Position numbers and translations under genes: made by a program. Below the pieces are notes generated by a model, which did no database searches, was not told the origin of the DNA, and worked only from the letters and a program-made list of their open reading frames with translations. Shown here one piece after another: positions 1-64,000 of a stretch of DNA of 64,000 bases. Source of the DNA: Gracilimonas sediminicola (GTDB taxonomy: Bacteria > Bacteroidota > Rhodothermia > Balneolales > Balneolaceae); the NCBI RefSeq assembly GCF_024320785.1, contig NZ_JANDBC010000001.1, positions 1,742,001 through 1,806,000 of the forward strand, given 5' to 3'. The stretch's first letter is position 1. Each line of letters starts with the position of its first letter.

Positions 1-1388
1 ATGAACAGGTTAACAAGAACTTTGATAAAGCTGCCAAATACACCCGTTTCGACAAAGGTATTTTGGCCCAGATCAAAATCTGCAATACCGTCTATCATGT
101 TACTTTCCCCGTTCGGCGAGATGACGGCTCCATCGAAGTTGTTGAGGGCTGGAGGGTAGAACACAGCCACCATAAACTGCCAACCAAAGGCGGCATCCGT
201 TACAGCCATAAAGTGGACGAAGATGAAACCATGGCCCTTGCTGCTTTAATGACGTACAAGTGTGCTATTGTTGACGTGCCTTTCGGAGGAGCCAAAGGCG
301 GTATCAAAATCAGTACCCGTGAGTATTCGGAAGACGAGCTGGAAAGAATCACACGCCGCTACACCTACGAGCTGATTAAGAAAGGATTTATTGGTCCGGG
401 AGTGGATGTGCCCGCACCGGATTACGGTACCGGCGCCCGTGAAATGGGGTGGATTTTGGACACGTATCGCCAAATGAAAGACGACTTAAATGCTGAGGCT
501 TGTGTAACCGGGAAGCCGATCCAGCAGGGTGGTATCCGCGGACGAACGGAAGCTACCGGCCGGGGTGTTTATTTCGGGATTCGCGAAGCCTGTAATAACA
601 AAGAGGACATGGAGAAAATAGGCCTCGACACCGGGGTTGAAGGAAAAACCTTTGTGGTGCAGGGTCTGGGTAACGTAGGGTATCACGCATCCAAGTACAT
701 GACCGAAGCCGGCGCCAAGTTGGTAGGTGTTGCCGAAATTGAAGGATCTATTTACGATGAAAACGGCATCGACATTGAAAAACTGATGGAATTCCGTAAA
801 GACACAGGGTCTATCATCGGCTTTGAAAATACCAAAGAGCTCAAAGATCGTGACAATGCATTAACTGCTGAATGTGATATTCTTATTCCTGCGGCTCTGG
901 AAAGCCAGATTACAGGAGATAACGCTGCGGATGTGAAGGCGAAGATCATTGCCGAGGCCGCCAACGGTCCAACCACCGCCGATGCGCACGACATCCTGAA
1001 AGAACGTGGTGCCTTAATCTTACCTGATACCTACCTGAATGCGGGTGGTGTGGTTGTTTCTTACTTCGAATGGCTGAAGGATATCCAGCATGTGCGGTAT
1101 GGACGACTAAGCAAGCGCTTTGATGAAACCAGCCTGAAGAAGATTCTGCGGGTCATTGAAAATATTTCAGACCGTGACTTTACCGACGCCGAACTGGCCG
1201 ATCTGGCTAAAGGTGCCGGTGAGTATGACCTGGTGGATTCCGGCCTGGAAGAAACCATGATCACCGCTTACGAGCAGATTGCCGAAGTTCGGGATAAGCA
1301 TAATCTGGATGATCTGAGAACGGCCGCTTTTGTGGGTGCCATTGATAAGATTGGCATCATGTACGAACAAATGGGCATTTTCCCGTGA
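1..1388 (+). CDS. NAD(P)-dependent glutamate dehydrogenase, 5' end outside window
   Basis: Glu/Leu/Phe/Val dehydrogenase family enzyme that interconverts glutamate and 2-oxoglutarate plus ammonia in the cytosol. The reading frame is open from base 3 with no start: the first visible residues (EQVNKNFDKAAKYTRF) are the normal N-terminal region of this family, so the gene begins upstream of the window. The TTG at 63 is not the real start. Family motifs are clear: KGGIRYSH with the glutamate-binding lysine, PFGGAKGGI, the GPGVDVPAPDYGTG stretch with the catalytic aspartate, and a Rossmann VVQGLGNVGYH segment for NAD(P). The length, just over 460 visible residues, is close to a full hexameric bacterial GDH. 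A symporter gene follows 26 bases later and may be co-transcribed. Glutamate rather than leucine specificity is inferred from overall resemblance; a second family member at 41952-43226 is the leucine type. Confidence 0.93.
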   Translation, partial: EQVNKNFDKAAKYTRFDKGILAQIKICNTVYHVTFPVRRDDGSIEVVEGWRVEHSHHKLPTKGGIRYSHKVDEDETMALAALMTYKCAIVDVPFGGAKGGIKISTREYSEDELERITRRYTYELIKKGFIGPGVDVPAPDYGTGAREMGWILDTYRQMKDDLNAEACVTGKPIQQGGIRGRTEATGRGVYFGIREACNNKEDMEKIGLDTGVEGKTFVVQGLGNVGYHASKYMTEAGAKLVGVAEIEGSIYDENGIDIEKLMEFRKDTGSIIGFENTKELKDRDNALTAECDILIPAALESQITGDNAADVKAKIIAEAANGPTTADAHDILKERGALILPDTYLNAGGVVVSYFEWLKDIQHVRYGRLSKRFDETSLKKILRVIENISDRDFTDAELADLAKGAGEYDLVDSGLEETMITAYEQIAEVRDKHNLDDLRTAAFVGAIDKIGIMYEQMGIFP

Positions 1389-1414
1389 TACATTGAATTT
1401 TGGAGTTTCTTCTT

Positions 1415-2908
1415 GTGGATGAACTGAATACCATATCGATTGACGGAGGCGGCTACGTATTAGCTGCTTTCATCGGCTACCTGATTATCCTGTTTGGGAT
1501 TGGAATATATTCGGCTCGCTTTTCATCTGAAGGAATTTCCGAATTCTTTATTGGCGGACGGAAAATGAACCGGCTGGTTGTGGCTCTTTCCGCTGTAGTA
1601 TCCGGTCGGAGTGCCTGGCTTTTACTCGGGGTCACGGGGATGGCTTATGCTCAGGGTGCTTCCGCTCTGTGGGCGGCCGTTGGGTACATCGTGGTAGAAT
1701 GGTTTCTGTTCATGTACTACGCCAAACGGCTCCGGCAATTTTCAGAACGCTACGATTGTATCACCGTCCCTGACTTTTTCGCCGAACGCTTTGATGATAA
1801 ATCCGGCAGCTTACGGGTCATTCTCGTCATCATCTTCCTGGTTTTTATGGTGAGCTACGTCTCCTCCCAGTTTGTGGCCGGGGGAAAAGCTTTTGCTTCC
1901 AGCTTTGGTATTACCCAAAACATGGGCGTGATTCTTTCTGCCGCCATTATTCTGTTGTACACCGTAGTAGGAGGCTTTATGGCAGTAAGCCTGACCGACA
2001 CCATCCAGGCGTTTTTCATGATTATCGCCCTTGTATTTCTGCCCATCATCGCGATTTATGATATGGGTGGGTGGAGCGTTGTTTCCGCAGAGCTGAACCT
2101 GTATGACGCCGCATTTGTCGATCCCACAGCACTCGGCTTCGGGGCTTTTATCGGGTTCATCGGTATCGGACTGGGTTCCCCGGGAAATCCCCACATCCTC
2201 TCCCGATACATGTCGATTGATGATGCCAAACAGCTTAAATATGCAGCGGTAGTTGGAACTATCTGGAATGTGTTGATGGCCGGCGGTGCCATTTTAATTG
2301 GCCTTGTTGGGCGGGCTTACTTCCCCGAAGTGGATATGCTACCGGCATCCGATACCGAAAACTTATACCCGCTTTTAGCCCAGAATCAACTTCACCCCGT
2401 ATTGTTTGGTGTGGTGATAGCCTCCATTTTTGCAGCCATTATGTCCACCGCCGACTCACAGCTTTTAGTGGCTGCTTCCAGTGTAGTCCGGGATATTTAT
2501 GATAAGCTGCTTAAGAAAGACGAAGAGATTCCGCAAAAAACACTGGTTCTCTATAGCCGCATTGTAGTTGTCTTGCTGGTTGTTGTTTCTCTGATTTTCG
2601 GGCTGGTTGCACAGAATATTGTGTTCTGGCTGGTGCTTTTTGCCTGGGCGGGATTGGGGGCTTCCATCGGTCCGACCTCTATTCTGGCTCTTTACTGGAA
2701 AAAGACCACTAAGGCAGGCGTCATAGCCGGACTTTTGACCGGAACAACCGTTACCATCGTATGGTATTTTGTGCCGGTTTTGAAGAATAACCTCTACGAA
2801 CTCATTCCGGCTTTCTTCCTGAGTCTGTTGGCAACCTGGGCTGTTAGTAAGTTCACCCAAACACCCGATAAGCTGGAAGAACATTTTGAAGAGATGACGA
2901 AAGAGTAG
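1415..2908 (+). CDS. Sodium:solute symporter (SSS family)
   Basis: Inner-membrane Na+-coupled symporter of the SSS family, related to PutP. About 497 residues with roughly 13 hydrophobic segments. The SSS signature is visible around GFMAVSLTDTIQAFFMI, and GLGSPGNPHILSRYMSI matches the conserved core loop. The frame is also open from TTG 1400, but GTG 1415 is the better start because GGAG lies at 1402-1405, nine bases before it. The gene follows glutamate dehydrogenase by 26 bases on the same strand, which suggests uptake of an amino acid such as proline or glutamate. The substrate cannot be fixed from sequence alone. The gene ends just before a long heptad repeat. Confidence 0.88.
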   Translation: MDELNTISIDGGGYVLAAFIGYLIILFGIGIYSARFSSEGISEFFIGGRKMNRLVVALSAVVSGRSAWLLLGVTGMAYAQGASALWAAVGYIVVEWFLFMYYAKRLRQFSERYDCITVPDFFAERFDDKSGSLRVILVIIFLVFMVSYVSSQFVAGGKAFASSFGITQNMGVILSAAIILLYTVVGGFMAVSLTDTIQAFFMIIALVFLPIIAIYDMGGWSVVSAELNLYDAAFVDPTALGFGAFIGFIGIGLGSPGNPHILSRYMSIDDAKQLKYAAVVGTIWNVLMAGGAILIGLVGRAYFPEVDMLPASDTENLYPLLAQNQLHPVLFGVVIASIFAAIMSTADSQLLVAASSVVRDIYDKLLKKDEEIPQKTLVLYSRIVVVLLVVVSLIFGLVAQNIVFWLVLFAWAGLGASIGPTSILALYWKKTTKAGVIAGLLTGTTVTIVWYFVPVLKNNLYELIPAFFLSLLATWAVSKFTQTPDKLEEHFEEMTKE

Positions 2909-2917
2909 GGTTTTAAA

Positions 2918-3024
2918 TTCCAAGTTCCAAGCTCCAAGCTCCAAGCTCCAAGTCCCAAGCACCAAGCACCAAATCCCAAACTCGATCTATGTTTACTGGT
3001 CACTCGTCACTCGTCATTGGTCAT
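2918..3024. repeat. Heptad-periodic intergenic repeat, locus 1
   Basis: Nine tandem 7-nt units of the form NNCCAAR occupy 2918-2980 (for example TTCCAAG, CTCCAAG, CACCAAG). After a 16-base gap, four units of the form TNGTCAY follow at 2997-3024. The two blocks differ in sequence but share the period of 7. The array lies in the gap between two convergent genes. Confidence 0.85.
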
Positions 3025-3051
3025 TAAGATTTGAAGCTTTGAATTTAAAAT

Positions 3052-3660
3052 TCAGACCTTTTTCATCTTAGGAAGGGATAGATTCCATTTTATAGATACA
3101 GTGCGGATGGTGATAATGACGGCCGTTGTAAACAGGTAATTCAGGTTTTCGGGGAGACTCAGTTCCAGTCCAAGATAAAAGATGATGGCTCCGGCCAGGC
3201 AGGCGGTTGCATAAATTTCTTTCCGGAAAATGAGCGGGACTTCCCGGCAGAGCACATCCCGTGTTACCCCGCCAACCACCGCTGATATCATCCCCATCAT
3301 CCCGGCAATGAAAGGGTTAAATCCAAAGGAAAGAGCTTTCTCCATCCCGATGATGGTGAAGAGAGCAATCCCGATGGTATCAAAAATGAAGATGGTTTTG
3401 CTGTAGTTATTCAGTCTTTTGCCCATCAGGAAAGTGAAGGGTACGGCGGCCAGTATAACCAGCGGATACGTCATGTCGGCCATCCAGGTAATGGGGTGAC
3501 TGTCGAGCAGTAAATCCCGGACGGTTCCTCCTCCAATCGCAGTTACAAAGCCCACCACCGAAGCGCCAAATACATCCATATTGATTCGGGAAGCAATCCT
3601 GATACCGCTAATGGCAAAGACGAACGTACCAATAAGGTCTAAGAGGTAGATAAGGTCCAT
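3052..3660 (-). CDS. UPF0126 / TRIC-type membrane channel protein
   Basis: A 202-residue integral membrane protein of the UPF0126 (YicG) family, which is related to trimeric intracellular cation channels. It has two repeated three-helix halves. Each half carries the glycine-rich signature, GGGTVRDLLL in the first and VVGGVTRDVL in the second. It probably sits in the inner membrane as a trimer; the transported ion is not known for most bacterial members. It is the only gene in the window with heptad repeats on both sides (2918-3024 and 3703-3751). The last residues, KMKKV, form a basic cytoplasmic tail. Confidence 0.88.
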   Translation of the reverse strand: MDLIYLLDLIGTFVFAISGIRIASRINMDVFGASVVGFVTAIGGGTVRDLLLDSHPITWMADMTYPLVILAAVPFTFLMGKRLNNYSKTIFIFDTIGIALFTIIGMEKALSFGFNPFIAGMMGMISAVVGGVTRDVLCREVPLIFRKEIYATACLAGAIIFYLGLELSLPENLNYLFTTAVIITIRTVSIKWNLSLPKMKKV

Positions 3661-3702
3661 AGGTGGTGTGGTAGATTAAGGGCGAGGAAGTTACAAGCTG
3701 CA

Positions 3703-3751
3703 AATTCCAAATTCCAAATCACAATAACCAATGACCAATGACCAATGACCA
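3703..3751. repeat. Heptad-periodic intergenic repeat, locus 2
   Basis: Seven consecutive 7-nt units: AATTCCA twice, AATCACA, ATAACCA, then ATGACCA three times. The unit sequence changes along the array while the 7-nt register is kept without slips. It lies in the gap between divergently transcribed genes (3661-3878). Apart from the repeat I see nothing else in that 218-base gap. Confidence 0.85.
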
Positions 3752-3878
3752 ACGAATTGGGATTTTGAATTTAACATCTAAATAACTAAAATGGATCAAA
3801 CTTAAATCAAGCACTGTCTATTACTTAAGGCTACCATTTCTTTCTTAAACCTTAAACTCTAATCAAATAGACAGAGCT

Positions 3879-4400
3879 ATGAATAAGTTCATTTTTAACC
3901 CTTTCCGCCTTCTTGTTCTTTTCGGTTTGGCCTTAGTGCCCAATCTTATTTTTGGACAAGCATCAACTGATATAAAGTTCAGCGTCAGCTATAAGGTTAC
4001 TGATTCAGCAGACAACGAACGGCTACAATATGCAAAGAAGCAGTTAACGAAAGCCTTTGTTGCCAAGGGCGGTACCTATAATGAGAAAGAAGGTTTTCTT
4101 TTCTTTATAGATCTTACCGAACCGGATGCCAATAATAACATTGCCCTCTCCATCTCTACCTTTTTAAAGGTGCCTGAAGAAGTGGTGAAGGCCGGGGTAA
4201 AAGAAGAAGTATTTCACAAAGCTGTAGCCTCCGACAGTCCAAAACCTGCCAGTGACGACGGCAGAGAAATACGGGCGTACATAAACGAAGAATACATGCG
4301 CCAGTTTACCATGATTCAAGACAGTCATCTCGAAATTATTAATCGAGACCAATTGCCAGAGGCTATTCAACGCTTCGTGGACGGCTTTAAGCCACTTTAA
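3879..4400 (+). CDS. Secreted protein of unknown function
   Basis: I do not recognise the family. The protein has 173 residues with a clear signal peptide: positive MNKF start, hydrophobic stretch LLVLFGLALVPNLIFG, and a likely cleavage before QASTD. The mature part of about 145 residues is soluble and charged, mostly predicted beta strand and helix without cysteines, so it is probably periplasmic. Its stop codon overlaps that of the convergent mrp gene: both use the same TTAA at 4397-4400. A start at ATG 3879 is supported by the signal peptide. Confidence 0.7.
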   Translation: MNKFIFNPFRLLVLFGLALVPNLIFGQASTDIKFSVSYKVTDSADNERLQYAKKQLTKAFVAKGGTYNEKEGFLFFIDLTEPDANNNIALSISTFLKVPEEVVKAGVKEEVFHKAVASDSPKPASDDGREIRAYINEEYMRQFTMIQDSHLEIINRDQLPEAIQRFVDGFKPL

Positions 4401-5521
4401 GGCCTGAACTTAATATCCACCTTTTTAGTCGGTGACTGCTCTTTATTCCGGAGCGCCAGCTGTTGCTGCATATTCCCGGTGGCTTCCATCAATGCGGTTG
4501 CCGCTGGGGATTCACTGTCTTCCAGCACAATGGGTTTTCCGGAGTCGCCACCTTCGCGCAAGGTTTGCTGTAGTGGTACTTCAGCCAGCACGGGTACGTT
4601 CATTTCCTGGGCCAGATGGGCAGCACCGCCTTTTCCAAAGATGTAATACTTCTTGTCCGGCATATCCGGCGGGGTGAAATAGGCCATGTTTTCGACCATC
4701 CCAAGAACGGGTACATTCACTTTCTTGAACATTGCCACCCCTTTGCGGGCATCGTCAAGGGCTACCGTTTGAGGGGTTGAAACTATCACGGCTCCGGTCA
4801 GCGGTACGGTTTGCACAATGGTAAGCTGGATATCGCCGGTTCCCGGAGGCAAGTCCAGAATCAGGTAATCAAGTTCGCCCCATTCCACATCGGTCATAAA
4901 TTGTTTAACGGCACTGGTTGCCATCGGCCCGCGCCAAACCATCGCCTGGTCAACATCTACCAAAAAGCCCATGGAAACCAGCTTGATCCCAAACTTCTCA
5001 TGCGGAACCAATTTCTTCTGCGTGGTGATGTTAGGCCGCTCATGGATGTTGAACATAGTAGGAATGCTGGGGCCATAAATATCGGTATCCATCAGTCCGA
5101 CTTTCTCTCCTTTTTTAGCCAGTGCGGCAGCAATATTCACAGCTACTGTAGATTTTCCTACCCCGCCTTTTCCGGAAGCCACGGCAATAATGTTTTTGAC
5201 GCCCGGCAGAATTTCCTGCTGTTGTTCTTGCTGCTGTCCGGGTTTGGAAGCTTCCATTTCCCGCTTTTTGGAGAGATTTACGGCTGCCTGAATATCAACA
5301 ATGGCCTCCTTGTCAACGAACTTCTGAATGGCTTCTTCACATTTCTGTGACAATTGCTTTTCCAGTCCTTCATTTTTTTCAGGAAATTCCAGCGTAAATG
5401 AAATGTATTTATCCTGAACAATCACGTCCTGAACCATATCCAGGGAAATGAGGTCGCGTTGTTCTTCGGGGTGTAAAATCTGGCTGAGTGCCGATTTAAC
5501 CTGCTCTTTATTGATAGACAT
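4397..5521 (-). CDS. mrp: Mrp/ApbC-type Fe-S cluster carrier ATPase
   Basis: A 374-residue P-loop ATPase of the Mrp/NBP35 family, which carries Fe-S clusters in the cytosol. Residues 1 to about 85 form the MIP18/DUF59-like domain, followed by a Gln/Glu-rich linker (QQQEQQQE). The deviant Walker A motif SGKGGVGKST begins near residue 116, and the switch segment LDLPPGTGD is intact. The CPxC motif that usually bridges the cluster between subunits is absent: where it is expected, after ENMAYF, the sequence reads TPPDMPDKKYYIFG. This variant seems common in FCB-group homologues as far as I recall. The gene is divergent from gcvT across a 300-base gap. Confidence 0.92.
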   Translation of the reverse strand: MSINKEQVKSALSQILHPEEQRDLISLDMVQDVIVQDKYISFTLEFPEKNEGLEKQLSQKCEEAIQKFVDKEAIVDIQAAVNLSKKREMEASKPGQQQEQQQEILPGVKNIIAVASGKGGVGKSTVAVNIAAALAKKGEKVGLMDTDIYGPSIPTMFNIHERPNITTQKKLVPHEKFGIKLVSMGFLVDVDQAMVWRGPMATSAVKQFMTDVEWGELDYLILDLPPGTGDIQLTIVQTVPLTGAVIVSTPQTVALDDARKGVAMFKKVNVPVLGMVENMAYFTPPDMPDKKYYIFGKGGAAHLAQEMNVPVLAEVPLQQTLREGGDSGKPIVLEDSESPAATALMEATGNMQQQLALRNKEQSPTKKVDIKFRP

Positions 5522-5821
5522 GTATTGCTATGTGTCTGACTTAAATATTCGTTGTTTTCTTGTATGGATGATTCGGTAATCGTAAAACATTGATTGATGA
5601 ATAATGATTAACAAATCATCCCTCAAAGATAAGGAACTTAACAGAGGGATATGAGAAACAGTTGCCGGGAAAAAATAAATCCTGATAATCTTTAAAATCT
5701 CCTATTTACAATGATGTTTGCCAATAAATCAGTAAGTTTGGCACAACGAAAATAAGCGGTACCGAAGGCTATAGCATATATCCAACAGGGTAATACGAAC
5801 AAAACTATTTCAGCTGAATTC
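5522..5821. other. Divergent promoter region between mrp and gcvT
   Basis: This 300-base AT-rich gap has no convincing ORF. On the minus strand TATCTTTG (5631-5624) exactly matches the Bacteroidota -7 box TAnnTTTG and would give mrp a leader of about 100 bases; I see no good -33 TTG. On the plus strand TAAGTTTG (5733-5740) matches the same box for gcvT. It overlaps an inverted repeat, TGCCAA (5719-5724) with TTGGCA (5738-5743), which could be an operator. Both promoter calls are pattern matches only. Confidence 0.4.
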
Positions 5822-6922
5822 ATGTCCAAAAAGACACCATTCTATTCCATTCATGAAAAAGCCGGCGCCAAGCTGGTAGATTTTGCCGGATATCAGATGC
5901 CGGTTCAATACGCAGGAATTAAAACAGAGCATGCGGCCGTTCGCGAAGCCGTCGGAATATTTGACGTTTCCCACATGGGTGAGTTCTACATCAGCGGACC
6001 CGAAGCGCTGGATTTAATTCAGAAAGTGACCGTGAACGATGCTTCCAAACTGGTGGAAGGTAAAGCGCAGTACACCTGCATGTGCTATGAAGATGGCGGT
6101 ATTGTGGACGACTTGATTGTATACAAGCTTTTTGATGATGCCGGGTTTATCGTGGTTGTAAATGCATCCAATATTGAAAAGGACCTTGAGTGGATCAACC
6201 AAAACAACACTTTTGATGCGAAAGTCCACAACCAATCGGATGATACCTGCTTGTTAGCCGTTCAGGGATCAAAATCTGTAGAGACGCTCCAAAAGCTAAC
6301 GGATTTGAATTTGAGTGACATCGGATTCTATTCCTACAAAATGGGAAGCCTTGCCGGCATGGAAAACGTTGTGTACTCCGCCACAGGTTACACCGGCGAA
6401 AAGGGGTTTGAGTTGTATTTTGATAAAAGTCATGCCGACCCCGAAAAAGTATGGAACGCCATTATGGAAGCCGGCGAAGAATTCGGCATTGAGCCCTGTG
6501 GGTTAGGTGCCCGCGATACCCTCCGCCTGGAAATGGGGTATGCGCTTTATGGTAACGACATCACCAAAGACACGCATCCACTGGAAGCCCGATTAGGCTG
6601 GGTTACGAAATTTGAGAAGGGTGATTTCAATGGAAAAGAAGCCCTTTTGAAGAAAAAAGAAGAAGGCTTAAACCGCCGGCTTGTGGGCTTTGTGGTTGAA
6701 GGTGAACGCAATATTCCACGTCAGGGCTATGAGATCCAAAACGATGCGGGAGAAGCCATTGGAGAAGTAACCAGCGGAACAATGTCGATTACATTGGGTA
6801 AAGGTATAGGGATGGGATACGTTGCTACTGACTACGCGGGAGAAGGAACAGAAATAGAGATCAGCATCCGCAGGAAGACGGCTAAAGCAACCGTTACCCG
6901 CCCACCATTCATTAAAAAATAA
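5822..6922 (+). CDS. gcvT: Glycine cleavage system T protein (aminomethyltransferase)
   Basis: A 366-residue aminomethyltransferase. It takes the aminomethyl group from the lipoylated H protein and passes the carbon to tetrahydrofolate, releasing ammonia. The N-terminal GIFDVSHMGEF, the central YSATGYTGEKGFELYF and GLGARDTLRLEMGYALYG, and the C-terminal GEVTSGTMS all match the family. The usual catalytic aspartate region (GGIVDDLIVY) is present. ATG 5822 gives a normal length. The gene is followed 12 bases later by comB. No gcvH or gcvP is in the window, so the rest of the system must be elsewhere, but the lipoate genes at 28.3-31.6 kb serve the same complex. Confidence 0.96.
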   Translation: MSKKTPFYSIHEKAGAKLVDFAGYQMPVQYAGIKTEHAAVREAVGIFDVSHMGEFYISGPEALDLIQKVTVNDASKLVEGKAQYTCMCYEDGGIVDDLIVYKLFDDAGFIVVVNASNIEKDLEWINQNNTFDAKVHNQSDDTCLLAVQGSKSVETLQKLTDLNLSDIGFYSYKMGSLAGMENVVYSATGYTGEKGFELYFDKSHADPEKVWNAIMEAGEEFGIEPCGLGARDTLRLEMGYALYGNDITKDTHPLEARLGWVTKFEKGDFNGKEALLKKKEEGLNRRLVGFVVEGERNIPRQGYEIQNDAGEAIGEVTSGTMSITLGKGIGMGYVATDYAGEGTEIEISIRRKTAKATVTRPPFIKK

Positions 6923-6934
6923 TAAAGAGAGAAT

Positions 6935-7672
6935 ATGCCAGAGATTAATTATATCGACGTTTTCTTTTCCGTTCATGCTTTTCAGGAAGAAGAGCTGCGT
7001 GGGAAAACAGCGGTTATTATAGATGTGTTAAGAGCATCATCATCCATTACCACAGCGCTGAGTAACGGGGCCAAAAAAATCATCCCCGTAGCAGATATGA
7101 GTGATGCCATGAAGATCGCCAATACGATGGATCAAAAAGATTTTTTACTGTGTGGTGAAAAAAACGGAACCAAAATTGAAGGGTATCACCTTGGCAATTC
7201 CCCGGCCGAGTATGAGCCGGAAGTTGTAAAAGGCAAAACGCTGATTTTCAACACCACAAACGGCACCAAGGCCATCAAAAAATCATCCCTTGCCAACCAG
7301 ATTTATGTAGGCACCTTCCTGAACCAGGATAGTATTTTAAATGCCCTGAAAGATCATGACGATGAAGTGGTGTTGGTCTGCTCCGGGTGGCAGGGACGGT
7401 TATCTATTGAAGATACTTTATTCGCCGGCTCTCTGCTGCATGCCATTTCCGGAGGAGAGCTGCCTGACTCGGCTAAAGACGGGGCTAAAGTAGCATTTGG
7501 TCTTTTCCAAAAATTTGGGGATGATTTAGAAGGAGCCATCAGCAAGAGCGATCATGCAAAAAGATTGGCTGAACTGGTTCCAAATGGCGATATTGAATTC
7601 TGTTGCAAAGTAAATGAATTTGATGTGCTTCCCGGCATGCGGGATGGCATCCTGACCAATTTGAATGGCTAA
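6935..7672 (+). CDS. comB: ComB-family 2-phosphosulfolactate phosphatase
   Basis: A 245-residue protein of the ComB family. In methanogens ComB dephosphorylates 2-phosphosulfolactate on the way to coenzyme M. The family motifs are present: AVIIDVLRASSSITTAL near the N terminus, the central FNTTNGTKAI, and VLVCSGWQGRLSIEDT. These supply the Mg-binding acidic residues. The gene lies 12 bases after gcvT and overlaps ftsK by 8 bases, so the three may be one transcript. No other coenzyme M or sulfolactate gene is nearby. In bacteria the enzyme may act in sulfolactate or sulfonate metabolism, but the true role here is unknown. Confidence 0.88.
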   Translation: MPEINYIDVFFSVHAFQEEELRGKTAVIIDVLRASSSITTALSNGAKKIIPVADMSDAMKIANTMDQKDFLLCGEKNGTKIEGYHLGNSPAEYEPEVVKGKTLIFNTTNGTKAIKKSSLANQIYVGTFLNQDSILNALKDHDDEVVLVCSGWQGRLSIEDTLFAGSLLHAISGGELPDSAKDGAKVAFGLFQKFGDDLEGAISKSDHAKRLAELVPNGDIEFCCKVNEFDVLPGMRDGILTNLNG

Positions 7673-10214
7673 AAATAACCTAAATACATCTACAACTACG
7701 GGGCTGGATTCGAACCGTAAGGTCGAAATTATCGGTATCATTGTGATGTCGATTGCGATTTTGCTCGGGCTGAGCATCATTTCTTACAACCCGGAAGACT
7801 ACCAATACGCGAAAAGCATTTCCTTCCTCGATTTATTTAACCCCGACGCTTCATCACGGCTGGTGAAAAACTGGCTGGGACCGGTAGGCGCTTATCTTTC
7901 CCATTACCTGGTGCATAGTTTGTTCGGATATACCAGTATCATCCTGGCGCTCATAACCGGTTATCACGGCTGGCATACCTTTCGCCGTCGGGATTTCAAA
8001 GAGCTGAGCTGGCTAACCGTACTATCCATTTGGGGCATGGTGTTGCTTTCCACTTTTATTGGCTGGTTAAACACCAATGCCGATTTCCCTTCCGACTCTA
8101 TCTGGAGCGGTTCAGCAGGTATTGCCATTTCACAGGTACTGCAGAATATCACAGGTATAGGGTCCATTTTTATACTTTCAGTTTTGATGATCGTGACCTT
8201 GCTCATGTTTGTGGATCGTGACCTTCAGAAAACCATTGACAGCGTGAAGATCTGGATGGATAACCTGCGGGATAAAATGGAAGATTGGCGGGCTGAACGT
8301 CAGCTTCGTAAAGAGCAAAAAGCCAAAGAGCGGGAAGAACGCATAGCTGCCAAAAAAGCTGCGAAGGAAGAGCAAAAAGCTGAGCAACAAGCGAAGAAAG
8401 AAGAAAGCAGTTCTTCGGATAACGAAGAGGAAGAGCTTCAGAAAAAAGAAATTGCCGAACCGCAGGACGAGAAAGAACCCGTGAAGCCGGCCCCATCTAT
8501 CGATGAATTGGTGGAGAAGTCGGAAGCGGAAGAGCGCAAACAGCGTGAAAAAGAGCAGAAGGAAGTTAAGACGTTAGATACCCGTCAGCGGGCTTCGCTT
8601 GAAAAAGAGGAAGTGGTTGATGAGGAAGAAGACGACCTGGAAGTTTCCGTTTATGTAGGGAAGGGCGAAGAAGAAGCTGATGAGAAAGATCTCGATAAGC
8701 AGAACCGGGAAAAGGCTAAGGAAGTCCCGGTCATCAAGTACAAGTTCCCGAAAGTAGATCTGCTGGATTCACCGCCCAATGAGGGCAACGAAGTGGATCT
8801 TGAAGAGATTAAGGAGAACAAGCGGATCATCCTTGATAAGCTGAAGCGCCACAAAATTGAGATTGTAGGCATTAATGCGATCGTTGGACCTACCGTTACG
8901 CTTTATGAACTGGAGCCGGCTCCCGATGTGAAAATCTCCAAGATCGAGAGCTACTCCAACGACCTGAAGATGGCTACGGCCTCCAAAGGTTTGCGTATGC
9001 TTTCGCCCATTCCGGGTAAGTCGGCAGTGGGTATTGAAGTACCGAACAGTACGCGTGAAACGGTGTACATCAAGCAGGTTATCAACACCAAGAAATTCGT
9101 GGAAACCGACTTCGTGCTTCCGGTGGCCTTTGGGAAAACCATTGAGAACGAAGTGTTCATGATCGACCTCACCAAAATGCCTCACTTGTTGATTGCAGGT
9201 GCTACCGGGTCAGGTAAGTCGGTTGGGATTAATACGATCATTACCTGCCTGCTGTACAAGTGCCACCCGGATAACCTGAAGTTCGTGATGATTGATCCGA
9301 AGAAGATCGAGCTTTCATTGTATCGCAATATTCAGAATCACTTCCTGGCTATGCTGCCGGATGCGGATGAGCCTATCGTCACGGATACTACCAAAGCCCA
9401 GGAAACGTTGGAAAGTTTGTGTAAGGAAATGGATGACCGCTACGACCTGCTGAAGATGGCGATGGTTCGCGACATCAAATCTTACAACGAAAAATATGCA
9501 ACCGGCGAACTGGATGAAGAGCTGGGACACAGGCACCTGCCTTATATAGTAGTAATTATTGATGAGCTTGCAGACCTGATGATGACGGCCGGAAAGCAGA
9601 TTGAGGAACCCATTGCCCGTTTGGCCCAGCTGGCACGTGCCATTGGAATTCACCTGGTGGTGGCTACGCAGCGACCATCAGTGAATGTGATTACCGGTAC
9701 CATTAAGGCAAACTTCCCGGCACGAATTGCCTATCAGGTAGCTTCCAAAGTTGATTCAAGAACGATTCTGGATCAGGGCGGAGCCGATCAGCTGATTGGA
9801 ATGGGTGATATGCTGTTTAATAATGGAACCGGGTTGGTCCGAATCCAAAACGCCTTTGTTTCTACCGAAGAGGTAGATGAAATAAACTCTTTTATTGGCC
9901 AACAGGCGGGATATAAGGAACCTTTCCATTTGCCCATCATTAAAGAAGATGTAGCAGACATTCCGGACCCGCTGGATGATATTGACGAGTACTTCGAAGC
10001 CGCAGCCAAGCTGGTGATTCTACATCAACAAGGGTCGGTTTCTCTGTTGCAACGGAAATTGAAAATCGGCTATAACCGCGCCGGTCGAATTATAGATCAG
10101 TTATTTAATGCAGGAATTGTTGGACCATATCAGGGCAGTACCGCTCGGGACGTTCTCATTCAGGATGAAGATGAACTTCAGGAACTATTGGACAATCTTG
10201 ATGAGTATGATTAG
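7665..10214 (+). CDS. ftsK: DNA translocase FtsK
   Basis: An 849-residue septal DNA translocase that pumps chromosomal DNA during division and activates Xer recombination at dif. The N terminus has four membrane segments (about residues 20-190). A long charged linker rich in Glu/Lys/Ala (about 200-360) follows, then the motor. The Walker A motif GATGSGKSVGIN starts near residue 512, the Walker B is VVIIDELADLMM, and LVVATQRPSVNVITG is the conserved beta-strand region. The C-terminal gamma winged-helix domain (SVSLLQRKLKIGYNRAGRII) reads orienting sequences. The start ATG 7665 overlaps the end of comB by 8 bases. Confidence 0.96.
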   Translation: MAKNNLNTSTTTGLDSNRKVEIIGIIVMSIAILLGLSIISYNPEDYQYAKSISFLDLFNPDASSRLVKNWLGPVGAYLSHYLVHSLFGYTSIILALITGYHGWHTFRRRDFKELSWLTVLSIWGMVLLSTFIGWLNTNADFPSDSIWSGSAGIAISQVLQNITGIGSIFILSVLMIVTLLMFVDRDLQKTIDSVKIWMDNLRDKMEDWRAERQLRKEQKAKEREERIAAKKAAKEEQKAEQQAKKEESSSSDNEEEELQKKEIAEPQDEKEPVKPAPSIDELVEKSEAEERKQREKEQKEVKTLDTRQRASLEKEEVVDEEEDDLEVSVYVGKGEEEADEKDLDKQNREKAKEVPVIKYKFPKVDLLDSPPNEGNEVDLEEIKENKRIILDKLKRHKIEIVGINAIVGPTVTLYELEPAPDVKISKIESYSNDLKMATASKGLRMLSPIPGKSAVGIEVPNSTRETVYIKQVINTKKFVETDFVLPVAFGKTIENEVFMIDLTKMPHLLIAGATGSGKSVGINTIITCLLYKCHPDNLKFVMIDPKKIELSLYRNIQNHFLAMLPDADEPIVTDTTKAQETLESLCKEMDDRYDLLKMAMVRDIKSYNEKYATGELDEELGHRHLPYIVVIIDELADLMMTAGKQIEEPIARLAQLARAIGIHLVVATQRPSVNVITGTIKANFPARIAYQVASKVDSRTILDQGGADQLIGMGDMLFNNGTGLVRIQNAFVSTEEVDEINSFIGQQAGYKEPFHLPIIKEDVADIPDPLDDIDEYFEAAAKLVILHQQGSVSLLQRKLKIGYNRAGRIIDQLFNAGIVGPYQGSTARDVLIQDEDELQELLDNLDEYD

Positions 10215-10218
10215 GAAG

Positions 10219-10253
10219 AGCTTTCAGCTGTCAGGCTTTAGCTCTCAGCTAAC
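10219..10253. repeat. Heptad-periodic intergenic repeat, locus 3
   Basis: Five 7-nt units just after the ftsK stop: AGCTTTC, AGCTGTC, AGGCTTT, AGCTCTC, AGCTAAC. The unit differs from those at the other loci, while the period is the same. Confidence 0.7.
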
Positions 10254-10268
10254 CGGGCGACTCGTTCT

Positions 10269-10312
10269 CATTCCGAACCTCTGGTTCGGAATGCCTGTCA
10301 GAACCTCCGGTT
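10269..10312 (+). promoter_or_regulatory. Two GAACC hairpins around the lolA start
   Basis: CATTCCGAACC (10269-10279) and GGTTCGGAATG (10283-10293) form a perfect 11-bp stem with a 3-base loop. A second short hairpin, GAACC-TCC-GGTTC, covers 10301-10312 and is followed by seven A residues. The ATG at the end of the first stem is the best lolA start, so the hairpin could hold back lolA translation. It may equally be a leaky terminator after ftsK or a small repeat. Confidence 0.45.
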
Positions 10313-10929
10313 CAAAAAAATTACTTAGGGTTCTGTCTGGGCTATTTATTTTCAGCCTGATATTCAGTGTAACCGCGGTTGCCCAAACCCCAAACTTTGA
10401 TCAGCTCAAAGAAAAGTTTGATGAGGGCCTGGTGTTTCGTGCCATGTTCAACCAAACGTTTACTGATTCCTACACGGGAGAAGTAACCCGGAGTGAAGGA
10501 CAAATCTGGCTCGATAAAGTCCGCTATAAGCTGGAAGCCGACGGACAAGTGGTTGTGGTAGATGGAGAAACTTCAAAGGTCTATGATCCATCCAGAAACC
10601 GCGTCATCATTGACCTGTACAACGCCGATGAAGACGATTTTGCCCCTTCCCGCATGCTCAGTGGCATTGACACCACCTATACTGTCAGTGAAGAAAAGAT
10701 GGATAATCAGACTAAAATAACGCTGATATCCAATGACGATTTTGCGGTTTTTGTGGAGGTGGAAATTATTATTGACGATCAGTTTCGGCCGACTGAAATC
10801 ACAGCATGGGATATTTCGGACAATGAAATCGTAACTACTTTTTCTGACGGCGCTTTTCTTAAACCGGAAGCCGGCCTTTTCCAGCTCGATTATCCCGATG
10901 ATGCCGAAGTTGTAGATATGAGATATTAA
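10291..10929 (+). CDS. lolA: Outer-membrane lipoprotein carrier protein LolA
   Basis: Periplasmic chaperone that carries lipoproteins from the LolCDE transporter to the outer membrane. The mature domain shows the LolA pattern: an early helix (FDQLKEKFDEG), then FNQTFTDSYTGEVTRSEGQIWLDK, VVVDGETSKVYD, and the C-terminal strand VVDMRY. A signal peptide precedes it (KKLLRVLSGLFIFSLIFS then AVAQ). The frame is open back into ftsK, with other in-frame ATGs at 10201 and 10207. ATG 10291 gives a normal signal peptide but lies inside a hairpin and has no clear ribosome site. The stop overlaps the next gene's ATG by one base (TAATG). Confidence 0.82.
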   Translation: MPVRTSGSKKLLRVLSGLFIFSLIFSVTAVAQTPNFDQLKEKFDEGLVFRAMFNQTFTDSYTGEVTRSEGQIWLDKVRYKLEADGQVVVVDGETSKVYDPSRNRVIIDLYNADEDDFAPSRMLSGIDTTYTVSEEKMDNQTKITLISNDDFAVFVEVEIIIDDQFRPTEITAWDISDNEIVTTFSDGAFLKPEAGLFQLDYPDDAEVVDMRY

Positions 10930-11957
10930 TGCAGACAAAAAAGATTCTGAAAATTGCTGCAAGTGTTCTGTTAGGAATACTTTTTCTTTGGCTGGCTTTC
11001 CGTGAAGTTGAGTTTTCTGAAGTTGTTGATTCAGCCCGGGGCATGTCCTGGTCGTGGATTCTTCCCTTTGCCGCAACCACACTTTTTGCCCATTTCATAA
11101 GGGCACTGCGTTGGGAAATGCTTTTTACCAATAAAGATAAGGTCCCCTCCAAAACCACGTTGTTTACCGGGGTAATGTTCGGGTATCTCGTCAACATTCC
11201 ACTTCCCAGGGTGGGCGAAGTAGCCCGTCCGGTTTATGTGGCACGTCAGGTTGATGAGAGCAACAGCAAGATCATCGGAACCATTGTGCTGGAGCGTGTG
11301 GTCGATTTACTGGGCATGTTACTGCTGATGGCATTCGTGGTTGTTTTTTTGGTTGCCGACCCACAGGTGCTTTCCCGTTTATTCGGCGTTGATATCACCA
11401 GCTCTGAGACGCAAATCAATTTTATCCTGACGCTTGGTAAATATGGCCTGTTTGTTGCTGCCGGGTTGGGACTACTTCTTTGGCTTTTCAAAAAAGCAGA
11501 AGAAAAGACCGAAGGAAAAATCGCCGATTTTGCCCACAAGATTCAGAAAATCATCAGAACTTTTGTGGACGGATTGCTGGCCATCAAAGAGCTTAAAAAT
11601 TGGCCGCTGTTCATTTTTTATTCCCTTCTGATTTGGGTGTTCTACATCACCATGACCTACATTGGTTTTTGGATGTTTGATATGCAGAATGTGTATGATC
11701 TGGGAATCACGGAAGCGGTTGTACTTACGGTTGTGAGTGCGGTTGGTATTTCGATTCCCACACCGGGCGGGGTTGGTACCTATCATCTGTTTATTACAAA
11801 GACACTCCTGATTTTGTATGCGGTTCCCGAAGCAACCGGACTTGCCTACGCTACCATTGCCCACGCTGCCACCCTTGTTATCATCATTACCAGTACGCCG
11901 GTTATGCTGGCTATTGATAAGTACCTGCTGATGAGGAAAGAAGCGGAAGAACATTGA
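10929..11957 (+). CDS. UPF0104 / lysylphosphatidylglycerol synthase-type membrane protein
   Basis: A 342-residue polytopic membrane protein (about eight segments) of the UPF0104 family, related to the flippase domain of MprF. Conserved pieces include ALRWEMLF, a PLPRVGEVARPVYV loop, IVLERVVDLLGML, and the late ISIPTPGGVGTYH motif. There is no aminoacyl-transferase domain, so it probably moves a lipid or glycolipid across the inner membrane; the substrate is unknown. It is translationally coupled to lolA (TAATG), which fits an envelope role. Its last codons run into heptad repeat locus 4. Confidence 0.85.
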   Translation: MQTKKILKIAASVLLGILFLWLAFREVEFSEVVDSARGMSWSWILPFAATTLFAHFIRALRWEMLFTNKDKVPSKTTLFTGVMFGYLVNIPLPRVGEVARPVYVARQVDESNSKIIGTIVLERVVDLLGMLLLMAFVVVFLVADPQVLSRLFGVDITSSETQINFILTLGKYGLFVAAGLGLLLWLFKKAEEKTEGKIADFAHKIQKIIRTFVDGLLAIKELKNWPLFIFYSLLIWVFYITMTYIGFWMFDMQNVYDLGITEAVVLTVVSAVGISIPTPGGVGTYHLFITKTLLILYAVPEATGLAYATIAHAATLVIIITSTPVMLAIDKYLLMRKEAEEH

Positions 11958-11987
11958 ACAAGGAACATTCAACATTGAATGTTGAAG
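11953..11987. repeat. Heptad-periodic intergenic repeat, locus 4
   Basis: Five 7-nt units overlapping the end of the upstream gene: ATTGAAC, AAGGAAC, ATTCAAC, ATTGAAT, GTTGAAG. The same unit family recurs at 24504-24538 and 28191-28225. Confidence 0.8.
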
Positions 11988-12117
11988 TGATATGGTTTGG
12001 TTTTTATAGAAGAAGAGCTTCACTTAGATAAAGCATCATTCCTGTATAGGCGTCTTTATTCTTGCTAAGGAGAAAACAAAAGAGGTCGAACTATTCGGCG
12101 CGATTATAGATATAGAA

Positions 12118-14541
12118 TTAATCAGAGCCCGGGTTTTTAAGGCTGATCTTATAATTGAATTCGGAGGGATCTTCCTGGAAGAAATTCAGTTCGAAAAGGC
12201 CGCCGGTTCTCCAGGTTTCAATCATGGAGTCGTAATTCGGTGAGCCGGGATTCCCGGAAGCACCACCCGGATACACGCCCCAGCCTTTTACTTCAGGTCC
12301 CAATTCAACCACCATTCTCCAGGATGGTCCGTTACCGCCCCGTGTCGCATTTATAGCATCTGATGAGCCGCTGCTATATACATTTTGCTTCCCCATTCCG
12401 GGGATATTAGCCAGGTGATCGATATCGTTATTTATGGCAACTCCCCATTTCCATCGGTCCCCAGGTTCACCCCAGGCATTCGTCAATTCAGAGACAGACT
12501 CTTTAAGAGTTGCCGTGGCAATATCTTCTCTTGTTTCCCTGGCTTCGGTTTCAATATTGTCGATAAATGAAAATTCGGGATCATTTTTTACCACCTCCAC
12601 GAATATATCTCTGGAAGGATATCTAAGGAGCGCGTCTGTAGTTTCATACTCATCATACATCACGGCCCGGTAGAAATTTCCCGCCCACTGCCGGAATATG
12701 GCGGGCGCCATTTCTTCAGCATCCATGTAGTAATTCCATTGGGTCATCAGGTCGTAGATGGTTTGCTCTTTTTCCGTCAGGCTATCCGTGTCAGTCCATG
12801 CCAGCAAGCTCGGTAAAAAGGTAGATGCATAATAGCTATAATCATCCATCTGCATATCCTGCATGTCTTTTGGGGTGATGTTTTCCATAGCCTCCAGCAG
12901 GTCATTGATTCTCCGTCCGCGCTCAAAAGGAGCGAAGTCATCATCCAGATAATAGGGATAATCGGGAGCAGCCGATTCCTGATTGGCCGAGCTCACAAAC
13001 CCCCGTTCCGGATTTTTTATGTGGGGGACCTGATCCCTTGGGATCCAGCCCTGCCAGTCATAGTTCGGGTCTGTACCGTCACTAACCGTTCGTCCCTGGT
13101 GTTCCCATTTTTTGGGGAGTTTTCCATTCACCCATAAAGCGATATCCCCTTCGTTACTGGCAAATACAAAGTTTTGAGCCGGTGCGGTGTATTCCTTTAA
13201 GGCAGCCACATAATCATCGTAATTTTCAGCGCGGTTCAATCCATAAAATGTCTTGAGATCATTGGAGGGTTCATGGGCAATCCAGCGCATGGCATGGTAA
13301 GCCGGAGCCCGCTCTTCATTCACACGGGACTCTACCTTGGTAACCGGTCCGTGATGGGTGTAAATCACCGTATCCATCACCGTTTCTTCCCCTCGTACTT
13401 TTATTTCTTCAATGCGGGTTGATGTGGGTTTCCACTGCCCATCGTGGCGGTATTCCTGCATGGTTTCATCGCGGAACTCAATCTCGTACCAGTCCAGCAC
13501 ATCGGTGCCTACATTCGTCACGCCCCAGGCTACATCTTCGTTAAAGCCAATAATCACTCCGGGTGAGCCCTGCAAACTCACACCATAGGTATTAACGCCG
13601 GGAGCATGCAGTTGCACCTCATACCAGATGGAAGGCAGGGTAAGTGAAAGGTGGGGATCGTTTGCCAAAATGGGATATCCGGAGGCCGTTTTTGATCCGC
13701 TCACCGCCCAGTTATTGCTTCCTATTCCTTCTTCGGTTGTAAAAGCCTCAAGTTCTTTAGCCGAAGCCGGCACGTATAAACTGTCCGGTGCTTCAGGGAT
13801 GTCAGCCTCAAAATCCCATTCTCTGCTGGGGGGGATAATCGGGTCGTTGAGTTCTGGGTCTTGGGTGAAAAAACGGTTCACAAAGTCATCGCCGAAATAA
13901 GCCAGGGTGTTGCTGGTTCGGTCATCGCTGTTTCCGGCAGCCAGTGTCCGGGTCATGTTCTTAAGCAGTAAGGCCGTTTTGATAGGCTCCCATGGCTCGG
14001 GGGCAAAATCCAGTACTTTATATTCCAGGGGATATTCATCGGGTGAAAGCTCGTCAATGTAGGCATTTACCCCATCGGCATAAGCCTCGATGACGGCCAG
14101 CATATCCGGGTCGTTTTGGATTTGCTGCCAGGCTCTTTCGGCGCCATAGGGCATTCCCCAACGGCGGGTTTGCTTGTCTCTGTTCAGCAGAGATGGCCCC
14201 ACGATTTCGGCTAATCTTCCGGCTGCATCGTAGGTCTGCATTTCCATCTGGAAAAGCCGATCGCGTGCAACGATATATCCCTGAGCCAAATAAAGGTCAT
14301 GCTCATTTTGAGCAAAGATATGGGGAACGCGACGGTCGTCGTAATACACGGACACCTCGTCCTTCAATCCCGGAACATCCAGTTCTTGTGATTGCGGAGC
14401 ATTTGTTTCGGCATTGGCCCAAAACCCGGCATCAGGATCAAAAAACTTACCCAGCGGCGGAACCGATCCAAATTTTGTATTCAAAGAAATGATAACAGCG
14501 AGAAGTACTATTCCCGAAAGAGACGTTTTAATCCAGTTCAT
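12118..14541 (-). CDS. Penicillin acylase family (S45) N-terminal nucleophile hydrolase
   Basis: An amidohydrolase of the penicillin acylase family, about 807 residues. It is made as a precursor that cuts itself before a serine, and that serine becomes the nucleophile. The cleavage site is clear: EEGIGSNNWAVSG, with the serine near residue 275 from ATG 14541. The alpha-chain part has DDRRVPHIFAQNEHDLY, and the beta chain has ILANDPHLSLTLPSIWYEV and GFNEDVAWGVTNVG. The N terminus (SGIVLLAVIISL) is a signal peptide or anchor, so it acts in the periplasm. The frame is open to TTG 14583, but ATG 14541 starts right at the signal sequence. Real substrates may be beta-lactams, acyl-homoserine lactones or other N-acyl compounds. 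Confidence 0.92.
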   Translation of the reverse strand: MNWIKTSLSGIVLLAVIISLNTKFGSVPPLGKFFDPDAGFWANAETNAPQSQELDVPGLKDEVSVYYDDRRVPHIFAQNEHDLYLAQGYIVARDRLFQMEMQTYDAAGRLAEIVGPSLLNRDKQTRRWGMPYGAERAWQQIQNDPDMLAVIEAYADGVNAYIDELSPDEYPLEYKVLDFAPEPWEPIKTALLLKNMTRTLAAGNSDDRTSNTLAYFGDDFVNRFFTQDPELNDPIIPPSREWDFEADIPEAPDSLYVPASAKELEAFTTEEGIGSNNWAVSGSKTASGYPILANDPHLSLTLPSIWYEVQLHAPGVNTYGVSLQGSPGVIIGFNEDVAWGVTNVGTDVLDWYEIEFRDETMQEYRHDGQWKPTSTRIEEIKVRGEETVMDTVIYTHHGPVTKVESRVNEERAPAYHAMRWIAHEPSNDLKTFYGLNRAENYDDYVAALKEYTAPAQNFVFASNEGDIALWVNGKLPKKWEHQGRTVSDGTDPNYDWQGWIPRDQVPHIKNPERGFVSSANQESAAPDYPYYLDDDFAPFERGRRINDLLEAMENITPKDMQDMQMDDYSYYASTFLPSLLAWTDTDSLTEKEQTIYDLMTQWNYYMDAEEMAPAIFRQWAGNFYRAVMYDEYETTDALLRYPSRDIFVEVVKNDPEFSFIDNIETEARETREDIATATLKESVSELTNAWGEPGDRWKWGVAINNDIDHLANIPGMGKQNVYSSGSSDAINATRGGNGPSWRMVVELGPEVKGWGVYPGGASGNPGSPNYDSMIETWRTGGLFELNFFQEDPSEFNYKISLKNPGSD

Positions 14542-14618
14542 GTTTAATATGTGCTTGGTACTTTTGAAGAGAATAGGTTCCAATTAATAATTTTAAATTC
14601 AAAATTTAAAATTATTAA

Positions 14619-15515
14619 TTACCAAAGCAGCATCTTCATGCAGAAAACAGAGCCGCCACTTTTCAGGAACTGGTAGGTGCTGAACTCATGCACTTTAAAT
14701 CCGGATTCTTTCAGTTTATGATTTACATCCACACAGCCCTGCTGTATAAAAACATTCTTTCCATCCGGACAGGTAGCATTACAGGCAAACAGCTTCTCCG
14801 CCTCATACTTTGATGCTTCAATCACATTCGTAAATAAGGTGTGAATCAGCTCCAGTCCTTCATCGGTAAAAGCTTTGGGGTAGATGAGTGCGGTATCGGA
14901 ATCAAGGATGCACAAGCAGGTGTCAAGATGATAAAAGCGCTCATCAATAAGCTCCAGGGCAATAACCGGAGTGTTGAACGTCTCTGAAATCACATCATAT
15001 ACTTCTTTGGAAGAGCGATAACCATATCCTCCCCAAAGCAGCCTTTTTTTGAAATGCCAAATGGCATCACCCATTCCCTCAAAACTGGAGAAACGGTTTC
15101 CATCAAGGTGCACAATTTCGTAGCTGCTGTCCTCATATACTTTTTGAATAGTAGGCACTTCCCCCTTCCTCTGATCTGAGTTCATTACGCTCATAATCAC
15201 TTCCTTTTTGCCATCTTTAGTGATATTTGGCAGGCTTTGATTGGCGCAAAAAACCATATCCGGGTAACCGCGCTGGCCCTCTATCACATGCACGTATAAT
15301 CCAAGTTCCTCATAAGCCGCTCTCAGGTGCTCCCATTCATTTTGGGCAGCCAGTTTATCCACATCCCCGATGTTACCTTCCATGTGCGGGTTAATCACAT
15401 ATTCCACCGAAAAGTAGGTGGGCTTCACCAACAGAACTTTTTCCGGTGCCGGCATCGATTCCAGCTCCGAAAGCTTAAAATTCAATTGATTTACAGATGT
15501 GATTACCGTACTCAT
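14619..15515 (-). CDS. Amidinotransferase/dimethylarginine dimethylaminohydrolase-family hydrolase
   Basis: A roughly 298-residue protein of the amidinotransferase (pentein) fold. The catalytic triad can be placed: the acidic motif FEGMGDAIW, the histidine in RFYHLDTCLC, and the nucleophilic cysteine near the C terminus in GGSVFCMKM. Members hydrolyse or transfer guanidino groups: dimethylarginine hydrolase, arginine deiminase, or citrulline/ornithine-linked variants. It probably yields citrulline or ornithine from an arginine derivative, but the substrate cannot be read from sequence. The frame also opens at GTG 15539; ATG 15515 is chosen because the protein proper seems to begin there. It is about 40 kb from the arginine cluster. 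Confidence 0.82.
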   Translation of the reverse strand: MSTVITSVNQLNFKLSELESMPAPEKVLLVKPTYFSVEYVINPHMEGNIGDVDKLAAQNEWEHLRAAYEELGLYVHVIEGQRGYPDMVFCANQSLPNITKDGKKEVIMSVMNSDQRKGEVPTIQKVYEDSSYEIVHLDGNRFSSFEGMGDAIWHFKKRLLWGGYGYRSSKEVYDVISETFNTPVIALELIDERFYHLDTCLCILDSDTALIYPKAFTDEGLELIHTLFTNVIEASKYEAEKLFACNATCPDGKNVFIQQGCVDVNHKLKESGFKVHEFSTYQFLKSGGSVFCMKMLLW

Positions 15516-15612
15516 AAGCGATTGATTTAAAGATTCCACAGAACAGCAAATATTGAAAATATCAGATTGAGGAACAAGATCAAGTTTTAAAAGATAGGTA
15601 TTAGTTGGAAGG

Positions 15613-15668
15613 TTTTAGGTGTTAGGTAATAGCAGAAAGCTAAAACCTAACACCTTGTCACTAAAACC
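15613..15668. repeat. Heptad-periodic inverted repeat, locus 5
   Basis: Eight 7-nt units in register: TTTTAGG, TGTTAGG, TAATAGC, AGAAAGC, TAAAACC, TAACACC, TTGTCAC, TAAAACC. The first two are the approximate reverse complement of the later ones, so the array can fold into a hairpin. It lies between divergent genes. The same unit family is used at 45138-45285. Confidence 0.8.
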
Positions 15669-15731
15669 TTTCAATCTATTAACAATTAAGCGGAAACAAT
15701 CCTATTTTCGGCTTCAACTATACACTCAGCT

Positions 15732-16925
15732 ATGACTCAAAAAAACCTTATTGTCGCTTTTGGAGGCGTTTCTCCGGAACATGAAGTTTCTGTATTAACA
15801 GCCATTCAGGCTATCTCTGCACTTGAAGACAGTTCCTATAATTGCATTCCCCTGTACGTCACAAAATCAGGGCGCTGGCTGACCGGAGAAAAGCTGCTGG
15901 ATCTCAGTAACTTCAAAGACCTTCCCACCCTTGAAGAAGACAGTGTATCCTGCGCCTTTGTAAAAGATGAAACCGGTAAGACTCATCTTAAAGAACAGGA
16001 TGGTGGCGGAATATTCTCAAAGCCCAAAAGCTATCCGGTGTATGCCGTGTTGTGTGCCTTTCATGGAAGTGAAGGGGAGAACGGTGCTTTTCAGGGAGTA
16101 TGCGAAATGATGAACGTGCCCTATTCGGGAAGCGGAGTGTTGGGCTCTTCGTTAGGGATGAATAAAGTGAAGGCAAAGCTGGTTGCAGCCGCAAACGGAA
16201 TTCCGGTGACTAAAGCAGTCAACTTTTATGAAACTGACTGGGAAAAAGAGCAGGACGATATCATCACTATTGCCGAAGGGTACGATTACCCGCTAATCGT
16301 GAAGCCGGTGAGCCTTGGGAGCAGCATTGGTGTGGCCATAGCAAACTCCCGCAGTGAACTGATTGACGCCGTTGAAACGGCCTTCCGCTATGATGAACAT
16401 TTGCTGATTGAGGAAGCCGTAAATCCACTTATGGAAATTAACTGCTCGGTAATGGGCACCCCGGATGATTGCCGACCTAGTGTGTGTGAAAAACCGCTGG
16501 GTCAAACCGAAACGCTCTCTTTTGAGGATAAATACCAGAGCGGAGACGGAGCAGATAAAGGCATGGCCTCGGCAGACCGGGTTATACCGGCCGATATTTC
16601 CGATGAACTCACAAAAAAAATTCAGAACCTCGCCACCAAAACTTTTTCAGCTTTGGATGCTTCCGGCTTGGCACGATTAGATTTTCTGGTGAATGCGAAC
16701 ACCGAAGAAGTGTACTTTAATGAAATCAATACAATTCCGGGTTCCTTCTCATTTTATCTGTGGGATAAGTCGGGGCTTAACTTTACCCAACTGCTCAATG
16801 AACTTATAGAAATCGGGTTGAAGCAGCATCGTGCAAAAAATGGAAGAGTTCGCAGTTATGAGACTAACTTACTTAATGAAAAAGCCATTAAAGGCATTAA
16901 AGGGTTAAAAGGCAGTAAAAATTGA
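15732..16925 (+). CDS. ddl: D-alanine--D-alanine ligase
   Basis: ATP-grasp ligase that makes D-Ala-D-Ala for peptidoglycan. Visible motifs are the N-terminal AFGGVSPEHEVSV, FHGSEGENGAFQG, the lysine-containing YPLIVKPVSLGSSIGV, and the Mg-binding FNEINTIPGSFSFYLW. At 397 residues it is longer than E. coli Ddl (about 306), with an insertion around GDGADKGMASADRV and a long C-terminal tail. The tail ends in a 9-nt-periodic low-complexity stretch coding KAIKGIKGLKGSK. ATG 15732 gives the standard N terminus. Confidence 0.95.
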   Translation: MTQKNLIVAFGGVSPEHEVSVLTAIQAISALEDSSYNCIPLYVTKSGRWLTGEKLLDLSNFKDLPTLEEDSVSCAFVKDETGKTHLKEQDGGGIFSKPKSYPVYAVLCAFHGSEGENGAFQGVCEMMNVPYSGSGVLGSSLGMNKVKAKLVAAANGIPVTKAVNFYETDWEKEQDDIITIAEGYDYPLIVKPVSLGSSIGVAIANSRSELIDAVETAFRYDEHLLIEEAVNPLMEINCSVMGTPDDCRPSVCEKPLGQTETLSFEDKYQSGDGADKGMASADRVIPADISDELTKKIQNLATKTFSALDASGLARLDFLVNANTEEVYFNEINTIPGSFSFYLWDKSGLNFTQLLNELIEIGLKQHRAKNGRVRSYETNLLNEKAIKGIKGLKGSKN

Positions 16926-16998
16926 TTTCAGATTACTAATAAGGGAATGATTTCCATCGTTCATATTTTGTTTTACTAAAACAGACAGACACAACTCA

Positions 16999-18435
16999 AT
17001 GAAAAAACTTGTCCTCCTTATAATTTCAGTATTTGTTTTTATTTCCTGTGGCAAGGAACTTGAAACGGTTACCGTTAAGTCAGACACTTCTGAACTGCTG
17101 AATGCCCCGGCAGATTCCGTTTATACCGAAATTGATCCCGCCCAGGACGATTTTGTTCATATTCGGTTTGGTGAAATTGCTGCCATCGAGTCCCTTGACC
17201 CTCTTTTTGCATCCTCAAACAGCGAGTGGCGGGTAATGAATCTTATATACGAAGGACTCACCGGCTTGAACAGCTCCGGCAATCCTTCACCCGCGCTGGC
17301 CAAAAGATGGGAGGTAAATACCGATTCTACTCAGTTCACTTTCCACCTGAGAACCGATGTGTATTTTCATGATTCTCCCGCCTTCGAAAATGGTTCCGGC
17401 CGAAGATTCGTGGCAAGTGACGTGCGCTATGCATTTGAGCGTATGGCGGATAATGATGTACCTGATTTCACCGCGAATCACTTTGGTGATATCAGAGGAT
17501 TTGTGGCTTACCACAGTGAGCAGACCCTGGTTAAAAATCCCGATAAAAGAGCCTTTAATACCATTGAAGGGCTGAAAATTCGAAATGACTCAACCGTCGT
17601 TTTCTTTCTGAACAAACCTTCCTCCGATTTTCTTGAAAGGCTTGCACACCCCATGGCTTCCATCTATGCCAAAGAAAGTGTACCGGCTGGGAATGGGCTT
17701 ATACAGAAAGCAGCAGGAACCGGACGATTCGCCTTTATTAAAAAGGAAGGGAATGCTCATTTATTAACGCAGAATAAGGCGTACAGAGGGTTCACTCCAA
17801 AAATAAACCGGCTGGATATTGTTTCGGGATTAGAGGAAAAGGATTTGTACCAGGAACTCGCCAGGAAAAATTTAGATGCACTCATTGAGGTTGGAAGTTC
17901 CACGTTGATGTCTGTTACAGACTCCACAGGTACACTTCTGGATAGTTTTACCAAAACATTTCAACTCAACCAAACATCCACCCATTCTGACTATTCGTTC
18001 TTTTACAATCAGAATTCCGGCCAACGTGCTTCTGTGAATGAGTTAATCTCAAATGCTGATCTTGAAAATCTGTTGCCACTTTCTGTCATGGGAACCGTTA
18101 CCACCAATATGGTAGGATCAGCAGATGGAGCAGAGCCTGATTCGAGCCGGCAGTTGGTGATCACTCAAACCGTGCATCCGTTTGAAGTGTTTTTCCTGGA
18201 TAGGCTTGCGACCCGGGCAACAAGCATGGATTTCTCCTTTTCGATGAATGCTTCCTTTGCTCTTTATGACGACATCAGTCTAACCACCCGGCCCTATCCC
18301 GAAACTGAAAAATTCCTTAGCTGGAAATCCCCGGTTTATATTTTAAGCAGCCCGGCGATTTCCGGAATCAGTATTACCCATGAGCCGTGGAACATTAGCC
18401 TGGTATCGGTCAATAAAACAGGGGGAAGTGAATGA
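16999..18435 (+). CDS. Extracellular solute-binding lipoprotein, family 5 (peptide/nickel type)
   Basis: A 478-residue SBP_bac_5 protein. It begins with a lipoprotein signal (MKKLVLLIISVFVFISC), so it is anchored by the cysteine at residue 17. The family signature occurs near residue 70-110: IESLDPLFASSNSEWRVMN followed by NPSPALAKRWEVN and FHLRTDVYFHD. The last third is shorter and less conserved than in DppA or OppA. No permease or ATPase gene is adjacent. Instead its stop overlaps the nadK start (ATGA at 18432-18435). It may serve a distant ABC importer or have another role in the envelope. Confidence 0.85.
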   Translation: MKKLVLLIISVFVFISCGKELETVTVKSDTSELLNAPADSVYTEIDPAQDDFVHIRFGEIAAIESLDPLFASSNSEWRVMNLIYEGLTGLNSSGNPSPALAKRWEVNTDSTQFTFHLRTDVYFHDSPAFENGSGRRFVASDVRYAFERMADNDVPDFTANHFGDIRGFVAYHSEQTLVKNPDKRAFNTIEGLKIRNDSTVVFFLNKPSSDFLERLAHPMASIYAKESVPAGNGLIQKAAGTGRFAFIKKEGNAHLLTQNKAYRGFTPKINRLDIVSGLEEKDLYQELARKNLDALIEVGSSTLMSVTDSTGTLLDSFTKTFQLNQTSTHSDYSFFYNQNSGQRASVNELISNADLENLLPLSVMGTVTTNMVGSADGAEPDSSRQLVITQTVHPFEVFFLDRLATRATSMDFSFSMNASFALYDDISLTTRPYPETEKFLSWKSPVYILSSPAISGISITHEPWNISLVSVNKTGGSE

Positions 18436-19301
18436 AGCTTGGAATTGTTGCAAACCCGCAGAAGTACGAGGTCAGGGAAGTCCTTTCCGAAACCATAAAA
18501 TGGGCGGAACGGAAGAACATATCCCTTTTTGTCAACAAAGAAGTTTGTACGGAAACCGGACTTAACAACACGGAAGTTCTCCAAAAAACCAATTCTGATA
18601 TTGATTCCATCAAAGCCTGCGACATCGTTTTGGTGATGGGTGGAGATGGAACCATTCTTTACACGGCCCGCATTTCAAAAGATATCAATAAACCCATTCT
18701 GGGGATTAACAGCGGTCGACTTGGCTTCATGGCGAACACACAGATTGAAGACCTGGAACGAGCACTCGACTGCCTGCTGAATAACGATTACACCCTTGAC
18801 AAGCGCTCGTTTTTGTTGGCAACCGACACGAATGGAAATCAATATCACGCACTGAATGAGTTTTTATTTACCCGGAAAGACTCCATTTCCATGGTAAATG
18901 TGACGGCAGAATATGATGGAAGCCTGATTAACACATACTGGGCCGATGGATTGATTGTAGCCTCCCCGACCGGTTCCACGGCTTATAACCTGGCGTCTGG
19001 TGGACCGATAGTGGCTCCCGGAACGGAAGTTTTTTTGGTAACTCCCATTAATCCCCACACACTCACAACCCGGCCACTGGTATTAAACTCAGCAAAACCG
19101 CTGAGGGTTGTTATTGAAAAACAGCAGAGTGAGGTACAATTCTCGTATGACGGTCAGGTTCATGAAATTGAGAACTTCCCTTTTGAAGTGGAAATTTTGA
19201 AATCCGATTTAACTTTTGATCTCGTGCACCTGCCGGGCCAGGATTACTTTGAAACCCTGCGCAATAAATTGATGTGGGGAATGGACAAAAGAAGAAGTTA
19301 G
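18432..19301 (+). CDS. nadK: NAD kinase
   Basis: A 289-residue ATP-NAD kinase that makes NADP from NAD in the cytosol. The diagnostic motifs are present: VMGGDGTIL (GGDG, near residue 72), GINSGRLGFM, the NE/D region ALNEFLF, and the second glycine-rich segment SPTGSTAYNLASGGPIV, followed by TPINPHTLTTRPLV. The start ATG overlaps the previous stop by 4 bases (ATGA), so translation is likely coupled to the binding-protein gene. It ends 11 bases before a perfect 18-bp inverted repeat. Confidence 0.96.
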   Translation: MKLGIVANPQKYEVREVLSETIKWAERKNISLFVNKEVCTETGLNNTEVLQKTNSDIDSIKACDIVLVMGGDGTILYTARISKDINKPILGINSGRLGFMANTQIEDLERALDCLLNNDYTLDKRSFLLATDTNGNQYHALNEFLFTRKDSISMVNVTAEYDGSLINTYWADGLIVASPTGSTAYNLASGGPIVAPGTEVFLVTPINPHTLTTRPLVLNSAKPLRVVIEKQQSEVQFSYDGQVHEIENFPFEVEILKSDLTFDLVHLPGQDYFETLRNKLMWGMDKRRS

Positions 19302-19312
19302 AATTGAAAACA

Positions 19313-19354
19313 CAGAACTCAGGAGTCAGATACAATTCTGACTCCTGAGTTCTG
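19313..19354. terminator. Perfect 18-bp inverted repeat with heptad register, locus 6
   Basis: CAGAACTCAGGAGTCAGA (19313-19330) pairs perfectly with 19337-19354 across a 6-base loop. The arms are also heptads (CAGAACT, CAGGAGT, CAGATAC and the mirrored ones). It lies between nadK and mdh and could end the nadK transcript, although the U-run after it is poor (TTTCTTATCTTC). Confidence 0.7.
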
Positions 19355-19431
19355 ATTTCTTATCTTCTACATAAGAGGTTCACATTAGGATATTATTTTA
19401 ATCGAAAACTGAACACTAAAAACCAAGTATA

Positions 19432-20388
19432 ATGAAAGTAACAGTAGTTGGAGCTGGAGGTAACGTTGGCTCAACCGTAGTTGACGTACTCGCACAACGA
19501 GACATTTGCAAAGAAATCGTCGCCGTAGATATTGAGAAAAAAGACGGAGATAAAACTTTTTACCCATCCAAAGGCCGTGGTTTGGATCAGTGGGAATCAG
19601 CGCCTGTCCACCTTTTCGATACACGCATAAAAGGCACCGTTGATTATGCCGATACCGCCGGATCTGATGTGTGTGTGATCACCGCCGGTGTACCGCGCCG
19701 ACCGGGAATGAGCCGCGACGACCTGCTCGAAATTAATGCCAATATCGTAAGTGGTGTTTCTAAAGAGCTCGCCAAGCATTCTCCTGATACCATCATTATT
19801 GTGGTTTCCAATCCATTGGATGTAATGGTACAGGTTGCCAAAGAAGCCAGCGGACTTCCATACGATAAAGTAATGGGAATGGCAGGAATTCTGGACACTG
19901 CTCGCTACCGCGCTTTTATTGCAGACGAGCTGGATGTATCTCCAAAAGACATTCAGGCGCTGTTGATGGGTGGCCATGGAGACACGATGGTGCCATTACC
20001 ACGGTTCACCACTCTTTCCGGAATGCCTATCACACACTTCATTGATGAAGGTCGGCTGAATGAGATCGTAGAACGCGCCAAGAAAGGCGGAGGAGAGATC
20101 GTAGGCCTGATGGGAACCTCAGCCTGGTATGCTCCCGGAGCTGCTGCTGCCCAAATGGTTGAAGCCATTCTTCTGGATCAAAACCGAATTTTCCCGGTTT
20201 GTGCACACATCGACGGACAATACGGAATTGATGACCTGTACATCGGCGTACCTGTGAAGCTGGGAACCGGTGGCGTAAAAGAAGTGATAGAGGTTGACTT
20301 AAACAAAAAAGAACAAGACCTTTTAGAGGAATCAGCTAAAGCAGTGCGCAGTACTTTAGATGATTTCCGAAAACTAATGAACAAGTAA
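19432..20388 (+). CDS. mdh: Malate dehydrogenase
   Basis: A 318-residue NAD-dependent malate dehydrogenase of the LDH-like group found in FCB bacteria. The N-terminal Rossmann motif VVGAGGNVGSTVV binds NAD, with an acidic residue at the end of beta-2 (AVDIEKKDGD) that favours NAD over NADP. RRPGMSRDDLLEIN contains the substrate-binding arginines, VVSNPLDVM and GMAGILDTARYR follow, and the catalytic histidine lies in LMGGHGDTMVPL. It converts malate to oxaloacetate in the TCA cycle. A strong terminator follows at 20427-20466. Confidence 0.96.
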   Translation: MKVTVVGAGGNVGSTVVDVLAQRDICKEIVAVDIEKKDGDKTFYPSKGRGLDQWESAPVHLFDTRIKGTVDYADTAGSDVCVITAGVPRRPGMSRDDLLEINANIVSGVSKELAKHSPDTIIIVVSNPLDVMVQVAKEASGLPYDKVMGMAGILDTARYRAFIADELDVSPKDIQALLMGGHGDTMVPLPRFTTLSGMPITHFIDEGRLNEIVERAKKGGGEIVGLMGTSAWYAPGAAAAQMVEAILLDQNRIFPVCAHIDGQYGIDDLYIGVPVKLGTGGVKEVIEVDLNKKEQDLLEESAKAVRSTLDDFRKLMNK

Positions 20389-20426
20389 ACTAAACAACGA
20401 GGACTAAGGTCTTCACTACTTGCATT

Positions 20427-20466
20427 AATCCCTCACGTGAATTCGTTCGCGTGAGGGATTTTTTTT
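20427..20466 (+). terminator. Rho-independent terminator after mdh
   Basis: AATCCCTCACG (20427-20437) pairs with CGTGAGGGATT (20450-20460), 11 bp, followed at once by a run of T (the total T run is eight, from the last stem bases on). Confidence 0.92.
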
Positions 20467-20504
20467 GGCAGAGAATTACACTTGTACAATTGTTATATTC
20501 AGCC

Positions 20505-20897
20505 ATGGATATTGTAATTGACACATCAGCCGTATTGGCTGTTCTATTAAATGAAGCCTCAAGAAATTCAATCCTTTCGAACAGCAAGGGAATGGATCTC
20601 ATTGCACCGATAAGTATTGATGCCGAAATCGGCAATGCGATATCTTCAATGTTTAAAAGAAATCGTTTGGTATTTGATGAAGCTCTAAAAGTTTTGAGTC
20701 AGTACCATCTTATTCCAATCAGAAAAACGAGTTTGGACTTAAAGGAGTCTATATCGTTAAGTAAAGAATTGAATATTTATGCATACGATGCGTACATGCT
20801 TTATTGTTGTATTAAATACAATTCCCCACTTTTGAGTTTAGACACAACACTCCTCAATCACGCAAAAAATAAAGGGATAAAAACAATAGAGGTTTAG
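20505..20897 (+). CDS. PIN-domain ribonuclease toxin (VapC-like)
   Basis: A 130-residue PIN-domain protein, the toxin of a type II toxin-antitoxin pair that would cut RNA. The acidic active-site residues are visible: Asp6 in IVIDTSAV, the Glu in IDAEIGNAI, the Asp in YAYDAYMLYC, and a late Asp in LLSLDTTLL. The frame is open from 20451 but that segment codes the mdh terminator, so ATG 20505 is the start. The antitoxin follows after 2 bases. The toxin-first order is the reverse of the usual one. A palindrome TTGTACAA (20482-20489) lies 15 bases upstream and could be an operator. The locus is AT-richer than its neighbours, which suggests transfer. Confidence 0.85.
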   Translation: MDIVIDTSAVLAVLLNEASRNSILSNSKGMDLIAPISIDAEIGNAISSMFKRNRLVFDEALKVLSQYHLIPIRKTSLDLKESISLSKELNIYAYDAYMLYCCIKYNSPLLSLDTTLLNHAKNKGIKTIEV

Positions 20898-20899
20898 CC

Positions 20900-21133
20900 A
20901 TGAAAGTATATACCTACTCACAAGCCCGGCAAAACCTTGCCCAACTTCTGGATGAGGTAAAAAAAGATGGTGAAATTCGTATTAAGCGAAGAGATGGGAG
21001 AACCTATGTTGTAAAGCAACTTGAAGAGGAAAAGTCTCCATTAGATGTAGAAGGTGTAAACACCAACTTTACCAGAGGCGAACTAAATGATATTGTCAGG
21101 GAAGGCCGGCAACGCTATGATCTGAATAAATAA
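20900..21133 (+). CDS. Phd/YefM-type antitoxin
   Basis: A 77-residue antitoxin with the Phd/YefM N-terminal DNA-binding fold: YSQARQNLAQLLDEVKKDGEIRIKRRDGRTYVV. The C-terminal half (from about residue 50) is charged and flexible, as expected for the part that wraps the toxin. It is 2 bases downstream of the PIN toxin, in the toxin-antitoxin order. By family it should neutralise the toxin and repress the shared promoter. Confidence 0.85.
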   Translation: MKVYTYSQARQNLAQLLDEVKKDGEIRIKRRDGRTYVVKQLEEEKSPLDVEGVNTNFTRGELNDIVREGRQRYDLNK

Positions 21134-21211
21134 TAGCCGCCTACATTTTTCGACAATTACTTACAGATATTCCATTACATTCCTTCATTACATCAGCTCA
21201 GATTTAAAATT

Positions 21212-23065
21212 ATGAATACACTTAAAAAACACTTTTTTACCCTCACTGTCCTGGCCTTTATTTTTCTATCGGGCAGCCAGCTCATCGCGCAGGATGTCCA
21301 AATTCCGGTGATCGAAAATGGCCGGGCACAGGTAATTCCCGAACTTGAAAATCCCGAAAACTGGATTCGGGAAGATCTTTGGGTTGAAACCGAATTTGAT
21401 TCAGACCGGGACGGAAAACCGGACCGCGTGCATGTGGATGTAACCCGTCCAAAACAAACAGAAAATGGATTGAAACTACCTGTTGTTTATGAAACCAGCC
21501 CCTATTATGCAGGAACTGCTGGTATGGTTGATGGTTTGTTCTGGAATGTGCGCCATGAGTTGGGAGAGCTTGGATCTAATGAAGTGGGTGAAGGGAAAAG
21601 TCGCCGGGCACACCCGGAAGTTATTCGACGGGGAGAACGCCCCATTATTTCAAATTCACAGATAAAAACATGGGTTCCAAGAGGGTATATTGTGGTTCAC
21701 TCATCCTCTCCGGGAACCGGACTTTCGGATGGAGCTCCAACCGTTGGTGGCGACAATGAATCCCTTGCTCCTAAAGCCGTTATTGAATGGCTGGCCGGCA
21801 AGGATAATGGATATACCACCAGGGATGGAAATGAAAAAGTGATGGCCAGCTGGTCGACCGGCAAAGTGGGAATGACCGGAACTTCATACAACGGGACCCT
21901 TCCATTGGCAGCTGCAACCACCGGTGTAGATGGTCTGGAAGTCATCATCCCGGTTGCTCCGAATACATCATACTATCACTATTATCGTTCCAATGGATTA
22001 GTTCGCAGTCCCGGGGGCTATTTAGGTGAAGATATTGATGTGCTTTATGATTTCATCCATAGTGGGAGAGAATCGCTGCGGGAGCGAAATAATCTGCGAA
22101 TCCGGGATACGGAAATGGCAGAAAACATGGATCGCCGGACCGGAGATTACAACGAATTTTGGGCCGGCCGTGATTACCTCAACGACATGCCCGCCATGAA
22201 GGCTGCCATGTTGATGAGCCATGGCTTTAACGACTGGAACGTGATGCCCGAACACAGTTATCGAATTTACGAGGAGGCTAAAGAAATGGGGCTTCACACT
22301 CAGATCTACTATCATCAGTTTGGCCATGGCGGACCGCCACCGGTGGAAATGATGAACCGCTGGTTTACACACTATTTGTTTGGAGTGGATAATGGAATCA
22401 GTGATGAGACCGGAGCCTGGATCGTGCGTGAATATGACGATCCCGCAAATCCTACCTTCTACCCGGACTACCCTAACCCGGCTTCCGAACCGGTTACCTT
22501 ATACCTGAACAGCGGAGCTCCGCAGAAAGGAAGCCTGAGTCTGAACAAGCCCGGAAAACAGGGAACAGAAACCTTAGTGGATAATTTTTCTTTTGATGGG
22601 GAATCCCTTGCACGGGCTGAGATTACGGATCACCGGTTGCTGTACGTTACGCCACCTTTAAAAGACTCTCTCCACATTTCAGGATTGCCAACTATCAACA
22701 TAAAACTGGCCAGCAGTAAGCCCGCGGCAAACCTCTCGGTTTGGTTGGTTTCTCTGCCTTGGAATGAACGCAGAAATGGACGAATTACGGATAATATCAT
22801 CACTCGGGGCTGGGCTGACCCACAAAATCATGAATCCTTAACCGAAAGTGAGCCGCTTAAACCCGGTAAATTCTATGAGCTGACTTTTGAGCTTCAGCCT
22901 GATGATCAGATTATACGTCCGGGCCAGCAGATCGGGTTGATGATCTTCGGGAGCGATAAGGAATTCACCATTCATCCTGATCCGGGCACAGAATTGACCG
23001 TTGATTTGGATGCAACCACATTAACACTGCCGGTTGTTGGTGGAAAAGCAGCCTTTAGCTGGTAG
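21212..23065 (+). CDS. Secreted S15-type X-Pro dipeptidyl-peptidase / CocE-like hydrolase
   Basis: A 617-residue alpha/beta hydrolase of the S15 (PepX/CocE) family with a signal peptide (AFIFLSGSQLIAQ at the N terminus). The catalytic serine sits in GMTGTSYNGTLPLAAA. The acid is probably in MSHGFNDWNVMPE and the histidine in YYHQFGHGGPP. The C-terminal part from about residue 420 is the jelly-roll domain typical of PepX (LYVTPPLKDSLHISGLPTINI). It would release X-Pro dipeptides from peptides in the periplasm or outside the cell. A 21-bp perfect palindrome begins one base after its stop. Confidence 0.88.
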   Translation: MNTLKKHFFTLTVLAFIFLSGSQLIAQDVQIPVIENGRAQVIPELENPENWIREDLWVETEFDSDRDGKPDRVHVDVTRPKQTENGLKLPVVYETSPYYAGTAGMVDGLFWNVRHELGELGSNEVGEGKSRRAHPEVIRRGERPIISNSQIKTWVPRGYIVVHSSSPGTGLSDGAPTVGGDNESLAPKAVIEWLAGKDNGYTTRDGNEKVMASWSTGKVGMTGTSYNGTLPLAAATTGVDGLEVIIPVAPNTSYYHYYRSNGLVRSPGGYLGEDIDVLYDFIHSGRESLRERNNLRIRDTEMAENMDRRTGDYNEFWAGRDYLNDMPAMKAAMLMSHGFNDWNVMPEHSYRIYEEAKEMGLHTQIYYHQFGHGGPPPVEMMNRWFTHYLFGVDNGISDETGAWIVREYDDPANPTFYPDYPNPASEPVTLYLNSGAPQKGSLSLNKPGKQGTETLVDNFSFDGESLARAEITDHRLLYVTPPLKDSLHISGLPTINIKLASSKPAANLSVWLVSLPWNERRNGRITDNIITRGWADPQNHESLTESEPLKPGKFYELTFELQPDDQIIRPGQQIGLMIFGSDKEFTIHPDPGTELTVDLDATTLTLPVVGGKAAFSW

Positions 23066-23111
23066 AAAATACATGTAGAGACACAAGATTTTGTGTCTCT
23101 ACATGTATTTT
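23066..23111. terminator. Perfect 21-bp palindrome, two-way terminator
   Basis: Bases 23066-23086 pair without mismatch with 23091-23111 around a GATT loop; the core is TGTAGAGACACAA. The stem begins with AAAA and ends with TTTT, so it can end transcription from both convergent genes (S15 peptidase and M28 peptidase). Similar GTAGAGAC palindromes are, as I recall, widely scattered in cyanobacteria and FCB bacteria. Confidence 0.85.
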
Positions 23112-23127
23112 GGTGGTGGACTATTAA

Positions 23128-24396
23128 TTACAGCTGCAAATCAAAGCTCAGTTCTTCGCCATCGCGGAGAACGGTTACGGTTGTTTGCTGTCCGGCCTTG
23201 AGCTCATTCAAAGCTTCCATGTATTTGTAGATATCGGCAATATCCATACCACCGATATTTATGATAATATCACCGCCCTGCAGGCCGGCATTATCGGCAG
23301 CACGGCCTTCACTCACACCTGTAATTCTAAATCCCTCTCCGTCATAGCCATAATCAGGCAGAACTCCGAGGGTGGGGCCGTCCATCGTCATGTTTCGTTG
23401 CTGTTCGCCGGGGGCTTCGGTAAATGCCATATCTTCTTTATCCAGTTCATCCAGGCGTTCAATTACCCGCTTTACATGTGTAAGAAGCTGTTCCTGCCCT
23501 TCTGCATTAATCCATTCTGTATCATCAGAAGGTCGGTGGTAGTCGGCATGGGTATCTGTGAAGTAATGCAAAACCGGAATATCCTGATAGTAAAAACTGG
23601 TGTGATCGCTGGCTCCGGTTCCATCGGGAACCAGGTCTAACTGAAGTGAATCCGTGTTGGCTTCAGTAAGAATTGATTCCCAGCTATCCGTGGTAGCTAC
23701 GCCGAAAACCATCAGGCGGCCGTTGCTCATTCGTCCCACCATATCCATATTGATCATAGCAAGAGCATTTTCCAGTTCAACGGTCGGGTTCTCCACATAA
23801 TACTGAGAGCCCAGCAGGCCCATTTCTTCCCCGGAAAAAGCGAGGAAGAGAAGATCTGTTTCCGGGCGATTAGCTGAAAAATATTCGGCCAGCTCTAACA
23901 CGCCGGCGGTTCCGGAGGCGTTGTCATCGGCTCCATTGTGTATGCGCGGCTCCTCACTGCTGCTCAGCGAGCCAAAGCTTCCCATTCCCAAATGGTCATA
24001 ATGTGCTCCCACAATTATTACTTCATCCGAATCTCCGGTTCCCTGTAATAATCCGGCAACGTTCTTGCTCAACCTCTTTTCACCTGAAGTATCCGATTCA
24101 CTCGCATGTGGATTATTCAACACCGCCGTGTTGATGGTGAATTCCTGAAAATAGGTTCCTTCCTCGCCGGCAGGATCAAGACCATAGCTTCGGAATAAAT
24201 CGGCGATATAATTAGCCGCTGCAGCTTCTTCCGCCGTACCTGCTTCCCGGCCCCGCATTTCATCGGCAGCCAAAAAGGTGATATGTGATAAAACATCCTG
24301 ATCAGAAATTTCGGGAGTTGTTGATCGCTCCTTTTCGGAAGAGGAACAGGAAACAAACGCTACAGCCAGCAGTAAAATTGATAAATATTTGGTCAT
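23128..24396 (-). CDS. M28-family zinc aminopeptidase lipoprotein with PDZ domain
   Basis: A 422-residue envelope peptidase. The N terminus is a lipoprotein signal (LLLAVAFVSCSSS). The M28 domain covers about residues 30-315, with zinc ligands and catalytic residues in VGAHYDHLG, GADDNASGTAGVLEL, FSGEEMGLLGS, NMDMVGRM and DTHADYHRPSDD. A PDZ domain follows at about 335-422 (LGVLPDYGYDGEGFRI through GGDIIINIGGMDI). It would trim N-terminal residues from peptides, a role that fits the convergent S15 peptidase next door. TATCTTGG upstream is one base off the -7 consensus. Confidence 0.92.
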   Translation of the reverse strand: MTKYLSILLLAVAFVSCSSSEKERSTTPEISDQDVLSHITFLAADEMRGREAGTAEEAAAANYIADLFRSYGLDPAGEEGTYFQEFTINTAVLNNPHASESDTSGEKRLSKNVAGLLQGTGDSDEVIIVGAHYDHLGMGSFGSLSSSEEPRIHNGADDNASGTAGVLELAEYFSANRPETDLLFLAFSGEEMGLLGSQYYVENPTVELENALAMINMDMVGRMSNGRLMVFGVATTDSWESILTEANTDSLQLDLVPDGTGASDHTSFYYQDIPVLHYFTDTHADYHRPSDDTEWINAEGQEQLLTHVKRVIERLDELDKEDMAFTEAPGEQQRNMTMDGPTLGVLPDYGYDGEGFRITGVSEGRAADNAGLQGGDIIINIGGMDIADIYKYMEALNELKAGQQTTVTVLRDGEELSFDLQL

Positions 24397-24503
24397 GATG
24401 ATGGATCAATATGTGGATTAATAAGCTTAGCCAAGATAACATTTGGAACGGGTTTTTAGAATGATAAATCGTGTATCCAGAATAGGAGGGTCTGTTTTTC
24501 CAC

Positions 24504-24538
24504 ACTCAATGTTGAATGTTCCTTGTTGAATGTTCAAA
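24504..24538. repeat. Heptad-periodic repeat overlapping a promoter, locus 7
   Basis: Five 7-nt units: ACTCAAT, GTTGAAT, GTTCCTT, GTTGAAT, GTTCAAA. The third and fourth units contain the TTG at 24523-24525 that is spaced correctly to be the -33 element of the riboswitch promoter. Confidence 0.8.
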
Positions 24539-24553
24539 ACCCTCGTATCTTTG
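24523..24553 (+). promoter_or_regulatory. Bacteroidota-type promoter of the TPP leader
   Basis: TTG (24523-24525), a 20-base spacer, and TATCTTTG (24546-24553), an exact TAnnTTTG -7 box. Transcription would begin near 24560, right at the 5' end of the aptamer. Confidence 0.7.
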
Positions 24554-24560
24554 AAGCTCA

Positions 24561-24650
24561 CAACCAAGGTTGGGGGTGCTTGCATAGCGGGCTGAGATTA
24601 CACCCTAATACCTGAACCGGATAATACCGGCGTAGGGAAACCTGTTTACC
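24561..24650 (+). ncRNA. TPP (thi-box) riboswitch aptamer
   Basis: The thi-box consensus is clear: GGGGGTGC, then GGCTGAGA, ACCC, ACCTGA, and GGATAATACCGGCGTAGGGA in the right order and spacing. The closing P1 stem is AGGTT (24567-24571) with AACCT (24639-24643). It senses thiamin diphosphate and lies 60 bases upstream of the TonB receptor, so the receptor should be turned off when thiamin is plentiful. Confidence 0.96.
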
Positions 24651-24671
24651 GCACAGTTACGCAAGTTAACC

Positions 24672-24705
24672 TCCTCCATTAATCAAAGAAGTATCAAATG
24701 GAGGA
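24672..24705 (+). promoter_or_regulatory. Shine-Dalgarno sequestering hairpin
   Basis: TCCTCCATT (24672-24680) is the exact complement of AATGGAGGA (24697-24705), which holds the GGAGG ribosome site two to three bases before the ATG at 24708. A 9-bp stem with a 16-base loop would hide the ribosome site. No U-run follows it, so the riboswitch most likely acts on translation. Confidence 0.8.
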
Positions 24706-24707
24706 TT

Positions 24708-27215
24708 ATGTTTAATCTATTCTTTAAGAAGTCGTTGATAACGGCTTTTCTGTTAACAATACCACTACTCTTTTCTCAGGAAGTTCAGGCGCAAACCATT
24801 ACCGGGAAGGTGCTTGATGCCCAATCCAAAGAACCGCTTCAGGGAGCTGCTGTACGCCAGCAAGGCACATCCCGGGGCGTAGTTACTCAGGATGACGGCT
24901 CTTTCGAAATCCGGCTTTCTGAAAACGGAGAAGAAGCTTTACTGATCACCTATCTCGGGTATAAAGACGAAGAAGTTGATGTATCTGATGACAAGAAAGA
25001 CCTCGAAATCTATCTCTATCCGGAAACGTATATCGGGGATGATGTTTTTGTAAGTGCCACCCGGGCAGACGAAACATCGCCCATTACCTACACCAATATT
25101 GATGCGGAGGAGATTGAAAGGCGCAATCTCGGGCAAGATGTGCCTTACCTGCTGCAAAGTGCCCCATCGGTCACCACCACCTCTGATGCCGGTGCCGGAA
25201 TTGGCTATACGGGCATTCGAATTCGTGGTGTTGACCCGGCGCGGATCAATGTAACTATTAACGGAATTCCGGTGAATGATGCAGAGTCTCATGGCGTATT
25301 CTGGGTGAATTTACCGGACCTTTCTTCCTCTACAGAGAATATTCAAATTCAGCGTGGAGTGGGAACATCTACAAATGGTGCCGGTGCATTTGGAGCTACG
25401 GTGAACTTGCAAACCAGCTCTTCACAAGCCGATCCTTTTGGGGAGGTTAATACCGGGTTCGGTTCCTTCAATACCCAAAAATACAACGTTAAATTAGGCT
25501 CCGGATTGATGGAAAACGGCTGGCAATTTGAAGGCCGCTTGTCCAAAATTGATTCCGATGGTTTTATAGACCGTGCCAGCTCAGACCTTGATTCTTATTT
25601 TCTTTCCGCTTCACACCACGGAGACCGCAGCTTGTTACGTGCAGATGTTTTTTCCGGGCGGGAGCGTACCTACCAGGCATGGAATGGTGTGCCTGAGCCG
25701 ATTCTTGAAGGGGATCAACAGGAGCTGGAGCGCTATATTTCAAACCTCGTTTTCAATCCAGGCGAACAGGAACACTGGAGAGAAAATCTTGGAAACCGGC
25801 AATTCAATCAGTTCCGGTACGAAAACCAGGTAGATAACTACCAGCAGAACTATTACCAACTGCACTATTCATACCAGATTCAGGATAACTGGAATGCCAA
25901 TGTCTCCGCCTTTTACACCAAAGGGTTTGGATATTTTGAGGAATATGAACGGGGTGAAGATCTCTCAGACTACGGGATCGAGCCGTTTGATTCCGGCGAC
26001 CCGACGGAATCAGATCTCGTCCGCCGACGATGGTTAGACAATGATTTCTATGGCACCATATTCTCTACCCAATACACTCACTCCGAAACCTGGGATGTTA
26101 CCTTTGGCGGTGGCTACAGCTACTACGACGGAGCTCACTTTGGCGAAGTGATTTGGGCACGATATGCAGGCGACAGTGAAATCGAAGAGCGCTACTACGA
26201 CAATGACGGAATCAAAAATGATTATAACCTGTACTCCAAACTTCAGTACAAACTCACTGAAAACCTGAATTCGTATGTTGATCTTCAGGTGCGCGGAGTG
26301 GAATATGAATTCCTTGGGAACGGGTTTGTCCGCAGTGCCGGCAGCAATGTTCGCGATAGCCTGGTTGCTCTTCAGCAAACCGACAACCTGTTGTTCTTCA
26401 ATCCGAAATTCGGTTTTGTGTATAGCTTGCCGGAAGACCAACGGGTGTATGCTTCATTCGCCGTTGGCAGCAAAGAGCCCACACGGGATGAGTATGTAGA
26501 TTCAACCCCTGAAAGCCGGCCCAACCCTGAGAAACTCTACAATGTAGAGCTTGGGTATCGGGGCGATTTCAACCGCTTTTTTACCGGGGTGAATGTGTAT
26601 GGGATGTTCTACCGCGATCAATTAGTGCCTACCGGACAGATCAATGATGTGGGGGAAATCGTGAGGGAAAACGTTCCTGAAAGCTATCGTGCCGGTATAG
26701 AATTGCAGGGTGGTTATAGCTTGACGAACAACCTGAGCATTTCTGCGAATGCCACGTTCAGCCAAAACAAGATTGTTGAATACACTCAGTACACTGATCT
26801 TTATGACGCAAGTTTCAGCTACGAGGGGCAACAGGAAACGGTGTATGAAGATACCGATATCGCTTTTTCGCCTTCTGTTATTACCAATGGAATCATTAGC
26901 TATCAAAACAAGGGGTTAACAGCCGAAATCATATCGAAATATGTGTCCCGGCAGTACCTCGATAATACTCAAACGCAGAGCAGGTCCATCGATCCATACT
27001 TTGTGAATGATGTTCGCTTAAGTTATGGATTCGGTGATGTACCGCTATTGGAAGATATCACCGCTACGCTGCAGGTGAACAACATCTTCAATCACAAGTA
27101 CGTGACTAACGGCTATACCTTCGGGTGGATTTATGATGGGGCCCCGGCTCATTTCAACTATTACTACCCACAGGCGGGAACCAACTTTCTGTTTCAGGTG
27201 AAGTGGGAGTTTTAA
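24708..27215 (+). CDS. TonB-dependent outer-membrane receptor, probably for thiamin
   Basis: An 835-residue outer-membrane gated barrel. After the signal peptide (about residues 1-28) comes a carboxypeptidase-like/CNA-B domain (ITGKVLDAQSKEPLQGA to about residue 115), then the plug (IRIRGVDPARINVTINGIPVND, GVGTSTNGAGAFGATVNL). The 22-strand barrel ends with the aromatic FQVKWEF needed for assembly. TonB and ExbBD would power it. Its control by a TPP riboswitch points to thiamin, thiamin phosphates or a precursor as substrate, as for the OMthi-type receptors of Bacteroidetes. No inner-membrane transporter such as PnuT is adjacent. A strong terminator follows. Confidence 0.93.
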   Translation: MFNLFFKKSLITAFLLTIPLLFSQEVQAQTITGKVLDAQSKEPLQGAAVRQQGTSRGVVTQDDGSFEIRLSENGEEALLITYLGYKDEEVDVSDDKKDLEIYLYPETYIGDDVFVSATRADETSPITYTNIDAEEIERRNLGQDVPYLLQSAPSVTTTSDAGAGIGYTGIRIRGVDPARINVTINGIPVNDAESHGVFWVNLPDLSSSTENIQIQRGVGTSTNGAGAFGATVNLQTSSSQADPFGEVNTGFGSFNTQKYNVKLGSGLMENGWQFEGRLSKIDSDGFIDRASSDLDSYFLSASHHGDRSLLRADVFSGRERTYQAWNGVPEPILEGDQQELERYISNLVFNPGEQEHWRENLGNRQFNQFRYENQVDNYQQNYYQLHYSYQIQDNWNANVSAFYTKGFGYFEEYERGEDLSDYGIEPFDSGDPTESDLVRRRWLDNDFYGTIFSTQYTHSETWDVTFGGGYSYYDGAHFGEVIWARYAGDSEIEERYYDNDGIKNDYNLYSKLQYKLTENLNSYVDLQVRGVEYEFLGNGFVRSAGSNVRDSLVALQQTDNLLFFNPKFGFVYSLPEDQRVYASFAVGSKEPTRDEYVDSTPESRPNPEKLYNVELGYRGDFNRFFTGVNVYGMFYRDQLVPTGQINDVGEIVRENVPESYRAGIELQGGYSLTNNLSISANATFSQNKIVEYTQYTDLYDASFSYEGQQETVYEDTDIAFSPSVITNGIISYQNKGLTAEIISKYVSRQYLDNTQTQSRSIDPYFVNDVRLSYGFGDVPLLEDITATLQVNNIFNHKYVTNGYTFGWIYDGAPAHFNYYYPQAGTNFLFQVKWEF

Positions 27216-27249
27216 TCTAAAAGTTTAAACAAGAAGTTTGTCCTTCCAG

Positions 27250-27280
27250 AGCCTTCAGCTTGAGCGCTGAAGGCTTTTAT
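27250..27280. terminator. Terminator between the TonB receptor and mltB-like gene
   Basis: AGCCTTCAGC (27250-27259) pairs with GCTGAAGGCT (27266-27275) around a 6-base loop, followed by TTTTATATTTT. It is 10 bp without mismatch. It serves mainly the plus-strand receptor gene. Confidence 0.88.
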
Positions 27281-27296
27281 ATTTTAAAAGAATTCA

Positions 27297-28070
27297 TTAC
27301 CTCGTTCTCTCAAGCTTCCGCGCCTCTTCAGCAAGCTCGAGTACTACCTTGGTGTACATGGTGCTTGGGTTATAGCGCATAACCGCCTTCTCCATGCTTC
27401 CCGTAATTTCGTAAAAGTGAGACAGGTAATTGGCAACAGAGAAAATATTATTAGGCATGTAATACAGATCAGAGCCCACCCACCAGCGATTCAGTGAATA
27501 GGGAATAAACTGGGCGTAAGACATAGCCCCGGCATAACTGGATTCCAGCGATAGTATGTCGAGCTTATTCTTTTTAGCAAAGATAAGGAGCTCTTCCAGC
27601 TGAGCCTTTGACCATTCACTTCTATAGCCTTCCGCATACATTGAAACGTAAGCATTAAATGGATTGTAGCTTCCTTTATACTTCCCAAACTCAGATTCAA
27701 TCCCGATAATCCCTGCAATCACATGCTTGGGGATGCCGTATTTTTCCTGGGCGGCGTCTAATTCCGGGGCGTATTTAACAAGAAAGTCTTCCAGCTTTTG
27801 CTTTTTAACATCGTACTTAATAATGCCCTGGTAATCCTCAAAACTCTCAATTTTAATTTCGACCGCTCGTGTAAACTTCCCGGTAATGTCTTCAATCAGT
27901 TTAAAGCGGGAGTCTTCCAAAAGCTGATTAAATGCATAGCCTTTATTTTCAAAGTATTCGGCAAGTTCATCGATATTGGCTTTCATTTTATCCGGATCGG
28001 AAGGGTCAGCTGATGCCGTAAATGGAATTGTTAGCAGGAATAACAGGAATGTGATGATGGTCTTTTTCAT
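27297..28070 (-). CDS. Lytic murein transglycosylase B-like protein
   Basis: A 257-residue secreted protein (signal peptide KKTIITFLLFLLTIPFTASA) of the MltB/SLT_2 family, which cuts peptidoglycan and leaves 1,6-anhydro-muramyl ends. The catalytic glutamate lies in GIIGIESEFGKYKGSYNPFNA; SSYAGAMSYAQFIPYSLNRW is the second conserved block. At 257 residues it is shorter than E. coli MltB (about 360) and lacks a lipobox cysteine, so it is probably soluble in the periplasm. It converges on the TonB receptor gene. Confidence 0.88.
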   Translation of the reverse strand: MKKTIITFLLFLLTIPFTASADPSDPDKMKANIDELAEYFENKGYAFNQLLEDSRFKLIEDITGKFTRAVEIKIESFEDYQGIIKYDVKKQKLEDFLVKYAPELDAAQEKYGIPKHVIAGIIGIESEFGKYKGSYNPFNAYVSMYAEGYRSEWSKAQLEELLIFAKKNKLDILSLESSYAGAMSYAQFIPYSLNRWWVGSDLYYMPNNIFSVANYLSHFYEITGSMEKAVMRYNPSTMYTKVVLELAEEARKLERTR

Positions 28071-28190
28071 AATAGTTGCGGTTCGTTTCGCCTCTCTGAG
28101 CTCTATTATAACAAATTCAGACAGCTTTGAGTATTAAAGATTGTAGAGTTGTTAAGAAATTTATGTGTGCTGAGCTCAAATCTATCCAAA

Positions 28191-28225
28191 ATTCAACATT
28201 CCTTGTTCAATATTCGAAGTTCAAA
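28191..28225. repeat. Heptad-periodic intergenic repeat, locus 8
   Basis: Five 7-nt units: ATTCAAC, ATTCCTT, GTTCAAT, ATTCGAA, GTTCAAA, about 95 bases upstream of lpdA. It is the same unit family as loci 4 and 7. The flanking text (GTTCAAA, A-run, CCCT, TA) also resembles the riboswitch promoter region. Confidence 0.8.
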
Positions 28226-28321
28226 TCAAAAACCCTTACCTTTTAGGGCTTTAAAAAGTCCGCTTCACGGTTTTGTTTGAAATGAAGCGATTAACTTCAA
28301 AAACTATTATCAAAAAGTACC

Positions 28322-29743
28322 ATGGCAAAAGAATTTGATGTATGTGTAATCGGGTCAGGCCCCGGCGGATATGTAGCCGCAATTCGTGCTTCTCAGCTTG
28401 GCTTTAAAACGGCAATTGTTGAAAAAAGACATCTTGGTGGTGTTTGTTTGAATATCGGTTGTATTCCAACCAAAGCCCTGCTTCGTTCGGCTGAAGTGTA
28501 TGAATCTATTGAGCACGCCTCTGATTACGGAATTAACGTGAAGGACTACTCTGCCGACTTCGACGGTATAGTGAAGCGTAGCCGTGGTGTTGCCAACAAA
28601 ATGAGCAAAGGCGTTCAGTTCCTGATGAAAGCTAATAAGATTGAAGTATTCATGGGAACGGGCGTTTTCAAATCCAAGTCTGAATTGTCGGTGAATGATG
28701 ACAAAGGCAAAGAGCAGGAAAGTATCAAAGCGAAGCACTTTATTGTAGCTACCGGAGCACGTCCTCGTCAGCTTCCAAACCTGGAAATTGATGGCGACAT
28801 GATCATCGATTCTGAAAAGGCCATGCAGCTCGACAAGCAGCCTAAGAAAATGGTGATTGTCGGAGCCGGTGCTATCGGAGTTGAGTTTGCGTACTTCTAC
28901 AATGCCATCGGAACAGAAGTAACCATCGTAGAGCTTCAGGACACACTGGTGCCTGTTGAAGACAAAGACGTTGGTAAAGAACTTGGCAAGATCTACAAGA
29001 AGAAGGGCATGAACGTGATGACCGGAAGCACGGTCGAAAACGTGAAGAAGAAAGGTAAAGGTGTTGAAGTAACCGTTAAAACCAAGAAAGGCGAAGAGAA
29101 AATCGAAGCCGATGTGGTTCTTTCTGCGGTAGGTGTAACCGGAAACGTAGAAAATCTTGGATTGGATAAAGCCGGTGTTAAAACCGAAAAAGGTGCCATC
29201 GTTGTTGACAAGAAAACCTACAAAACCAATGTGGATGGAATTTACGCCATCGGTGATGTAATCGGTGCTCCGTGGCTGGCTCACAAAGCCTCGCATGAAG
29301 CTGTTGTGCTTGCCGAACAACTGGCCGGCGAAAACCCACACCCGGTGAATTACAATAACATTCCGGGTTGTACATACTGCGAACCACAGATTGCTTCTGT
29401 CGGGTTGACAGAACAAGCGGCCAAAGATGAAGGTTATGATGTGAAAGTCGGAAAATTCCCACTTTCAGCATCCGGTAAGGCGACCGCTCTTGGCCATGAA
29501 GAAGGCTTTGTAAAAGTTGTATTCGATGCCAAATACGGCGAGTGGTTAGGTTGCCACATGATTGGATTCGGCGTGACGGAAATGATTGCCGAAGCCGTTG
29601 TAGCCCGTGACCTTGAAACAACCGGACACGAAATTATCAGTGCAGTTCACCCACACCCAACCCTCTCTGAGGCGGTTATGGAAGCTGCAGCTGAAGCCTA
29701 TAATGAAGGTGTTCACTTAGGAACTCCCGTTAAGAAAAAATAA
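28322..29743 (+). CDS. lpdA: Dihydrolipoyl dehydrogenase
   Basis: A 473-residue FAD enzyme (E3) that reoxidises dihydrolipoyl groups in pyruvate and 2-oxoglutarate dehydrogenase and glycine cleavage. The FAD-binding CVIGSGPGGYVAAI starts at residue 8. The redox disulfide is in GGVCLNIGCIPTKALL, the NAD-binding site is VIVGAGAIGVEFA, and the active-site histidine is in HPHPTLSEAV. ATG 28322 is right before the FAD motif. It is followed by a UUCG-loop terminator and then lipB and lipA, so genes for making and using lipoyl groups are clustered. Confidence 0.97.
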   Translation: MAKEFDVCVIGSGPGGYVAAIRASQLGFKTAIVEKRHLGGVCLNIGCIPTKALLRSAEVYESIEHASDYGINVKDYSADFDGIVKRSRGVANKMSKGVQFLMKANKIEVFMGTGVFKSKSELSVNDDKGKEQESIKAKHFIVATGARPRQLPNLEIDGDMIIDSEKAMQLDKQPKKMVIVGAGAIGVEFAYFYNAIGTEVTIVELQDTLVPVEDKDVGKELGKIYKKKGMNVMTGSTVENVKKKGKGVEVTVKTKKGEEKIEADVVLSAVGVTGNVENLGLDKAGVKTEKGAIVVDKKTYKTNVDGIYAIGDVIGAPWLAHKASHEAVVLAEQLAGENPHPVNYNNIPGCTYCEPQIASVGLTEQAAKDEGYDVKVGKFPLSASGKATALGHEEGFVKVVFDAKYGEWLGCHMIGFGVTEMIAEAVVARDLETTGHEIISAVHPHPTLSEAVMEAAAEAYNEGVHLGTPVKKK

Positions 29744-29796
29744 GATCACAGATTACGCTGATTTATTGATTGGCACAGATTTGTGATGAATGATTT

Positions 29797-29819
29797 TGGC
29801 TCCTTCGGGAGCCATTTTT
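29797..29819 (+). terminator. UUCG-tetraloop terminator after lpdA
   Basis: TGGCTCC (29797-29803), loop TTCG, GGAGCCA (29808-29814), then five T. The stable UUCG loop and U-run make a compact intrinsic terminator. Confidence 0.88.
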
Positions 29820-29832
29820 ATCTGTGAATGTG

Positions 29833-30555
29833 ATGAGCAAAAAAGTTGAACTGTACGATTTGGGTTCTGCCTCATATCAGCCGACATGGGATTTACAGCA
29901 TGCCGTGCAGCAGCGCATCATAGATGAAAAGCGCGCCGAACAAAAGGGGGAGTTCGAAGGAAAACGTCTGGATGATATCCTCCTGTTTGTGGAACACCCA
30001 CATGTGTACACGCTGGGCAAAAGCGGCAATGAAGAGCATATGCTCCGGTCCATGATGGAGCTTCAGCAATTAGAAGCGGAGTTCATTAAGATCGATCGTG
30101 GCGGTGACATTACCTATCACGGTCCTGGGCAAATTGTAGGCTACCCGATTTTAGATTTGGATCGCCATTTCACTGACGTACACAAGTACCTTCGCTTCCT
30201 CGAAGAAGTCATAATCCGCGTCTGTGCCGACTATGGATTTGAGGCCGGGCGTATTGAGGGCGCTACCGGTGTTTGGGTTGACGAAGCCAAAATTTGCGCC
30301 ATGGGCATTCGATGCTCCCGGTGGGTAACCATGCATGGTTTTGCGCTCAATGTGAATACTGATCTCAGATATTTTAATAACATCGTTCCCTGCGGGATTG
30401 ATGATAAAGCCGTTACCAGTTTACAGAAGCTGACCGGCCGGGAAATTGACCCCGAAGAAGTGAAAAAACGGATTGTTTCTCACTTCGAAAACGTTTTCGA
30501 TGTATCCATTTCCCCCAAGGGTTCCTTGCAGGAAGTGGAGCATAATATTTTGTAA
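29833..30555 (+). CDS. lipB: Octanoyltransferase (lipoate biosynthesis)
   Basis: A 240-residue LipB that moves octanoate from acyl carrier protein to lipoyl domains, the first step of lipoate synthesis. The family signature is RGGDITYHGPGQIVGYP. The catalytic lysine is in AKICAMGIR, and the cysteine is in NNIVPCGID. The frame also opens at GTG 29824, three codons earlier; ATG 29833 (MSKKVELYD) is more likely. TAACTTTG at 30553-30560, over the lipB stop, matches the -7 box and may serve lipA. Confidence 0.95.
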   Translation: MSKKVELYDLGSASYQPTWDLQHAVQQRIIDEKRAEQKGEFEGKRLDDILLFVEHPHVYTLGKSGNEEHMLRSMMELQQLEAEFIKIDRGGDITYHGPGQIVGYPILDLDRHFTDVHKYLRFLEEVIIRVCADYGFEAGRIEGATGVWVDEAKICAMGIRCSRWVTMHGFALNVNTDLRYFNNIVPCGIDDKAVTSLQKLTGREIDPEEVKKRIVSHFENVFDVSISPKGSLQEVEHNIL

Positions 30556-30570
30556 CTTTGCATATAATTT

Positions 30571-30744
30571 GTCATCGCGAGGAGCTGAAATAGTTAGAGT
30601 GATTGCATAACTCTTTCGACGAAGTCCGCCTTCCTTATTATTAAGTACGGTGGACAGGCGATCTCTCTAAAATGGCAATGAAATTGAATAGTGGAGATTG
30701 CCACGGGAATAGCTTCCATCGGTCGCCAAATTCCCCGCAATGAC
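30571..30744. repeat. Palindromic intergenic element, copy 1
   Basis: The element begins GTCATCGCGAGGAG (30571-30584) and ends CCCCGCAATGAC (to 30744), near-inverted termini. Inside are TTTCGACGAAG, GGCGATCTCTC and GGAGATTGCCACGG, the same internal words as in the copies at 59966-60118 and 63431-63583. It fills almost the whole lipB-lipA gap. Confidence 0.8.
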
Positions 30745-30768
30745 ATGCTGAAATCACAAAGAAGCACC

Positions 30769-31647
30769 ATGATTAAAGAACTTCAGGTAGTAGATAAGCC
30801 ATCCGAAAATCGCAGACCCGATTGGCTGCGTGTTAAACTTCCATCAGGAGAGAAATTCAAGGAAGTTTCGGAGAATATCCGGAAACATAATTTGAATACA
30901 GTGTGTGCTGAAGCCCGCTGCCCGAATATGGGCGAATGCTGGGGAGCAGGAACAGCCACCTTCATGATATTGGGAGACGTTTGTACCCGATCGTGTGCTT
31001 TTTGCGCTATTAAGACAGGACGCCCTCCGCAAGACCTCGACTGGGATGAGCCCAAAAGAGTGGCTGATGCCGCTGCCAAAATGGGACTAAAGCACGTGGT
31101 GCTGACCTCGGTAAACCGGGATGAACGTAAAGATGGCGGCGCCCCAATTTTTGCCGAATGTCATAAAGAAATCAGAAAAGCTATTCCGGGTGTGACTATT
31201 GAGTCTCTCATTCCTGATTTTCGTGGTGAATGGGATGCAGCCCTTCAAATTGTTTTTGATACCCCGCCGGATGTACTTAGCCACAACCTGGAAACTGTGC
31301 CAAGTAAGTACCGAAGAGTTCGCCCTCAGGCTCGTTACGAGCGCTCGCTGGAACTCCTTCAGCGTACCAAAAATGCCGGACTCCGTACCAAAACCGGGAT
31401 CATGGTTGGCCTGGGCGAAACCCGGGAAGAAGTCATCGAACTGATGCAGGATTGCGTGGATCACGGAGTGGATGTACTCACTATTGGTCAATACATGCAG
31501 CCAACGAAGATGCACCATCCTGTAATGGATTGGGTGCACCCTGATCAATTTGCAGAATACAAGGAAATCGGTGAGAAATTAGGAATCGAGCATGTGGAAA
31601 GCGGCCCTTTGGTTCGTTCTTCCTATCACGCCGAGCGCCACGTTTAA
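30769..31647 (+). CDS. lipA: Lipoyl synthase (radical SAM)
   Basis: A 292-residue radical SAM enzyme that inserts two sulfurs into octanoyl groups. The auxiliary cluster cysteines are in [13 protein letters not shown], and the radical SAM cluster is CTRSCAFC. The C-terminal RSSYHAE motif ([11 protein letters not shown]) supplies the serine ligand of the auxiliary cluster. The frame extends upstream to 30691 through the palindromic repeat, so the in-frame start there is not believed. ATG 30769 (MIKELQVVD) and ATG 30745 are both possible; the former is chosen. It works on the product of LipB next door. Confidence 0.95.
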
Positions 31648-31752
31648 TAGCCGGCGTTAGTTATTCCGTTTTGTTGAGTGGTCAGTTAATTTCAGCCAAA
31701 AACCGTTAACTAATTTGCCACGGTTGTAGTAACTTGGAGCAAAGAAATAGCT

Positions 31753-32463
31753 ATGGTTTCATTACTTGTTGTTTTATCAGTCAGTTTCCTGTTGGGATCG
31801 ATCCCATCCTCGCTGTGGGTGGGTCAAATATTTCACAAAACGGATATTCGAACTCAGGGAAGCGGCAACCTTGGAACCACCAACGCATTTCGAATTTTAG
31901 GCTGGAAATCAGGAGTATCGGTACTGGTACTCGATTTTATGAAAGGTTTCGCAGCCTCTTTCTGGGTCAGCCTTTATGCTTTTGAAATTGGAAACGGCCC
32001 CATTGCTCCTCCCGGCTGGGAAGCCGATGCTTTTCTGAAAATCACCTGTGGGTTGATGGCTGTGGTAGGTCACATGTTCCCCATCTTCGCCAATTTCAAA
32101 GGTGGAAAAGGAGCCGCGACCGCCTGCGGTATGCTCTTTGGTATTGAACCAATTTCTATCAGTATTTCTTCTGTTGTATTTATCGCTATTACCTTTTCTA
32201 CCCGTTACGTTTCCCTGGCTTCCATCACCGCCAGTTTTATTTACCCCATCAGCTTGGTGATTATGCGGTACGGTTTCGGATATTATGTGGATGGAAGCAT
32301 CATCATTTTTGCCACTTTTATTGCAGCCGGCATTATTTACAAGCATAAATCAAATATTCGGCGTTTATTGGATGGAAATGAAAACCGTGTAAATCTTTAC
32401 GGAAAGAAGAATAAAGAAGAAGAGGAACAGGCTGCTGAGAAGTTGGCGGAGGCAGAAGCATGA
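31753..32463 (+). CDS. plsY: Glycerol-3-phosphate acyltransferase PlsY
   Basis: A 236-residue inner-membrane acyltransferase that makes lysophosphatidic acid from acyl-phosphate and glycerol-3-phosphate. Conserved blocks are LGSIPSSLWVGQI, DIRTQGSGNLGTTNAFR, GHMFPIFANFKGGKGAAT, and the late IIYKHKSNIRRLLDGNE. About six membrane segments. The C-terminal 20 residues (KKNKEEEEQAAEKLAEAEA) are an extra charged helix. The stop overlaps gpsA by 4 bases (ATGA), coupling two steps of phospholipid synthesis. Confidence 0.95.
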   Translation: MVSLLVVLSVSFLLGSIPSSLWVGQIFHKTDIRTQGSGNLGTTNAFRILGWKSGVSVLVLDFMKGFAASFWVSLYAFEIGNGPIAPPGWEADAFLKITCGLMAVVGHMFPIFANFKGGKGAATACGMLFGIEPISISISSVVFIAITFSTRYVSLASITASFIYPISLVIMRYGFGYYVDGSIIIFATFIAAGIIYKHKSNIRRLLDGNENRVNLYGKKNKEEEEQAAEKLAEAEA

Positions 32464-33476
32464 GTAAACGAAATGTTACTATAGTTGGAGCGGGAAGTTT
32501 TGGAACGGCCCTCGCCCTTGTGTTGGACACGGCCGGGAATAACGTTCAAATGTGGGCCCGCGAGGAAAACATCGCCAACCAGATTAATGAAAAGCACATT
32601 AATCCTTCTTACCTGAATGATATTGACCTGCCGGAAGGGATAAAAGCATACAACGATTTAGAACAGTGCCTGAAATCTCAGGATATGGTCGTTTTTGCAA
32701 CGCCTTCACACACCTTAAGAGAATTAGCCGGAAAACTGAAGCCCTGCCTCGACGGGCATGAAATTTTGGTTACCGTAGCTAAAGGGATTGAAAACGACAC
32801 CTTCAAAACCATGTCGCAGATACTGGTGGAGGTGATGGAGGGAACTACCTACGAGGATAACATCGGCGTGCTGTATGGACCGAGCCATGCTGAAGAAGTG
32901 GGTAAGCTGAAGCCAACCACCGTGGTGGCAGCCGCCTATTCAACCCGCACGGCACGGATTATACAGGAGACATTTCTCACCCCAATGTTCCGGGTGTATA
33001 TCAATAATGATGTGATAGGCGTGGAAATTGGCGGTTCGGTAAAAAACATTATGGCGATTGCTGCCGGAATTGTGGACGGAGCCGAATTGGGAGACAATGC
33101 CAAGGCCGCACTCATCACTCGCGGACTCCATGAAATGAAACGTATGGGACTCATGATGGGAGCTCATTCCGATACCTTCTCCGGGTTAACCGGTATGGGA
33201 GACCTGATCGTTACCTGCACAAGTACTCACAGCCGGAACCGTTCGGTAGGATTTCGCATTGGTAAAGGTGAAAAGCTGGACGATATTATCGACAGTATGA
33301 ATATGGTAGCTGAAGGTGTGAAAACAACAAAATCGGTGAGGGACTGGGCCATCAAGAATAATGTTGAGATGCCTATAACTCACGCCATCTACAGCGTTTT
33401 ATTTGAGAATGTTGACCCGCGGGATGCGTTGTATGAACTCATGACCCGCGACCCTAAAGATGAAATCGTGATGTAG
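32460..33476 (+). CDS. gpsA: Glycerol-3-phosphate dehydrogenase [NAD(P)+]
   Basis: A 338-residue enzyme that reduces dihydroxyacetone phosphate to glycerol-3-phosphate, the substrate of PlsY encoded just upstream. The N-terminal IVGAGSFGTALA binds NAD(P). The lysine in VAKGIE, the catalytic lysine in GGSVKNIMAIAAGI, and LTGMGDLIVTCTSTHSRNR are all in place. ATG 32460 overlaps the plsY stop, so the pair is translationally coupled. Confidence 0.96.
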   Translation: MSKRNVTIVGAGSFGTALALVLDTAGNNVQMWAREENIANQINEKHINPSYLNDIDLPEGIKAYNDLEQCLKSQDMVVFATPSHTLRELAGKLKPCLDGHEILVTVAKGIENDTFKTMSQILVEVMEGTTYEDNIGVLYGPSHAEEVGKLKPTTVVAAAYSTRTARIIQETFLTPMFRVYINNDVIGVEIGGSVKNIMAIAAGIVDGAELGDNAKAALITRGLHEMKRMGLMMGAHSDTFSGLTGMGDLIVTCTSTHSRNRSVGFRIGKGEKLDDIIDSMNMVAEGVKTTKSVRDWAIKNNVEMPITHAIYSVLFENVDPRDALYELMTRDPKDEIVM

Positions 33477-33516
33477 TTGGTTTCATCCAGAGTTCAACCT
33501 AAAATCATCTACAGTC

Positions 33517-34215
33517 ATGGAAGACGAACTCGAGTTTTACTTACAGTACACCGACAGCGTTCAGGTTTCGAAGCTTACCCCGGGTGACCTGAAAAGCCTG
33601 ATCCAAACCGGTGAAAGCAGCTTTTTGGAATTCAAGCATAGCGTAGCATCTCCCGAAAAAATTGCCCGGGAAATTGCGGCATTTGCTAATACAAAAGGCG
33701 GCACTATCCTGATAGGTGTGGAAGACAACGGCGAAATGATTGGTGTGGAAGGGTACCACGAGGAGGAGTTTTGGCTGAATCAGGCTGCTTCTGAAGAATG
33801 CATTCCTGAGGTGCCAATCAGTATAGAACTGGTAAACCTTGGCGAGCGTGATGTGCTGATTGTAAAAGTACCGGAGGCCGAAGAAAAGCCGGTGTATGTG
33901 AAAGGAAAGAAAGTTCGGCAGGTGTATGTCCGCCTGGAGGATGAAAGCGTGGTTGCCAGTGATGAATATATTGAGGTGCTGAAGCAGAACTACTCTGAAG
34001 AAGGCTTCACGTTTGAGTATGGGGAAAAAGAACAGCAATTGTTTCGTTTTCTGAATGAATACGGAGACATCACGGTTAAGAGGTTCTCGCTGCTGATAAG
34101 TGTGACCACCTATCGAGCGGCTAAGATTTTGGTGAATTTAGTGAGTGCCGGCGTTCTTGATTTGTTTGAGAAAGACGGGGTTACGCATTATACATTTTCC
34201 AAAAAAAGTTCGTAA
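33517..34215 (+). CDS. AlbA_2 (Schlafen-type) DNA-binding-domain protein
   Basis: A 232-residue cytosolic protein. Residues of about 25-140 form an AlbA_2 domain, with ESSFLEFKHS, the IAAFANTKGGTILIGVEDNG signature and VYVRLEDESVVAS. The remaining part (about 165-232) looks like a winged helix (FLNEYGDITVKRFSLLI). Such proteins are usually called transcriptional regulators or ATP-binding proteins, but few have a known target. It sits between gpsA and an Fe-S carrier gene on the same strand, with 40- and 30-base gaps. What it controls is not visible. Confidence 0.8.
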   Translation: MEDELEFYLQYTDSVQVSKLTPGDLKSLIQTGESSFLEFKHSVASPEKIAREIAAFANTKGGTILIGVEDNGEMIGVEGYHEEEFWLNQAASEECIPEVPISIELVNLGERDVLIVKVPEAEEKPVYVKGKKVRQVYVRLEDESVVASDEYIEVLKQNYSEEGFTFEYGEKEQQLFRFLNEYGDITVKRFSLLISVTTYRAAKILVNLVSAGVLDLFEKDGVTHYTFSKKSS

Positions 34216-34245
34216 TTTTGACTCGTTCTAAATAAAGGGAGCGAC

Positions 34246-34698
34246 ATGAGTGTTCAAGAAGAAAATTTAGATGATGTAATTTCCTCATTGATTGATGTGG
34301 ATGAAGAAGAGGAAACGGCTACACCTCAGCCTATCACCGAAAAAGACTACCAAAAAGAAGAGCTGACCGGCGAACCTGTAGTGCTTACCGAACGGGCCGC
34401 CCGGCAGCTAGAGAAAATCAAACAGCAGGAAGAGATGGATGATAACCTGTATCTGCGGGTTGCTGTTGATGGAGGAGGCTGCTCTGGTTTAAGCTATAAA
34501 CTTGGCCTCGACTACCGCACCGATGAGGATAATGTGTATGAAAGTCATGGAGTGGAAATTATCGTAGCTCCGAAACACCTTATGTACTTAGAGGGAATGC
34601 AGATCGACTATCCCGATGGATTAGACGCGCGCGGTTTCACCTTCGACAATCCCAATGCCGTTGAAAACTGTGGCTGCGGTACTTCTTTCGCTATCTAA
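34246..34698 (+). CDS. A-type Fe-S cluster carrier (IscA/ErpA-like)
   Basis: A 150-residue HesB/IscA family carrier that delivers Fe-S clusters to target enzymes. The three cluster-binding cysteines are Cys79 (GGGCSGLSY), Cys142 and Cys144 (ENCGCGTSF). Residues 1 to about 42 are an extra acidic N-terminal extension (DDVISSLIDVDEEEE) not found in the usual 105-120-residue proteins. LipA in this window is a client type. TAATTTTG at 34213-34220 fits the -7 box but would start inside the preceding stop codon. Confidence 0.9.
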   Translation: MSVQEENLDDVISSLIDVDEEEETATPQPITEKDYQKEELTGEPVVLTERAARQLEKIKQQEEMDDNLYLRVAVDGGGCSGLSYKLGLDYRTDEDNVYESHGVEIIVAPKHLMYLEGMQIDYPDGLDARGFTFDNPNAVENCGCGTSFAI

Positions 34699-34800
34699 AG
34701 ATGAAGGTCATTCCTTCGAAAGCAGGAATCCGAATCTTATAAAAGACCCGCAGTAAAAAATCATACCACAACAAGATTCAGGGCTTTCGTCGCGGAACGA

Positions 34801-37140
34801 CTAATTACTATTTTCCGGCGAGGATGTCATTCCCAATTGCTCTTTCACCCGCTTGATGCCTTCTGTTGCTTTCAGCTTCCAGTCTTCTGTAACGTAGCGA
34901 CGCACCATTAATACTGAACATGGGGCTCGGTCAGCAATGATGTCAGGAATAGTTCCAAACAATACATTTCGAATACCCCACTCATGAGAGGCGCCGATGA
35001 TAATCAGGTCATCCTGATGTTCTTCCAGCTCTTCCAGAATACCACCGGTAACATCCGTGGACTCTTTAATGGTGAATACCACTTTATCAAAACCCTCCAG
35101 CAGTGGATTCACACGTTCCCGGAGTTCCTGTTCTTCTTCCTCAATATCGATGCCCGGCTTAACAAGTCGAAGCACCCGAAGTTCAGCATCAATGGCTTGG
35201 GCAATTCGGATACCTATTTCCATTCCAAGGCGGGCATGCAATCCACCGCCCCAGGGAACAACTACAGATTCAATATGCTCAAGTTCACGATCCTTCAGCA
35301 CCGCGAGATCAGCCTTCAGGTTTTTAATGATGGGTTGAATAGGGGTGTTGTAAATCCGACCAAGACTAAATCCACCCTGCCAACCCATAACCAGCATGTC
35401 GGCTTCCCGGTTTTCCGTTTCGTTGATCAGTCCTTTAAATATATCGTGAGAAGCAGCCGAAGCAGAATCAAAGGTAGTGGAGGCAAGTACTTCCTTATTT
35501 CGGTAATCGAGGTTTTCAACTCTGGAGGCTTCACTTATTTTCTGGATACTTTCCCGAACCGGTTCCTGCTGCTGAATCATTCGTTCAACAGTTGAAATCG
35601 GGGTTTGAAAAGGAACCTTGAGCATGTTTAATCCCGTCACAGAACCACCCTCTTCTTTACCGGTGGCGATGAGTTGAGAGACTTTTAGTAAAGCCTGCTC
35701 GTGAATGGGATTTGCCAGCGCTGTAATAACTTTGCGACCTTGTTTGATATCAAGTGCACGAATAGCCGGCGCCCATTCCTCAAATTCAGAATCGTGACGT
35801 TCCGGAGCTTCGAGAAGGACTTTAATTCCTTTCTCTTTCCAGTTTTGTTTGAATTGAGGAACCGCATGTTCGAACTCAACGCGAGAGCGTCCCCAAATCA
35901 TGTACCAGGCCAGGCTCACCACAATAAGTACAACTACAGCAACCTGCGCAAAAGTACCTGAAGAAATGATAATGGATAAACAGCCGATGGCAGCAAAAAC
36001 CTGCAACCAGGGGGAGCCGGGTGTACGATAAGTGGGTTTGTACCAATCCGGGTTGGAAACCCTAAGTACCACACAGCCAATATTGAGGGCCGCATAGCTG
36101 TAAAGTTGAAGTACACTGGCAATTTTAGCCAGGTTTTCAAGGCTGTCGAGTAGCAGGAACAGCAGCGCCAAAATGCCTGTAAGCACAATAGCCCGGTATG
36201 GAGTCAATAGTTTGTTGTGGATAGCGCTCAGCCAGTTAGGCACCATACGGTCGCGCGCCATGGCAAGGTTTATCCGCGATGAAGCCATGATACTTGCATT
36301 GGCCGAAGATAAGGTAGCTAACAGTCCCGCAACGATAATAGCGATGGCTCCGGGATTGCCGAGGATGGTACGCGCAGCAGTGGTAAGGGGATCACGAACA
36401 TCGGCGATGGTGGATTGAGGAAACATCCCGCCAATCACCAACACAATGATTACATACAAAAGAGTAACCAGCGCCACAGATCCGATTAAGGCACGGGGCA
36501 GGTTTTTGGAGGGGTTTTTGATTTCCTCGGCTACGGCTGCAATCTTCACAAAACCTAAAAAGGAAACGAAGACAAGAGCGGTGGTTGCAGAAATGGAATC
36601 AAAACCGAAGGGCATGAACGGGTCGTAGTAGTCAGCCTCGATATGAAACAGCCCGAGAATGCTGAAACCACCCAGTATTACAAACAGGATGAGAACCACA
36701 ACCACCTGTGTACGGCCGGATTCCTTAGCGCCTATCACATTCAATATGGTAAGTAAAACACCACCAATTACGGCTCCCCAAAAAGCGGAAAGTGGTAAGA
36801 ACTGAGACATATACTCTCCCAGTCCATACAGGTAAAAGGCAATGGCAAAAGTAAGGCTCAACCATATTCCCACACCTGATATAGCTCCGAAAGCCGGGCC
36901 TAAAGAACGGGAAACGAAAAAATAATCGCCGCCCGATTTAGGCATTCCGGTGGCGAGTTCGGCAGCGCTGGAAGCCGTAATCATACAAACCAAACCTGCT
37001 GATAAGTAAGCGAAAATTGCGGCCGGGCCGGACATTTCCAAAGCGATTCCTGCCAATAAGAAAATACCTGCGCCTATCATGGTACCAGCTCCGATGGTTA
37101 AGGCGTCCCAAAATCCGAGCTCACGTTTTAAATCTGCCAT
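34801..37140 (-). CDS. APC-family permease fused to two universal-stress domains
   Basis: A 779-residue inner-membrane transporter. Residues 1 to about 425 hold about 12 membrane segments of the amino acid-polyamine-organocation type, with GAGTMIGAGIFLLAG near the N terminus and FVSFLGFVKIAAVAEEIKNPSKNLP in the conserved middle. Two cytoplasmic UspA-like domains follow, at about 450-590 and 610-760; the second ends with the nucleotide-binding pattern IIGASHEWGIRN then PCSVLMVRR. The Usp pair could let nucleotides or stress signals gate transport. The substrate is unknown; close relatives are often annotated as amino acid permeases. Confidence 0.9.
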   Translation of the reverse strand: MADLKRELGFWDALTIGAGTMIGAGIFLLAGIALEMSGPAAIFAYLSAGLVCMITASSAAELATGMPKSGGDYFFVSRSLGPAFGAISGVGIWLSLTFAIAFYLYGLGEYMSQFLPLSAFWGAVIGGVLLTILNVIGAKESGRTQVVVVLILFVILGGFSILGLFHIEADYYDPFMPFGFDSISATTALVFVSFLGFVKIAAVAEEIKNPSKNLPRALIGSVALVTLLYVIIVLVIGGMFPQSTIADVRDPLTTAARTILGNPGAIAIIVAGLLATLSSANASIMASSRINLAMARDRMVPNWLSAIHNKLLTPYRAIVLTGILALLFLLLDSLENLAKIASVLQLYSYAALNIGCVVLRVSNPDWYKPTYRTPGSPWLQVFAAIGCLSIIISSGTFAQVAVVVLIVVSLAWYMIWGRSRVEFEHAVPQFKQNWKEKGIKVLLEAPERHDSEFEEWAPAIRALDIKQGRKVITALANPIHEQALLKVSQLIATGKEEGGSVTGLNMLKVPFQTPISTVERMIQQQEPVRESIQKISEASRVENLDYRNKEVLASTTFDSASAASHDIFKGLINETENREADMLVMGWQGGFSLGRIYNTPIQPIIKNLKADLAVLKDRELEHIESVVVPWGGGLHARLGMEIGIRIAQAIDAELRVLRLVKPGIDIEEEEQELRERVNPLLEGFDKVVFTIKESTDVTGGILEELEEHQDDLIIIGASHEWGIRNVLFGTIPDIIADRAPCSVLMVRRYVTEDWKLKATEGIKRVKEQLGMTSSPENSN

Positions 37141-37220
37141 AAAAAATCTTAAATGAATTGAGGGACTAAGCTACTATCTATTCGAGAGAAGTAAAATCCC
37201 AATCAGCCAGTTTTTGAGTT

Positions 37221-37586
37221 TTAATATGGGATAATCAGGTTGTTAGTTAAAACTGAGAAATGCTTTTTATCGAGTGTAGCGATTGGCACACCCTGTTGTT
37301 CAGCTGTAGCTGCAATAATCGCATCCGGTATTTTAATTCCGTGGCTTTTGTGGTATTTGCGTCTCAGGAATCCTGCTTTTCTGGCAATACCCTCAGTTAC
37401 ATCAATTTTGTTTACAAAGGATAAAAATGAGCTCAATTCATTCATTTCAGCCTTAGTCTTCACTCCGGAGTATAATTCTGAAACAACAACTACTGATGTA
37501 GAAACAGGCTGATTCTTTTGGATAAAGTGTACCGCATCTTTATTTCCCTTCAGGAAATCAATAAAAATATTGGTATCAACGATCAT
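37221..37586 (-). CDS. VapC-like PIN-domain toxin
   Basis: A 121-residue PIN-domain ribonuclease. Active-site acids are the Asp in MIVDTNIFIDFL, the Glu in VVSELYSG, the Asp in IKIPDAIIAATA and the Asp in IATLDKKHF. The frame also opens at ATG 37598, but ATG 37586 lies directly before the first beta strand and overlaps the antitoxin stop by 11 bases. Either start gives overlap with the antitoxin, hence coupled translation. The antitoxin-toxin order is the usual one. Confidence 0.88.
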   Translation of the reverse strand: MIVDTNIFIDFLKGNKDAVHFIQKNQPVSTSVVVVSELYSGVKTKAEMNELSSFLSFVNKIDVTEGIARKAGFLRRKYHKSHGIKIPDAIIAATAEQQGVPIATLDKKHFSVLTNNLIIPY

Positions 37587-37848
37587 CTTTGTCTGCATCT
37601 AAGCGTTTTACTCGCTCTTCCCAGTCTTCTCTGAGTACATCAACCCGGGGAATATCTTTCTTGTGTTTCCAAATACCGGCATAATCCATGATCGACTTTC
37701 TCTCTTTTCCGGATTCCATTTTCTTTTTAGCTACATACTCATCAATGGCTTCCCGGATAATATTACTCTGAGTTGTTTTGCGCTCACCGGAAAGCTGTTC
37801 GATAGCCTCTTTTTCTTTTTTGGTAAGATATATTTGTGTTCGAATCAT
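37576..37848 (-). CDS. Ribbon-helix-helix antitoxin (CopG/VapB-like)
   Basis: A 90-residue antitoxin. The N-terminal 45 residues form a ribbon-helix-helix: the strand MIRTQIYLTKKE, then the helices around AIEQLSGERKTTQSNIIREAIDEYVAKK. The charged C-terminal part (from about residue 50) should bind the PIN toxin. GAGGAG precedes the ATG as a good ribosome site. A strong palindrome 17-40 bases upstream of the start is the likely operator for autorepression. Confidence 0.88.
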   Translation of the reverse strand: MIRTQIYLTKKEKEAIEQLSGERKTTQSNIIREAIDEYVAKKKMESGKERKSIMDYAGIWKHKKDIPRVDVLREDWEERVKRLDADKDDR

Positions 37849-37864
37849 GAGTCTCTCCTCAAAT

Positions 37865-37888
37865 ATGATGTATGTAAATATACATCAT
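37865..37888 (-). promoter_or_regulatory. Probable operator of the RHH/PIN toxin-antitoxin pair
   Basis: ATGATGTAT (37865-37873) and ATACATCAT (37880-37888) form a perfect 9-bp inverted repeat with a 6-base centre, directly upstream of the antitoxin ribosome site. RHH antitoxins typically bind such repeats to repress their own operon. Confidence 0.65.
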
Positions 37889-37915
37889 TTCGGTTGTTTG
37901 CTCAAAATTTCTGTA

Positions 37916-39160
37916 TCAGGGAATGTCGTCTTTTTTGGCAATCAGGCGCACACCGCGTTTAAAGGTGATGTAGTGCCAAGTCCACTCAGCAAACACTCTG
38001 AATCGGTTTCGGAAACCAATGAGAAAAAAAATGTGGATGAGCCCCCACAGCAGCCATGCAAAGAAGCCGCTGAATTTAAACCCACGTATATCCGCCACAG
38101 CCTTGGCACGACCAATGGTTGCCATGGTCCCTTTATCCACATAGCGAAATGGAGTTCGGGTGGAAGAATTCATTTTAATCAAATTTCCCAAATACTTGCC
38201 CTGCTGAAGGGCTACGGGTGCCAGGCCGGGAAGCGGCTTTCCTTTGTCGTCTTTAACATGAGCTGCATCACCGGCTACAAATATATTTGGAGATCCGGCA
38301 ATGGAAAGATCCTGCTCTACCTTTGCCCTTCCGATCCGGTCTGTATCAACGCCGATATTCTGAATAAGAGGTGATGCTTTTACCCCGGCTCCCCAAATGA
38401 TATTCGGAGTTTCAATAAACTGCCCGTCCACTTTTACGCCATCTTTTTGCACTTCTTGTACGGGAGTATTCAGCATCACTTCCACTCCCATATTCTCCAG
38501 GGTTTGCAGGCCCTTTTCCGGGAGCGGTTCATCAAAACCATTCAAGATACCATTCGCAGCCTCTACCAGATATATCTTGGTTTCGTCAGGTTTAATATTT
38601 CGAAAGTCCCTCATCATACTGCGCTTGGCAATTTCAGCTATGGACCCCGCCATTTCCACTCCGGTTGGTCCGCCACCAATAACCACGTAGGTCAAAAAAG
38701 GTTTTCTCTTTTCAGGGTCAATAATTTGTTCGGCTTTTTCGAGCGAGAGCAGAATGCGTTCCCGGATTTCAAGGGCATCAGAAAGAGATTTTAAGCCCGG
38801 AGCGTGTTGTTCCCAGTCTTCATTACCGAAGTAGTTGTACTGTGCACCGGGAGCTAAAATCAGGTAATGAAAAGGGAGGCTGGATCCGTTTTTCAGATGA
38901 ATACGATTGCTGGTTTTATCAACCTCGGTTACTTCACCCAGAATGACCTGTACATTATTTTGCTTGCTGAAAATAGCCCGAATGGGCATGGCAATATCTC
39001 CAGGAGAAAGAGCCGCCGTAGCAACCTGATAGAGCAGAGGCTGAAACAGATGGTGATTAGTCTTGTCAACAATGGTGACATTGAATGAAGTGCCTGCCAG
39101 TTTTTTAGCAACCGAAATACCGACAAAGCCCCCGCCTACTATTACTACGTTTTTACCCAT
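37916..39160 (-). CDS. ndh: Type II NADH dehydrogenase (NDH-2)
   Basis: A 414-residue membrane-associated flavoprotein that passes electrons from NADH to quinone without pumping protons. The FAD motif VIVGGGFVGISVAKKL opens the protein, and the NADH motif is VVIGGGPTGVEMAGSIAE. The second FAD contact is NIFVAGDAAHV, followed by the quinone-site region PVALQQGKYLGNLI. The C-terminal FSGFFAWLLWGLIHIFFLIGF is the amphipathic membrane anchor, ending in a basic tail. ATG 39160 gives the standard start. Confidence 0.93.
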   Translation of the reverse strand: MGKNVVIVGGGFVGISVAKKLAGTSFNVTIVDKTNHHLFQPLLYQVATAALSPGDIAMPIRAIFSKQNNVQVILGEVTEVDKTSNRIHLKNGSSLPFHYLILAPGAQYNYFGNEDWEQHAPGLKSLSDALEIRERILLSLEKAEQIIDPEKRKPFLTYVVIGGGPTGVEMAGSIAEIAKRSMMRDFRNIKPDETKIYLVEAANGILNGFDEPLPEKGLQTLENMGVEVMLNTPVQEVQKDGVKVDGQFIETPNIIWGAGVKASPLIQNIGVDTDRIGRAKVEQDLSIAGSPNIFVAGDAAHVKDDKGKPLPGLAPVALQQGKYLGNLIKMNSSTRTPFRYVDKGTMATIGRAKAVADIRGFKFSGFFAWLLWGLIHIFFLIGFRNRFRVFAEWTWHYITFKRGVRLIAKKDDIP

Positions 39161-39184
39161 ATTAAAGTAAAGTGAAAGTGGTTG

Positions 39185-40018
39185 TTATTTAATTCGTGAT
39201 CGTGAATCTTTCTCAACACCTTCTTCTTCATATTCATTTTCAGGAATGTCGATTTGTCCTTTTTCTTCTTCCTGTTCCATCTGGGTAGAGTGCATGGTAG
39301 ATTTAAGGTGGCGTTCGATTTTGCCCAACAAGGTCTCTGAAAATTCCTGAAGGTCTTTTTTCCGTTTCTTTTTGCGGCTGTTTATGAACCGGGCATAAAA
39401 CACGGAAGCGGTAAGAATAAGCAGTGAAACAATGAGAGGAGGAGCGACTTCATTGCCTGTTTGACCAAATATGGTACCGGCAAACAGCATAAATCCACCA
39501 AAGGCAACGGCAATTCCCGGGAGATACAGTTTGTTGAGGGTTTTCAGGCTTTGGGAAACCGTTACTTTTGTATTTCCATCAATTTGTTCAAACTCAATTT
39601 CCGGAGAATTAGCAGAGGCAATGAATTTCGAGGGCCCCACAGGCTTGGCTTTCCAAAGGTACTTATTTCTTCGCCGGGTCACCTTCCCTAAGGTATTAAA
39701 GTGATACTCTGCCTGACCTTTTAACTCATCGAAAAGCTCCTTATCTACCGTGCCTCTGGCATATCCTACAACCGAAGTACTGTTAAAATCATGGTTGTCG
39801 ATTACCATCGGTTCCTGAACCGGGATTCCGCCCAGTTCCATATAAGCTTCGTATGCAAACTTGCGGGGGATTCCTATCTCGTCGCTGATCTCATACAAAG
39901 ATTGGATTTCCTCGTTGGTGTCAGCGTGTTTACCGGAAGAGCTTTGTTCTCCATACTTCTGTAGGAGTGTGGCTTTTTGGACAATTTGCCGGATTTCGTC
40001 GTCGGAGAGCTTTCCCAT
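39185..40018 (-). CDS. Membrane protein of unknown function
   Basis: No firm family. The 277-residue protein starts with a small helical domain (residues 1-65: LSDDEIRQIVQKATLLQK and SDEIGIPRKFAYEAYMELG) that resembles the short N-terminal helical modules seen on many membrane proteins of FCB and Gemmatimonadota bacteria. A soluble middle (about 75-165) could bind a lipid or ligand. Two membrane segments (about 168-185 and 194-212) follow, then a Lys/Arg-rich cytoplasmic tail and an acidic end. It sits between ndh and hsp33 with gaps of 24 and 13 bases, probably co-transcribed with them. Confidence 0.65.
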   Translation of the reverse strand: MGKLSDDEIRQIVQKATLLQKYGEQSSSGKHADTNEEIQSLYEISDEIGIPRKFAYEAYMELGGIPVQEPMVIDNHDFNSTSVVGYARGTVDKELFDELKGQAEYHFNTLGKVTRRRNKYLWKAKPVGPSKFIASANSPEIEFEQIDGNTKVTVSQSLKTLNKLYLPGIAVAFGGFMLFAGTIFGQTGNEVAPPLIVSLLILTASVFYARFINSRKKKRKKDLQEFSETLLGKIERHLKSTMHSTQMEQEEEKGQIDIPENEYEEEGVEKDSRSRIK

Positions 40019-40031
40019 AAGATCAGATTAT

Positions 40032-40934
40032 TTAGTTCATTTTAGCCTGAGCATCCATCACAATTTTCTCGATCTCTTCTTTCGAAATAAACTCTCTATT
40101 GTTGCAATACTGGCAAACCATTTCCTGCCCTTCCCCGTCCATTTCTTTCAGGTCTTCGAAGTTGAGCATAGCCAGTGCATTCAAAAAACGCTTGCGTGAA
40201 CAGCGACAGAAAAAGTCCACCGGCTGGCGGTTCAGCTCTTTTGCTTTCAGCGGTGATACAGCCTTATTCATGATTTCATCGATATACTGATCATCAGCCA
40301 ATAGTTCATCGATGGGCGGGAATGAACCCAATCGCTCCTGCAGCATATCAATTTGACCATCAGGGGCGCCGGGCAGTCGCTGTATCATCAGTCCGCCTGC
40401 TTCGGTAACGTTACCATCTTCATCAATGCCCACATCAGTAAGCAGTGCGGAAGGAATTTGCTCCGACTGCGCCAGGTAATGAGCTACATCACTATTCACA
40501 TCTCCTTTGATGAGCTCAATGGTACTGGTTTTAGGTTCGGCTTCGTTGTAAAGCACCTTTGAAAAAGTCATGATGCCTAAGCCGATGCCATCTCCAAGTT
40601 CTGTTTCAGGATTGGAGTAATCCAGTTCGGCGACCGGATTTTTAACGTACCCACGGATCTCGCCCACTGAATTTGCTTCAGCAACTATGAACCCAATCGG
40701 GCCGTCCCCATCCATACGCATTCGGATGCGCTCTTCCCCTTTAAGTTCAGAGGCCAGGAGCATGGTAGCTGTTAGCGCTCTCCCTAAGATGACGGTATTT
40801 AATAATGAAAGCTGGTGATTATCTCGTGCCGTTTTTACGACTTCAGTGGTTTTTACGACAGATATTTTAAAATGACCGTCCGTTGTGATTCCCTTGATAA
40901 GGCGGTCTTTGAAATTAAATTCTTCGATGTTCAT
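40032..40934 (-). CDS. hslO: Redox-regulated chaperone Hsp33
   Basis: A 300-residue holdase that is switched on by oxidation. The N-terminal domain includes LGRALTATMLLASELKGEERI. The C-terminal zinc site has the CxC pattern in FFCRCSRKR and the CxxC pattern in VCQYCNNREF, so the redox switch is intact. The frame is open from TTG 40976, but ATG 40934 (MNIEEFNFKDRLIKG) is the normal family start. TATCTTTG (40981-40974 on this strand) exactly fits the -7 box and would give a leader of about 25-35 bases. It is the first gene of a likely hslO-unknown-ndh transcript. Confidence 0.94.
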   Translation of the reverse strand: MNIEEFNFKDRLIKGITTDGHFKISVVKTTEVVKTARDNHQLSLLNTVILGRALTATMLLASELKGEERIRMRMDGDGPIGFIVAEANSVGEIRGYVKNPVAELDYSNPETELGDGIGLGIMTFSKVLYNEAEPKTSTIELIKGDVNSDVAHYLAQSEQIPSALLTDVGIDEDGNVTEAGGLMIQRLPGAPDGQIDMLQERLGSFPPIDELLADDQYIDEIMNKAVSPLKAKELNRQPVDFFCRCSRKRFLNALAMLNFEDLKEMDGEGQEMVCQYCNNREFISKEEIEKIVMDAQAKMN

Positions 40935-41049
40935 AGGAGTAAAAAAAATCTCTTTTATAGAAAAATGTATCCCCAAAGATACGCAGAAAATTACGTTTTA
41001 TTTGGGTGGATAGGGGCGAAAAATGTGGCGTTATATATGTGTTGGCTCA

Positions 41050-41241
41050 TCGCGGGCATTGACCCACCCCACAATCCCCGCCCGAGCGGGGAGGCTCGTT
41101 GGTTGGTTACTGAATTGGAAAAAGATTATACCCACCGGCAATAGCTTTAAAGAAACTGCAATTATAACCAAGGAGTCTTCCTCTCCGCGGGAGAGGAAAC
41201 AAAGGAGAGGGCCAATGCCCGCGAAGGCCCCAATACTTGCC
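41050..41241 (+). repeat. Long flanking repeat R1 of the DUF559 module
   Basis: A 192-bp repeat, present again at 41679-41872 in the same orientation. It starts with TCGCGGGCATTGACCC (41050-41065) and carries the near-exact reverse complement GGGCCAATGCCCGCGA at 41209-41224 (15 of 16 match). Inside are two hairpins: CCCCGC-CCGA-GCGGGG (41076-41091) and TTCCTCTCC-GCG-GGAGAGGAA (41178-41198). Similarity to R2 is high in the outer thirds and low in the middle. Confidence 0.88.
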
Positions 41242-41283
41242 ATTACCTCATTTTTTATAGTATTTAAAATAAAAGAGGGTACA

Positions 41284-41655
41284 ATGAAAAAGAGAATACC
41301 AATCATTCCATACAGGGAAGATCTTATAGCCAAAGCTCGCTGGCTTCGAAAAAACTCGACTCCAGGCGAAATCGAAATCTGGAAAGCAATTAAGAATAAG
41401 AAACTGCTCGGTTATAAATTCCGGAGGCAGCGTCCAATCCATCGTTTCATCGTTGATTTCTATTGCCGTGAACTCAGGTTAGCGATAGAGATTGATGGAA
41501 GAAGTCATGACTATAAAATTGAATATGATAAACAACGACAGGAAATAATTGAGCAATTGGGAGTCAGTTTTCTGCGGTTTAGTGAATCTGATGCTAAGCA
41601 TTATACGGAGTCGGTAGTGATGGAAATTGAGAGGTGGATACTGGAGCATAAGTGA
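41284..41655 (+). CDS. DUF559 endonuclease-like protein
   Basis: A 123-residue protein of the DUF559 family, which has a restriction-endonuclease-like (Vsr-related) fold. The order is typical: ARWLRKNSTPGEIEIWKAIKNK, then GYKFRRQRPIHRFIVDFYC, then LAIEIDGRSHD, with the Asp of FIVDFYC and the Glu of IEIDG as likely metal-binding residues. The frame is open from 41023 through repeat R1, but ATG 41284 (MKKRIPIIPY) is the family's usual start and has AGAGG five to eight bases before it. It lies tightly between two long direct repeats (gaps of 42 and 23 bases), with no other gene, so the unit looks self-contained. Whether it nicks DNA, and where, is unknown. Confidence 0.9.
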   Translation: MKKRIPIIPYREDLIAKARWLRKNSTPGEIEIWKAIKNKKLLGYKFRRQRPIHRFIVDFYCRELRLAIEIDGRSHDYKIEYDKQRQEIIEQLGVSFLRFSESDAKHYTESVVMEIERWILEHK

Positions 41656-41678
41656 GCTTTATAAAAGTGCAAAGCCCT

Positions 41679-41872
41679 TCGCCGGCATTAACCCACCCCA
41701 CAATCCCCGCCCGAGCGGGGAGGCTCGTTGGTTGGCTACTGAGTTCGGTAAAAGAATATACCCACTGGCAAGAGTCTTGCAATAAGCTGAAATATCACTA
41801 AGGAGTCTTCCTCTCCACGGGAGAGGAAACAAAGGAGAGGGTCAATGCCCGCGAAGGCTCCCAAACTTAGCA
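41679..41872 (+). repeat. Long flanking repeat R2 of the DUF559 module
   Basis: The second 194-bp copy, starting TCGCCGGCATTAACCC and holding GGGTCAATGCCCGCGA at 41839-41854. Both internal hairpins are kept; in the second the loop changed from GCG to ACG while the 9-bp stem stayed intact, as expected for a selected or recently copied structure. Confidence 0.88.
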
Positions 41873-41894
41873 CCACTCAAAAACCGAAACAAAA

Positions 41895-41924
41895 AAAGGG
41901 GCGCCTCAAACCGAAGCACCCCTT
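41895..41924 (-). terminator. Terminator after the leucine-type dehydrogenase
   Basis: Read on the minus strand, AAAGGGGTGC and GCGCCCCTTT form a stem with one mismatch, ending in a run of T. It lies about 28 bases beyond the stop of the 41952-43226 gene. The rest of 41656-41951 is repeat R2. Confidence 0.75.
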
Positions 41925-41951
41925 TCACTCACTCAAAATTCAGCAGCTGAA

Positions 41952-43226
41952 TCAATCGATAAAGCGCTTGTAAACTTCACCCAGCCTTCCGGATACATTG
42001 GCCTTGGATGAATATTTATTCTTGATATGCCCTATGGTTTTGATACGCTTTTCAGCCAGATCATTGGAAGCTACATGAGCAGGAATCCCATGGTCTTCCG
42101 AGTAATTCAGGATGTCGGTGATCGTGTTATAGATATTACCGGCATTTTGGAGAGCGCGGTCTTCGTTGTACCCTTCCAGTTCGCTGGCAATATTGATGAG
42201 TCCACCCGCATTAATCACGTAATCAGGAGCGTAGATAATGCCTTTGTCGAGCAGCTGCTGGCCGTGCTTGTCTTCATCATCCAACACGTTATTAGCTCCT
42301 CCGGCAATGATATCACACTTAAACTGATCCATGGTGTCGTCATTGATCACACCGCCTAAAGCACAAGGGGTATAGATGTCCACATCCAACCCATAAATGT
42401 CATCAGGGTCAACAAGTTCACCCCCCACTTCCTCAGCAAGTTCTTTAGCTTTGTCTTCGTAAATATCGCAGATGTAGAGCTTGGCTCCTTCTTTAGCTGC
42501 GTGACGTGCAAAAAAGGAAGCTACATTTCCGGCTCCCTGTAAGGCAATCTTCTTGCCCTCGAGTGAGTCGCTTCCATAAGCTTTTTGAGCACAGGCTTTA
42601 ACTCCCATATACACTCCATAAGCTGTTACCGGAGATGGGTTTCCACTTCCGCCCAGTGCTTTAGGGATGCCGGTTACATATTTCGTTTCAGAATAAATCC
42701 ATTCCATTTCGCGCTCAGTCATTCCCACGTCTTCTGCAGTGATGTACCGTCCGCCAAGTCCATCCACGAACCGGCCAAAAGAGCGGAATAAAGCTTCGGT
42801 TTTCTCGGTATGAGGGTCGCCGATGATCACAGCTTTTCCACCACCCAGGTTCAGTCCGGAAATAGCCGCTTTATAGGACATCCCGCGCGAAAGGCGCAGC
42901 ACATCTTTGATGGCGGCTTCTTCGGATTCATAATTCCACATACGGGTTCCGCCCAAAGCCGGGCCCAGCGTGGTATTGTGGATAGCGATGATAGCCTTCA
43001 GCCCAACTTCAGGGTCAGAGCAAATGACCACCTGCTCATGTTCGTAGTTGGCAAGCTGATTAAAAAGGGAAAAATTCGGGTTTTCTTCAGTCAATTTCTT
43101 GGAGTTTTTAACAGGTGCGTCAATCATTTTAACTTGGGTAAATTGTACAGATGGTCCGTTGTGGAACCGCTTCCAAAGTTCGGGATTTATTTGGCGGTTC
43201 TCAACCAAATAAATTGGCTCAATCAT
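41952..43226 (-). CDS. Leucine dehydrogenase-type Glu/Leu/Phe/Val dehydrogenase
   Basis: A 424-residue amino acid dehydrogenase that would deaminate branched-chain amino acids to 2-oxo acids. Key parts: GPALGGTRMW, the catalytic-lysine helix SRGMSYKAAISGLNLGGGKA, TAEDVGM, and the NAD site IALQGAGNVASFFA. This is the leucine/phenylalanine-type subgroup, not the glutamate type at the start of the window. It has an N-terminal extension of about 60 residues compared with Bacillus LeuDH (about 365). It is monocistronic: a terminator follows and recJ diverges on the other side. Confidence 0.9.
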   Translation of the reverse strand: MIEPIYLVENRQINPELWKRFHNGPSVQFTQVKMIDAPVKNSKKLTEENPNFSLFNQLANYEHEQVVICSDPEVGLKAIIAIHNTTLGPALGGTRMWNYESEEAAIKDVLRLSRGMSYKAAISGLNLGGGKAVIIGDPHTEKTEALFRSFGRFVDGLGGRYITAEDVGMTEREMEWIYSETKYVTGIPKALGGSGNPSPVTAYGVYMGVKACAQKAYGSDSLEGKKIALQGAGNVASFFARHAAKEGAKLYICDIYEDKAKELAEEVGGELVDPDDIYGLDVDIYTPCALGGVINDDTMDQFKCDIIAGGANNVLDDEDKHGQQLLDKGIIYAPDYVINAGGLINIASELEGYNEDRALQNAGNIYNTITDILNYSEDHGIPAHVASNDLAEKRIKTIGHIKNKYSSKANVSGRLGEVYKRFID

Positions 43227-43424
43227 AAATACTTGTAATTATTTTTTGGGAAGTTGGGGCGAATTTGAACGATCAGAGAGGTTTAGATTTTTTATGTAAA
43301 CAAAGATGCTGATTTTCTCTTGTTTAATAGTATTTTATATAAGCAATAAGAACGCGATTTGCGTTGGCATCCCGGCCTGACCGCCGATCTGCCTTTATGT
43401 ATAAAAATAAAGCACAAAACAATC

Positions 43425-45134
43425 ATGTCATTCCGCTGGGTATACGCGCAGCCGGAGGAGCCAAAGTACGTCTCCAAATTAGGGGACATGCTGGGAATTC
43501 CGGACAAAATAGCCCAACTACTGGCTATACGCGGCATAAAAACATTCGATGATGCAGAATACTTTTTCAGGCCAAAGATAGAAAACCTCCACGATCCTTT
43601 TTTAATGAAGGATATGGAAGCCGGTGCAGAACGTTTAGCTCTGGCCATACGTAAAAGTGAGAAAGTACTCGTTTACGGCGATTACGACGTTGACGGGACT
43701 ACAGCAACTTCCTGTGTCTATACATTTTTGAAAGAATTTGGCGTAGATGCCGACTACTACATTCCCCATCGCTTCAAAGAGGGATACGGGATTAACCCCG
43801 ATGGCATTAAATATGCCGAAGAGGTTAAGGCCTCCCTGATTGTATCGGTTGATTGCGGCATTACCGCTATTGAAGAAGCCAAAGTGGCCCGCGAAAAAGG
43901 CATCGACCTGATTGTGTGCGACCACCATACCGTAGGTAATGAAATTCCGGATGCCGTAGCGGTGCTTGATCCCAAACGCCCGGATTGTAATTATCCTTTT
44001 GATGGTCTTTCGGGAGCCGGGGTTGGCTTTAAGCTCATTCAGGGAACCATAGAAAAGTTGGGATTGCCAGATACTATTTCCTATAAATTTCTGGATTTAG
44101 TTGCCATTTCGATTGCTTCCGATATCGTGCCCATCATTGATGAAAACCGTGTGCTTATGAAGGCCGGACTACAGATGATTCAACGAAGTCCGAGGGTGGG
44201 TATTAAGGCACTGCTTGAGCTAATCAAAGTTTCCAAAGAAGATGTAAATACCTCTAAGATTGTGTTTTCCATCGGACCGAGAATTAACGCGGCCGGAAGA
44301 ATGGGGGATGCGAGCACCGCCGTAAAGCTCATGATTTCCGAGACGCTGGGAGAAGCCAAATCTCATGCTTATGAGCTGGAGTCAGTAAACCTGAAGCGAA
44401 GAGATACCGACTCCAAGACGATGAAAGAGGCGATGGAGCAAATTGAGAAGGATTTTGACATGGAGGAGACGTCCACAATTGTGCTATATAGTGAAAACTG
44501 GCACCTTGGGGTGATAGGGATTGTGGCTTCCCGGCTGGTGGATTTATATCACCGTCCGGCTATAATGCTCAGCAATGTGGATGGGAAGATCAAAGGGTCG
44601 GCAAGGAGCATTAAAGGGTTTAATATTTACAATGCCATCAAAAAATGTGATGACTTGCTCGAACAGTTTGGTGGGCATGAGTTTGCCGCCGGCCTCACCC
44701 TGCCGGAAGGAAATCTTTCCGAATTCCGCCGCCGCATGAACGAGCTGGCCTATACTGATTTGTCGGAGAATTCTTTTGAACCTGAACTCACCGTAGATGC
44801 CAAACTGGAATTGGGTGAGGTGGATATGAAATTCTGGAAACTGCTCAGTCAGTTTGAGCCCTTTGGGCCGGGCAACCTGCGGCCGGTGTTTGTAAGTGAG
44901 GAAGTTAAAGTAGTTGGGGTTCCAACCATTGTAGGAAATGGCCACTTGAAGATGAGAGTCAGTCAAAATGGGTCGGGTGTTTTTGATACCATCGGTTTTA
45001 ATATGCACGAATACCTGCCCGATGTTCGAAAAGGAGATCCCTTTAAAATAGCCTATGTGCTGGAAGAAAATAACTGGAACGGCCGGCGTACGCTTCAGCT
45101 GAGATTAAAGGACATTCACATTCCGGGGAAATAG
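43425..45134 (+). CDS. recJ: Single-stranded-DNA-specific exonuclease RecJ
   Basis: A 569-residue 5'-3' ssDNA exonuclease for recombination and repair. The DHH-family motifs are VYGDYDVDGTTATS (motif I), IVSVDCGIT, VCDHHTVGNEIPDA (the DHH motif), and SGAGVGFKL. DHHA1 (HLGVIGIVASRLVDLYHRP ... FGGHEFAAGLTL) and the OB-fold end follow. The frame opens at 43359, but ATG 43425 (MSFRWVYAQPEE) starts at the usual family N terminus. It ends four bases before the heptad array at 45138. Confidence 0.95.
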   Translation: MSFRWVYAQPEEPKYVSKLGDMLGIPDKIAQLLAIRGIKTFDDAEYFFRPKIENLHDPFLMKDMEAGAERLALAIRKSEKVLVYGDYDVDGTTATSCVYTFLKEFGVDADYYIPHRFKEGYGINPDGIKYAEEVKASLIVSVDCGITAIEEAKVAREKGIDLIVCDHHTVGNEIPDAVAVLDPKRPDCNYPFDGLSGAGVGFKLIQGTIEKLGLPDTISYKFLDLVAISIASDIVPIIDENRVLMKAGLQMIQRSPRVGIKALLELIKVSKEDVNTSKIVFSIGPRINAAGRMGDASTAVKLMISETLGEAKSHAYELESVNLKRRDTDSKTMKEAMEQIEKDFDMEETSTIVLYSENWHLGVIGIVASRLVDLYHRPAIMLSNVDGKIKGSARSIKGFNIYNAIKKCDDLLEQFGGHEFAAGLTLPEGNLSEFRRRMNELAYTDLSENSFEPELTVDAKLELGEVDMKFWKLLSQFEPFGPGNLRPVFVSEEVKVVGVPTIVGNGHLKMRVSQNGSGVFDTIGFNMHEYLPDVRKGDPFKIAYVLEENNWNGRRTLQLRLKDIHIPGK

Positions 45135-45137
45135 GTT

Positions 45138-45285
45138 TTTTAGGTGTTAGGTTTTAGGGGTAAGGTGTTAGGTAGTTGTTCTGAGCGAAAGCGAAGAATC
45201 TTCGCATTAGTTAGTTACCAAGCATTTAGTGCAAAGATCTTTCGCTTCCGCTCAAGATGGCCCTAAAACCTAACACCTAAAACCT
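45138..45285. repeat. Heptad-periodic nested inverted repeat, locus 9
   Basis: Outer arms are heptads: TTTTAGG, TGTTAGG, TTTTAGG, GGTAAGG, TGTTAGG (45138-45172) facing CCTAAAA, CCTAACA, CCTAAAA (45262-45282). Inside is a second, unrelated inverted repeat with arms around GAGCGAAAGCGAAGAATCTT and its approximate complement (about 45179-45258). It may act as the recJ terminator. Confidence 0.8.
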
Positions 45286-45310
45286 TATACTATTTTTCCC
45301 CAATTTATTA

Positions 45311-45341
45311 TTGTATAAAGATTACAAACCCTGTATCTTTG
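45311..45341 (+). promoter_or_regulatory. Promoter of tRNA-Phe
   Basis: TTG (45311-45313), 20-base spacer, and TATCTTTG (45334-45341), an exact TAnnTTTG box, 15 bases before the mature tRNA. The box has the same eight bases and spacing as in the TPP leader promoter. Confidence 0.75.
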
Positions 45342-45356
45342 CCGTCCTTGTTGAAA

Positions 45357-45429
<73 letters not shown>

Positions 45430-45439
45430 CATCAAGTAA

Positions 45440-45477
45440 AGCCTCGTACACTTTTTAGATGTACGGGGCTTTTTTTT
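45440..45477 (+). terminator. Terminator after tRNA-Phe
   Basis: AGCCTCGTACA (45440-45450) pairs with TGTACGGGGCT (45460-45470), one G-U pair, then seven T. After it, 45478-45656 holds nothing I can identify. Confidence 0.93.
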
Positions 45478-45656
45478 GTTTATGATTTTTGACCTTTTAT
45501 CTGGTCATTTTGTTTCGTCTATCTAAAATCTGATCGAAAATGCTACTGCGCTTGTTGTTGGGAAGCCATTATAGATCCGATACCTGAAATCCCTAAACCG
45601 TACATTGAAAGCTTATTATGATAGACGAATTCACATCGATTTTCGAGAGTTAAGGC

Positions 45657-46859
45657 ATGCCACCAATTGAAAAAGATGGTTCACGAAGAAACCGCTTGCA
45701 AACCGGCTTATTAATCTCAGGCATTATACTGATTGCTCTCAATCTGAGGCCGGCCCTGGCATCCGTCGGGCCTTTGATTGCTGAAATACGGGAGAGTACC
45801 GGCCTTTCCAACTCTTTGCTGGGCTTGCTTACGACTCTCCCGTTGATTGCATTTGGCTTGGTTTCGATGCTTACTACTTTATTTACACGGCGTTTTGGTA
45901 TAGAAAAAACATTATTCGGGGCGTTAATTTTACTTACCATCGGGATTTTAGCCCGATTGATCCAGTCACCGGTGGCCTTATTCGGAGGCACCTTGATGTT
46001 AGGTATCGCCATTGCTTTGGGCAATGTGTTGTTGCCTTCTTTGGTTAAGCGCGATTTCCCGGATAAATCGGGCCCACTCACCAGCCTTTATTCCAGTATG
46101 ATGGGAATCGGAGCCTCGCTTGCAGCGGGGCTCAGCGTTCCTATATCAAAGGGAATGGGACTTGGCTGGAGGTACACCCTGGCATTGTGGTCTCTTCCTG
46201 CTTTTATCGCATTATTAATTTGGATCCCTCAGTTGCGATACAATACTAATAGTAGTCGGCTAAGTAGCTTTCGAAAAGCCCTGAAAAAAATGGCCGGCTC
46301 AGCTACAGCATGGCAAGTGGCTGTATTCATGGGATTACAGTCTTTAGCCTTTTACGTGATTTTGGCCTGGTTGCCTGATATCCTGCAAAGCAGGGGGCTA
46401 TCGGAATCCTATTCCGGATGGATGCTTTCATTGTCACAGGGGACCGGAGTGCTGGGTACACTACTTATCCCATACTTTGCAGGAAAAAAGTCCAATCAGC
46501 AAAGTATTGTATGGATGTTAATCCTCATGGAAGGTGTTTGTCTTGCAGCCCTGATGCTGACGGATACGTTCGGGGTGGCCGTATGGGTGTCTGTGTTGGG
46601 TTTTGCACTCGGAGGGTCTTTTGGGTTGGCACTGCTATTTATCGTACTTCGCTCGCACGACACGCAGGAGGCAACCGAATTAAGTGGAATGGCTCAATCT
46701 GCAGGGTATATTCTCGCGGCTATCGGTCCCATTTTAATCGGGGCTCTATATGATTTGACCGGTAACTGGAATGTTCCCTTGGGGTTTCTGTTAGGGGTTT
46801 TAGTGATCAAAGCCGGCTTTGGACATTTTGCCGGTAAACCCAAAAAAGTGGAATTATAA
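45657..46859 (+). CDS. MFS transporter, CynX/NimT-like
   Basis: A 400-residue major facilitator with 12 membrane segments. The N-terminal pattern LNLRPALASVGPLIAEIRESTGLS is typical of the CynX/NimT (cyanate/2-nitroimidazole) branch. The substrate is not predictable; members export or import small anions and drugs. ATG 45657 is chosen because it directly precedes the charged cytosolic N terminus. It is followed by an 83-base gap and a small DoxX-like gene on the same strand. Confidence 0.88.
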   Translation: MPPIEKDGSRRNRLQTGLLISGIILIALNLRPALASVGPLIAEIRESTGLSNSLLGLLTTLPLIAFGLVSMLTTLFTRRFGIEKTLFGALILLTIGILARLIQSPVALFGGTLMLGIAIALGNVLLPSLVKRDFPDKSGPLTSLYSSMMGIGASLAAGLSVPISKGMGLGWRYTLALWSLPAFIALLIWIPQLRYNTNSSRLSSFRKALKKMAGSATAWQVAVFMGLQSLAFYVILAWLPDILQSRGLSESYSGWMLSLSQGTGVLGTLLIPYFAGKKSNQQSIVWMLILMEGVCLAALMLTDTFGVAVWVSVLGFALGGSFGLALLFIVLRSHDTQEATELSGMAQSAGYILAAIGPILIGALYDLTGNWNVPLGFLLGVLVIKAGFGHFAGKPKKVEL

Positions 46860-46942
46860 GAGTGTAGTACGGCTTATGATTGTATTACTAAAAGTTTAAT
46901 TAGATTACGACTCACGTCCACATCAAAAAAAGGTAAGAAATC

Positions 46943-47314
46943 ATGGAATATCTAATCATAGCCATAAAACTGATAGTTGGGCTGAGTATCCTGAATGTCT
47001 GGTTATTACGATCCGGTAAAGAAACCCAATGGCGGGGTGGAGATGCAGGAAGTCTGGAAGAAGAATTTAAAGCCTACGGGCTTCCCATTTGGTTTATGTG
47101 GACTGTAGGCGGGCTCAAAATTCTGTTTGCATTGGGGCTTCTGGCTTCCATTTGGTTTACAGGCTACCCGGAATTAGAAACTTATTCTGCTTACGGCATA
47201 GCCGTGTTGATGCTGGGTGCTGTGAGTATGCACATAAAGGTTAAAGATCCGTTAAAAAAATCTCTCCCGGCTTTTACCTTTCTGGTTCTGTCGCTTTTGA
47301 TTGCTTTTCTATAG
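46943..47314 (+). CDS. DoxX-like small membrane protein A
   Basis: A 123-residue inner-membrane protein with four predicted segments, DoxX/DoxD-like. The conserved parts are the helix with VGGLKILFALGLLASI and the MHIKVKDPLKKSLPAF loop before the last segment. AAGGTAAG precedes the ATG. Function unknown; relatives are linked to redox and thiosulfate metabolism. Its 3' end overlaps that of a convergent paralogue by 6 bases. Confidence 0.78.
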   Translation: MEYLIIAIKLIVGLSILNVWLLRSGKETQWRGGDAGSLEEEFKAYGLPIWFMWTVGGLKILFALGLLASIWFTGYPELETYSAYGIAVLMLGAVSMHIKVKDPLKKSLPAFTFLVLSLLIAFL

Positions 47315-47671
47315 ATCATAAAGCATCAGCAACAGGAATTTGTAGGCCAAAAAACCGTTTACCAACATAAAGAAAAAAGAAGGTAGCGTTTGGTTCAGAG
47401 AATCCCGGACCTTTATGCGCGTGCCAAAGGCTACCGCCATCATCACTGTCAATCCGGTGGTCGCGAGAAGACCCAACAGGCTAATGTATAAACCGGCAAG
47501 CAGCCCGGCGGCACCTGCCAGCTGAGCCGTGCCGGTGAGTATTCGTAAGCCATCACCCATTCCGTATCGAATAAATTCCTCCTTCATAAAAGGGGAGCGA
47601 AGGCATTGTATGCCGTAGATTAAAAAAAATACGGCAACAATTATCGAAAGAAATAAAATGGGATTAGTCAA
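47309..47671 (-). CDS. DoxX-like small membrane protein B
   Basis: A 120-residue four-segment membrane protein that is a paralogue of the one encoded at 46943-47314: FIRYGMGDGLRILTGTAQLAGAAGLLAGL and RIKVRDSLNQTLPSFFF align with FKAYGLPIWF...LLASI and HIKVKDPLKKSLPAFTF. The two genes converge and share 6 coding bases at their ends. The upstream gap to the cupin (47672-47926) is AT-rich without clear features. Confidence 0.78.
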   Translation of the reverse strand: MTNPILFLSIIVAVFFLIYGIQCLRSPFMKEEFIRYGMGDGLRILTGTAQLAGAAGLLAGLYISLLGLLATTGLTVMMAVAFGTRIKVRDSLNQTLPSFFFMLVNGFLAYKFLLLMLYDL

Positions 47672-47926
47672 GAGGCTCCCGGGTTCTTTTAAAAGAACGA
47701 TGTTAGTTGATGAGTACTCAAAAACATTGGCATCATAAACATTCGTTCATTTTATACAGAATATGTCATTTTAAAACCGGTCGGTGTCTGAATTTTTGTT
47801 TACCAAAAATTAATCTCTCTTTCATTCCACAAAGAACCGGCATCTTCAAATAAATAAAGTTCAGCTTAAATTCAATGAAACCCCACCACCCGCTCGTCTG
47901 TTGTAGCTTTTGATGAATTAAGACAA

Positions 47927-48289
47927 ATGAATCAAAAAGAGGACGCGATTATTATGAGTACCGAAACGATGACAGCCGAAGAAGTAGCAGAAGGTAAATT
48001 AAATGAGGCCGAAGACGTGAAAGAAATCATGGCTTCCGGCGAAGATGTAGGGCTCAGAATCTGGAGAGAGGAAGAGCCGGATGCGGACAAAGAATTTCAC
48101 ACTAATTCTTATGAAACGGTAGGTTATGTACTAAAAGGTAAAGCCGAGCTTCATTTGGAAAATGATCAGGTTGTTGAGTTGACGGAAGGGAATTCATACC
48201 TGGTTCCAAAAGAAACAGAGCATACCTATAAAATCATCGAAACCTTTTCGGCTGTGGAAGCCACTTCACCTCCGGCACATCTGCAGTAA
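47927..48289 (+). CDS. Small cupin-domain protein
   Basis: A 120-residue single cupin. The metal-binding pattern is loose: EFHTNSYETVGYVLKGKAELHL is the first motif and GNSYLVPKETEHTYKI the second, with His in each. About 40 N-terminal residues precede the barrel. ATG 47954 (MSTETMTAEEV), with AGAGG 11 bases upstream, is an alternative start. Such proteins are often small oxygenases, isomerases or ligand sensors; no specific role is visible. Confidence 0.8.
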   Translation: MNQKEDAIIMSTETMTAEEVAEGKLNEAEDVKEIMASGEDVGLRIWREEEPDADKEFHTNSYETVGYVLKGKAELHLENDQVVELTEGNSYLVPKETEHTYKIIETFSAVEATSPPAHLQ

Positions 48290-48317
48290 ATTATTTCTGA
48301 ATTTCTCAGAGGTTAAA

Positions 48318-48345
48318 GCCCGGTGATTTCATCGGGCCTTTTTTA
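48318..48345 (+). terminator. Terminator after the cupin gene
   Basis: GCCCGGTGA (48318-48326) pairs with TCATCGGGC (48329-48337), followed by a C and then a T run. Confidence 0.85.
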
Positions 48346-48354
48346 TTTATGCAT

Positions 48355-48389
48355 AAAAAACCCCGACTTGTTTTAACCAAATCGGGGTT
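48355..48389 (-). terminator. Terminator after the secreted endonuclease
   Basis: On the minus strand AACCCCGA (from 48389) pairs with TCGGGGTT (to 48359), followed by a T run to 48355. It lies 30 bases past the stop. Confidence 0.85.
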
Positions 48390-48418
48390 ATAAAGTTGTT
48401 CAACAGGTTGAAATGAAG

Positions 48419-51400
48419 CTATTTAATCAGCATCATTTTTTTGGTGATGACTGTTGAGCGTGTTTGTATAGAATACAGGTAAAGCCCACTCGACATTGCC
48501 GAGGCATCAAATACAACCTGATGCGCACCGGCTTCAGTAAATCCATCAACCAAAGTGGCTACCTGCTGCCCCAGCATGTTGAAGACGGTAACTTTCACGC
48601 GCTGCGCTTCCGGCAGGGTGTAGGCAATCTGAGTTGTCGGGTTAAACGGATTAGGGAAGTTGCCCAGGGTAACTTGTGCTGGAAGCTCTTCGCCGGGTCC
48701 TTCTTCAACTCGGCTTTCTGTATTGTCATTTACAGAAGCGAAAAAGGTTCCATCGGACTGGGTCATGGGTGAACCGAGATCGGAAGAGGTTGTCCAATCG
48801 TTATAGGTATCGGTATCTGTTCCCAGGTCACTTCTATAGATACTGTTGCCTTCTCCGGCTGATGGTAACGAGGAACTTCCCCATCCTGAGACTAAGCTAT
48901 TGGCGCCTCCTTCCCAGGCCACGGCGTCAATTACATTTCCGGAAGCATCTTTAAGAACTAATACATCTCCGCCGTTATTAAGCGGAGGCAGATTCACGAA
49001 GTCATCTGCATTTTTATTATACAGTGCTTTGAAATCCTTGCGATCGAGTGCGAGTGTCATAAAAGTATTCCCGCCGATCTTATGTTTGTTCGCAAAAGTA
49101 AATGACTGGCCGTTTCCATTATCATCAACCAAAGTCCATCCGTTAAGTTGGATTTCTTGTCCGGTCGTGTTGTAGATCTCTACCCACTCTTCCTTGGATT
49201 CATTACCAGGCGTATCATAGAAAATCTCACTGATAAGAATGTCCGGAGTGGAAGAAGCAGGCGGACTGGCCGTTGTAAATGAGTAAGTTTCATCTACAGA
49301 GGTATTTCCGGCTTCATCGGTAGAAACTACCTGGTAGAAATAATCGGTTCCGGCTGTAAGCCCGGTCAGGGTTTGGGAGTGTGAAGTCACATAACTTCCG
49401 CTACCCGCTGATGACCCATAACTGGTAGTAGTGCCATAATTCACCTGTGAATTTGCAGGCTCGTCCGTTGTCCATGTAATCGAAGCTTCGGTTTCAGTGA
49501 TATTGGAAGAAGCAACAGAAGAGATAACCGGGGCAGTGGTATCAGTTGCTTCGATGGTGGCCGGATCTCCATTATTGGTAGCAGTAGTCCAGTCGGTTTC
49601 ATCATCGTTATCCACATCAAAGGAGCTGCGAACCAGGCTTTCTCCGGTAGAAGCGGTGGGCCCGGCTCCCCAGCCGGATGGAACGCCGGATGAAGCACCA
49701 CCCTCCCATGCCACCTGATCGATGGTGGAGCCGGAAGCATTGTTCAGGAGTAAGGCATCTCCGCCATTATTAAGGGCGGGAATCCCTCCATATTGATAGG
49801 CATCATTCGTATAAAGTGCGTTAAATCCCGCTTGGTTTGATGCAACGGTAAAGTAGGAACTGGCTTCAATCACTGTTCCTGAAGGGAAGGTGTAAGATGA
49901 ACCGGTTCCATTGTTATCTATGATAGTATAACCGGTCAGGTCAATTTGTTGTGAAGTGGGGTTGTACAGTTCAATCCATTCTTCATCAGCATCGGTTCCG
50001 GGGGTGTCATAGAATATTTCTGAAAAGAGGACATAATCTACAACAGGAGCCGAAGCTTGTGTTTGGGGGTCGCCATTGTTAACAGCTACCGCCCAATCAG
50101 TATATGAATCAGAATCTGATCCAGGAGAACTTCGGTAGATTGATTCCCCGGTTGCAGCAGATGGGTCACTACTGCTTCCCCAGCCTGAAGGAAGTCCTGC
50201 AGAAGCACCTCCTTCCCAGGCTACAATATCTACTTCATTGCTCTGCCCATCGGTTAAAATGAGCACATCTCCTCCATTATTCAAAGCAGGGATAGAGCCA
50301 TACTGGTCGGCATCAAACCCATACAGCGACTGGAATCCGGCTGAATTTGAAGCTACCGTAAAATAAGAACTTGGTGCAATGGTGCTGCCTGAGGGAAAAG
50401 TATAGGACGAACCGGTTCCATTGTTATCTGTGACGGTGTAACCACTTAAATCTATCGTAGATGAGGTGCCGTTATAGATCTCGATCCATTCTTCGTCGCT
50501 GTCGGTTCCGGGGGTATCATAAAAAATCTCGGAAAAGACGATAGAACCGGCACTGGTGCCTTCTTCAGCCGTTGTAAATGTGAAGTTGCCGGAACTGGAA
50601 GAATTACCAGAGCCATCGGTGCTACTAACCTGGTAATTGTAGGTAGTATTTGCAGTGAGCCCTGTTAAAGTGAGGGAATGGGAGGTAGTAAAACTTCCGC
50701 TGCTTTGGGTAGAACCATAGGATGTTGTGGCTCCATAGTTGACCTGTGAGGTAGCCAGCTCATCTGTACCCCAGGTGATAGTAGCAGAATTAGCTCCGAT
50801 ATTGGAGCTTTGGACTGAACTTATAACAGGGGGAGTAGTATCGCTGCCACCGGTATTTCCATCCGGAAAGAAAGCTCTGCGAACTAGAGAAGTGTCGAGT
50901 ATAAATGGGTTTTCGTTACCCTGATACCCGGCAATGGCACTGCTTCTGTTTAGTTCGTTGGCATCCACTTCATCCAAATAATGCCACTGATATAAATCGT
51001 TCTTTTGTTGATCAAAGAAGTTTTGATCGGCTTGGGCTTGGTAGATTGCTACAAAATAGAATACGGCCCGGGCGGCATTTCCCTTATGTTGTTCTCGGGG
51101 TTCAAAGGTGGTGCTTCCGTAATTCTCGGCATATAAATCAATATTGCTGGACGGGATGGATGATTGTGATTGATCGAGGTAATACCAGGTATCGGTCAGG
51201 TTGTCGTCAATTTCACCTAAAGGGTCATTATTCCTGGCACTGTTTACATTCGATTTTGTCGGGAACAGATGGTGAATATCAGATTTCGCCGGTTCATTCC
51301 CTGCGCCCATGCTTTGAGGCCACGTGTGCTCGGCATTAACGCCTTTATAAAAAGCATCAGTACTTGGGTCTTCATTAGGATCTAAAGTGATCGTGTATCC

Positions 51401-51661
51401 TGTATAAACACCGGTGAGGTTCCCATTGTCGTTGTCAATAACTGCATACATGGTATCTCGGGCAGTGTCATATCCCAGCGTTTGGGCAGGGGAGTAGTTT
51501 TGCTGCAGGTAATCGATCAAGGCCTGACCTTCCAGTCCGGCACCAATGGTTTGATTCTGAGCAATTGCAGGTTGTATTGAGAAGATGAGAGCAAAAAGGA
51601 ATGCTGTGAAACAGCCGTACACATTCCTGGGCATTTTATTGCCTTGGGTTAATCCTTCCAT
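48419..51661 (-). CDS. Secreted endonuclease I with fibronectin, lamin-tail and T9SS sorting domains
   Basis: A large secreted nuclease, about 1080 residues. After the signal peptide (FLFALIFSIQPAIAQ) comes an endonuclease I domain (about residues 40-265), with AEHTWPQSMG and KSDIHHLFPTKSNVNSARNND carrying the metal and catalytic His/Asn. The rest is modular: a fibronectin-III-like domain (TTPPVISSVQSSN...), two lamin-tail domains (each starting FSEIFYDTPGTD), a second fibronectin-like domain, and a third lamin-tail domain (ISEIFYDTPGN). The last 80 residues are a Por/T9SS type A sorting domain (NFPNPFNPTTQIAY to MMLIK). The frame is open to 51748; ATG 51661 is chosen, and ATG 51634 is possible. 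It probably degrades extracellular DNA at the cell surface. Confidence 0.92.
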   Translation of the reverse strand: MEGLTQGNKMPRNVYGCFTAFLFALIFSIQPAIAQNQTIGAGLEGQALIDYLQQNYSPAQTLGYDTARDTMYAVIDNDNGNLTGVYTGYTITLDPNEDPSTDAFYKGVNAEHTWPQSMGAGNEPAKSDIHHLFPTKSNVNSARNNDPLGEIDDNLTDTWYYLDQSQSSIPSSNIDLYAENYGSTTFEPREQHKGNAARAVFYFVAIYQAQADQNFFDQQKNDLYQWHYLDEVDANELNRSSAIAGYQGNENPFILDTSLVRRAFFPDGNTGGSDTTPPVISSVQSSNIGANSATITWGTDELATSQVNYGATTSYGSTQSSGSFTTSHSLTLTGLTANTTYNYQVSSTDGSGNSSSSGNFTFTTAEEGTSAGSIVFSEIFYDTPGTDSDEEWIEIYNGTSSTIDLSGYTVTDNNGTGSSYTFPSGSTIAPSSYFTVASNSAGFQSLYGFDADQYGSIPALNNGGDVLILTDGQSNEVDIVAWEGGASAGLPSGWGSSSDPSAATGESIYRSSPGSDSDSYTDWAVAVNNGDPQTQASAPVVDYVLFSEIFYDTPGTDADEEWIELYNPTSQQIDLTGYTIIDNNGTGSSYTFPSGTVIEASSYFTVASNQAGFNALYTNDAYQYGGIPALNNGGDALLLNNASGSTIDQVAWEGGASSGVPSGWGAGPTASTGESLVRSSFDVDNDDETDWTTATNNGDPATIEATDTTAPVISSVASSNITETEASITWTTDEPANSQVNYGTTTSYGSSAGSGSYVTSHSQTLTGLTAGTDYFYQVVSTDEAGNTSVDETYSFTTASPPASSTPDILISEIFYDTPGNESKEEWVEIYNTTGQEIQLNGWTLVDDNGNGQSFTFANKHKIGGNTFMTLALDRKDFKALYNKNADDFVNLPPLNNGGDVLVLKDASGNVIDAVAWEGGANSLVSGWGSSSLPSAGEGNSIYRSDLGTDTDTYNDWTTSSDLGSPMTQSDGTFFASVNDNTESRVEEGPGEELPAQVTLGNFPNPFNPTTQIAYTLPEAQRVKVTVFNMLGQQVATLVDGFTEAGAHQVVFDASAMSSGLYLYSIQTRSTVITKKMMLIK

Positions 51662-51906
51662 AATAGATGATGGGGTTTGATTATGTGTTACCGACTTCAG
51701 GGTGGTGACAGCAAATTTACGGTTCGCTGGTGGATGCTCCCTGACCATATTTCAGGGATTACACATAATAGCCGTTTGTCGAGTGTAATAAATATTGATC
51801 AGCTTTGCGTTACCTCAGTATTAAAAATCCCGGATTCTAATATTGATACGATCATGGGAGCCTCTTGCACACAACTTATCATCATGTTTTTACTTTATAT
51901 GCCATT

Positions 51907-51938
51907 AAAAAACCCCGGCCTGTTCAATCAAGCCGGGG
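51907..51938 (-). terminator. Terminator after the quinone oxidoreductase
   Basis: CCCCGGC (51913-51919) and GCCGGGG (51932-51938) with an A run at 51907-51912, which reads as a U tail on the minus strand. The remainder of 51749-51965 holds nothing I can identify. Confidence 0.82.
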
Positions 51939-51965
51939 TACAATGAATCTAATAAGGGAACTTAT

Positions 51966-52922
51966 TCAGGGAGTAATCACCAGTTTACCCCTCGTGTGCA
52001 GCGACTCAATTTTCTGAAGTGCTTCACTGGCTTCTTCTAAAGAAAAAGTATCGGTGACCGGTACGGAAATTTTACCGCTGTCGGCAAGCACGGTGATATG
52101 CTCCAGCTGCTCGGCATTGGGTTCTACAAACACGTATTTAAACTCAATGTCGTCGCTGATCTCAGGATTGCTGTTGGTAATGGAAGCTACTTTTCCGCCC
52201 TCTTTCAGCACGCCGGTTTCCATAACCTGGCTGAAGGAATCGCCCCGTGAGCAATGAAAAATCAAATCCACTCCATCGGGCCGGGCTTCTTTCACGGCTT
52301 CTCCTACATGATTGTCGTTATAATCTATGGTGATGTCGGCACCGAGTTCCTTCATATATTCATGGTTGGATTCACTCGCTACTCCAATCACTTGTGCACC
52401 TACCGATTTTGCCAGCTGGATGGCCAGTGTTCCCACTCCGCCGGAGGCTCCTAATATGAGCAGGGTTTGCCCTTCTTTCAGTTCTCCGAAATCAAAGATA
52501 GATTGGTAAGCGGTTAACCCCACTAACGGAATTCCGCCGGAGGCCTCCATGGAAATATTGGTCGGTCGTTCTGCAAGGTAGGACTCCGGCAAGCTTATAT
52601 ACTCAGCATATGTGCCGTGCTGAATTTTCGGTCGGCGGGCATAAGCATACACTTCATCCCCGGTGCTGAAACGGCTTACGGAGTGACCGATTTCTTCCAC
52701 AACTCCTGCCACATCCCAGCCGGGCACAAGGGGAAATTCACCGGGGATGGCATCTTTCAGCATGCCCCGTACAACAGCGGCATCCACCGGGTTTACACCG
52801 GCCGATTTCACCCGTACTAAAACTTCACCTTCACCCGCTTCGGGCTTGGGTAATTCTCCGGTGGTTACATTGGTTAGCTCTCCATACTCCTCTATAAAAG
52901 CAGCGTTCATTTGTTCGCTCAT
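51966..52922 (-). CDS. NADP-dependent quinone oxidoreductase-type alcohol dehydrogenase
   Basis: A medium-chain reductase of about 318 residues without the zinc-binding cysteines, so of the quinone oxidoreductase type. The N-terminal GroES-like fold has VKSAGVNPVDAAVVRG and PGWDVAGVVEEIG. The NADP-binding site is ILGASGGVGTLAIQLAKSVGA. It would reduce quinones or enones in the cytosol. The frame opens at 52961; ATG 52922 (MSEQMNAAF) is more likely, and ATG 52910 is possible. It is divergent from the sulfotransferase-like gene. Confidence 0.88.
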   Translation of the reverse strand: MSEQMNAAFIEEYGELTNVTTGELPKPEAGEGEVLVRVKSAGVNPVDAAVVRGMLKDAIPGEFPLVPGWDVAGVVEEIGHSVSRFSTGDEVYAYARRPKIQHGTYAEYISLPESYLAERPTNISMEASGGIPLVGLTAYQSIFDFGELKEGQTLLILGASGGVGTLAIQLAKSVGAQVIGVASESNHEYMKELGADITIDYNDNHVGEAVKEARPDGVDLIFHCSRGDSFSQVMETGVLKEGGKVASITNSNPEISDDIEFKYVFVEPNAEQLEHITVLADSGKISVPVTDTFSLEEASEALQKIESLHTRGKLVITP

Positions 52923-53081
52923 AATCTCTTTTTGATGAATGTTCTTCAATTGGACCTCCAAAACGTGAGAGAGGAGAAATGCATTCCTGTTTTAACAGCA
53001 GCTTTTGGAGGGCGGATAATACTTGCAAGCCATGCCCCATGCCCTTACTATAAGATAGGTTTAACAGCTAAATACCTTGTC

Positions 53082-54620
53082 ATGAAGCAATGCCTGCCCC
53101 TCTTAGTCATAGTCTCTTTGTTCTTTGTTGATTGTTCTAAAAACAGCACCGGACCTGATATACCGGTGTTGTCGGATATACTGCTGGAAGAGAATGTGAC
53201 GGTAAATCCTTCGGGATATGCTCCTTTAACGGCTATGATAAATATTGAAACCCAGGTATCTGTAACAATCAGGATTGAAGTGATGGGCAAGGACGAGCAT
53301 TCCGGAATCTATCATGCCATAGAAGGTCATCGGACAATGCATGAAATACCAGTTTTGGGTTTATATGCAAACTCCAAAAATATAGTGAGGCTGACGTTTT
53401 ATAGTAATAATTGGAAGGAAATTGGCTCAAAAGAATACTCTGTAGAAACGGAAGCACTCTCACCAGATATGCCTCAGGTAGAGATTGATGTTGCAAACCT
53501 TTCTCAGATGGCTGAGGGGTGGACATTTGTGAGCTATTTTGGGTTTGAGAAAGGCGGTACGGCAAATCCTCAGCGACCTTTTATTTTTGATGTAAATGGT
53601 GATATAAGGTGGTATTTGGATTTCTCAAATCACCCGGTACTGGGATCTTTATTTTATGATGACGGTATGGAGCGGCTTCAAAATGGGAACCTGTATTTTG
53701 GAGATGGAAGTTCCGATAAAATTTATGAGATTAATATGTTCGGAGATATTCTTAACAGCTGGGACATGCCCGGGTATGGATTTCACCATGAGGTTACTGA
53801 AAAGCCGGATGGTAATTTCATTGCCACGGTTAATAAATTGGGGGCGGATACCATTGAGGATTATTTGATAGAGATAGACCGGGAGAGTAATGAAATTACC
53901 ACCGTCTGGGACCTGAATGTGTCTCTGCAGTACTCCCGCCGCACCTTCACCAACAACGACGAGGATTGGTTTCATGCCAATGCCGTAGAATATAGCGAAG
54001 ACGACGACTGTATAATTGTATCAGGGCGTACTCAGGGAGTAGTAAAGCTTACAAGGGAGAATGAGGTGGTGTGGATTATGAGTCCACATCGTGGGTGGGC
54101 AACATCGGGGCGTGGTGAAGACCTGAACCAATACCTGTTGCAGCCACTGGATTCAGAAGGGAACCTCATTAAAAGTATAAACGTGATGGACGGTTTCTAT
54201 AATCATACTGATTTTGAATGGAATTGGTATCAGCATGCCCCTCAGCTTATGCCCAACGGAAATATCATGCTGTTCGACAATGGCGATAATCGAAATTATA
54301 GAAACACCGGGCCTTACAGTCGGGCAGTTGAGTACGAAGTTAATGAGTCGGATATGACCATACAGCAGATCTGGCAATATGGCAAAGAACGGGGAGGTGA
54401 AACGTACTCACGAATTGTATCAGATGTGGACTATGATCCGGGTTCCGGCCATGTTTTCTTTTCGCCCGGTGCTGTCCATAACTCCAGTACGTACGGTAAG
54501 GTAGTAGAAGTTGATTACCTCAGTGGAGATGTTTTATTTGAGGCAACGATTACGCCCCCTGCTCCTCTGTTTATAATCACATTTCACCGAACAGAAAGGA
54601 TGAAGATTTATGCCAACTAA
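53082..54620 (+). CDS. Arylsulfotransferase (ASST)-like lipoprotein
   Basis: A 512-residue envelope protein. The lipobox LLVIVSLFFVDC at the N terminus indicates a lipoprotein. A short beta-rich domain (about 30-140) is followed by the ASST six-bladed propeller: FDVNGDIRWYLD, DWFHANAVEY, and YQHAPQLMPNGNIMLFDNGDNR, which holds histidines where the E. coli AssT nucleophile sits. It could move sulfate from phenolic sulfates to acceptors, but no dsb genes accompany it. The frame opens at 52911 inside the divergent gene; ATG 53082 matches the lipoprotein signal. Confidence 0.85.
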   Translation: MKQCLPLLVIVSLFFVDCSKNSTGPDIPVLSDILLEENVTVNPSGYAPLTAMINIETQVSVTIRIEVMGKDEHSGIYHAIEGHRTMHEIPVLGLYANSKNIVRLTFYSNNWKEIGSKEYSVETEALSPDMPQVEIDVANLSQMAEGWTFVSYFGFEKGGTANPQRPFIFDVNGDIRWYLDFSNHPVLGSLFYDDGMERLQNGNLYFGDGSSDKIYEINMFGDILNSWDMPGYGFHHEVTEKPDGNFIATVNKLGADTIEDYLIEIDRESNEITTVWDLNVSLQYSRRTFTNNDEDWFHANAVEYSEDDDCIIVSGRTQGVVKLTRENEVVWIMSPHRGWATSGRGEDLNQYLLQPLDSEGNLIKSINVMDGFYNHTDFEWNWYQHAPQLMPNGNIMLFDNGDNRNYRNTGPYSRAVEYEVNESDMTIQQIWQYGKERGGETYSRIVSDVDYDPGSGHVFFSPGAVHNSSTYGKVVEVDYLSGDVLFEATITPPAPLFIITFHRTERMKIYAN

Positions 54621-54650
54621 GAGGTTGCTGCTGAAAACTAACAGTTATCA

Positions 54651-55190
54651 TTAAAGGGAATAGGAGGTTGCGACTTTCCACCGTTGTCCATCATGCTTAA
54701 GCAGATAAAGAGCATCGGCCGTAAACGAATTTTCAAAAGTCCGGTTCTCAAACTCCTTCCATGCCTTGTAGAAATTCTTTTTGGTGAGATCTTTGAAGGC
54801 TAAGGTGAGATGCGGATGATAGGGACGCTCGTCATAGTTGTAGTTGAAAAGCCCGGTATTTGAGCGGGCCAGCTCTTCCAGTTGTTCCTGCATATCCATG
54901 AGGGCAGCCGATTCCTCAACATCAATAAAAATAACGCGGGGCGGAAAGGTTGAAAAGTTGTTGAGACGGATTTCAAACGGTTTAAACGACTGGGTAAATA
55001 CTTCGAGCAGGGAATCCAGTTTATCTTCGTTTTGATCTTCCAGCCGAAAAGGACTCAGCAGGGTGATATGCGGCGGTGCATTCAGGGAATGCGAGCTGTC
55101 GAATTTCTCCTTTACTTCCAGCTTCAGCTCCTGAATTTCATCCTTCAGCGGACCTGGAGGAATGAGTGCTATGAAGTAGAGTTGGTTCAT
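54651..55190 (-). CDS. thpR: RNA 2',3'-cyclic phosphodiesterase (2'-5' RNA ligase family)
   Basis: A 179-residue 2H phosphoesterase. The two HxT motifs that define the family are HITLLSPF (near residue 42) and HPHLTLAF (near residue 127). It opens 2',3'-cyclic phosphates on RNA and can join tRNA halves in vitro. It follows argH on the same strand but is separated by a heptad inverted repeat, so it may be transcribed apart from the arginine genes. Confidence 0.88.
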   Translation of the reverse strand: MNQLYFIALIPPGPLKDEIQELKLEVKEKFDSSHSLNAPPHITLLSPFRLEDQNEDKLDSLLEVFTQSFKPFEIRLNNFSTFPPRVIFIDVEESAALMDMQEQLEELARSNTGLFNYNYDERPYHPHLTLAFKDLTKKNFYKAWKEFENRTFENSFTADALYLLKHDGQRWKVATSYSL

Positions 55191-55288
55191 GATGGATGAT
55201 AGATGTTAGATTTGAGACATAAGACATAAGATATAAGATATAAGATCAGTGGTGAGGTACGTCTTAAATCTTATGTCTTACATCTTAA
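55191..55288. repeat. Heptad-periodic inverted repeat, locus 10
   Basis: Eight heptads in the left arm: GATGGAT, GATAGAT, GTTAGAT, TTGAGAC, ATAAGAC, then ATAAGAT three times (55191-55246). After a 14-base loop the right arm is GTCTTAA, ATCTTAT, GTCTTAC, ATCTTAA (55261-55288), complementary to the left. The right arm overlaps the argH stop. It may serve as the argH terminator. Confidence 0.85.
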
Positions 55289-56573
55289 TACTATTAAATC
55301 TCTCCTTTAACACATCATTCCCCAAATTCCCGATACTTCCTTCATGGGTGTGATTCAGCTCCGTAGGGGGTTCAAAGCTTCCGTCTTTAATTTGCTGTGC
55401 TACTTTTTGATAGGCATCTCTGAATGGCACTCCTTGTTTAACGAGCTCGTTTACCGCTTCCACAGAAAAGATCAGTTTATATTTCGGGTCATCAAGAATG
55501 TTATGATTTACCTCCATCTGTCCGGCCGCATATTCGGTGATGAACAAACAGCTCTTCAGTTCTTCGATAGCCGGGAAAAGCTGCTCCTTTAAAATCTGGA
55601 AATCACGATGATAGCCGGATGTCAGGTTAGTGGTAGCCATCATAATTTGATTGGGCAGTGCTTTCAGCGCATTGGTTTTGGCGCGGATCAGTTCAAACAC
55701 ATCCGGGTTCTTTTTATGTGGCATGATGCTGGACCCGGTCGTGAGTTTGTCGGGCAGCTTCAGAAACTGAAAATTCTGACTGTTGTACAGGCATACATCG
55801 GCAGCAAGTTTGTTGAGGGTTCCCGCCAGTCCGGCCATGGCAAAAGACAGGGTCTGTTCTGTTTTACCACGACCCATTTGCGCATACACGGAGTTCACGT
55901 TCAACCCTTCGAAACCAAGCAGTTCGGCCGTCATTGTTCGATCCAGTGGAAAGGATGAGCCGTAACCGGCAGCCGAGCCGAGCGGGTTCCTGTTGATGAT
56001 ATGATAAACGGATTCAAGCAAGGCCAAGTCATCAACCAGGCTTTCGGCATAGGCGCCAAACCACATCCCAAAGCTGGAGGGCATCGCTGCCTGGGTGTGC
56101 GTATAACCCGGCAGCAGAACTTCTTTGGTGGCTTCACTTTGCTTAATGAGGGTGTGAAACAACCTTCCGGAAAGCCCGGCAATTTCTTTTATTTGATCAC
56201 GGAGGTACAGGCGGATATCCACCAACACCTGATCATTTCGGGAACGGCCGGCGTGTACTTTCTTGCCGACATCTCCAAGCGTGCGCGTCAGCATCAATTC
56301 AATTTGTGAATGAACATCTTCCACGCCATCCTCGATTTCAAACCGGCCGGCTTCGATCACTTCATCCAAAATCCGGTTCAGTTCTTTCGTCAGTGATTTC
56401 AGCTCACCCTTTTCCAGCAGCCCTACCGACTCCAGCATGGCGATGTGAGCGAGGGTTCCCTGCACATCATACCTTGCAAGTTCGAGATCCAGATCCCGGT
56501 CTTTCCCCACCGTAAATTTCTCGATGAACGCATCGGTTTGAATTCCTTTTTCCCAAAGTTTCTTGTCAGGCAT
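55278..56573 (-). CDS. argH: Argininosuccinate lyase
   Basis: A 431-residue tetrameric lyase, the last step of arginine synthesis: argininosuccinate to arginine plus fumarate. The superfamily signature GSSIMPHKKNPD with the flexible serine is intact, as are the N-terminal EKFTVGKDRDLDLEL, EDVHSQIE and HAGRSRNDQV, and LPGYTHTQAAMPSSFG. It lies 127 bases after the M20 deacylase gene. The gap between them holds nothing I can identify. Confidence 0.96.
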   Translation of the reverse strand: MPDKKLWEKGIQTDAFIEKFTVGKDRDLDLELARYDVQGTLAHIAMLESVGLLEKGELKSLTKELNRILDEVIEAGRFEIEDGVEDVHSQIELMLTRTLGDVGKKVHAGRSRNDQVLVDIRLYLRDQIKEIAGLSGRLFHTLIKQSEATKEVLLPGYTHTQAAMPSSFGMWFGAYAESLVDDLALLESVYHIINRNPLGSAAGYGSSFPLDRTMTAELLGFEGLNVNSVYAQMGRGKTEQTLSFAMAGLAGTLNKLAADVCLYNSQNFQFLKLPDKLTTGSSIMPHKKNPDVFELIRAKTNALKALPNQIMMATTNLTSGYHRDFQILKEQLFPAIEELKSCLFITEYAAGQMEVNHNILDDPKYKLIFSVEAVNELVKQGVPFRDAYQKVAQQIKDGSFEPPTELNHTHEGSIGNLGNDVLKERFNSIKM

Positions 56574-56700
56574 TTTTCCGTTTTTATAGTTCAGCGTAAA
56601 TATTAATCAGCGCAAATAAGTTAATATGTAAATATGCAAAAGCATTTTTTTTGTTTAGGACGTCTGGAAGTCGATTTTATCATATAATCCGGTATAGAAA

Positions 56701-57768
56701 CTACCGTATGTTCCACTGGTCTAAAAGGGTTATGTACGTGTTGATTCCATTACTGATTTCTTCCAGCTTAATATATTCATCTGCAGTATGAGATCGGCGG
56801 GTATCTCCGGGGCCGATTTTCACACTGTCAAACGCCATGTGAACCTGGTCCGACATTGTCTTTGATCCATAGGTTTTGAGTCCCAATTCTTTTGCCCTTT
56901 GAATTACCGGATGATCAGGCTCCACGCCCGAAGCATTCAGATTGGTGGACCGGGGAGTTACTTCGCAATCCAAATGTTCGCGGATCAGCTGCACAACTTC
57001 TTCGTTCGTGTAAAATTCATTAGGACGAACATCCACTACAAACCGGCATTCATCAGGCACCACATTATGCTGACTTCCAGCCTCGATCATGGTCACGGTC
57101 ATGTTTATAGGACCCAATACTTCCGATACTTTTTCAAACTGGTAAGAACGAAACCAATCAATATCTTTCATGGCTTTATACAGCGAATTTTCACCTTCAT
57201 TTCGCGCAGCATGACCGCTTTGGCCATGACTCACACAATCCAGAACAATTAATCCGCGCTCGGCAATGGCAAGGTTCATAGAGGTCGGTTCACCCACCAC
57301 GGCGAAATCAATATTTGGCAATTCAGGAAGCACAATGGGAACGCCGTTCTTTCCGGAAGTTTCTTCCTCCGCCGAGGCCAGAAAAATCAAATTATATGGC
57401 TGTACTTTTTGGGAGAGAAGAACTAAGGTTGCGAGTAAACTCACCAAAGGCCCGCCGGCATCATTGCTTCCCAACCCGAAGAGCTTGCCGTCTTCCAAGG
57501 TGGGAGTAAAAGGATCTTTAGTCCATTTCGAAGTAGCCCTCACCGTATCATGATGCGAGTTCAGCATGACCGTCGGTTTCCGGGGATCAAAATCAGCCGA
57601 CCAACTCCAGATGTTATTCCCTTTTCGGTGGGGATCAAACCCAAAGTCCGAAAGTACATTGGAAAGTAAATCAGCTGTCTGGTTTTCCTGTCCGCTGTAG
57701 GATTGAATGGAAATCAGCTCTTTAAGCAGCTCGATGGCCTCTTCCGTAAGTTCTTGTATGTTGTTCAT
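56701..57768 (-). CDS. M20 deacylase, probably N-acyl-citrulline/ornithine deacylase (ArgE role)
   Basis: A 355-residue M20 metallohydrolase. Zinc ligands and catalytic residues are visible: NSHHDTV, GLGSNDAGGP, the Glu-Glu pair in SAEEETSGKN, VGEPTS, and a dimerisation block with HGQSGHAAR. In a pathway where transcarbamylation takes place on N-acyl-ornithine, this enzyme should remove the acyl group from N-acyl-citrulline. The frame opens at 57798; ATG 57768 (MNNIQELTEEA) is the better start because the upstream part is repeat DNA. It lies 400 bases from argB, across a duplicated segment. Confidence 0.88.
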   Translation of the reverse strand: MNNIQELTEEAIELLKELISIQSYSGQENQTADLLSNVLSDFGFDPHRKGNNIWSWSADFDPRKPTVMLNSHHDTVRATSKWTKDPFTPTLEDGKLFGLGSNDAGGPLVSLLATLVLLSQKVQPYNLIFLASAEEETSGKNGVPIVLPELPNIDFAVVGEPTSMNLAIAERGLIVLDCVSHGQSGHAARNEGENSLYKAMKDIDWFRSYQFEKVSEVLGPINMTVTMIEAGSQHNVVPDECRFVVDVRPNEFYTNEEVVQLIREHLDCEVTPRSTNLNASGVEPDHPVIQRAKELGLKTYGSKTMSDQVHMAFDSVKIGPGDTRRSHTADEYIKLEEISNGINTYITLLDQWNIR

Positions 57769-57769
57769 G

Positions 57770-58179
57770 TTTCGACCTTTGTTATCATACTGTTTCAAAA
57801 GGAGGAGGACGCTTGAATTATAATGTGCTCCTTAAATACACCTGCGATCATCTGCATTATCCTGTTATCCGTGTTCCATCATCAATCTCAATAAAGTTCA
57901 TGTCATTCTGGTCAAACGGAAAGAAGAAACGGAATCTCCCTGACTAACACCTGAGTTACTCCCAGGAGATCCCGGATGACTTAACTTTTATATATCTGCG
58001 AAAATCCGTCAAATTTGTGTCATCCGTGTTCAAACAATTATTGTACTTGTATGGGTTGAAGCTAATTCCAACATTTCGACCTCCTCTGTCTCCTCCTTCA
58101 AAAGGAGGAGGACGCTTGAATTGTAATGTGCTCAATAAATAAACCTGCGATCATCTGCATCATCCTGTCATCTGTGTTC
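57770..58179. repeat. Partly duplicated intergenic segment with two 107-bp copies
   Basis: Bases 57770-57876 and 58073-58179 are direct repeats with a constant 303-base offset. The best 83 bases (from TTCAAAAGGAGGAGGAC to CGTGTTC or TGTGTTC) differ at about seven places. The second copy also forms a perfect hairpin, CTCCTCCTT-CAA-AAGGAGGAG (58092-58112 region). Between them lies AT-rich sequence with another ATCTGCG...GTGTTC-like word near 57995-58030. This fills the 413-base gap between argB and the deacylase gene, which has no ORF of note. Confidence 0.8.
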
Positions 58180-58181
58180 AA

Positions 58182-58940
58182 TCATTTAACTAATCTTGTT
58201 CCTGATTCCGTCTTGGCCACATCTTCAAAGCTACGAATGCTCACCTTGACTCCTTTCCGAAGTGCTGAAAATCCGAGATCCAGCTTTGGAATCATGCCAT
58301 CGGTAATAATACCCCCATCTTTCAGGTATCGGTAAAGCAGCAGGTTCATTTTCGTGATCAGTTTTCCATCGTTCATCACACCGGGCTGTTCAAAGCAAAA
58401 CAAGAGTTCCGTCTCGAAGTCCTTGCTCAGAGCCGTTGCCACCGATGATGCAATGGTGTCCGCATTGGTATTGAGTATATGGCCATTTTGGTCGTGTGTA
58501 AGTGGAGCCAGCACGGGGACCACTTCGTTATCCAAAAATTGGGAAAGCCATTCGGTGTGAATGGTTTCCACATCACCGACCCAGCCAAAATCTACCGGTT
58601 TGGGATTACGCTTTTTGGCAGGGATGATGTTCAGGTCGGCCCCGGAAAGACCCACCGCTTTTGCTCCCAACGAGTGAAGCTTGGCAACAATATTCTTGTT
58701 AACCAGTCCGCCATAAACCATAGTGATTACCTCCAGTGTTTCCGCATCGGTAATTCGCCTTCCGTCAATCATATTCGGTTTGATGCCGAGCCGTTCTCCC
58801 ATTTTGGTGGCAATGGATCCGCCTCCATGAATCAAGATTTTCGGACCTTTAACAGAAGCAAAATCATTCAGAAAGTGATCCAGCTTTTGATCATCGTCAA
58901 TTACCTTCCCACCAATCTTAATTACTTTCAGTGACTTGAT
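58182..58940 (-). CDS. argB: Acetylglutamate kinase (probable ATC start)
   Basis: Phosphorylates N-acylglutamate in arginine synthesis. The N-terminal K-x-GG motif reads KVIKIGGKVID, then ILIHGGGSIATKMGERLG, DGRRITDAETLEV, and GLSGADLNII. An ORF counted from TTG 58835 lacks the essential N-terminal lysine and glycines, so it is too short. The frame is open up to 58991, yet there is no ATG, GTG or TTG before the motif. GGAGGA at 58952-58947 lies six bases before ATC 58940, which would give 252 residues, a normal length. CTG 58931 is an alternative, 15 bases from that site. Either way it overlaps the argF' end, so translation is coupled. Confidence 0.9.
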   Translation of the reverse strand: MKSLKVIKIGGKVIDDDQKLDHFLNDFASVKGPKILIHGGGSIATKMGERLGIKPNMIDGRRITDAETLEVITMVYGGLVNKNIVAKLHSLGAKAVGLSGADLNIIPAKKRNPKPVDFGWVGDVETIHTEWLSQFLDNEVVPVLAPLTHDQNGHILNTNADTIASSVATALSKDFETELLFCFEQPGVMNDGKLITKMNLLLYRYLKDGGIITDGMIPKLDLGFSALRKGVKVSIRSFEDVAKTESGTRLVK

Positions 58941-59887
58941 TTCAGTTCCTCCAGAATGTGTTTCAGAACAACCTGCATGGAGTAAATCCGGTTAGTGGCT
59001 TCAGGAATCACCAGGCTGTTATTGCTGTCAATGACAGCATCTTCTACGATTACATTTCTGCGAACGGGCAGACAATGCATAAACCTGGCATTGTTGGTGC
59101 GCTTCATCTTTTCGGCCATTACCATCCAGTTTGGATCTTTGGAGAGTACTTGCCCATATTGTGAATAGCTGCTCCAGTTTTTTGCATAAATGAAATCAGC
59201 TCCTTCAAAAGCTTTTTGTTGATCGTACTCAACCGTGGCATTACCAACGGCTTCATCCACCAGTTCATAGCCTTTGGGGTGAGTGATTGTCAGATCAAAA
59301 TCAGCAGCCTGCATCCATCGGGAAAAGGAATTGGCTACGGCCTGGGGCAATGCTTTTAGATGTGGCGCCCACGTTAAAACCACTTTGGGCTTTTCGACGG
59401 TTTTATGTTCTTCTATGGTGATGAGGTCGGCCAGCGCCTGCAGCGGATGTCCGGTTCCCGACTCCATATTAATAACCGGAGCCGGGCAGAATTTTTTGAA
59501 CGATTCCATCACCTGCTCGCTGTAATCTTCTTCGCGGTTTTCAAGCTTGGCAAAAGCACGAATGGCAACGACATCAAAGTAGGAGCCGATTACGGCTGCC
59601 GCTTCACGGATGTGTTCGGCTTTATCTGAATCCATTTTGACTCCATCCGCAAACTCCAGCTGCCAACCCTGACTTCCAACATCCAGTACGGCCGTTTGCA
59701 GGCCAAGGTTGAAGGCTGCTTTTTGAGAACTTAATCGCGTTCGCAGGCTGGGGTTCAGAAATATCAGGCACATGGATTTATTTCGTCCGAGATCTTTATA
59801 CACATGCGGGTTCTTTTTTATTTCCAGCGCATCTTTAACCAGTGCCGGAAGGTTTTCTACATCGTTAAGGGACAGGAATGATTTCAT
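58928..59887 (-). CDS. argF': N-acylornithine transcarbamylase (SOTCase/AOTCase type)
   Basis: A 319-residue transcarbamylase acting on N-succinyl- or N-acetyl-ornithine rather than ornithine. The carbamoyl-phosphate loop is NPSLRTRLS in place of the STRTR of ordinary OTCases, and CLPVRRN replaces HCLP-plus-ornithine-site patterns. The protein closely resembles the succinylornithine enzyme of Bacteroides fragilis in AFEGADFIYAKNWSSY and VLTWAPHLKALPQA. At residue 90, where Pro marks the succinyl enzyme and Glu the acetyl enzyme, this protein has Ala (DSDKAEHIREA). The stop lies inside argB. Confidence 0.93.
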   Translation of the reverse strand: MKSFLSLNDVENLPALVKDALEIKKNPHVYKDLGRNKSMCLIFLNPSLRTRLSSQKAAFNLGLQTAVLDVGSQGWQLEFADGVKMDSDKAEHIREAAAVIGSYFDVVAIRAFAKLENREEDYSEQVMESFKKFCPAPVINMESGTGHPLQALADLITIEEHKTVEKPKVVLTWAPHLKALPQAVANSFSRWMQAADFDLTITHPKGYELVDEAVGNATVEYDQQKAFEGADFIYAKNWSSYSQYGQVLSKDPNWMVMAEKMKRTNNARFMHCLPVRRNVIVEDAVIDSNNSLVIPEATNRIYSMQVVLKHILEELKSSH

Positions 59888-59965
59888 TTTTAAAAAATTG
59901 ACGTTAGTGAGAGATCACTGGTCAGGCCAGAGATGATGGGTGGTCCTATAATAAGTAGGGTACAG

Positions 59966-60118
59966 GTCATCGCGAGGAATCTCGTTTTATGAGTTAGGTT
60001 TATGATGTCTTTCGACACGGCGATCTCCCTGAAAAACCTGCTATCTCTAAACCGGGAGATTGCTTCGTCGATATAATTCTGTAATTGATATTCGGGATTT
60101 TCGGCTCCTCGCAATGAC
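59966..60118. repeat. Palindromic intergenic element, copy 2
   Basis: Starts GTCATCGCGAGGA (59966) and ends CTCCTCGCAATGAC (to 60118), near-perfect inverted ends. Inside, TTTCGACACGGCGATCTCC and GGGAGATTGCTTCGTCGAT are also mutually inverted. It lies between argD and argF'. On the minus strand it stays open for about 90 codons. Confidence 0.88.
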
Positions 60119-60125
60119 TCTTCTT

Positions 60126-61253
60126 TCATTTCAAAACCTCCTTCAAAGCGGTAATTAACTGGTCGCATTCTTCTTTGCCGATACTAAGCGGTGGCAGCAA
60201 ACGTAGAACCTTTTTATTGGATGAAGAGCCGGTGAATATGCGATGCGTGTACAACAACTCTTTTCGCCATTCGGCAACCGGCTGATCAAACTCCACACCT
60301 ATCATCAGCCCAAATCCACGTACGTCTTGAACTTTTAAAAGCTTTGCCAATTCCTGTTTCAGGTAAGTGCCCAGTTGTTCTGCGTTCCTCATCAGGTTCT
60401 CCTTCTCCAGCACTTCCAACACAGCAAGGCAAGCGGTACAGGCAAGGTGATTCCCGCCAAAAGTGGTGCCCAGCATCCCGAAAGAAGCTTCAAACTTAGG
60501 GTGAATCATCACCCCACCAACCGGAAACCCATTGCCCATGCCTTTCGCCATGGAAATGATATCCGGTTCAACCCCAAAGAGCTGATGGGCGAAAAACTTC
60601 CCGGTGCGCCCAAATCCGGATTGGACTTCATCGAGAATGAGAACCGTTCCGGTTTCATTACAAAGGGTACGCAGGTGGTGCAAGAATTCCGGAGACGGAC
60701 TTTCAATACCTCCAACACCCTGTAAGGGCTCAATAATTACCGAGCTAATGTCTTCTTGTTGCATGGCTTTTTCAACGCCCTCGAAATCATTGAATTCAAA
60801 ACGCACAACTTCCGCTCCTTCATTTACCGGGAAAACAATATTCGGGTTGTCGGTAACGGCTACTGCCAGTGAGGTTCTTCCGTGAAAAGCTCCTTTGAAA
60901 GCCATGATTTTCTTTCTTCCGTTGTGAGCCGAGGCTACTTTCAGCGCATTCTCATTGGCTTCAGCCCCTGTATTGCACAGGAATAAATTCCAGTTTTCAT
61001 AGCCCGAAAGTTTGCCCAACTTTTGAGCCAGCTCCTGCTGAATGCCAATGGGCACAGAGTTGGAATAGAAGCCAATTTCATTCAGCTGAGCAGTTACCCG
61101 ATTCACATAGTGCGGGTGTGAATGGCCGATGGAAATCACGGCATGACCGCCATAGAAATCGAGATATTTTTGTCCGGCGGTATCATACACATAGCTGCCT
61201 TTTGCTTTTACCGGCTCAACATCAAACAGGGGATATACTTGAAACAGGTTCAT
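60126..61253 (-). CDS. argD: Acetyl/succinylornithine aminotransferase
   Basis: A 375-residue PLP aminotransferase making N-acyl-ornithine from N-acyl-glutamate semialdehyde. Class III markers are present: YDTAGQKYLDFYGGHAVISIGHSHP, FLCNTGAEANENALKVA, LILDEVQSGFGRTGK, and the PLP lysine in ISMAKGMGNGFPVGG. The start overlaps the argC stop by one base. It ends beside palindromic element copy 2, which separates it from argF'. Confidence 0.95.
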   Translation of the reverse strand: MNLFQVYPLFDVEPVKAKGSYVYDTAGQKYLDFYGGHAVISIGHSHPHYVNRVTAQLNEIGFYSNSVPIGIQQELAQKLGKLSGYENWNLFLCNTGAEANENALKVASAHNGRKKIMAFKGAFHGRTSLAVAVTDNPNIVFPVNEGAEVVRFEFNDFEGVEKAMQQEDISSVIIEPLQGVGGIESPSPEFLHHLRTLCNETGTVLILDEVQSGFGRTGKFFAHQLFGVEPDIISMAKGMGNGFPVGGVMIHPKFEASFGMLGTTFGGNHLACTACLAVLEVLEKENLMRNAEQLGTYLKQELAKLLKVQDVRGFGLMIGVEFDQPVAEWRKELLYTHRIFTGSSSNKKVLRLLPPLSIGKEECDQLITALKEVLK

Positions 61254-62215
61254 CAGAATGCGATGGCTTTGAGGTTAAGTCCGAGCGTCTCATCCAGCCC
61301 GAACATCAGGTTCATATTTTGCACAGCCTGTCCGGAGGCCCCCTTCAGTAAATTATCGATCACACCGGAAATCAAAATCTGCCCGTCTTCTTTTTGAACA
61401 TGAATCAGGGCTTTGTTGGTGCTTACCACACGCTTCACGTCTGGTGAGGAATCCGAAACAGTTACAAATGGATGGCCGGCGTAGTATTCTTTGAAGAGTT
61501 TTTTGATCGTATCAGCTGATTCATCCAGCTCCAAATAGCAGGTAGCGAGGATTCCCCGGGTAAAGGCTCCTCGCATCGGGATGAAATGAACCGGTTGTTG
61601 AAATCCTTCCTGAATCTGTTCCAGGCTCTGTTTTATTTCTCCCAGGTGCTGGTGTTTCAGTGGTTTGTAGATGGACGCATTGTTATTTCGCCAGCTGAAA
61701 TGGGTGGTATCGGTAGGGTTTTGTCCGGCGCCCGTGCTCCCTGTGATGGCCGATACATGAACCGGTTTGTTGAGTAAGTTCTTGCTTGCCAGAGGGAGCA
61801 GGCACAGCTGAATGCAAGTTGCAAAACAACCGGGGTTAGCAATGTAGCTGGCCGTTTTGATGACATCACGATTCAGCTCAGGCAGCCCGTACATAAAATC
61901 ATGTTCGCCTTTGATGCGATAGTCTGAACTTAGGTCAATAATTTTGGCGGACTCAGGCAGGATATTTCCTTCAACAATCGCTTTGGATTTTCCATGGCCG
62001 GAGCAAAGGAAAACCACATCTGCATGCTGAGATAATTCGGAATCAAATTTCAGATTTGTATCCCCTTCCAGGTCAGGGTGTGCTGTATAGAGAAATTCCC
62101 CGCTATGACTTCGGCTCACTACACTCAGTAATTCCACTTCCGGATGGAGAAGTAAAATTCGGATCAGTTCTCCGGCTGTATATCCGGCTCCGCCAATAAT
62201 GCCTGCTTTAATCAT
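61253..62215 (-). CDS. argC: N-acetyl-gamma-glutamyl-phosphate reductase
   Basis: A 320-residue reductase that converts N-acyl-glutamyl phosphate to the semialdehyde. GIIGGAGYTAGELIRILLLHPE is the NADP-binding start, and the catalytic cysteine is in IANPGCFATCIQL. The C-terminal part has HFIPMRGAFTRGILATCY. The start overlaps the argG end by 8 bases, and the stop overlaps the argD start, so argG, argC and argD are one translational unit. Confidence 0.96.
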   Translation of the reverse strand: MIKAGIIGGAGYTAGELIRILLLHPEVELLSVVSRSHSGEFLYTAHPDLEGDTNLKFDSELSQHADVVFLCSGHGKSKAIVEGNILPESAKIIDLSSDYRIKGEHDFMYGLPELNRDVIKTASYIANPGCFATCIQLCLLPLASKNLLNKPVHVSAITGSTGAGQNPTDTTHFSWRNNNASIYKPLKHQHLGEIKQSLEQIQEGFQQPVHFIPMRGAFTRGILATCYLELDESADTIKKLFKEYYAGHPFVTVSDSSPDVKRVVSTNKALIHVQKEDGQILISGVIDNLLKGASGQAVQNMNLMFGLDETLGLNLKAIAF

Positions 62216-63404
62216 GGTTTTGTATTTTTTGTTGGATGAGCATGGAGTTGGCCAGGATTTTGGTGAACCCTTTTACATCTTCACCACTCCAGGCGTTGTT
62301 CATTTCTCCGTACTGCCCGGCCTTGCTGCCCATAAGATCATTTTCAGATTCAATGCCTTCCAGCTCAAATCGCTTGGGCTCCAGTTTTACAAAAACGTTA
62401 CCGGAAACGGTTTTTTGGGTGTCTTCGAGAAAAGTCTCGATGTTGCGCATCACCGGGTCCAGGTATTGCCCTTCGTGCATCAGCATCCCGTACCATTCCG
62501 CCAGCTGGTCTTTCCAGTACAGCTGCCATTTTCCCAGCGTATGCTTTTCCAAAAGCTGGTGCGCCTTGATGATGATTATCGGAGCGGCGGCCTCAAACCC
62601 CACGCGTCCTTTAATCCCAATAATGGTATCACCAACGTGAATGTCTCTCCCGATACCGTAAGGTGCAGCGAGTTCGTTCAGTTTTTTAATTACTTCGACC
62701 GGGGTTAATCGTTCACCATTAATCGTTACTGGTTCACCTTGTTCAAAACCGAGCTCAACCACTAACGGATCAGGATTCACGAACTCCGTTGGCCAGGCAT
62801 CTTCGGGTAGTCCCTTGTGGGAGCTCAGCGTTTCGGCTCCTCCCACCGAAGTTCCCCAAAGTCCTTTGTTGATGGAATATTTAGCCTTTGCCCATTCCTG
62901 TTCAATACCGTGTGATTTCAGGTATTCCACTTCTTCTTCACGGCTCAGTTTCTGATCGCGGATGGGAGTGATGATCTCGAGATCGGGAGCCATAACCTGG
63001 AAAACGAGGTCGAATCGAACCTGATCATTCCCGGCGCCTGTGCTGCCGTGAGCGATGGCATCGGCCCCGATTTCTTTGGCATATTCAGCGAGAGCCACCG
63101 CCTGGAAAACGCGTTCTGCACTCACCGAAAGCGGATAGGTATGATTCTTCAGCACATTACCGAAAATGAGGTACCTGATGCCTTTTTGATAGAATTCATC
63201 TTCCACGTTCAGCATCACATGATTTTTGATGCCCAGGTTGTCGGCCTTTTCAGCCAGGGCTTGTTCTTCTGATTCATCAAAACCACCGGTGTTTATGGCA
63301 GCAGTATGAACTTCATAGCCCTGATCTTTCGCCAGCCAAATAGCACAATAGCTGGTGTCGAGTCCGCCACTGAAGGCAAGTAAAACTTTTTTCTTTTTAT
63401 TCAT
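62208..63404 (-). CDS. argG: Argininosuccinate synthase
   Basis: A 398-residue ATP-dependent ligase joining citrulline and aspartate. The PP-loop is LLAFSGGLDTSYC near the N terminus. STGAGNDQVRFD and the later SVGGAETLSSHKG are typical of the family. It starts the argGCD block. Palindromic element copy 3 and an acetyltransferase gene lie upstream. Confidence 0.95.
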   Translation of the reverse strand: MNKKKKVLLAFSGGLDTSYCAIWLAKDQGYEVHTAAINTGGFDESEEQALAEKADNLGIKNHVMLNVEDEFYQKGIRYLIFGNVLKNHTYPLSVSAERVFQAVALAEYAKEIGADAIAHGSTGAGNDQVRFDLVFQVMAPDLEIITPIRDQKLSREEEVEYLKSHGIEQEWAKAKYSINKGLWGTSVGGAETLSSHKGLPEDAWPTEFVNPDPLVVELGFEQGEPVTINGERLTPVEVIKKLNELAAPYGIGRDIHVGDTIIGIKGRVGFEAAAPIIIIKAHQLLEKHTLGKWQLYWKDQLAEWYGMLMHEGQYLDPVMRNIETFLEDTQKTVSGNVFVKLEPKRFELEGIESENDLMGSKAGQYGEMNNAWSGEDVKGFTKILANSMLIQQKIQNHD

Positions 63405-63430
63405 GATTGAACCGTATTTGAGTTAACAAT

Positions 63431-63583
63431 GTCATCGCGAGGAGTACAGATGTCGAAATGATTTCACCATAGCCTTTCGACGTGGCGATCTCCAAGCCAT
63501 ACCTGGAATCTTGTTTCCGGAAGATTTCCGCATCGTTATACTTCTTTATTGTGTAATCAAAGTCCGGGCTTCTCATAATGATA
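63431..63583. repeat. Palindromic intergenic element, copy 3
   Basis: Starts GTCATCGCGAGGAG (63431-63444), with TTTCGACGTGGCGATCTCC inside, and a degraded right end (CTTCTCATAATGAT). It lies between argG and the GNAT gene, in the same orientation as copy 2. The minus strand is open through it, as in copy 2. Confidence 0.82.
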
Positions 63584-63596
63584 GCTTTGGATGAGT

Positions 63597-64000
63597 TCAT
63601 ATAAAAAACTTCAAAGGGTTAATGATTTTTTTAAGGAAAGATGCGGTCTTTAACCTCACCCAGCGATGAAATTTCTGAATATTCTGAGCTCGTTCTTCTT
63701 TTGGTTTGTCATTAGGGTGTTCGGGATCAAACATCATCCCCGTGCACAGGCAATTCTTGCGCTCATTGCGAGTCAGGATGTCGTAGTTCGGGCAGCTTTG
63801 GCATCCGCTCCAGAAGGTCTCATCCTGGGTCAGCTCCGAGAACGTAACCGGCTTGTAGCCCAGGTCGGAGTTGATCTTCATTACCGGCAGGCTGGTGGTT
63901 ATTCCGAATAATTTTGATTCCGGGTATTTCTTTCCGGAAAGCTCAAATGCTTTAGCCTTTATCTTTTTGGCGATTCCCTGTCCGCGGTAGTCCGGGTTTA
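63597..64000 (-). CDS. GNAT acetyltransferase, probable N-acylglutamate synthase, 5' end outside window
   Basis: Only the C-terminal 133 residues are visible. The acyl-CoA-binding motif A is clear: NPDYRGQGIAKKI at the window edge. A cysteine cluster follows, CQSCPNYDILTRNERKNCLC, i.e. CxxC plus CxC, which is not a standard GNAT feature. Its place at the head of the arginine genes suggests it makes N-acetyl- or N-succinylglutamate, a step for which the window shows no argA or argJ. The start is beyond base 64000, so its full length and any extra domain cannot be judged. Confidence 0.8.
   Translation of the reverse strand, partial: NPDYRGQGIAKKIKAKAFELSGKKYPESKLFGITTSLPVMKINSDLGYKPVTFSELTQDETFWSGCQSCPNYDILTRNERKNCLCTGMMFDPEHPNDKPKEERAQNIQKFHRWVRLKTASFLKKIINPLKFFI

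Follow-up and report, generated by a model that had tools for sequence, protein, structure and literature searches.

What is a small nuclease gene doing between two long and similar repeats in the genome of Gracilimonas sediminicola, and do the gene and its repeats belong together? The locus lies in a window of 64,000 nucleotides (the whole stretch of DNA analysed, G000:C1:1742001-1806000, where G000 is the 3.57 Mb host genome), from which the order hslO, upstream repeat (R1), DUF559 gene, downstream repeat (R2) and Glu/Leu/Phe/Val dehydrogenase gene (gdh) can be read directly. R1 (41050-41238, plus strand) and R2 (41679-41868, plus strand) have the same orientation and are 88% identical over 191 aligned columns. 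The gene between them (41284-41655, plus strand) starts with ATG and spans 372 bp, that is 123 amino acids and a stop codon, while the neighbours hslO (HSP33; 40032-40937) and gdh (41952-43226) both lie on the minus strand. An earlier, sequence-only reading had already placed the gene between two same-orientation repeats, as is indeed the case, and had left 42 and 23 bases to spare; the 23 bp between stop codon and R2 are correct, but the gap from R1 to the ATG is 45 bp. Its statement that the unit holds no transposase is borne out, since the ORF that lies between R1 and R2 is the DUF559 gene and the neighbours are hslO and gdh; this gene gives no Y1_Tnp match, and matches DUF559 plus, below its cut-off, MTES_1575. 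Elsewhere in the window (37221-37848, minus strand) overlapping small ORFs resemble, in translation only, a PIN-domain toxin and an antitoxin.

Judged by its sequence, R consists of a short module of about 30-45 nt and an inverted copy of it, the module being composed of a hairpin and a tail. In R1 the inverted module (iM, 41061-41091, minus strand) consists of the complement of a G-rich tail and the hairpin CCCCGCCCGAGCGGGG at 41076-41091, its pairing obtained by folding, and the forward module (M, 41180-41213, plus strand) of the hairpin CCTCTCCGCGGGAGAGG (41180-41196) and the tail AAACAAAGGAGAGGGCC, which points to the gene. In R2 the inverted module (41690-41720, minus strand) has the complement of its tail toward the gene and the hairpin CCCCGCCCGAGCGGGG at 41705-41720, followed by a forward module (41810-41843, plus strand) with the hairpin CCTCTCCACGGGAGAGG and the tail AAACAAAGGAGAGGGTC. 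Each R thus carries two strong hairpins, of which CCCCGCCCGAGCGGGG is identical in R1 and R2 and CCTCTCC-R-CGGGAGAGG differs in its loop base, in agreement with the conserved stem and varying loop described before. The 16-bp inverted ends that had been assigned to each repeat are present (41050-41065 and 41209-41224 in R1; 41679-41694 and 41839-41854 in R2) but imperfect within a copy, at 15/16 positions in R1 and 14/16 in R2 (counted by eye), and the perfect 16-bp match is that of the left end of R1 with the right end of R2. Across 12 aligned R copies of the window family RNAalifold places 36 pairs, for nine of which one or more copies are changed at both positions, hairpin 1 contributing one such pair in one copy; as the covariation term for these copies is +0.22 kcal/mol, covariation adds no net support. 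R copies from families unrelated in sequence nevertheless follow, by eye, a common plan of outer inverted ends, hairpin, inner inverted stretch, variable spacer and mirror image. The recurring unit is the hairpin-plus-tail module and not the 190-bp repeat.

Several candidate identities of the repeat were rejected. A known structured RNA is not indicated, as window positions 40900-42000 give no Rfam match up to E 1. The GTAG tag is absent from R1 and R2; R1 also lacks CTAC, which occurs once in R2, in the spacer at 41736. The repeat is not dispersed in its own genome, where BLAST finds just R1, R2 and one 43-bp copy of the forward module of R1 (93% identity, G000:C2:391729-391771). Concerted evolution of R1 and R2 is likewise unsupported, the R2 of G000 being nearest to that of G005 (88.7%) and its R1 nearest to that of G007 (86.4%), against 79.8% for R1 versus R2.

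The protein belongs to DUF559 (PF04480) with 103.4 bits against a Pfam cut-off of 20.6 (E 8e-30). Its earlier description as a Vsr-like nuclease agrees with its sequence, which places it in a Vsr-like, PD-(D/E)xK nuclease family; of the profile matches to solved proteins the best is 3HRL (DUF559, E 5e-28), followed by 3R3P ('Mobile intron protein', E 1.6e-5), which we take to be the homing endonuclease I-Bth0305I, and by PvuRts1I (E 0.003). Residues R22, E29, D58, E69 and D71 are, among others, invariant in 14 sequences, a pattern in keeping with a predicted PD-(D/E)xK site. In Caulobacter, VsrA carries a DUF559 domain and is needed for the SOS response that some of the cells devoid of a cytosine methyltransferase show, and its authors read it as a mismatch-repair endonuclease (PMC12907096, accessible part). 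R2 contains at 41680-41687 the stretch CGCCGGCA, which fits YGCCGGCR, the target site of the methyltransferase that is linked with VsrA in Caulobacter; this may be chance.

In order to see how far the arrangement extends, DUF559 genes were compared in related genomes and across phyla. PF04480 is present in 20 of 37 relatives, with up to seven matches per genome. Of the 66 rows, including the window's own, 63 were used after three weak ones were dropped, and one locus without upstream flank leaves 62, two weak partial matches among them (G036_C300 and G013_C2_493262). When 450 bp upstream were compared with 450 bp downstream at a threshold of at least 40 bits, flanking repeats were found at 47/62 DUF559 loci versus 0/61 control positions, the controls being pseudo-gene positions within the same loci. 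Direct repeats of at least 80 bits occur in 37 of the 62 own-locus comparisons versus 51 of 3782 cross-locus pairs, and inverted repeats of at least 80 bits in none of either kind at these loci. In the class of about 200 bp the repeats extend from about -290 to -90 and from +20 to +230 relative to the domain, and agreement between the two copies at a locus ranges from 68% to 99.5%. A profile search of genome contigs with a 14-row DUF559 alignment confirmed at least 566 loci, and the best 80 of these span Bacteroidota, Cyanobacteria, Planctomycetota, Thermotogae, Nitrospirae, candidate phyla and others. Among the 71 with 450 bp on each side, 53 have flanking repeats of at least 40 bits, compared to 1/139 controls. 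No flanking repeat reaches 40 bits at the remaining 18/71 cross-phylum loci and 15/62 relatives' loci, and both Chloroflexi loci fall below this level (72 of the 80 loci compared). The window locus exemplifies a kind of one-gene element that is very widespread, and the bracketing recurs across phyla. Repeats and gene, proposed earlier to form a unit, are met together at many different loci; the repeat is not unique to the window, the DUF559 genes of relatives are bracketed, and the window lineage sits at several loci rather than a fixed one.

The form of the bracket varies. Whereas the window has doublets (iM-M-gene-iM-M), a simple M-gene-iM bracket is common among the other loci, for example with CCCCTC-loop-GAGGGG-TTAGGGGTG toward the start codon and its mirror image after the stop. 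A generic version of the module lies near 47 of the 80 sampled loci (33 are without) and on both sides in 27, arranged as M|gene|iM in 25, as iM|gene|iM in two and as iM|gene|M in none, so that the tails point inward in 25/27. Outward tails were seen by eye at two Pontibacter fetidus loci (L243 and L246), in Flavobacterium tibetense (L155) and in Synechocystis (L183). On the usual carriers DUF559 is rare, the window protein matching 43 of 72,556 plasmid records and two of 50,697 phage records. Six of the 43 plasmid hits were inspected by eye, without a control, and five have hairpin modules on both sides, a Sphingomonas plasmid showing the full R-gene-R; a Sinorhizobium plasmid has an inverted pair on the downstream side only.

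The variety of the module follows the lineage of the nuclease, also between unrelated loci. This emerges from 9328 locus pairs whose fetched stretches contain no homologous flanking ORFs, after two loci were dropped as duplicates of relatives' loci (L088 and L154) and three relatives' rows as fragments; pairs without a BLAST match were assigned 30% identity. The flanks are alike at 50 bits or more in 61% of the 129 pairs with at least 70% protein identity, in 10% of pairs at 60-70% and in 3% at 50-60%. Below 50% identity the three bins give 0.1-0.6%, or about 0.3% when their 4609 pairs are pooled. The Mantel-type correlation, not corrected for kinship, is rho 0.39 and is reached by 0/500 shuffles. 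Within single genomes, modules are shared by 6/7 pairs of nucleases at 60% identity or more versus 1/82 pairs below. In Pontibacter fetidus, two nucleases that are 75% alike have one module variety and a third (40-42%) has another; one module of each of the first two matches gene-distant modules (e.g. L244 and L251) over 42 nt, and the variety of the third likewise occurs away from its gene.

Modules are also dispersed beyond the gene. A strict module pattern yields 661 matches, a few of them overlapping, in 25 genomes all picked for having DUF559, versus 16 for the reversed pattern. Okeania sp. (L142), with several copies in tandem beside its DUF559 gene, accounts for 393 of the 661, and Nostoc for 12 of the 16 reversed matches, the forward signal there (19) not being clear. 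In 60 genomes of one family there are 410 module matches, and their number correlates no more than moderately with that of DUF559 genes (rho 0.51, p 4e-5, uncorrected for kinship); the four genomes without DUF559 have 0, 1, 1 and 0 matches, the median being 2.5. Adjacency was counted in 26 of these genomes, with 136 of the 410 modules and 68 of the 81 DUF559 genes (at least one gene, at G097:C58, left out). Among the matches listed, 12/136 modules lie within 300 bp of a DUF559 gene and 9/68 genes have such a module; neighbouring matches form seven +- pairs spaced 63-106 bp, ten -+ pairs spaced 43-258 bp and, around a DUF559 gene, a +- pair spaced 413 bp. As most of the listed modules are far from any DUF559 gene, other enzymes may move modules.

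Sites that are filled in one species and free of the gene in another were compared over 20 stretches, of which six were aligned and 17 BLAST-screened for R (four in both), with one filled stretch (L232) left out. The solo repeats and empty sites whose search had been suggested by the sequence-only reading do exist, as solo R in G006 and G008 and as gene-free sites between fadI and fadJ. Among ten congeners, the fadI-fadJ site is filled in three (G000, G002 and G009, with R-gene-R or more and a single DUF559 lineage), has R or part of it without the gene in four (154-281 bp of R in G001, G004 and G008, one module in G005) and has neither in three (G003, G006 and G007). In the window's own genome this site (G000:C1:1723700-1726200, L230) holds an array R-R-R-gene-R, in which R is multiplied upstream of the gene. 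R is kept in the gene-free genomes in 0/5 cases at a site of G000 (G000_C1_426380), in 0/1 at one of G001 (G001_C19) and in 1/4 at one of G009 (G009_C32). At the window's own hslO-gdh site the element is present in G000, G005 and G007 and absent from G004; the latter is rejected as a clean empty site, as other sequence stands in place of the element. Some loci are fixed across several species, hslO-gdh in three genomes and fadI-fadJ in three. Where a single-R site is set against R-gene-R, a whole R lies on each side of the gene, and the comparisons of filled and empty sites show no clean target-site duplication. The spread of one lineage over three species at fadI-fadJ makes loss by recombination at least as likely as gain, and single-R sites in general fit loss through recombination equally well. 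The DUF559 tree requires 45 changes of locus label over 60 rows, with a floor of 39 by label count, but is poorly resolved and therefore weak evidence on lineage versus locus. Two of the seven sites shared on both sides hold distant lineages (G001_C27/G009_C176/G017_C166 and G002_C7/G021_C2). In Pontibacter, six of ten fetched stretches were aligned (L259-L262 left out), one locus being compared in five genomes and two further loci in two genomes each, and a clean insertion of a solo module was rejected for want of a clean junction. By eye, a module hairpin in P. fetidus (L250 versus L253) appears to be split by an insert with its own module pair and inverted ends and with CCTCCAGGGAGG on both sides, possibly a nested insertion into the hairpin.

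The co-occurrence of gene and repeat at so many loci suggests that the two may travel together as a minimal mobile unit. At slightly better than an even chance, we lean towards a REPtron-like partnership in which a Vsr/PD-(D/E)xK-type nuclease, and not a Y1 transposase, is paired with REP-like modules on which it would act. The nuclease would recognise its own variety of the module, either in double-stranded form or as a hairpin that extrudes from a single strand, and nick or cut there; repair of the break, primed by module homology, could then copy the gene with its modules, or modules alone, into new sites. Recombination between the direct copies of an R-gene-R unit would delete the gene and leave a solo R. 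In favour of this reading are the recurrence and polarity of the bracket, the match of module variety and nuclease lineage, the dispersed modules, the polymorphic fadI-fadJ site and the Y1 genes with repeats of their own in the same genomes. Against it count the many modules away from DUF559, the R copies of G008, which has no DUF559 match, the loci without repeat or generic module, the outward tails, the bracketed GIY-YIG genes and the rarity of DUF559 on plasmids and phages. The bracketing itself stands and generalises strongly, and we infer that a module-specific nuclease driving such a cycle fits it best.

A different account would treat the repeat as target and not as partner: the modules would be moved by other means, and DUF559, as a homing-like parasite, would cut module doublets so that the gene and one R are copied into a solo R by break repair. 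One site does show a single R as well as R-gene-R, a solo R stands in G008 where no DUF559 was found, the listed modules are mostly away from DUF559 and the profile match to 3R3P leads to what is presumably a homing endonuclease. A general target, however, would not predict module varieties matched to the nuclease lineage across unrelated loci and within genomes, and the simple M-gene-iM brackets represent inverted and not duplicated targets. We consider this account rather unlikely. For the window alone, and compatible with any of the readings, independent solo R's beside hslO and gdh could have been joined by a rearrangement. A solo R of the window family adjoins hslO in G008 and another adjoins gdh in G006, genomes in which a distance of some 34 and 57 kb separates hslO from gdh; R-gene-R with similar spacing is on the other hand usual in the genus at unrelated loci, which makes a joining of this kind decidedly doubtful.

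Even less probable is that DUF559 acts in mismatch repair (VSP-type) or as a restriction-like housekeeping nuclease, with the hairpins as ordinary terminators or insulators around a short gene. The Vsr-like family and the authors' reading of Caulobacter VsrA (PMC12907096, accessible part) would suit such a role, but paired repeats are nearly absent at the control positions (1/139 and 0/61), the spread is patchy, with 0-7 genes per relative genome at many loci, and the modules are dispersed with a conserved tail.

The genomes concerned also contain other small nuclease genes. Y1_Tnp is matched in 23 of the 37 relatives, ten times in the window's genome, and 12 Y1 loci from relatives (one with 67 bp downstream) were compared. 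The view that RAYT or other Y1 (IS200-like) transposases move the modules, with the DUF559 gene as a passenger, could draw on this abundance, but it is the least probable of the alternatives, as 5/12 Y1 loci have direct repeats (at least 50 bits) of their own, one weak match of 44.6 bits alone links the flanks of the 12 Y1 loci with those of 63 DUF559 loci, and G014 carries DUF559 genes and no Y1 match. At four Y1 loci (L273, L275, L276 and L280) the direct repeats are 189-267 bp long and 77-84% identical, of about the length of the DUF559 repeats and of different sequence. Small GIY-YIG genes were intended as a negative control, 30 loci being fetched, 22 with short ORFs taken and two without a flank removed. 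They turned out to be bracketed at 13 of the resulting 20 loci, and the claim that bracketing is specific to DUF559 was dropped. A tRNA gene is close at all eight GIY-YIG loci picked by eye for a tRNA scan. Seven loci (L284, L286, L287, L289, L290, L292 and L299) lie directly after tRNA-Leu, -Met or -Gly with the 3' part of the tRNA repeated past the gene, a layout like that of a one-gene integrative element. A narrow CGTC-type motif occurs on both sides at 1/20 GIY-YIG loci, and GTCA[TC][CT]C, a motif chosen after the flanks had been read, at 6/20 compared to 0/62 DUF559 loci and 0/33 control positions. The six (L288, L296, L297, L298, L301 and L302) are CGTC-REP-like, and a tie of DUF559 to CGTC REPs was rejected on the count of 0/62. 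The bracketing principle extends beyond DUF559, as Y1 and small GIY-YIG genes in these genomes frequently have repeats on both sides as well, though of other kinds. Several small nuclease genes therefore share the arrangement here, and each has a separate class of repeat.

From these parallels a broader proposal may be put forward tentatively, at somewhat less than an even chance, namely that DUF559 proteins, although no transposases, supply the mobilising activity so far missing for much of the non-GTAG REPs across Bacteria, copying hairpin modules together with their own genes by targeted nicking and break repair, and that small GIY-YIG proteins would do likewise for CGTC-type REPs and tRNA 3' ends, under a general principle of one nuclease fold for one REP class. 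Literature searches on REP, Vsr, homing and mosaic elements returned nothing linking DUF559 with repeats; subscription literature lay mostly outside their reach, and an earlier description is possible. The RepRanger paper (PMC12306157) contains no word starting with nuclease, RAYT or transposase. REP-like palindromes are common among bacterial repeats, and a lineage-matched nuclease partner would give the untagged REP class a concrete and testable candidate enzyme. Genes whose annotation stops at 'DUF559' or 'endonuclease domain-containing protein' would also gain a role from such a partnership, which might in addition provide small nickases directed at hairpins.

Compared to known systems, the element resembles free-standing homing endonucleases such as I-Bth0305I (presumably 3R3P) in its profile relation (E 1.6e-5) and in its patchy spread over many loci, but the window has no visible intron or intein, and the gene has complete modules on either side where a homing gene would split a single recognition site. 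RIME are elements of Rhizobium and CIR are repeats of Caulobacter; a Sinorhizobium DUF559 locus (L182) has downstream an inverted-pair element which, by its looks, we take to be RIME-like. CIR repeats are mentioned in the accessible part of PMC10969869. Caulobacter VsrA has a DUF559 domain in common with the window protein (PMC12907096, accessible part), whereas the direct neighbours of the window gene are hslO and gdh; in that paper 'palindrom' occurs 0 times and 'repeat' twice. The accessible part of a 2013 survey (PMC3733652) describes CGTC REPs as apparently having no transposase dedicated to them and defers the study of untagged palindromes. With both, the window's family shares dispersed palindromic modules, often dimers (PMC3733652, same part), and it differs from the CGTC REPs in that GTCA[TC][CT]C stands on both sides at 0/62 DUF559 loci. 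The likeness is greatest to REPtrons (RAYT/REP, BIMEs and REPINs), in which a single gene is bracketed by short hairpin modules that are also dispersed as solo and paired copies, and in which, according to the same accessible part, enzymes are repeat-specific where several REP families coexist. The differences lie in the predicted enzyme, a PD-(D/E)xK Vsr-like nuclease and not a Y1 HUH transposase, and in the modules, which have a G-rich tail and, in R1 and R2, no GTAG. Of the homing-like minimal system proposed by the sequence-only reading, the solo repeats and gene-free sites are real, but the recurring unit is the short module and the closest logic is that of REP/RAYT rather than of classical homing, since the gene is enclosed by complete copies.
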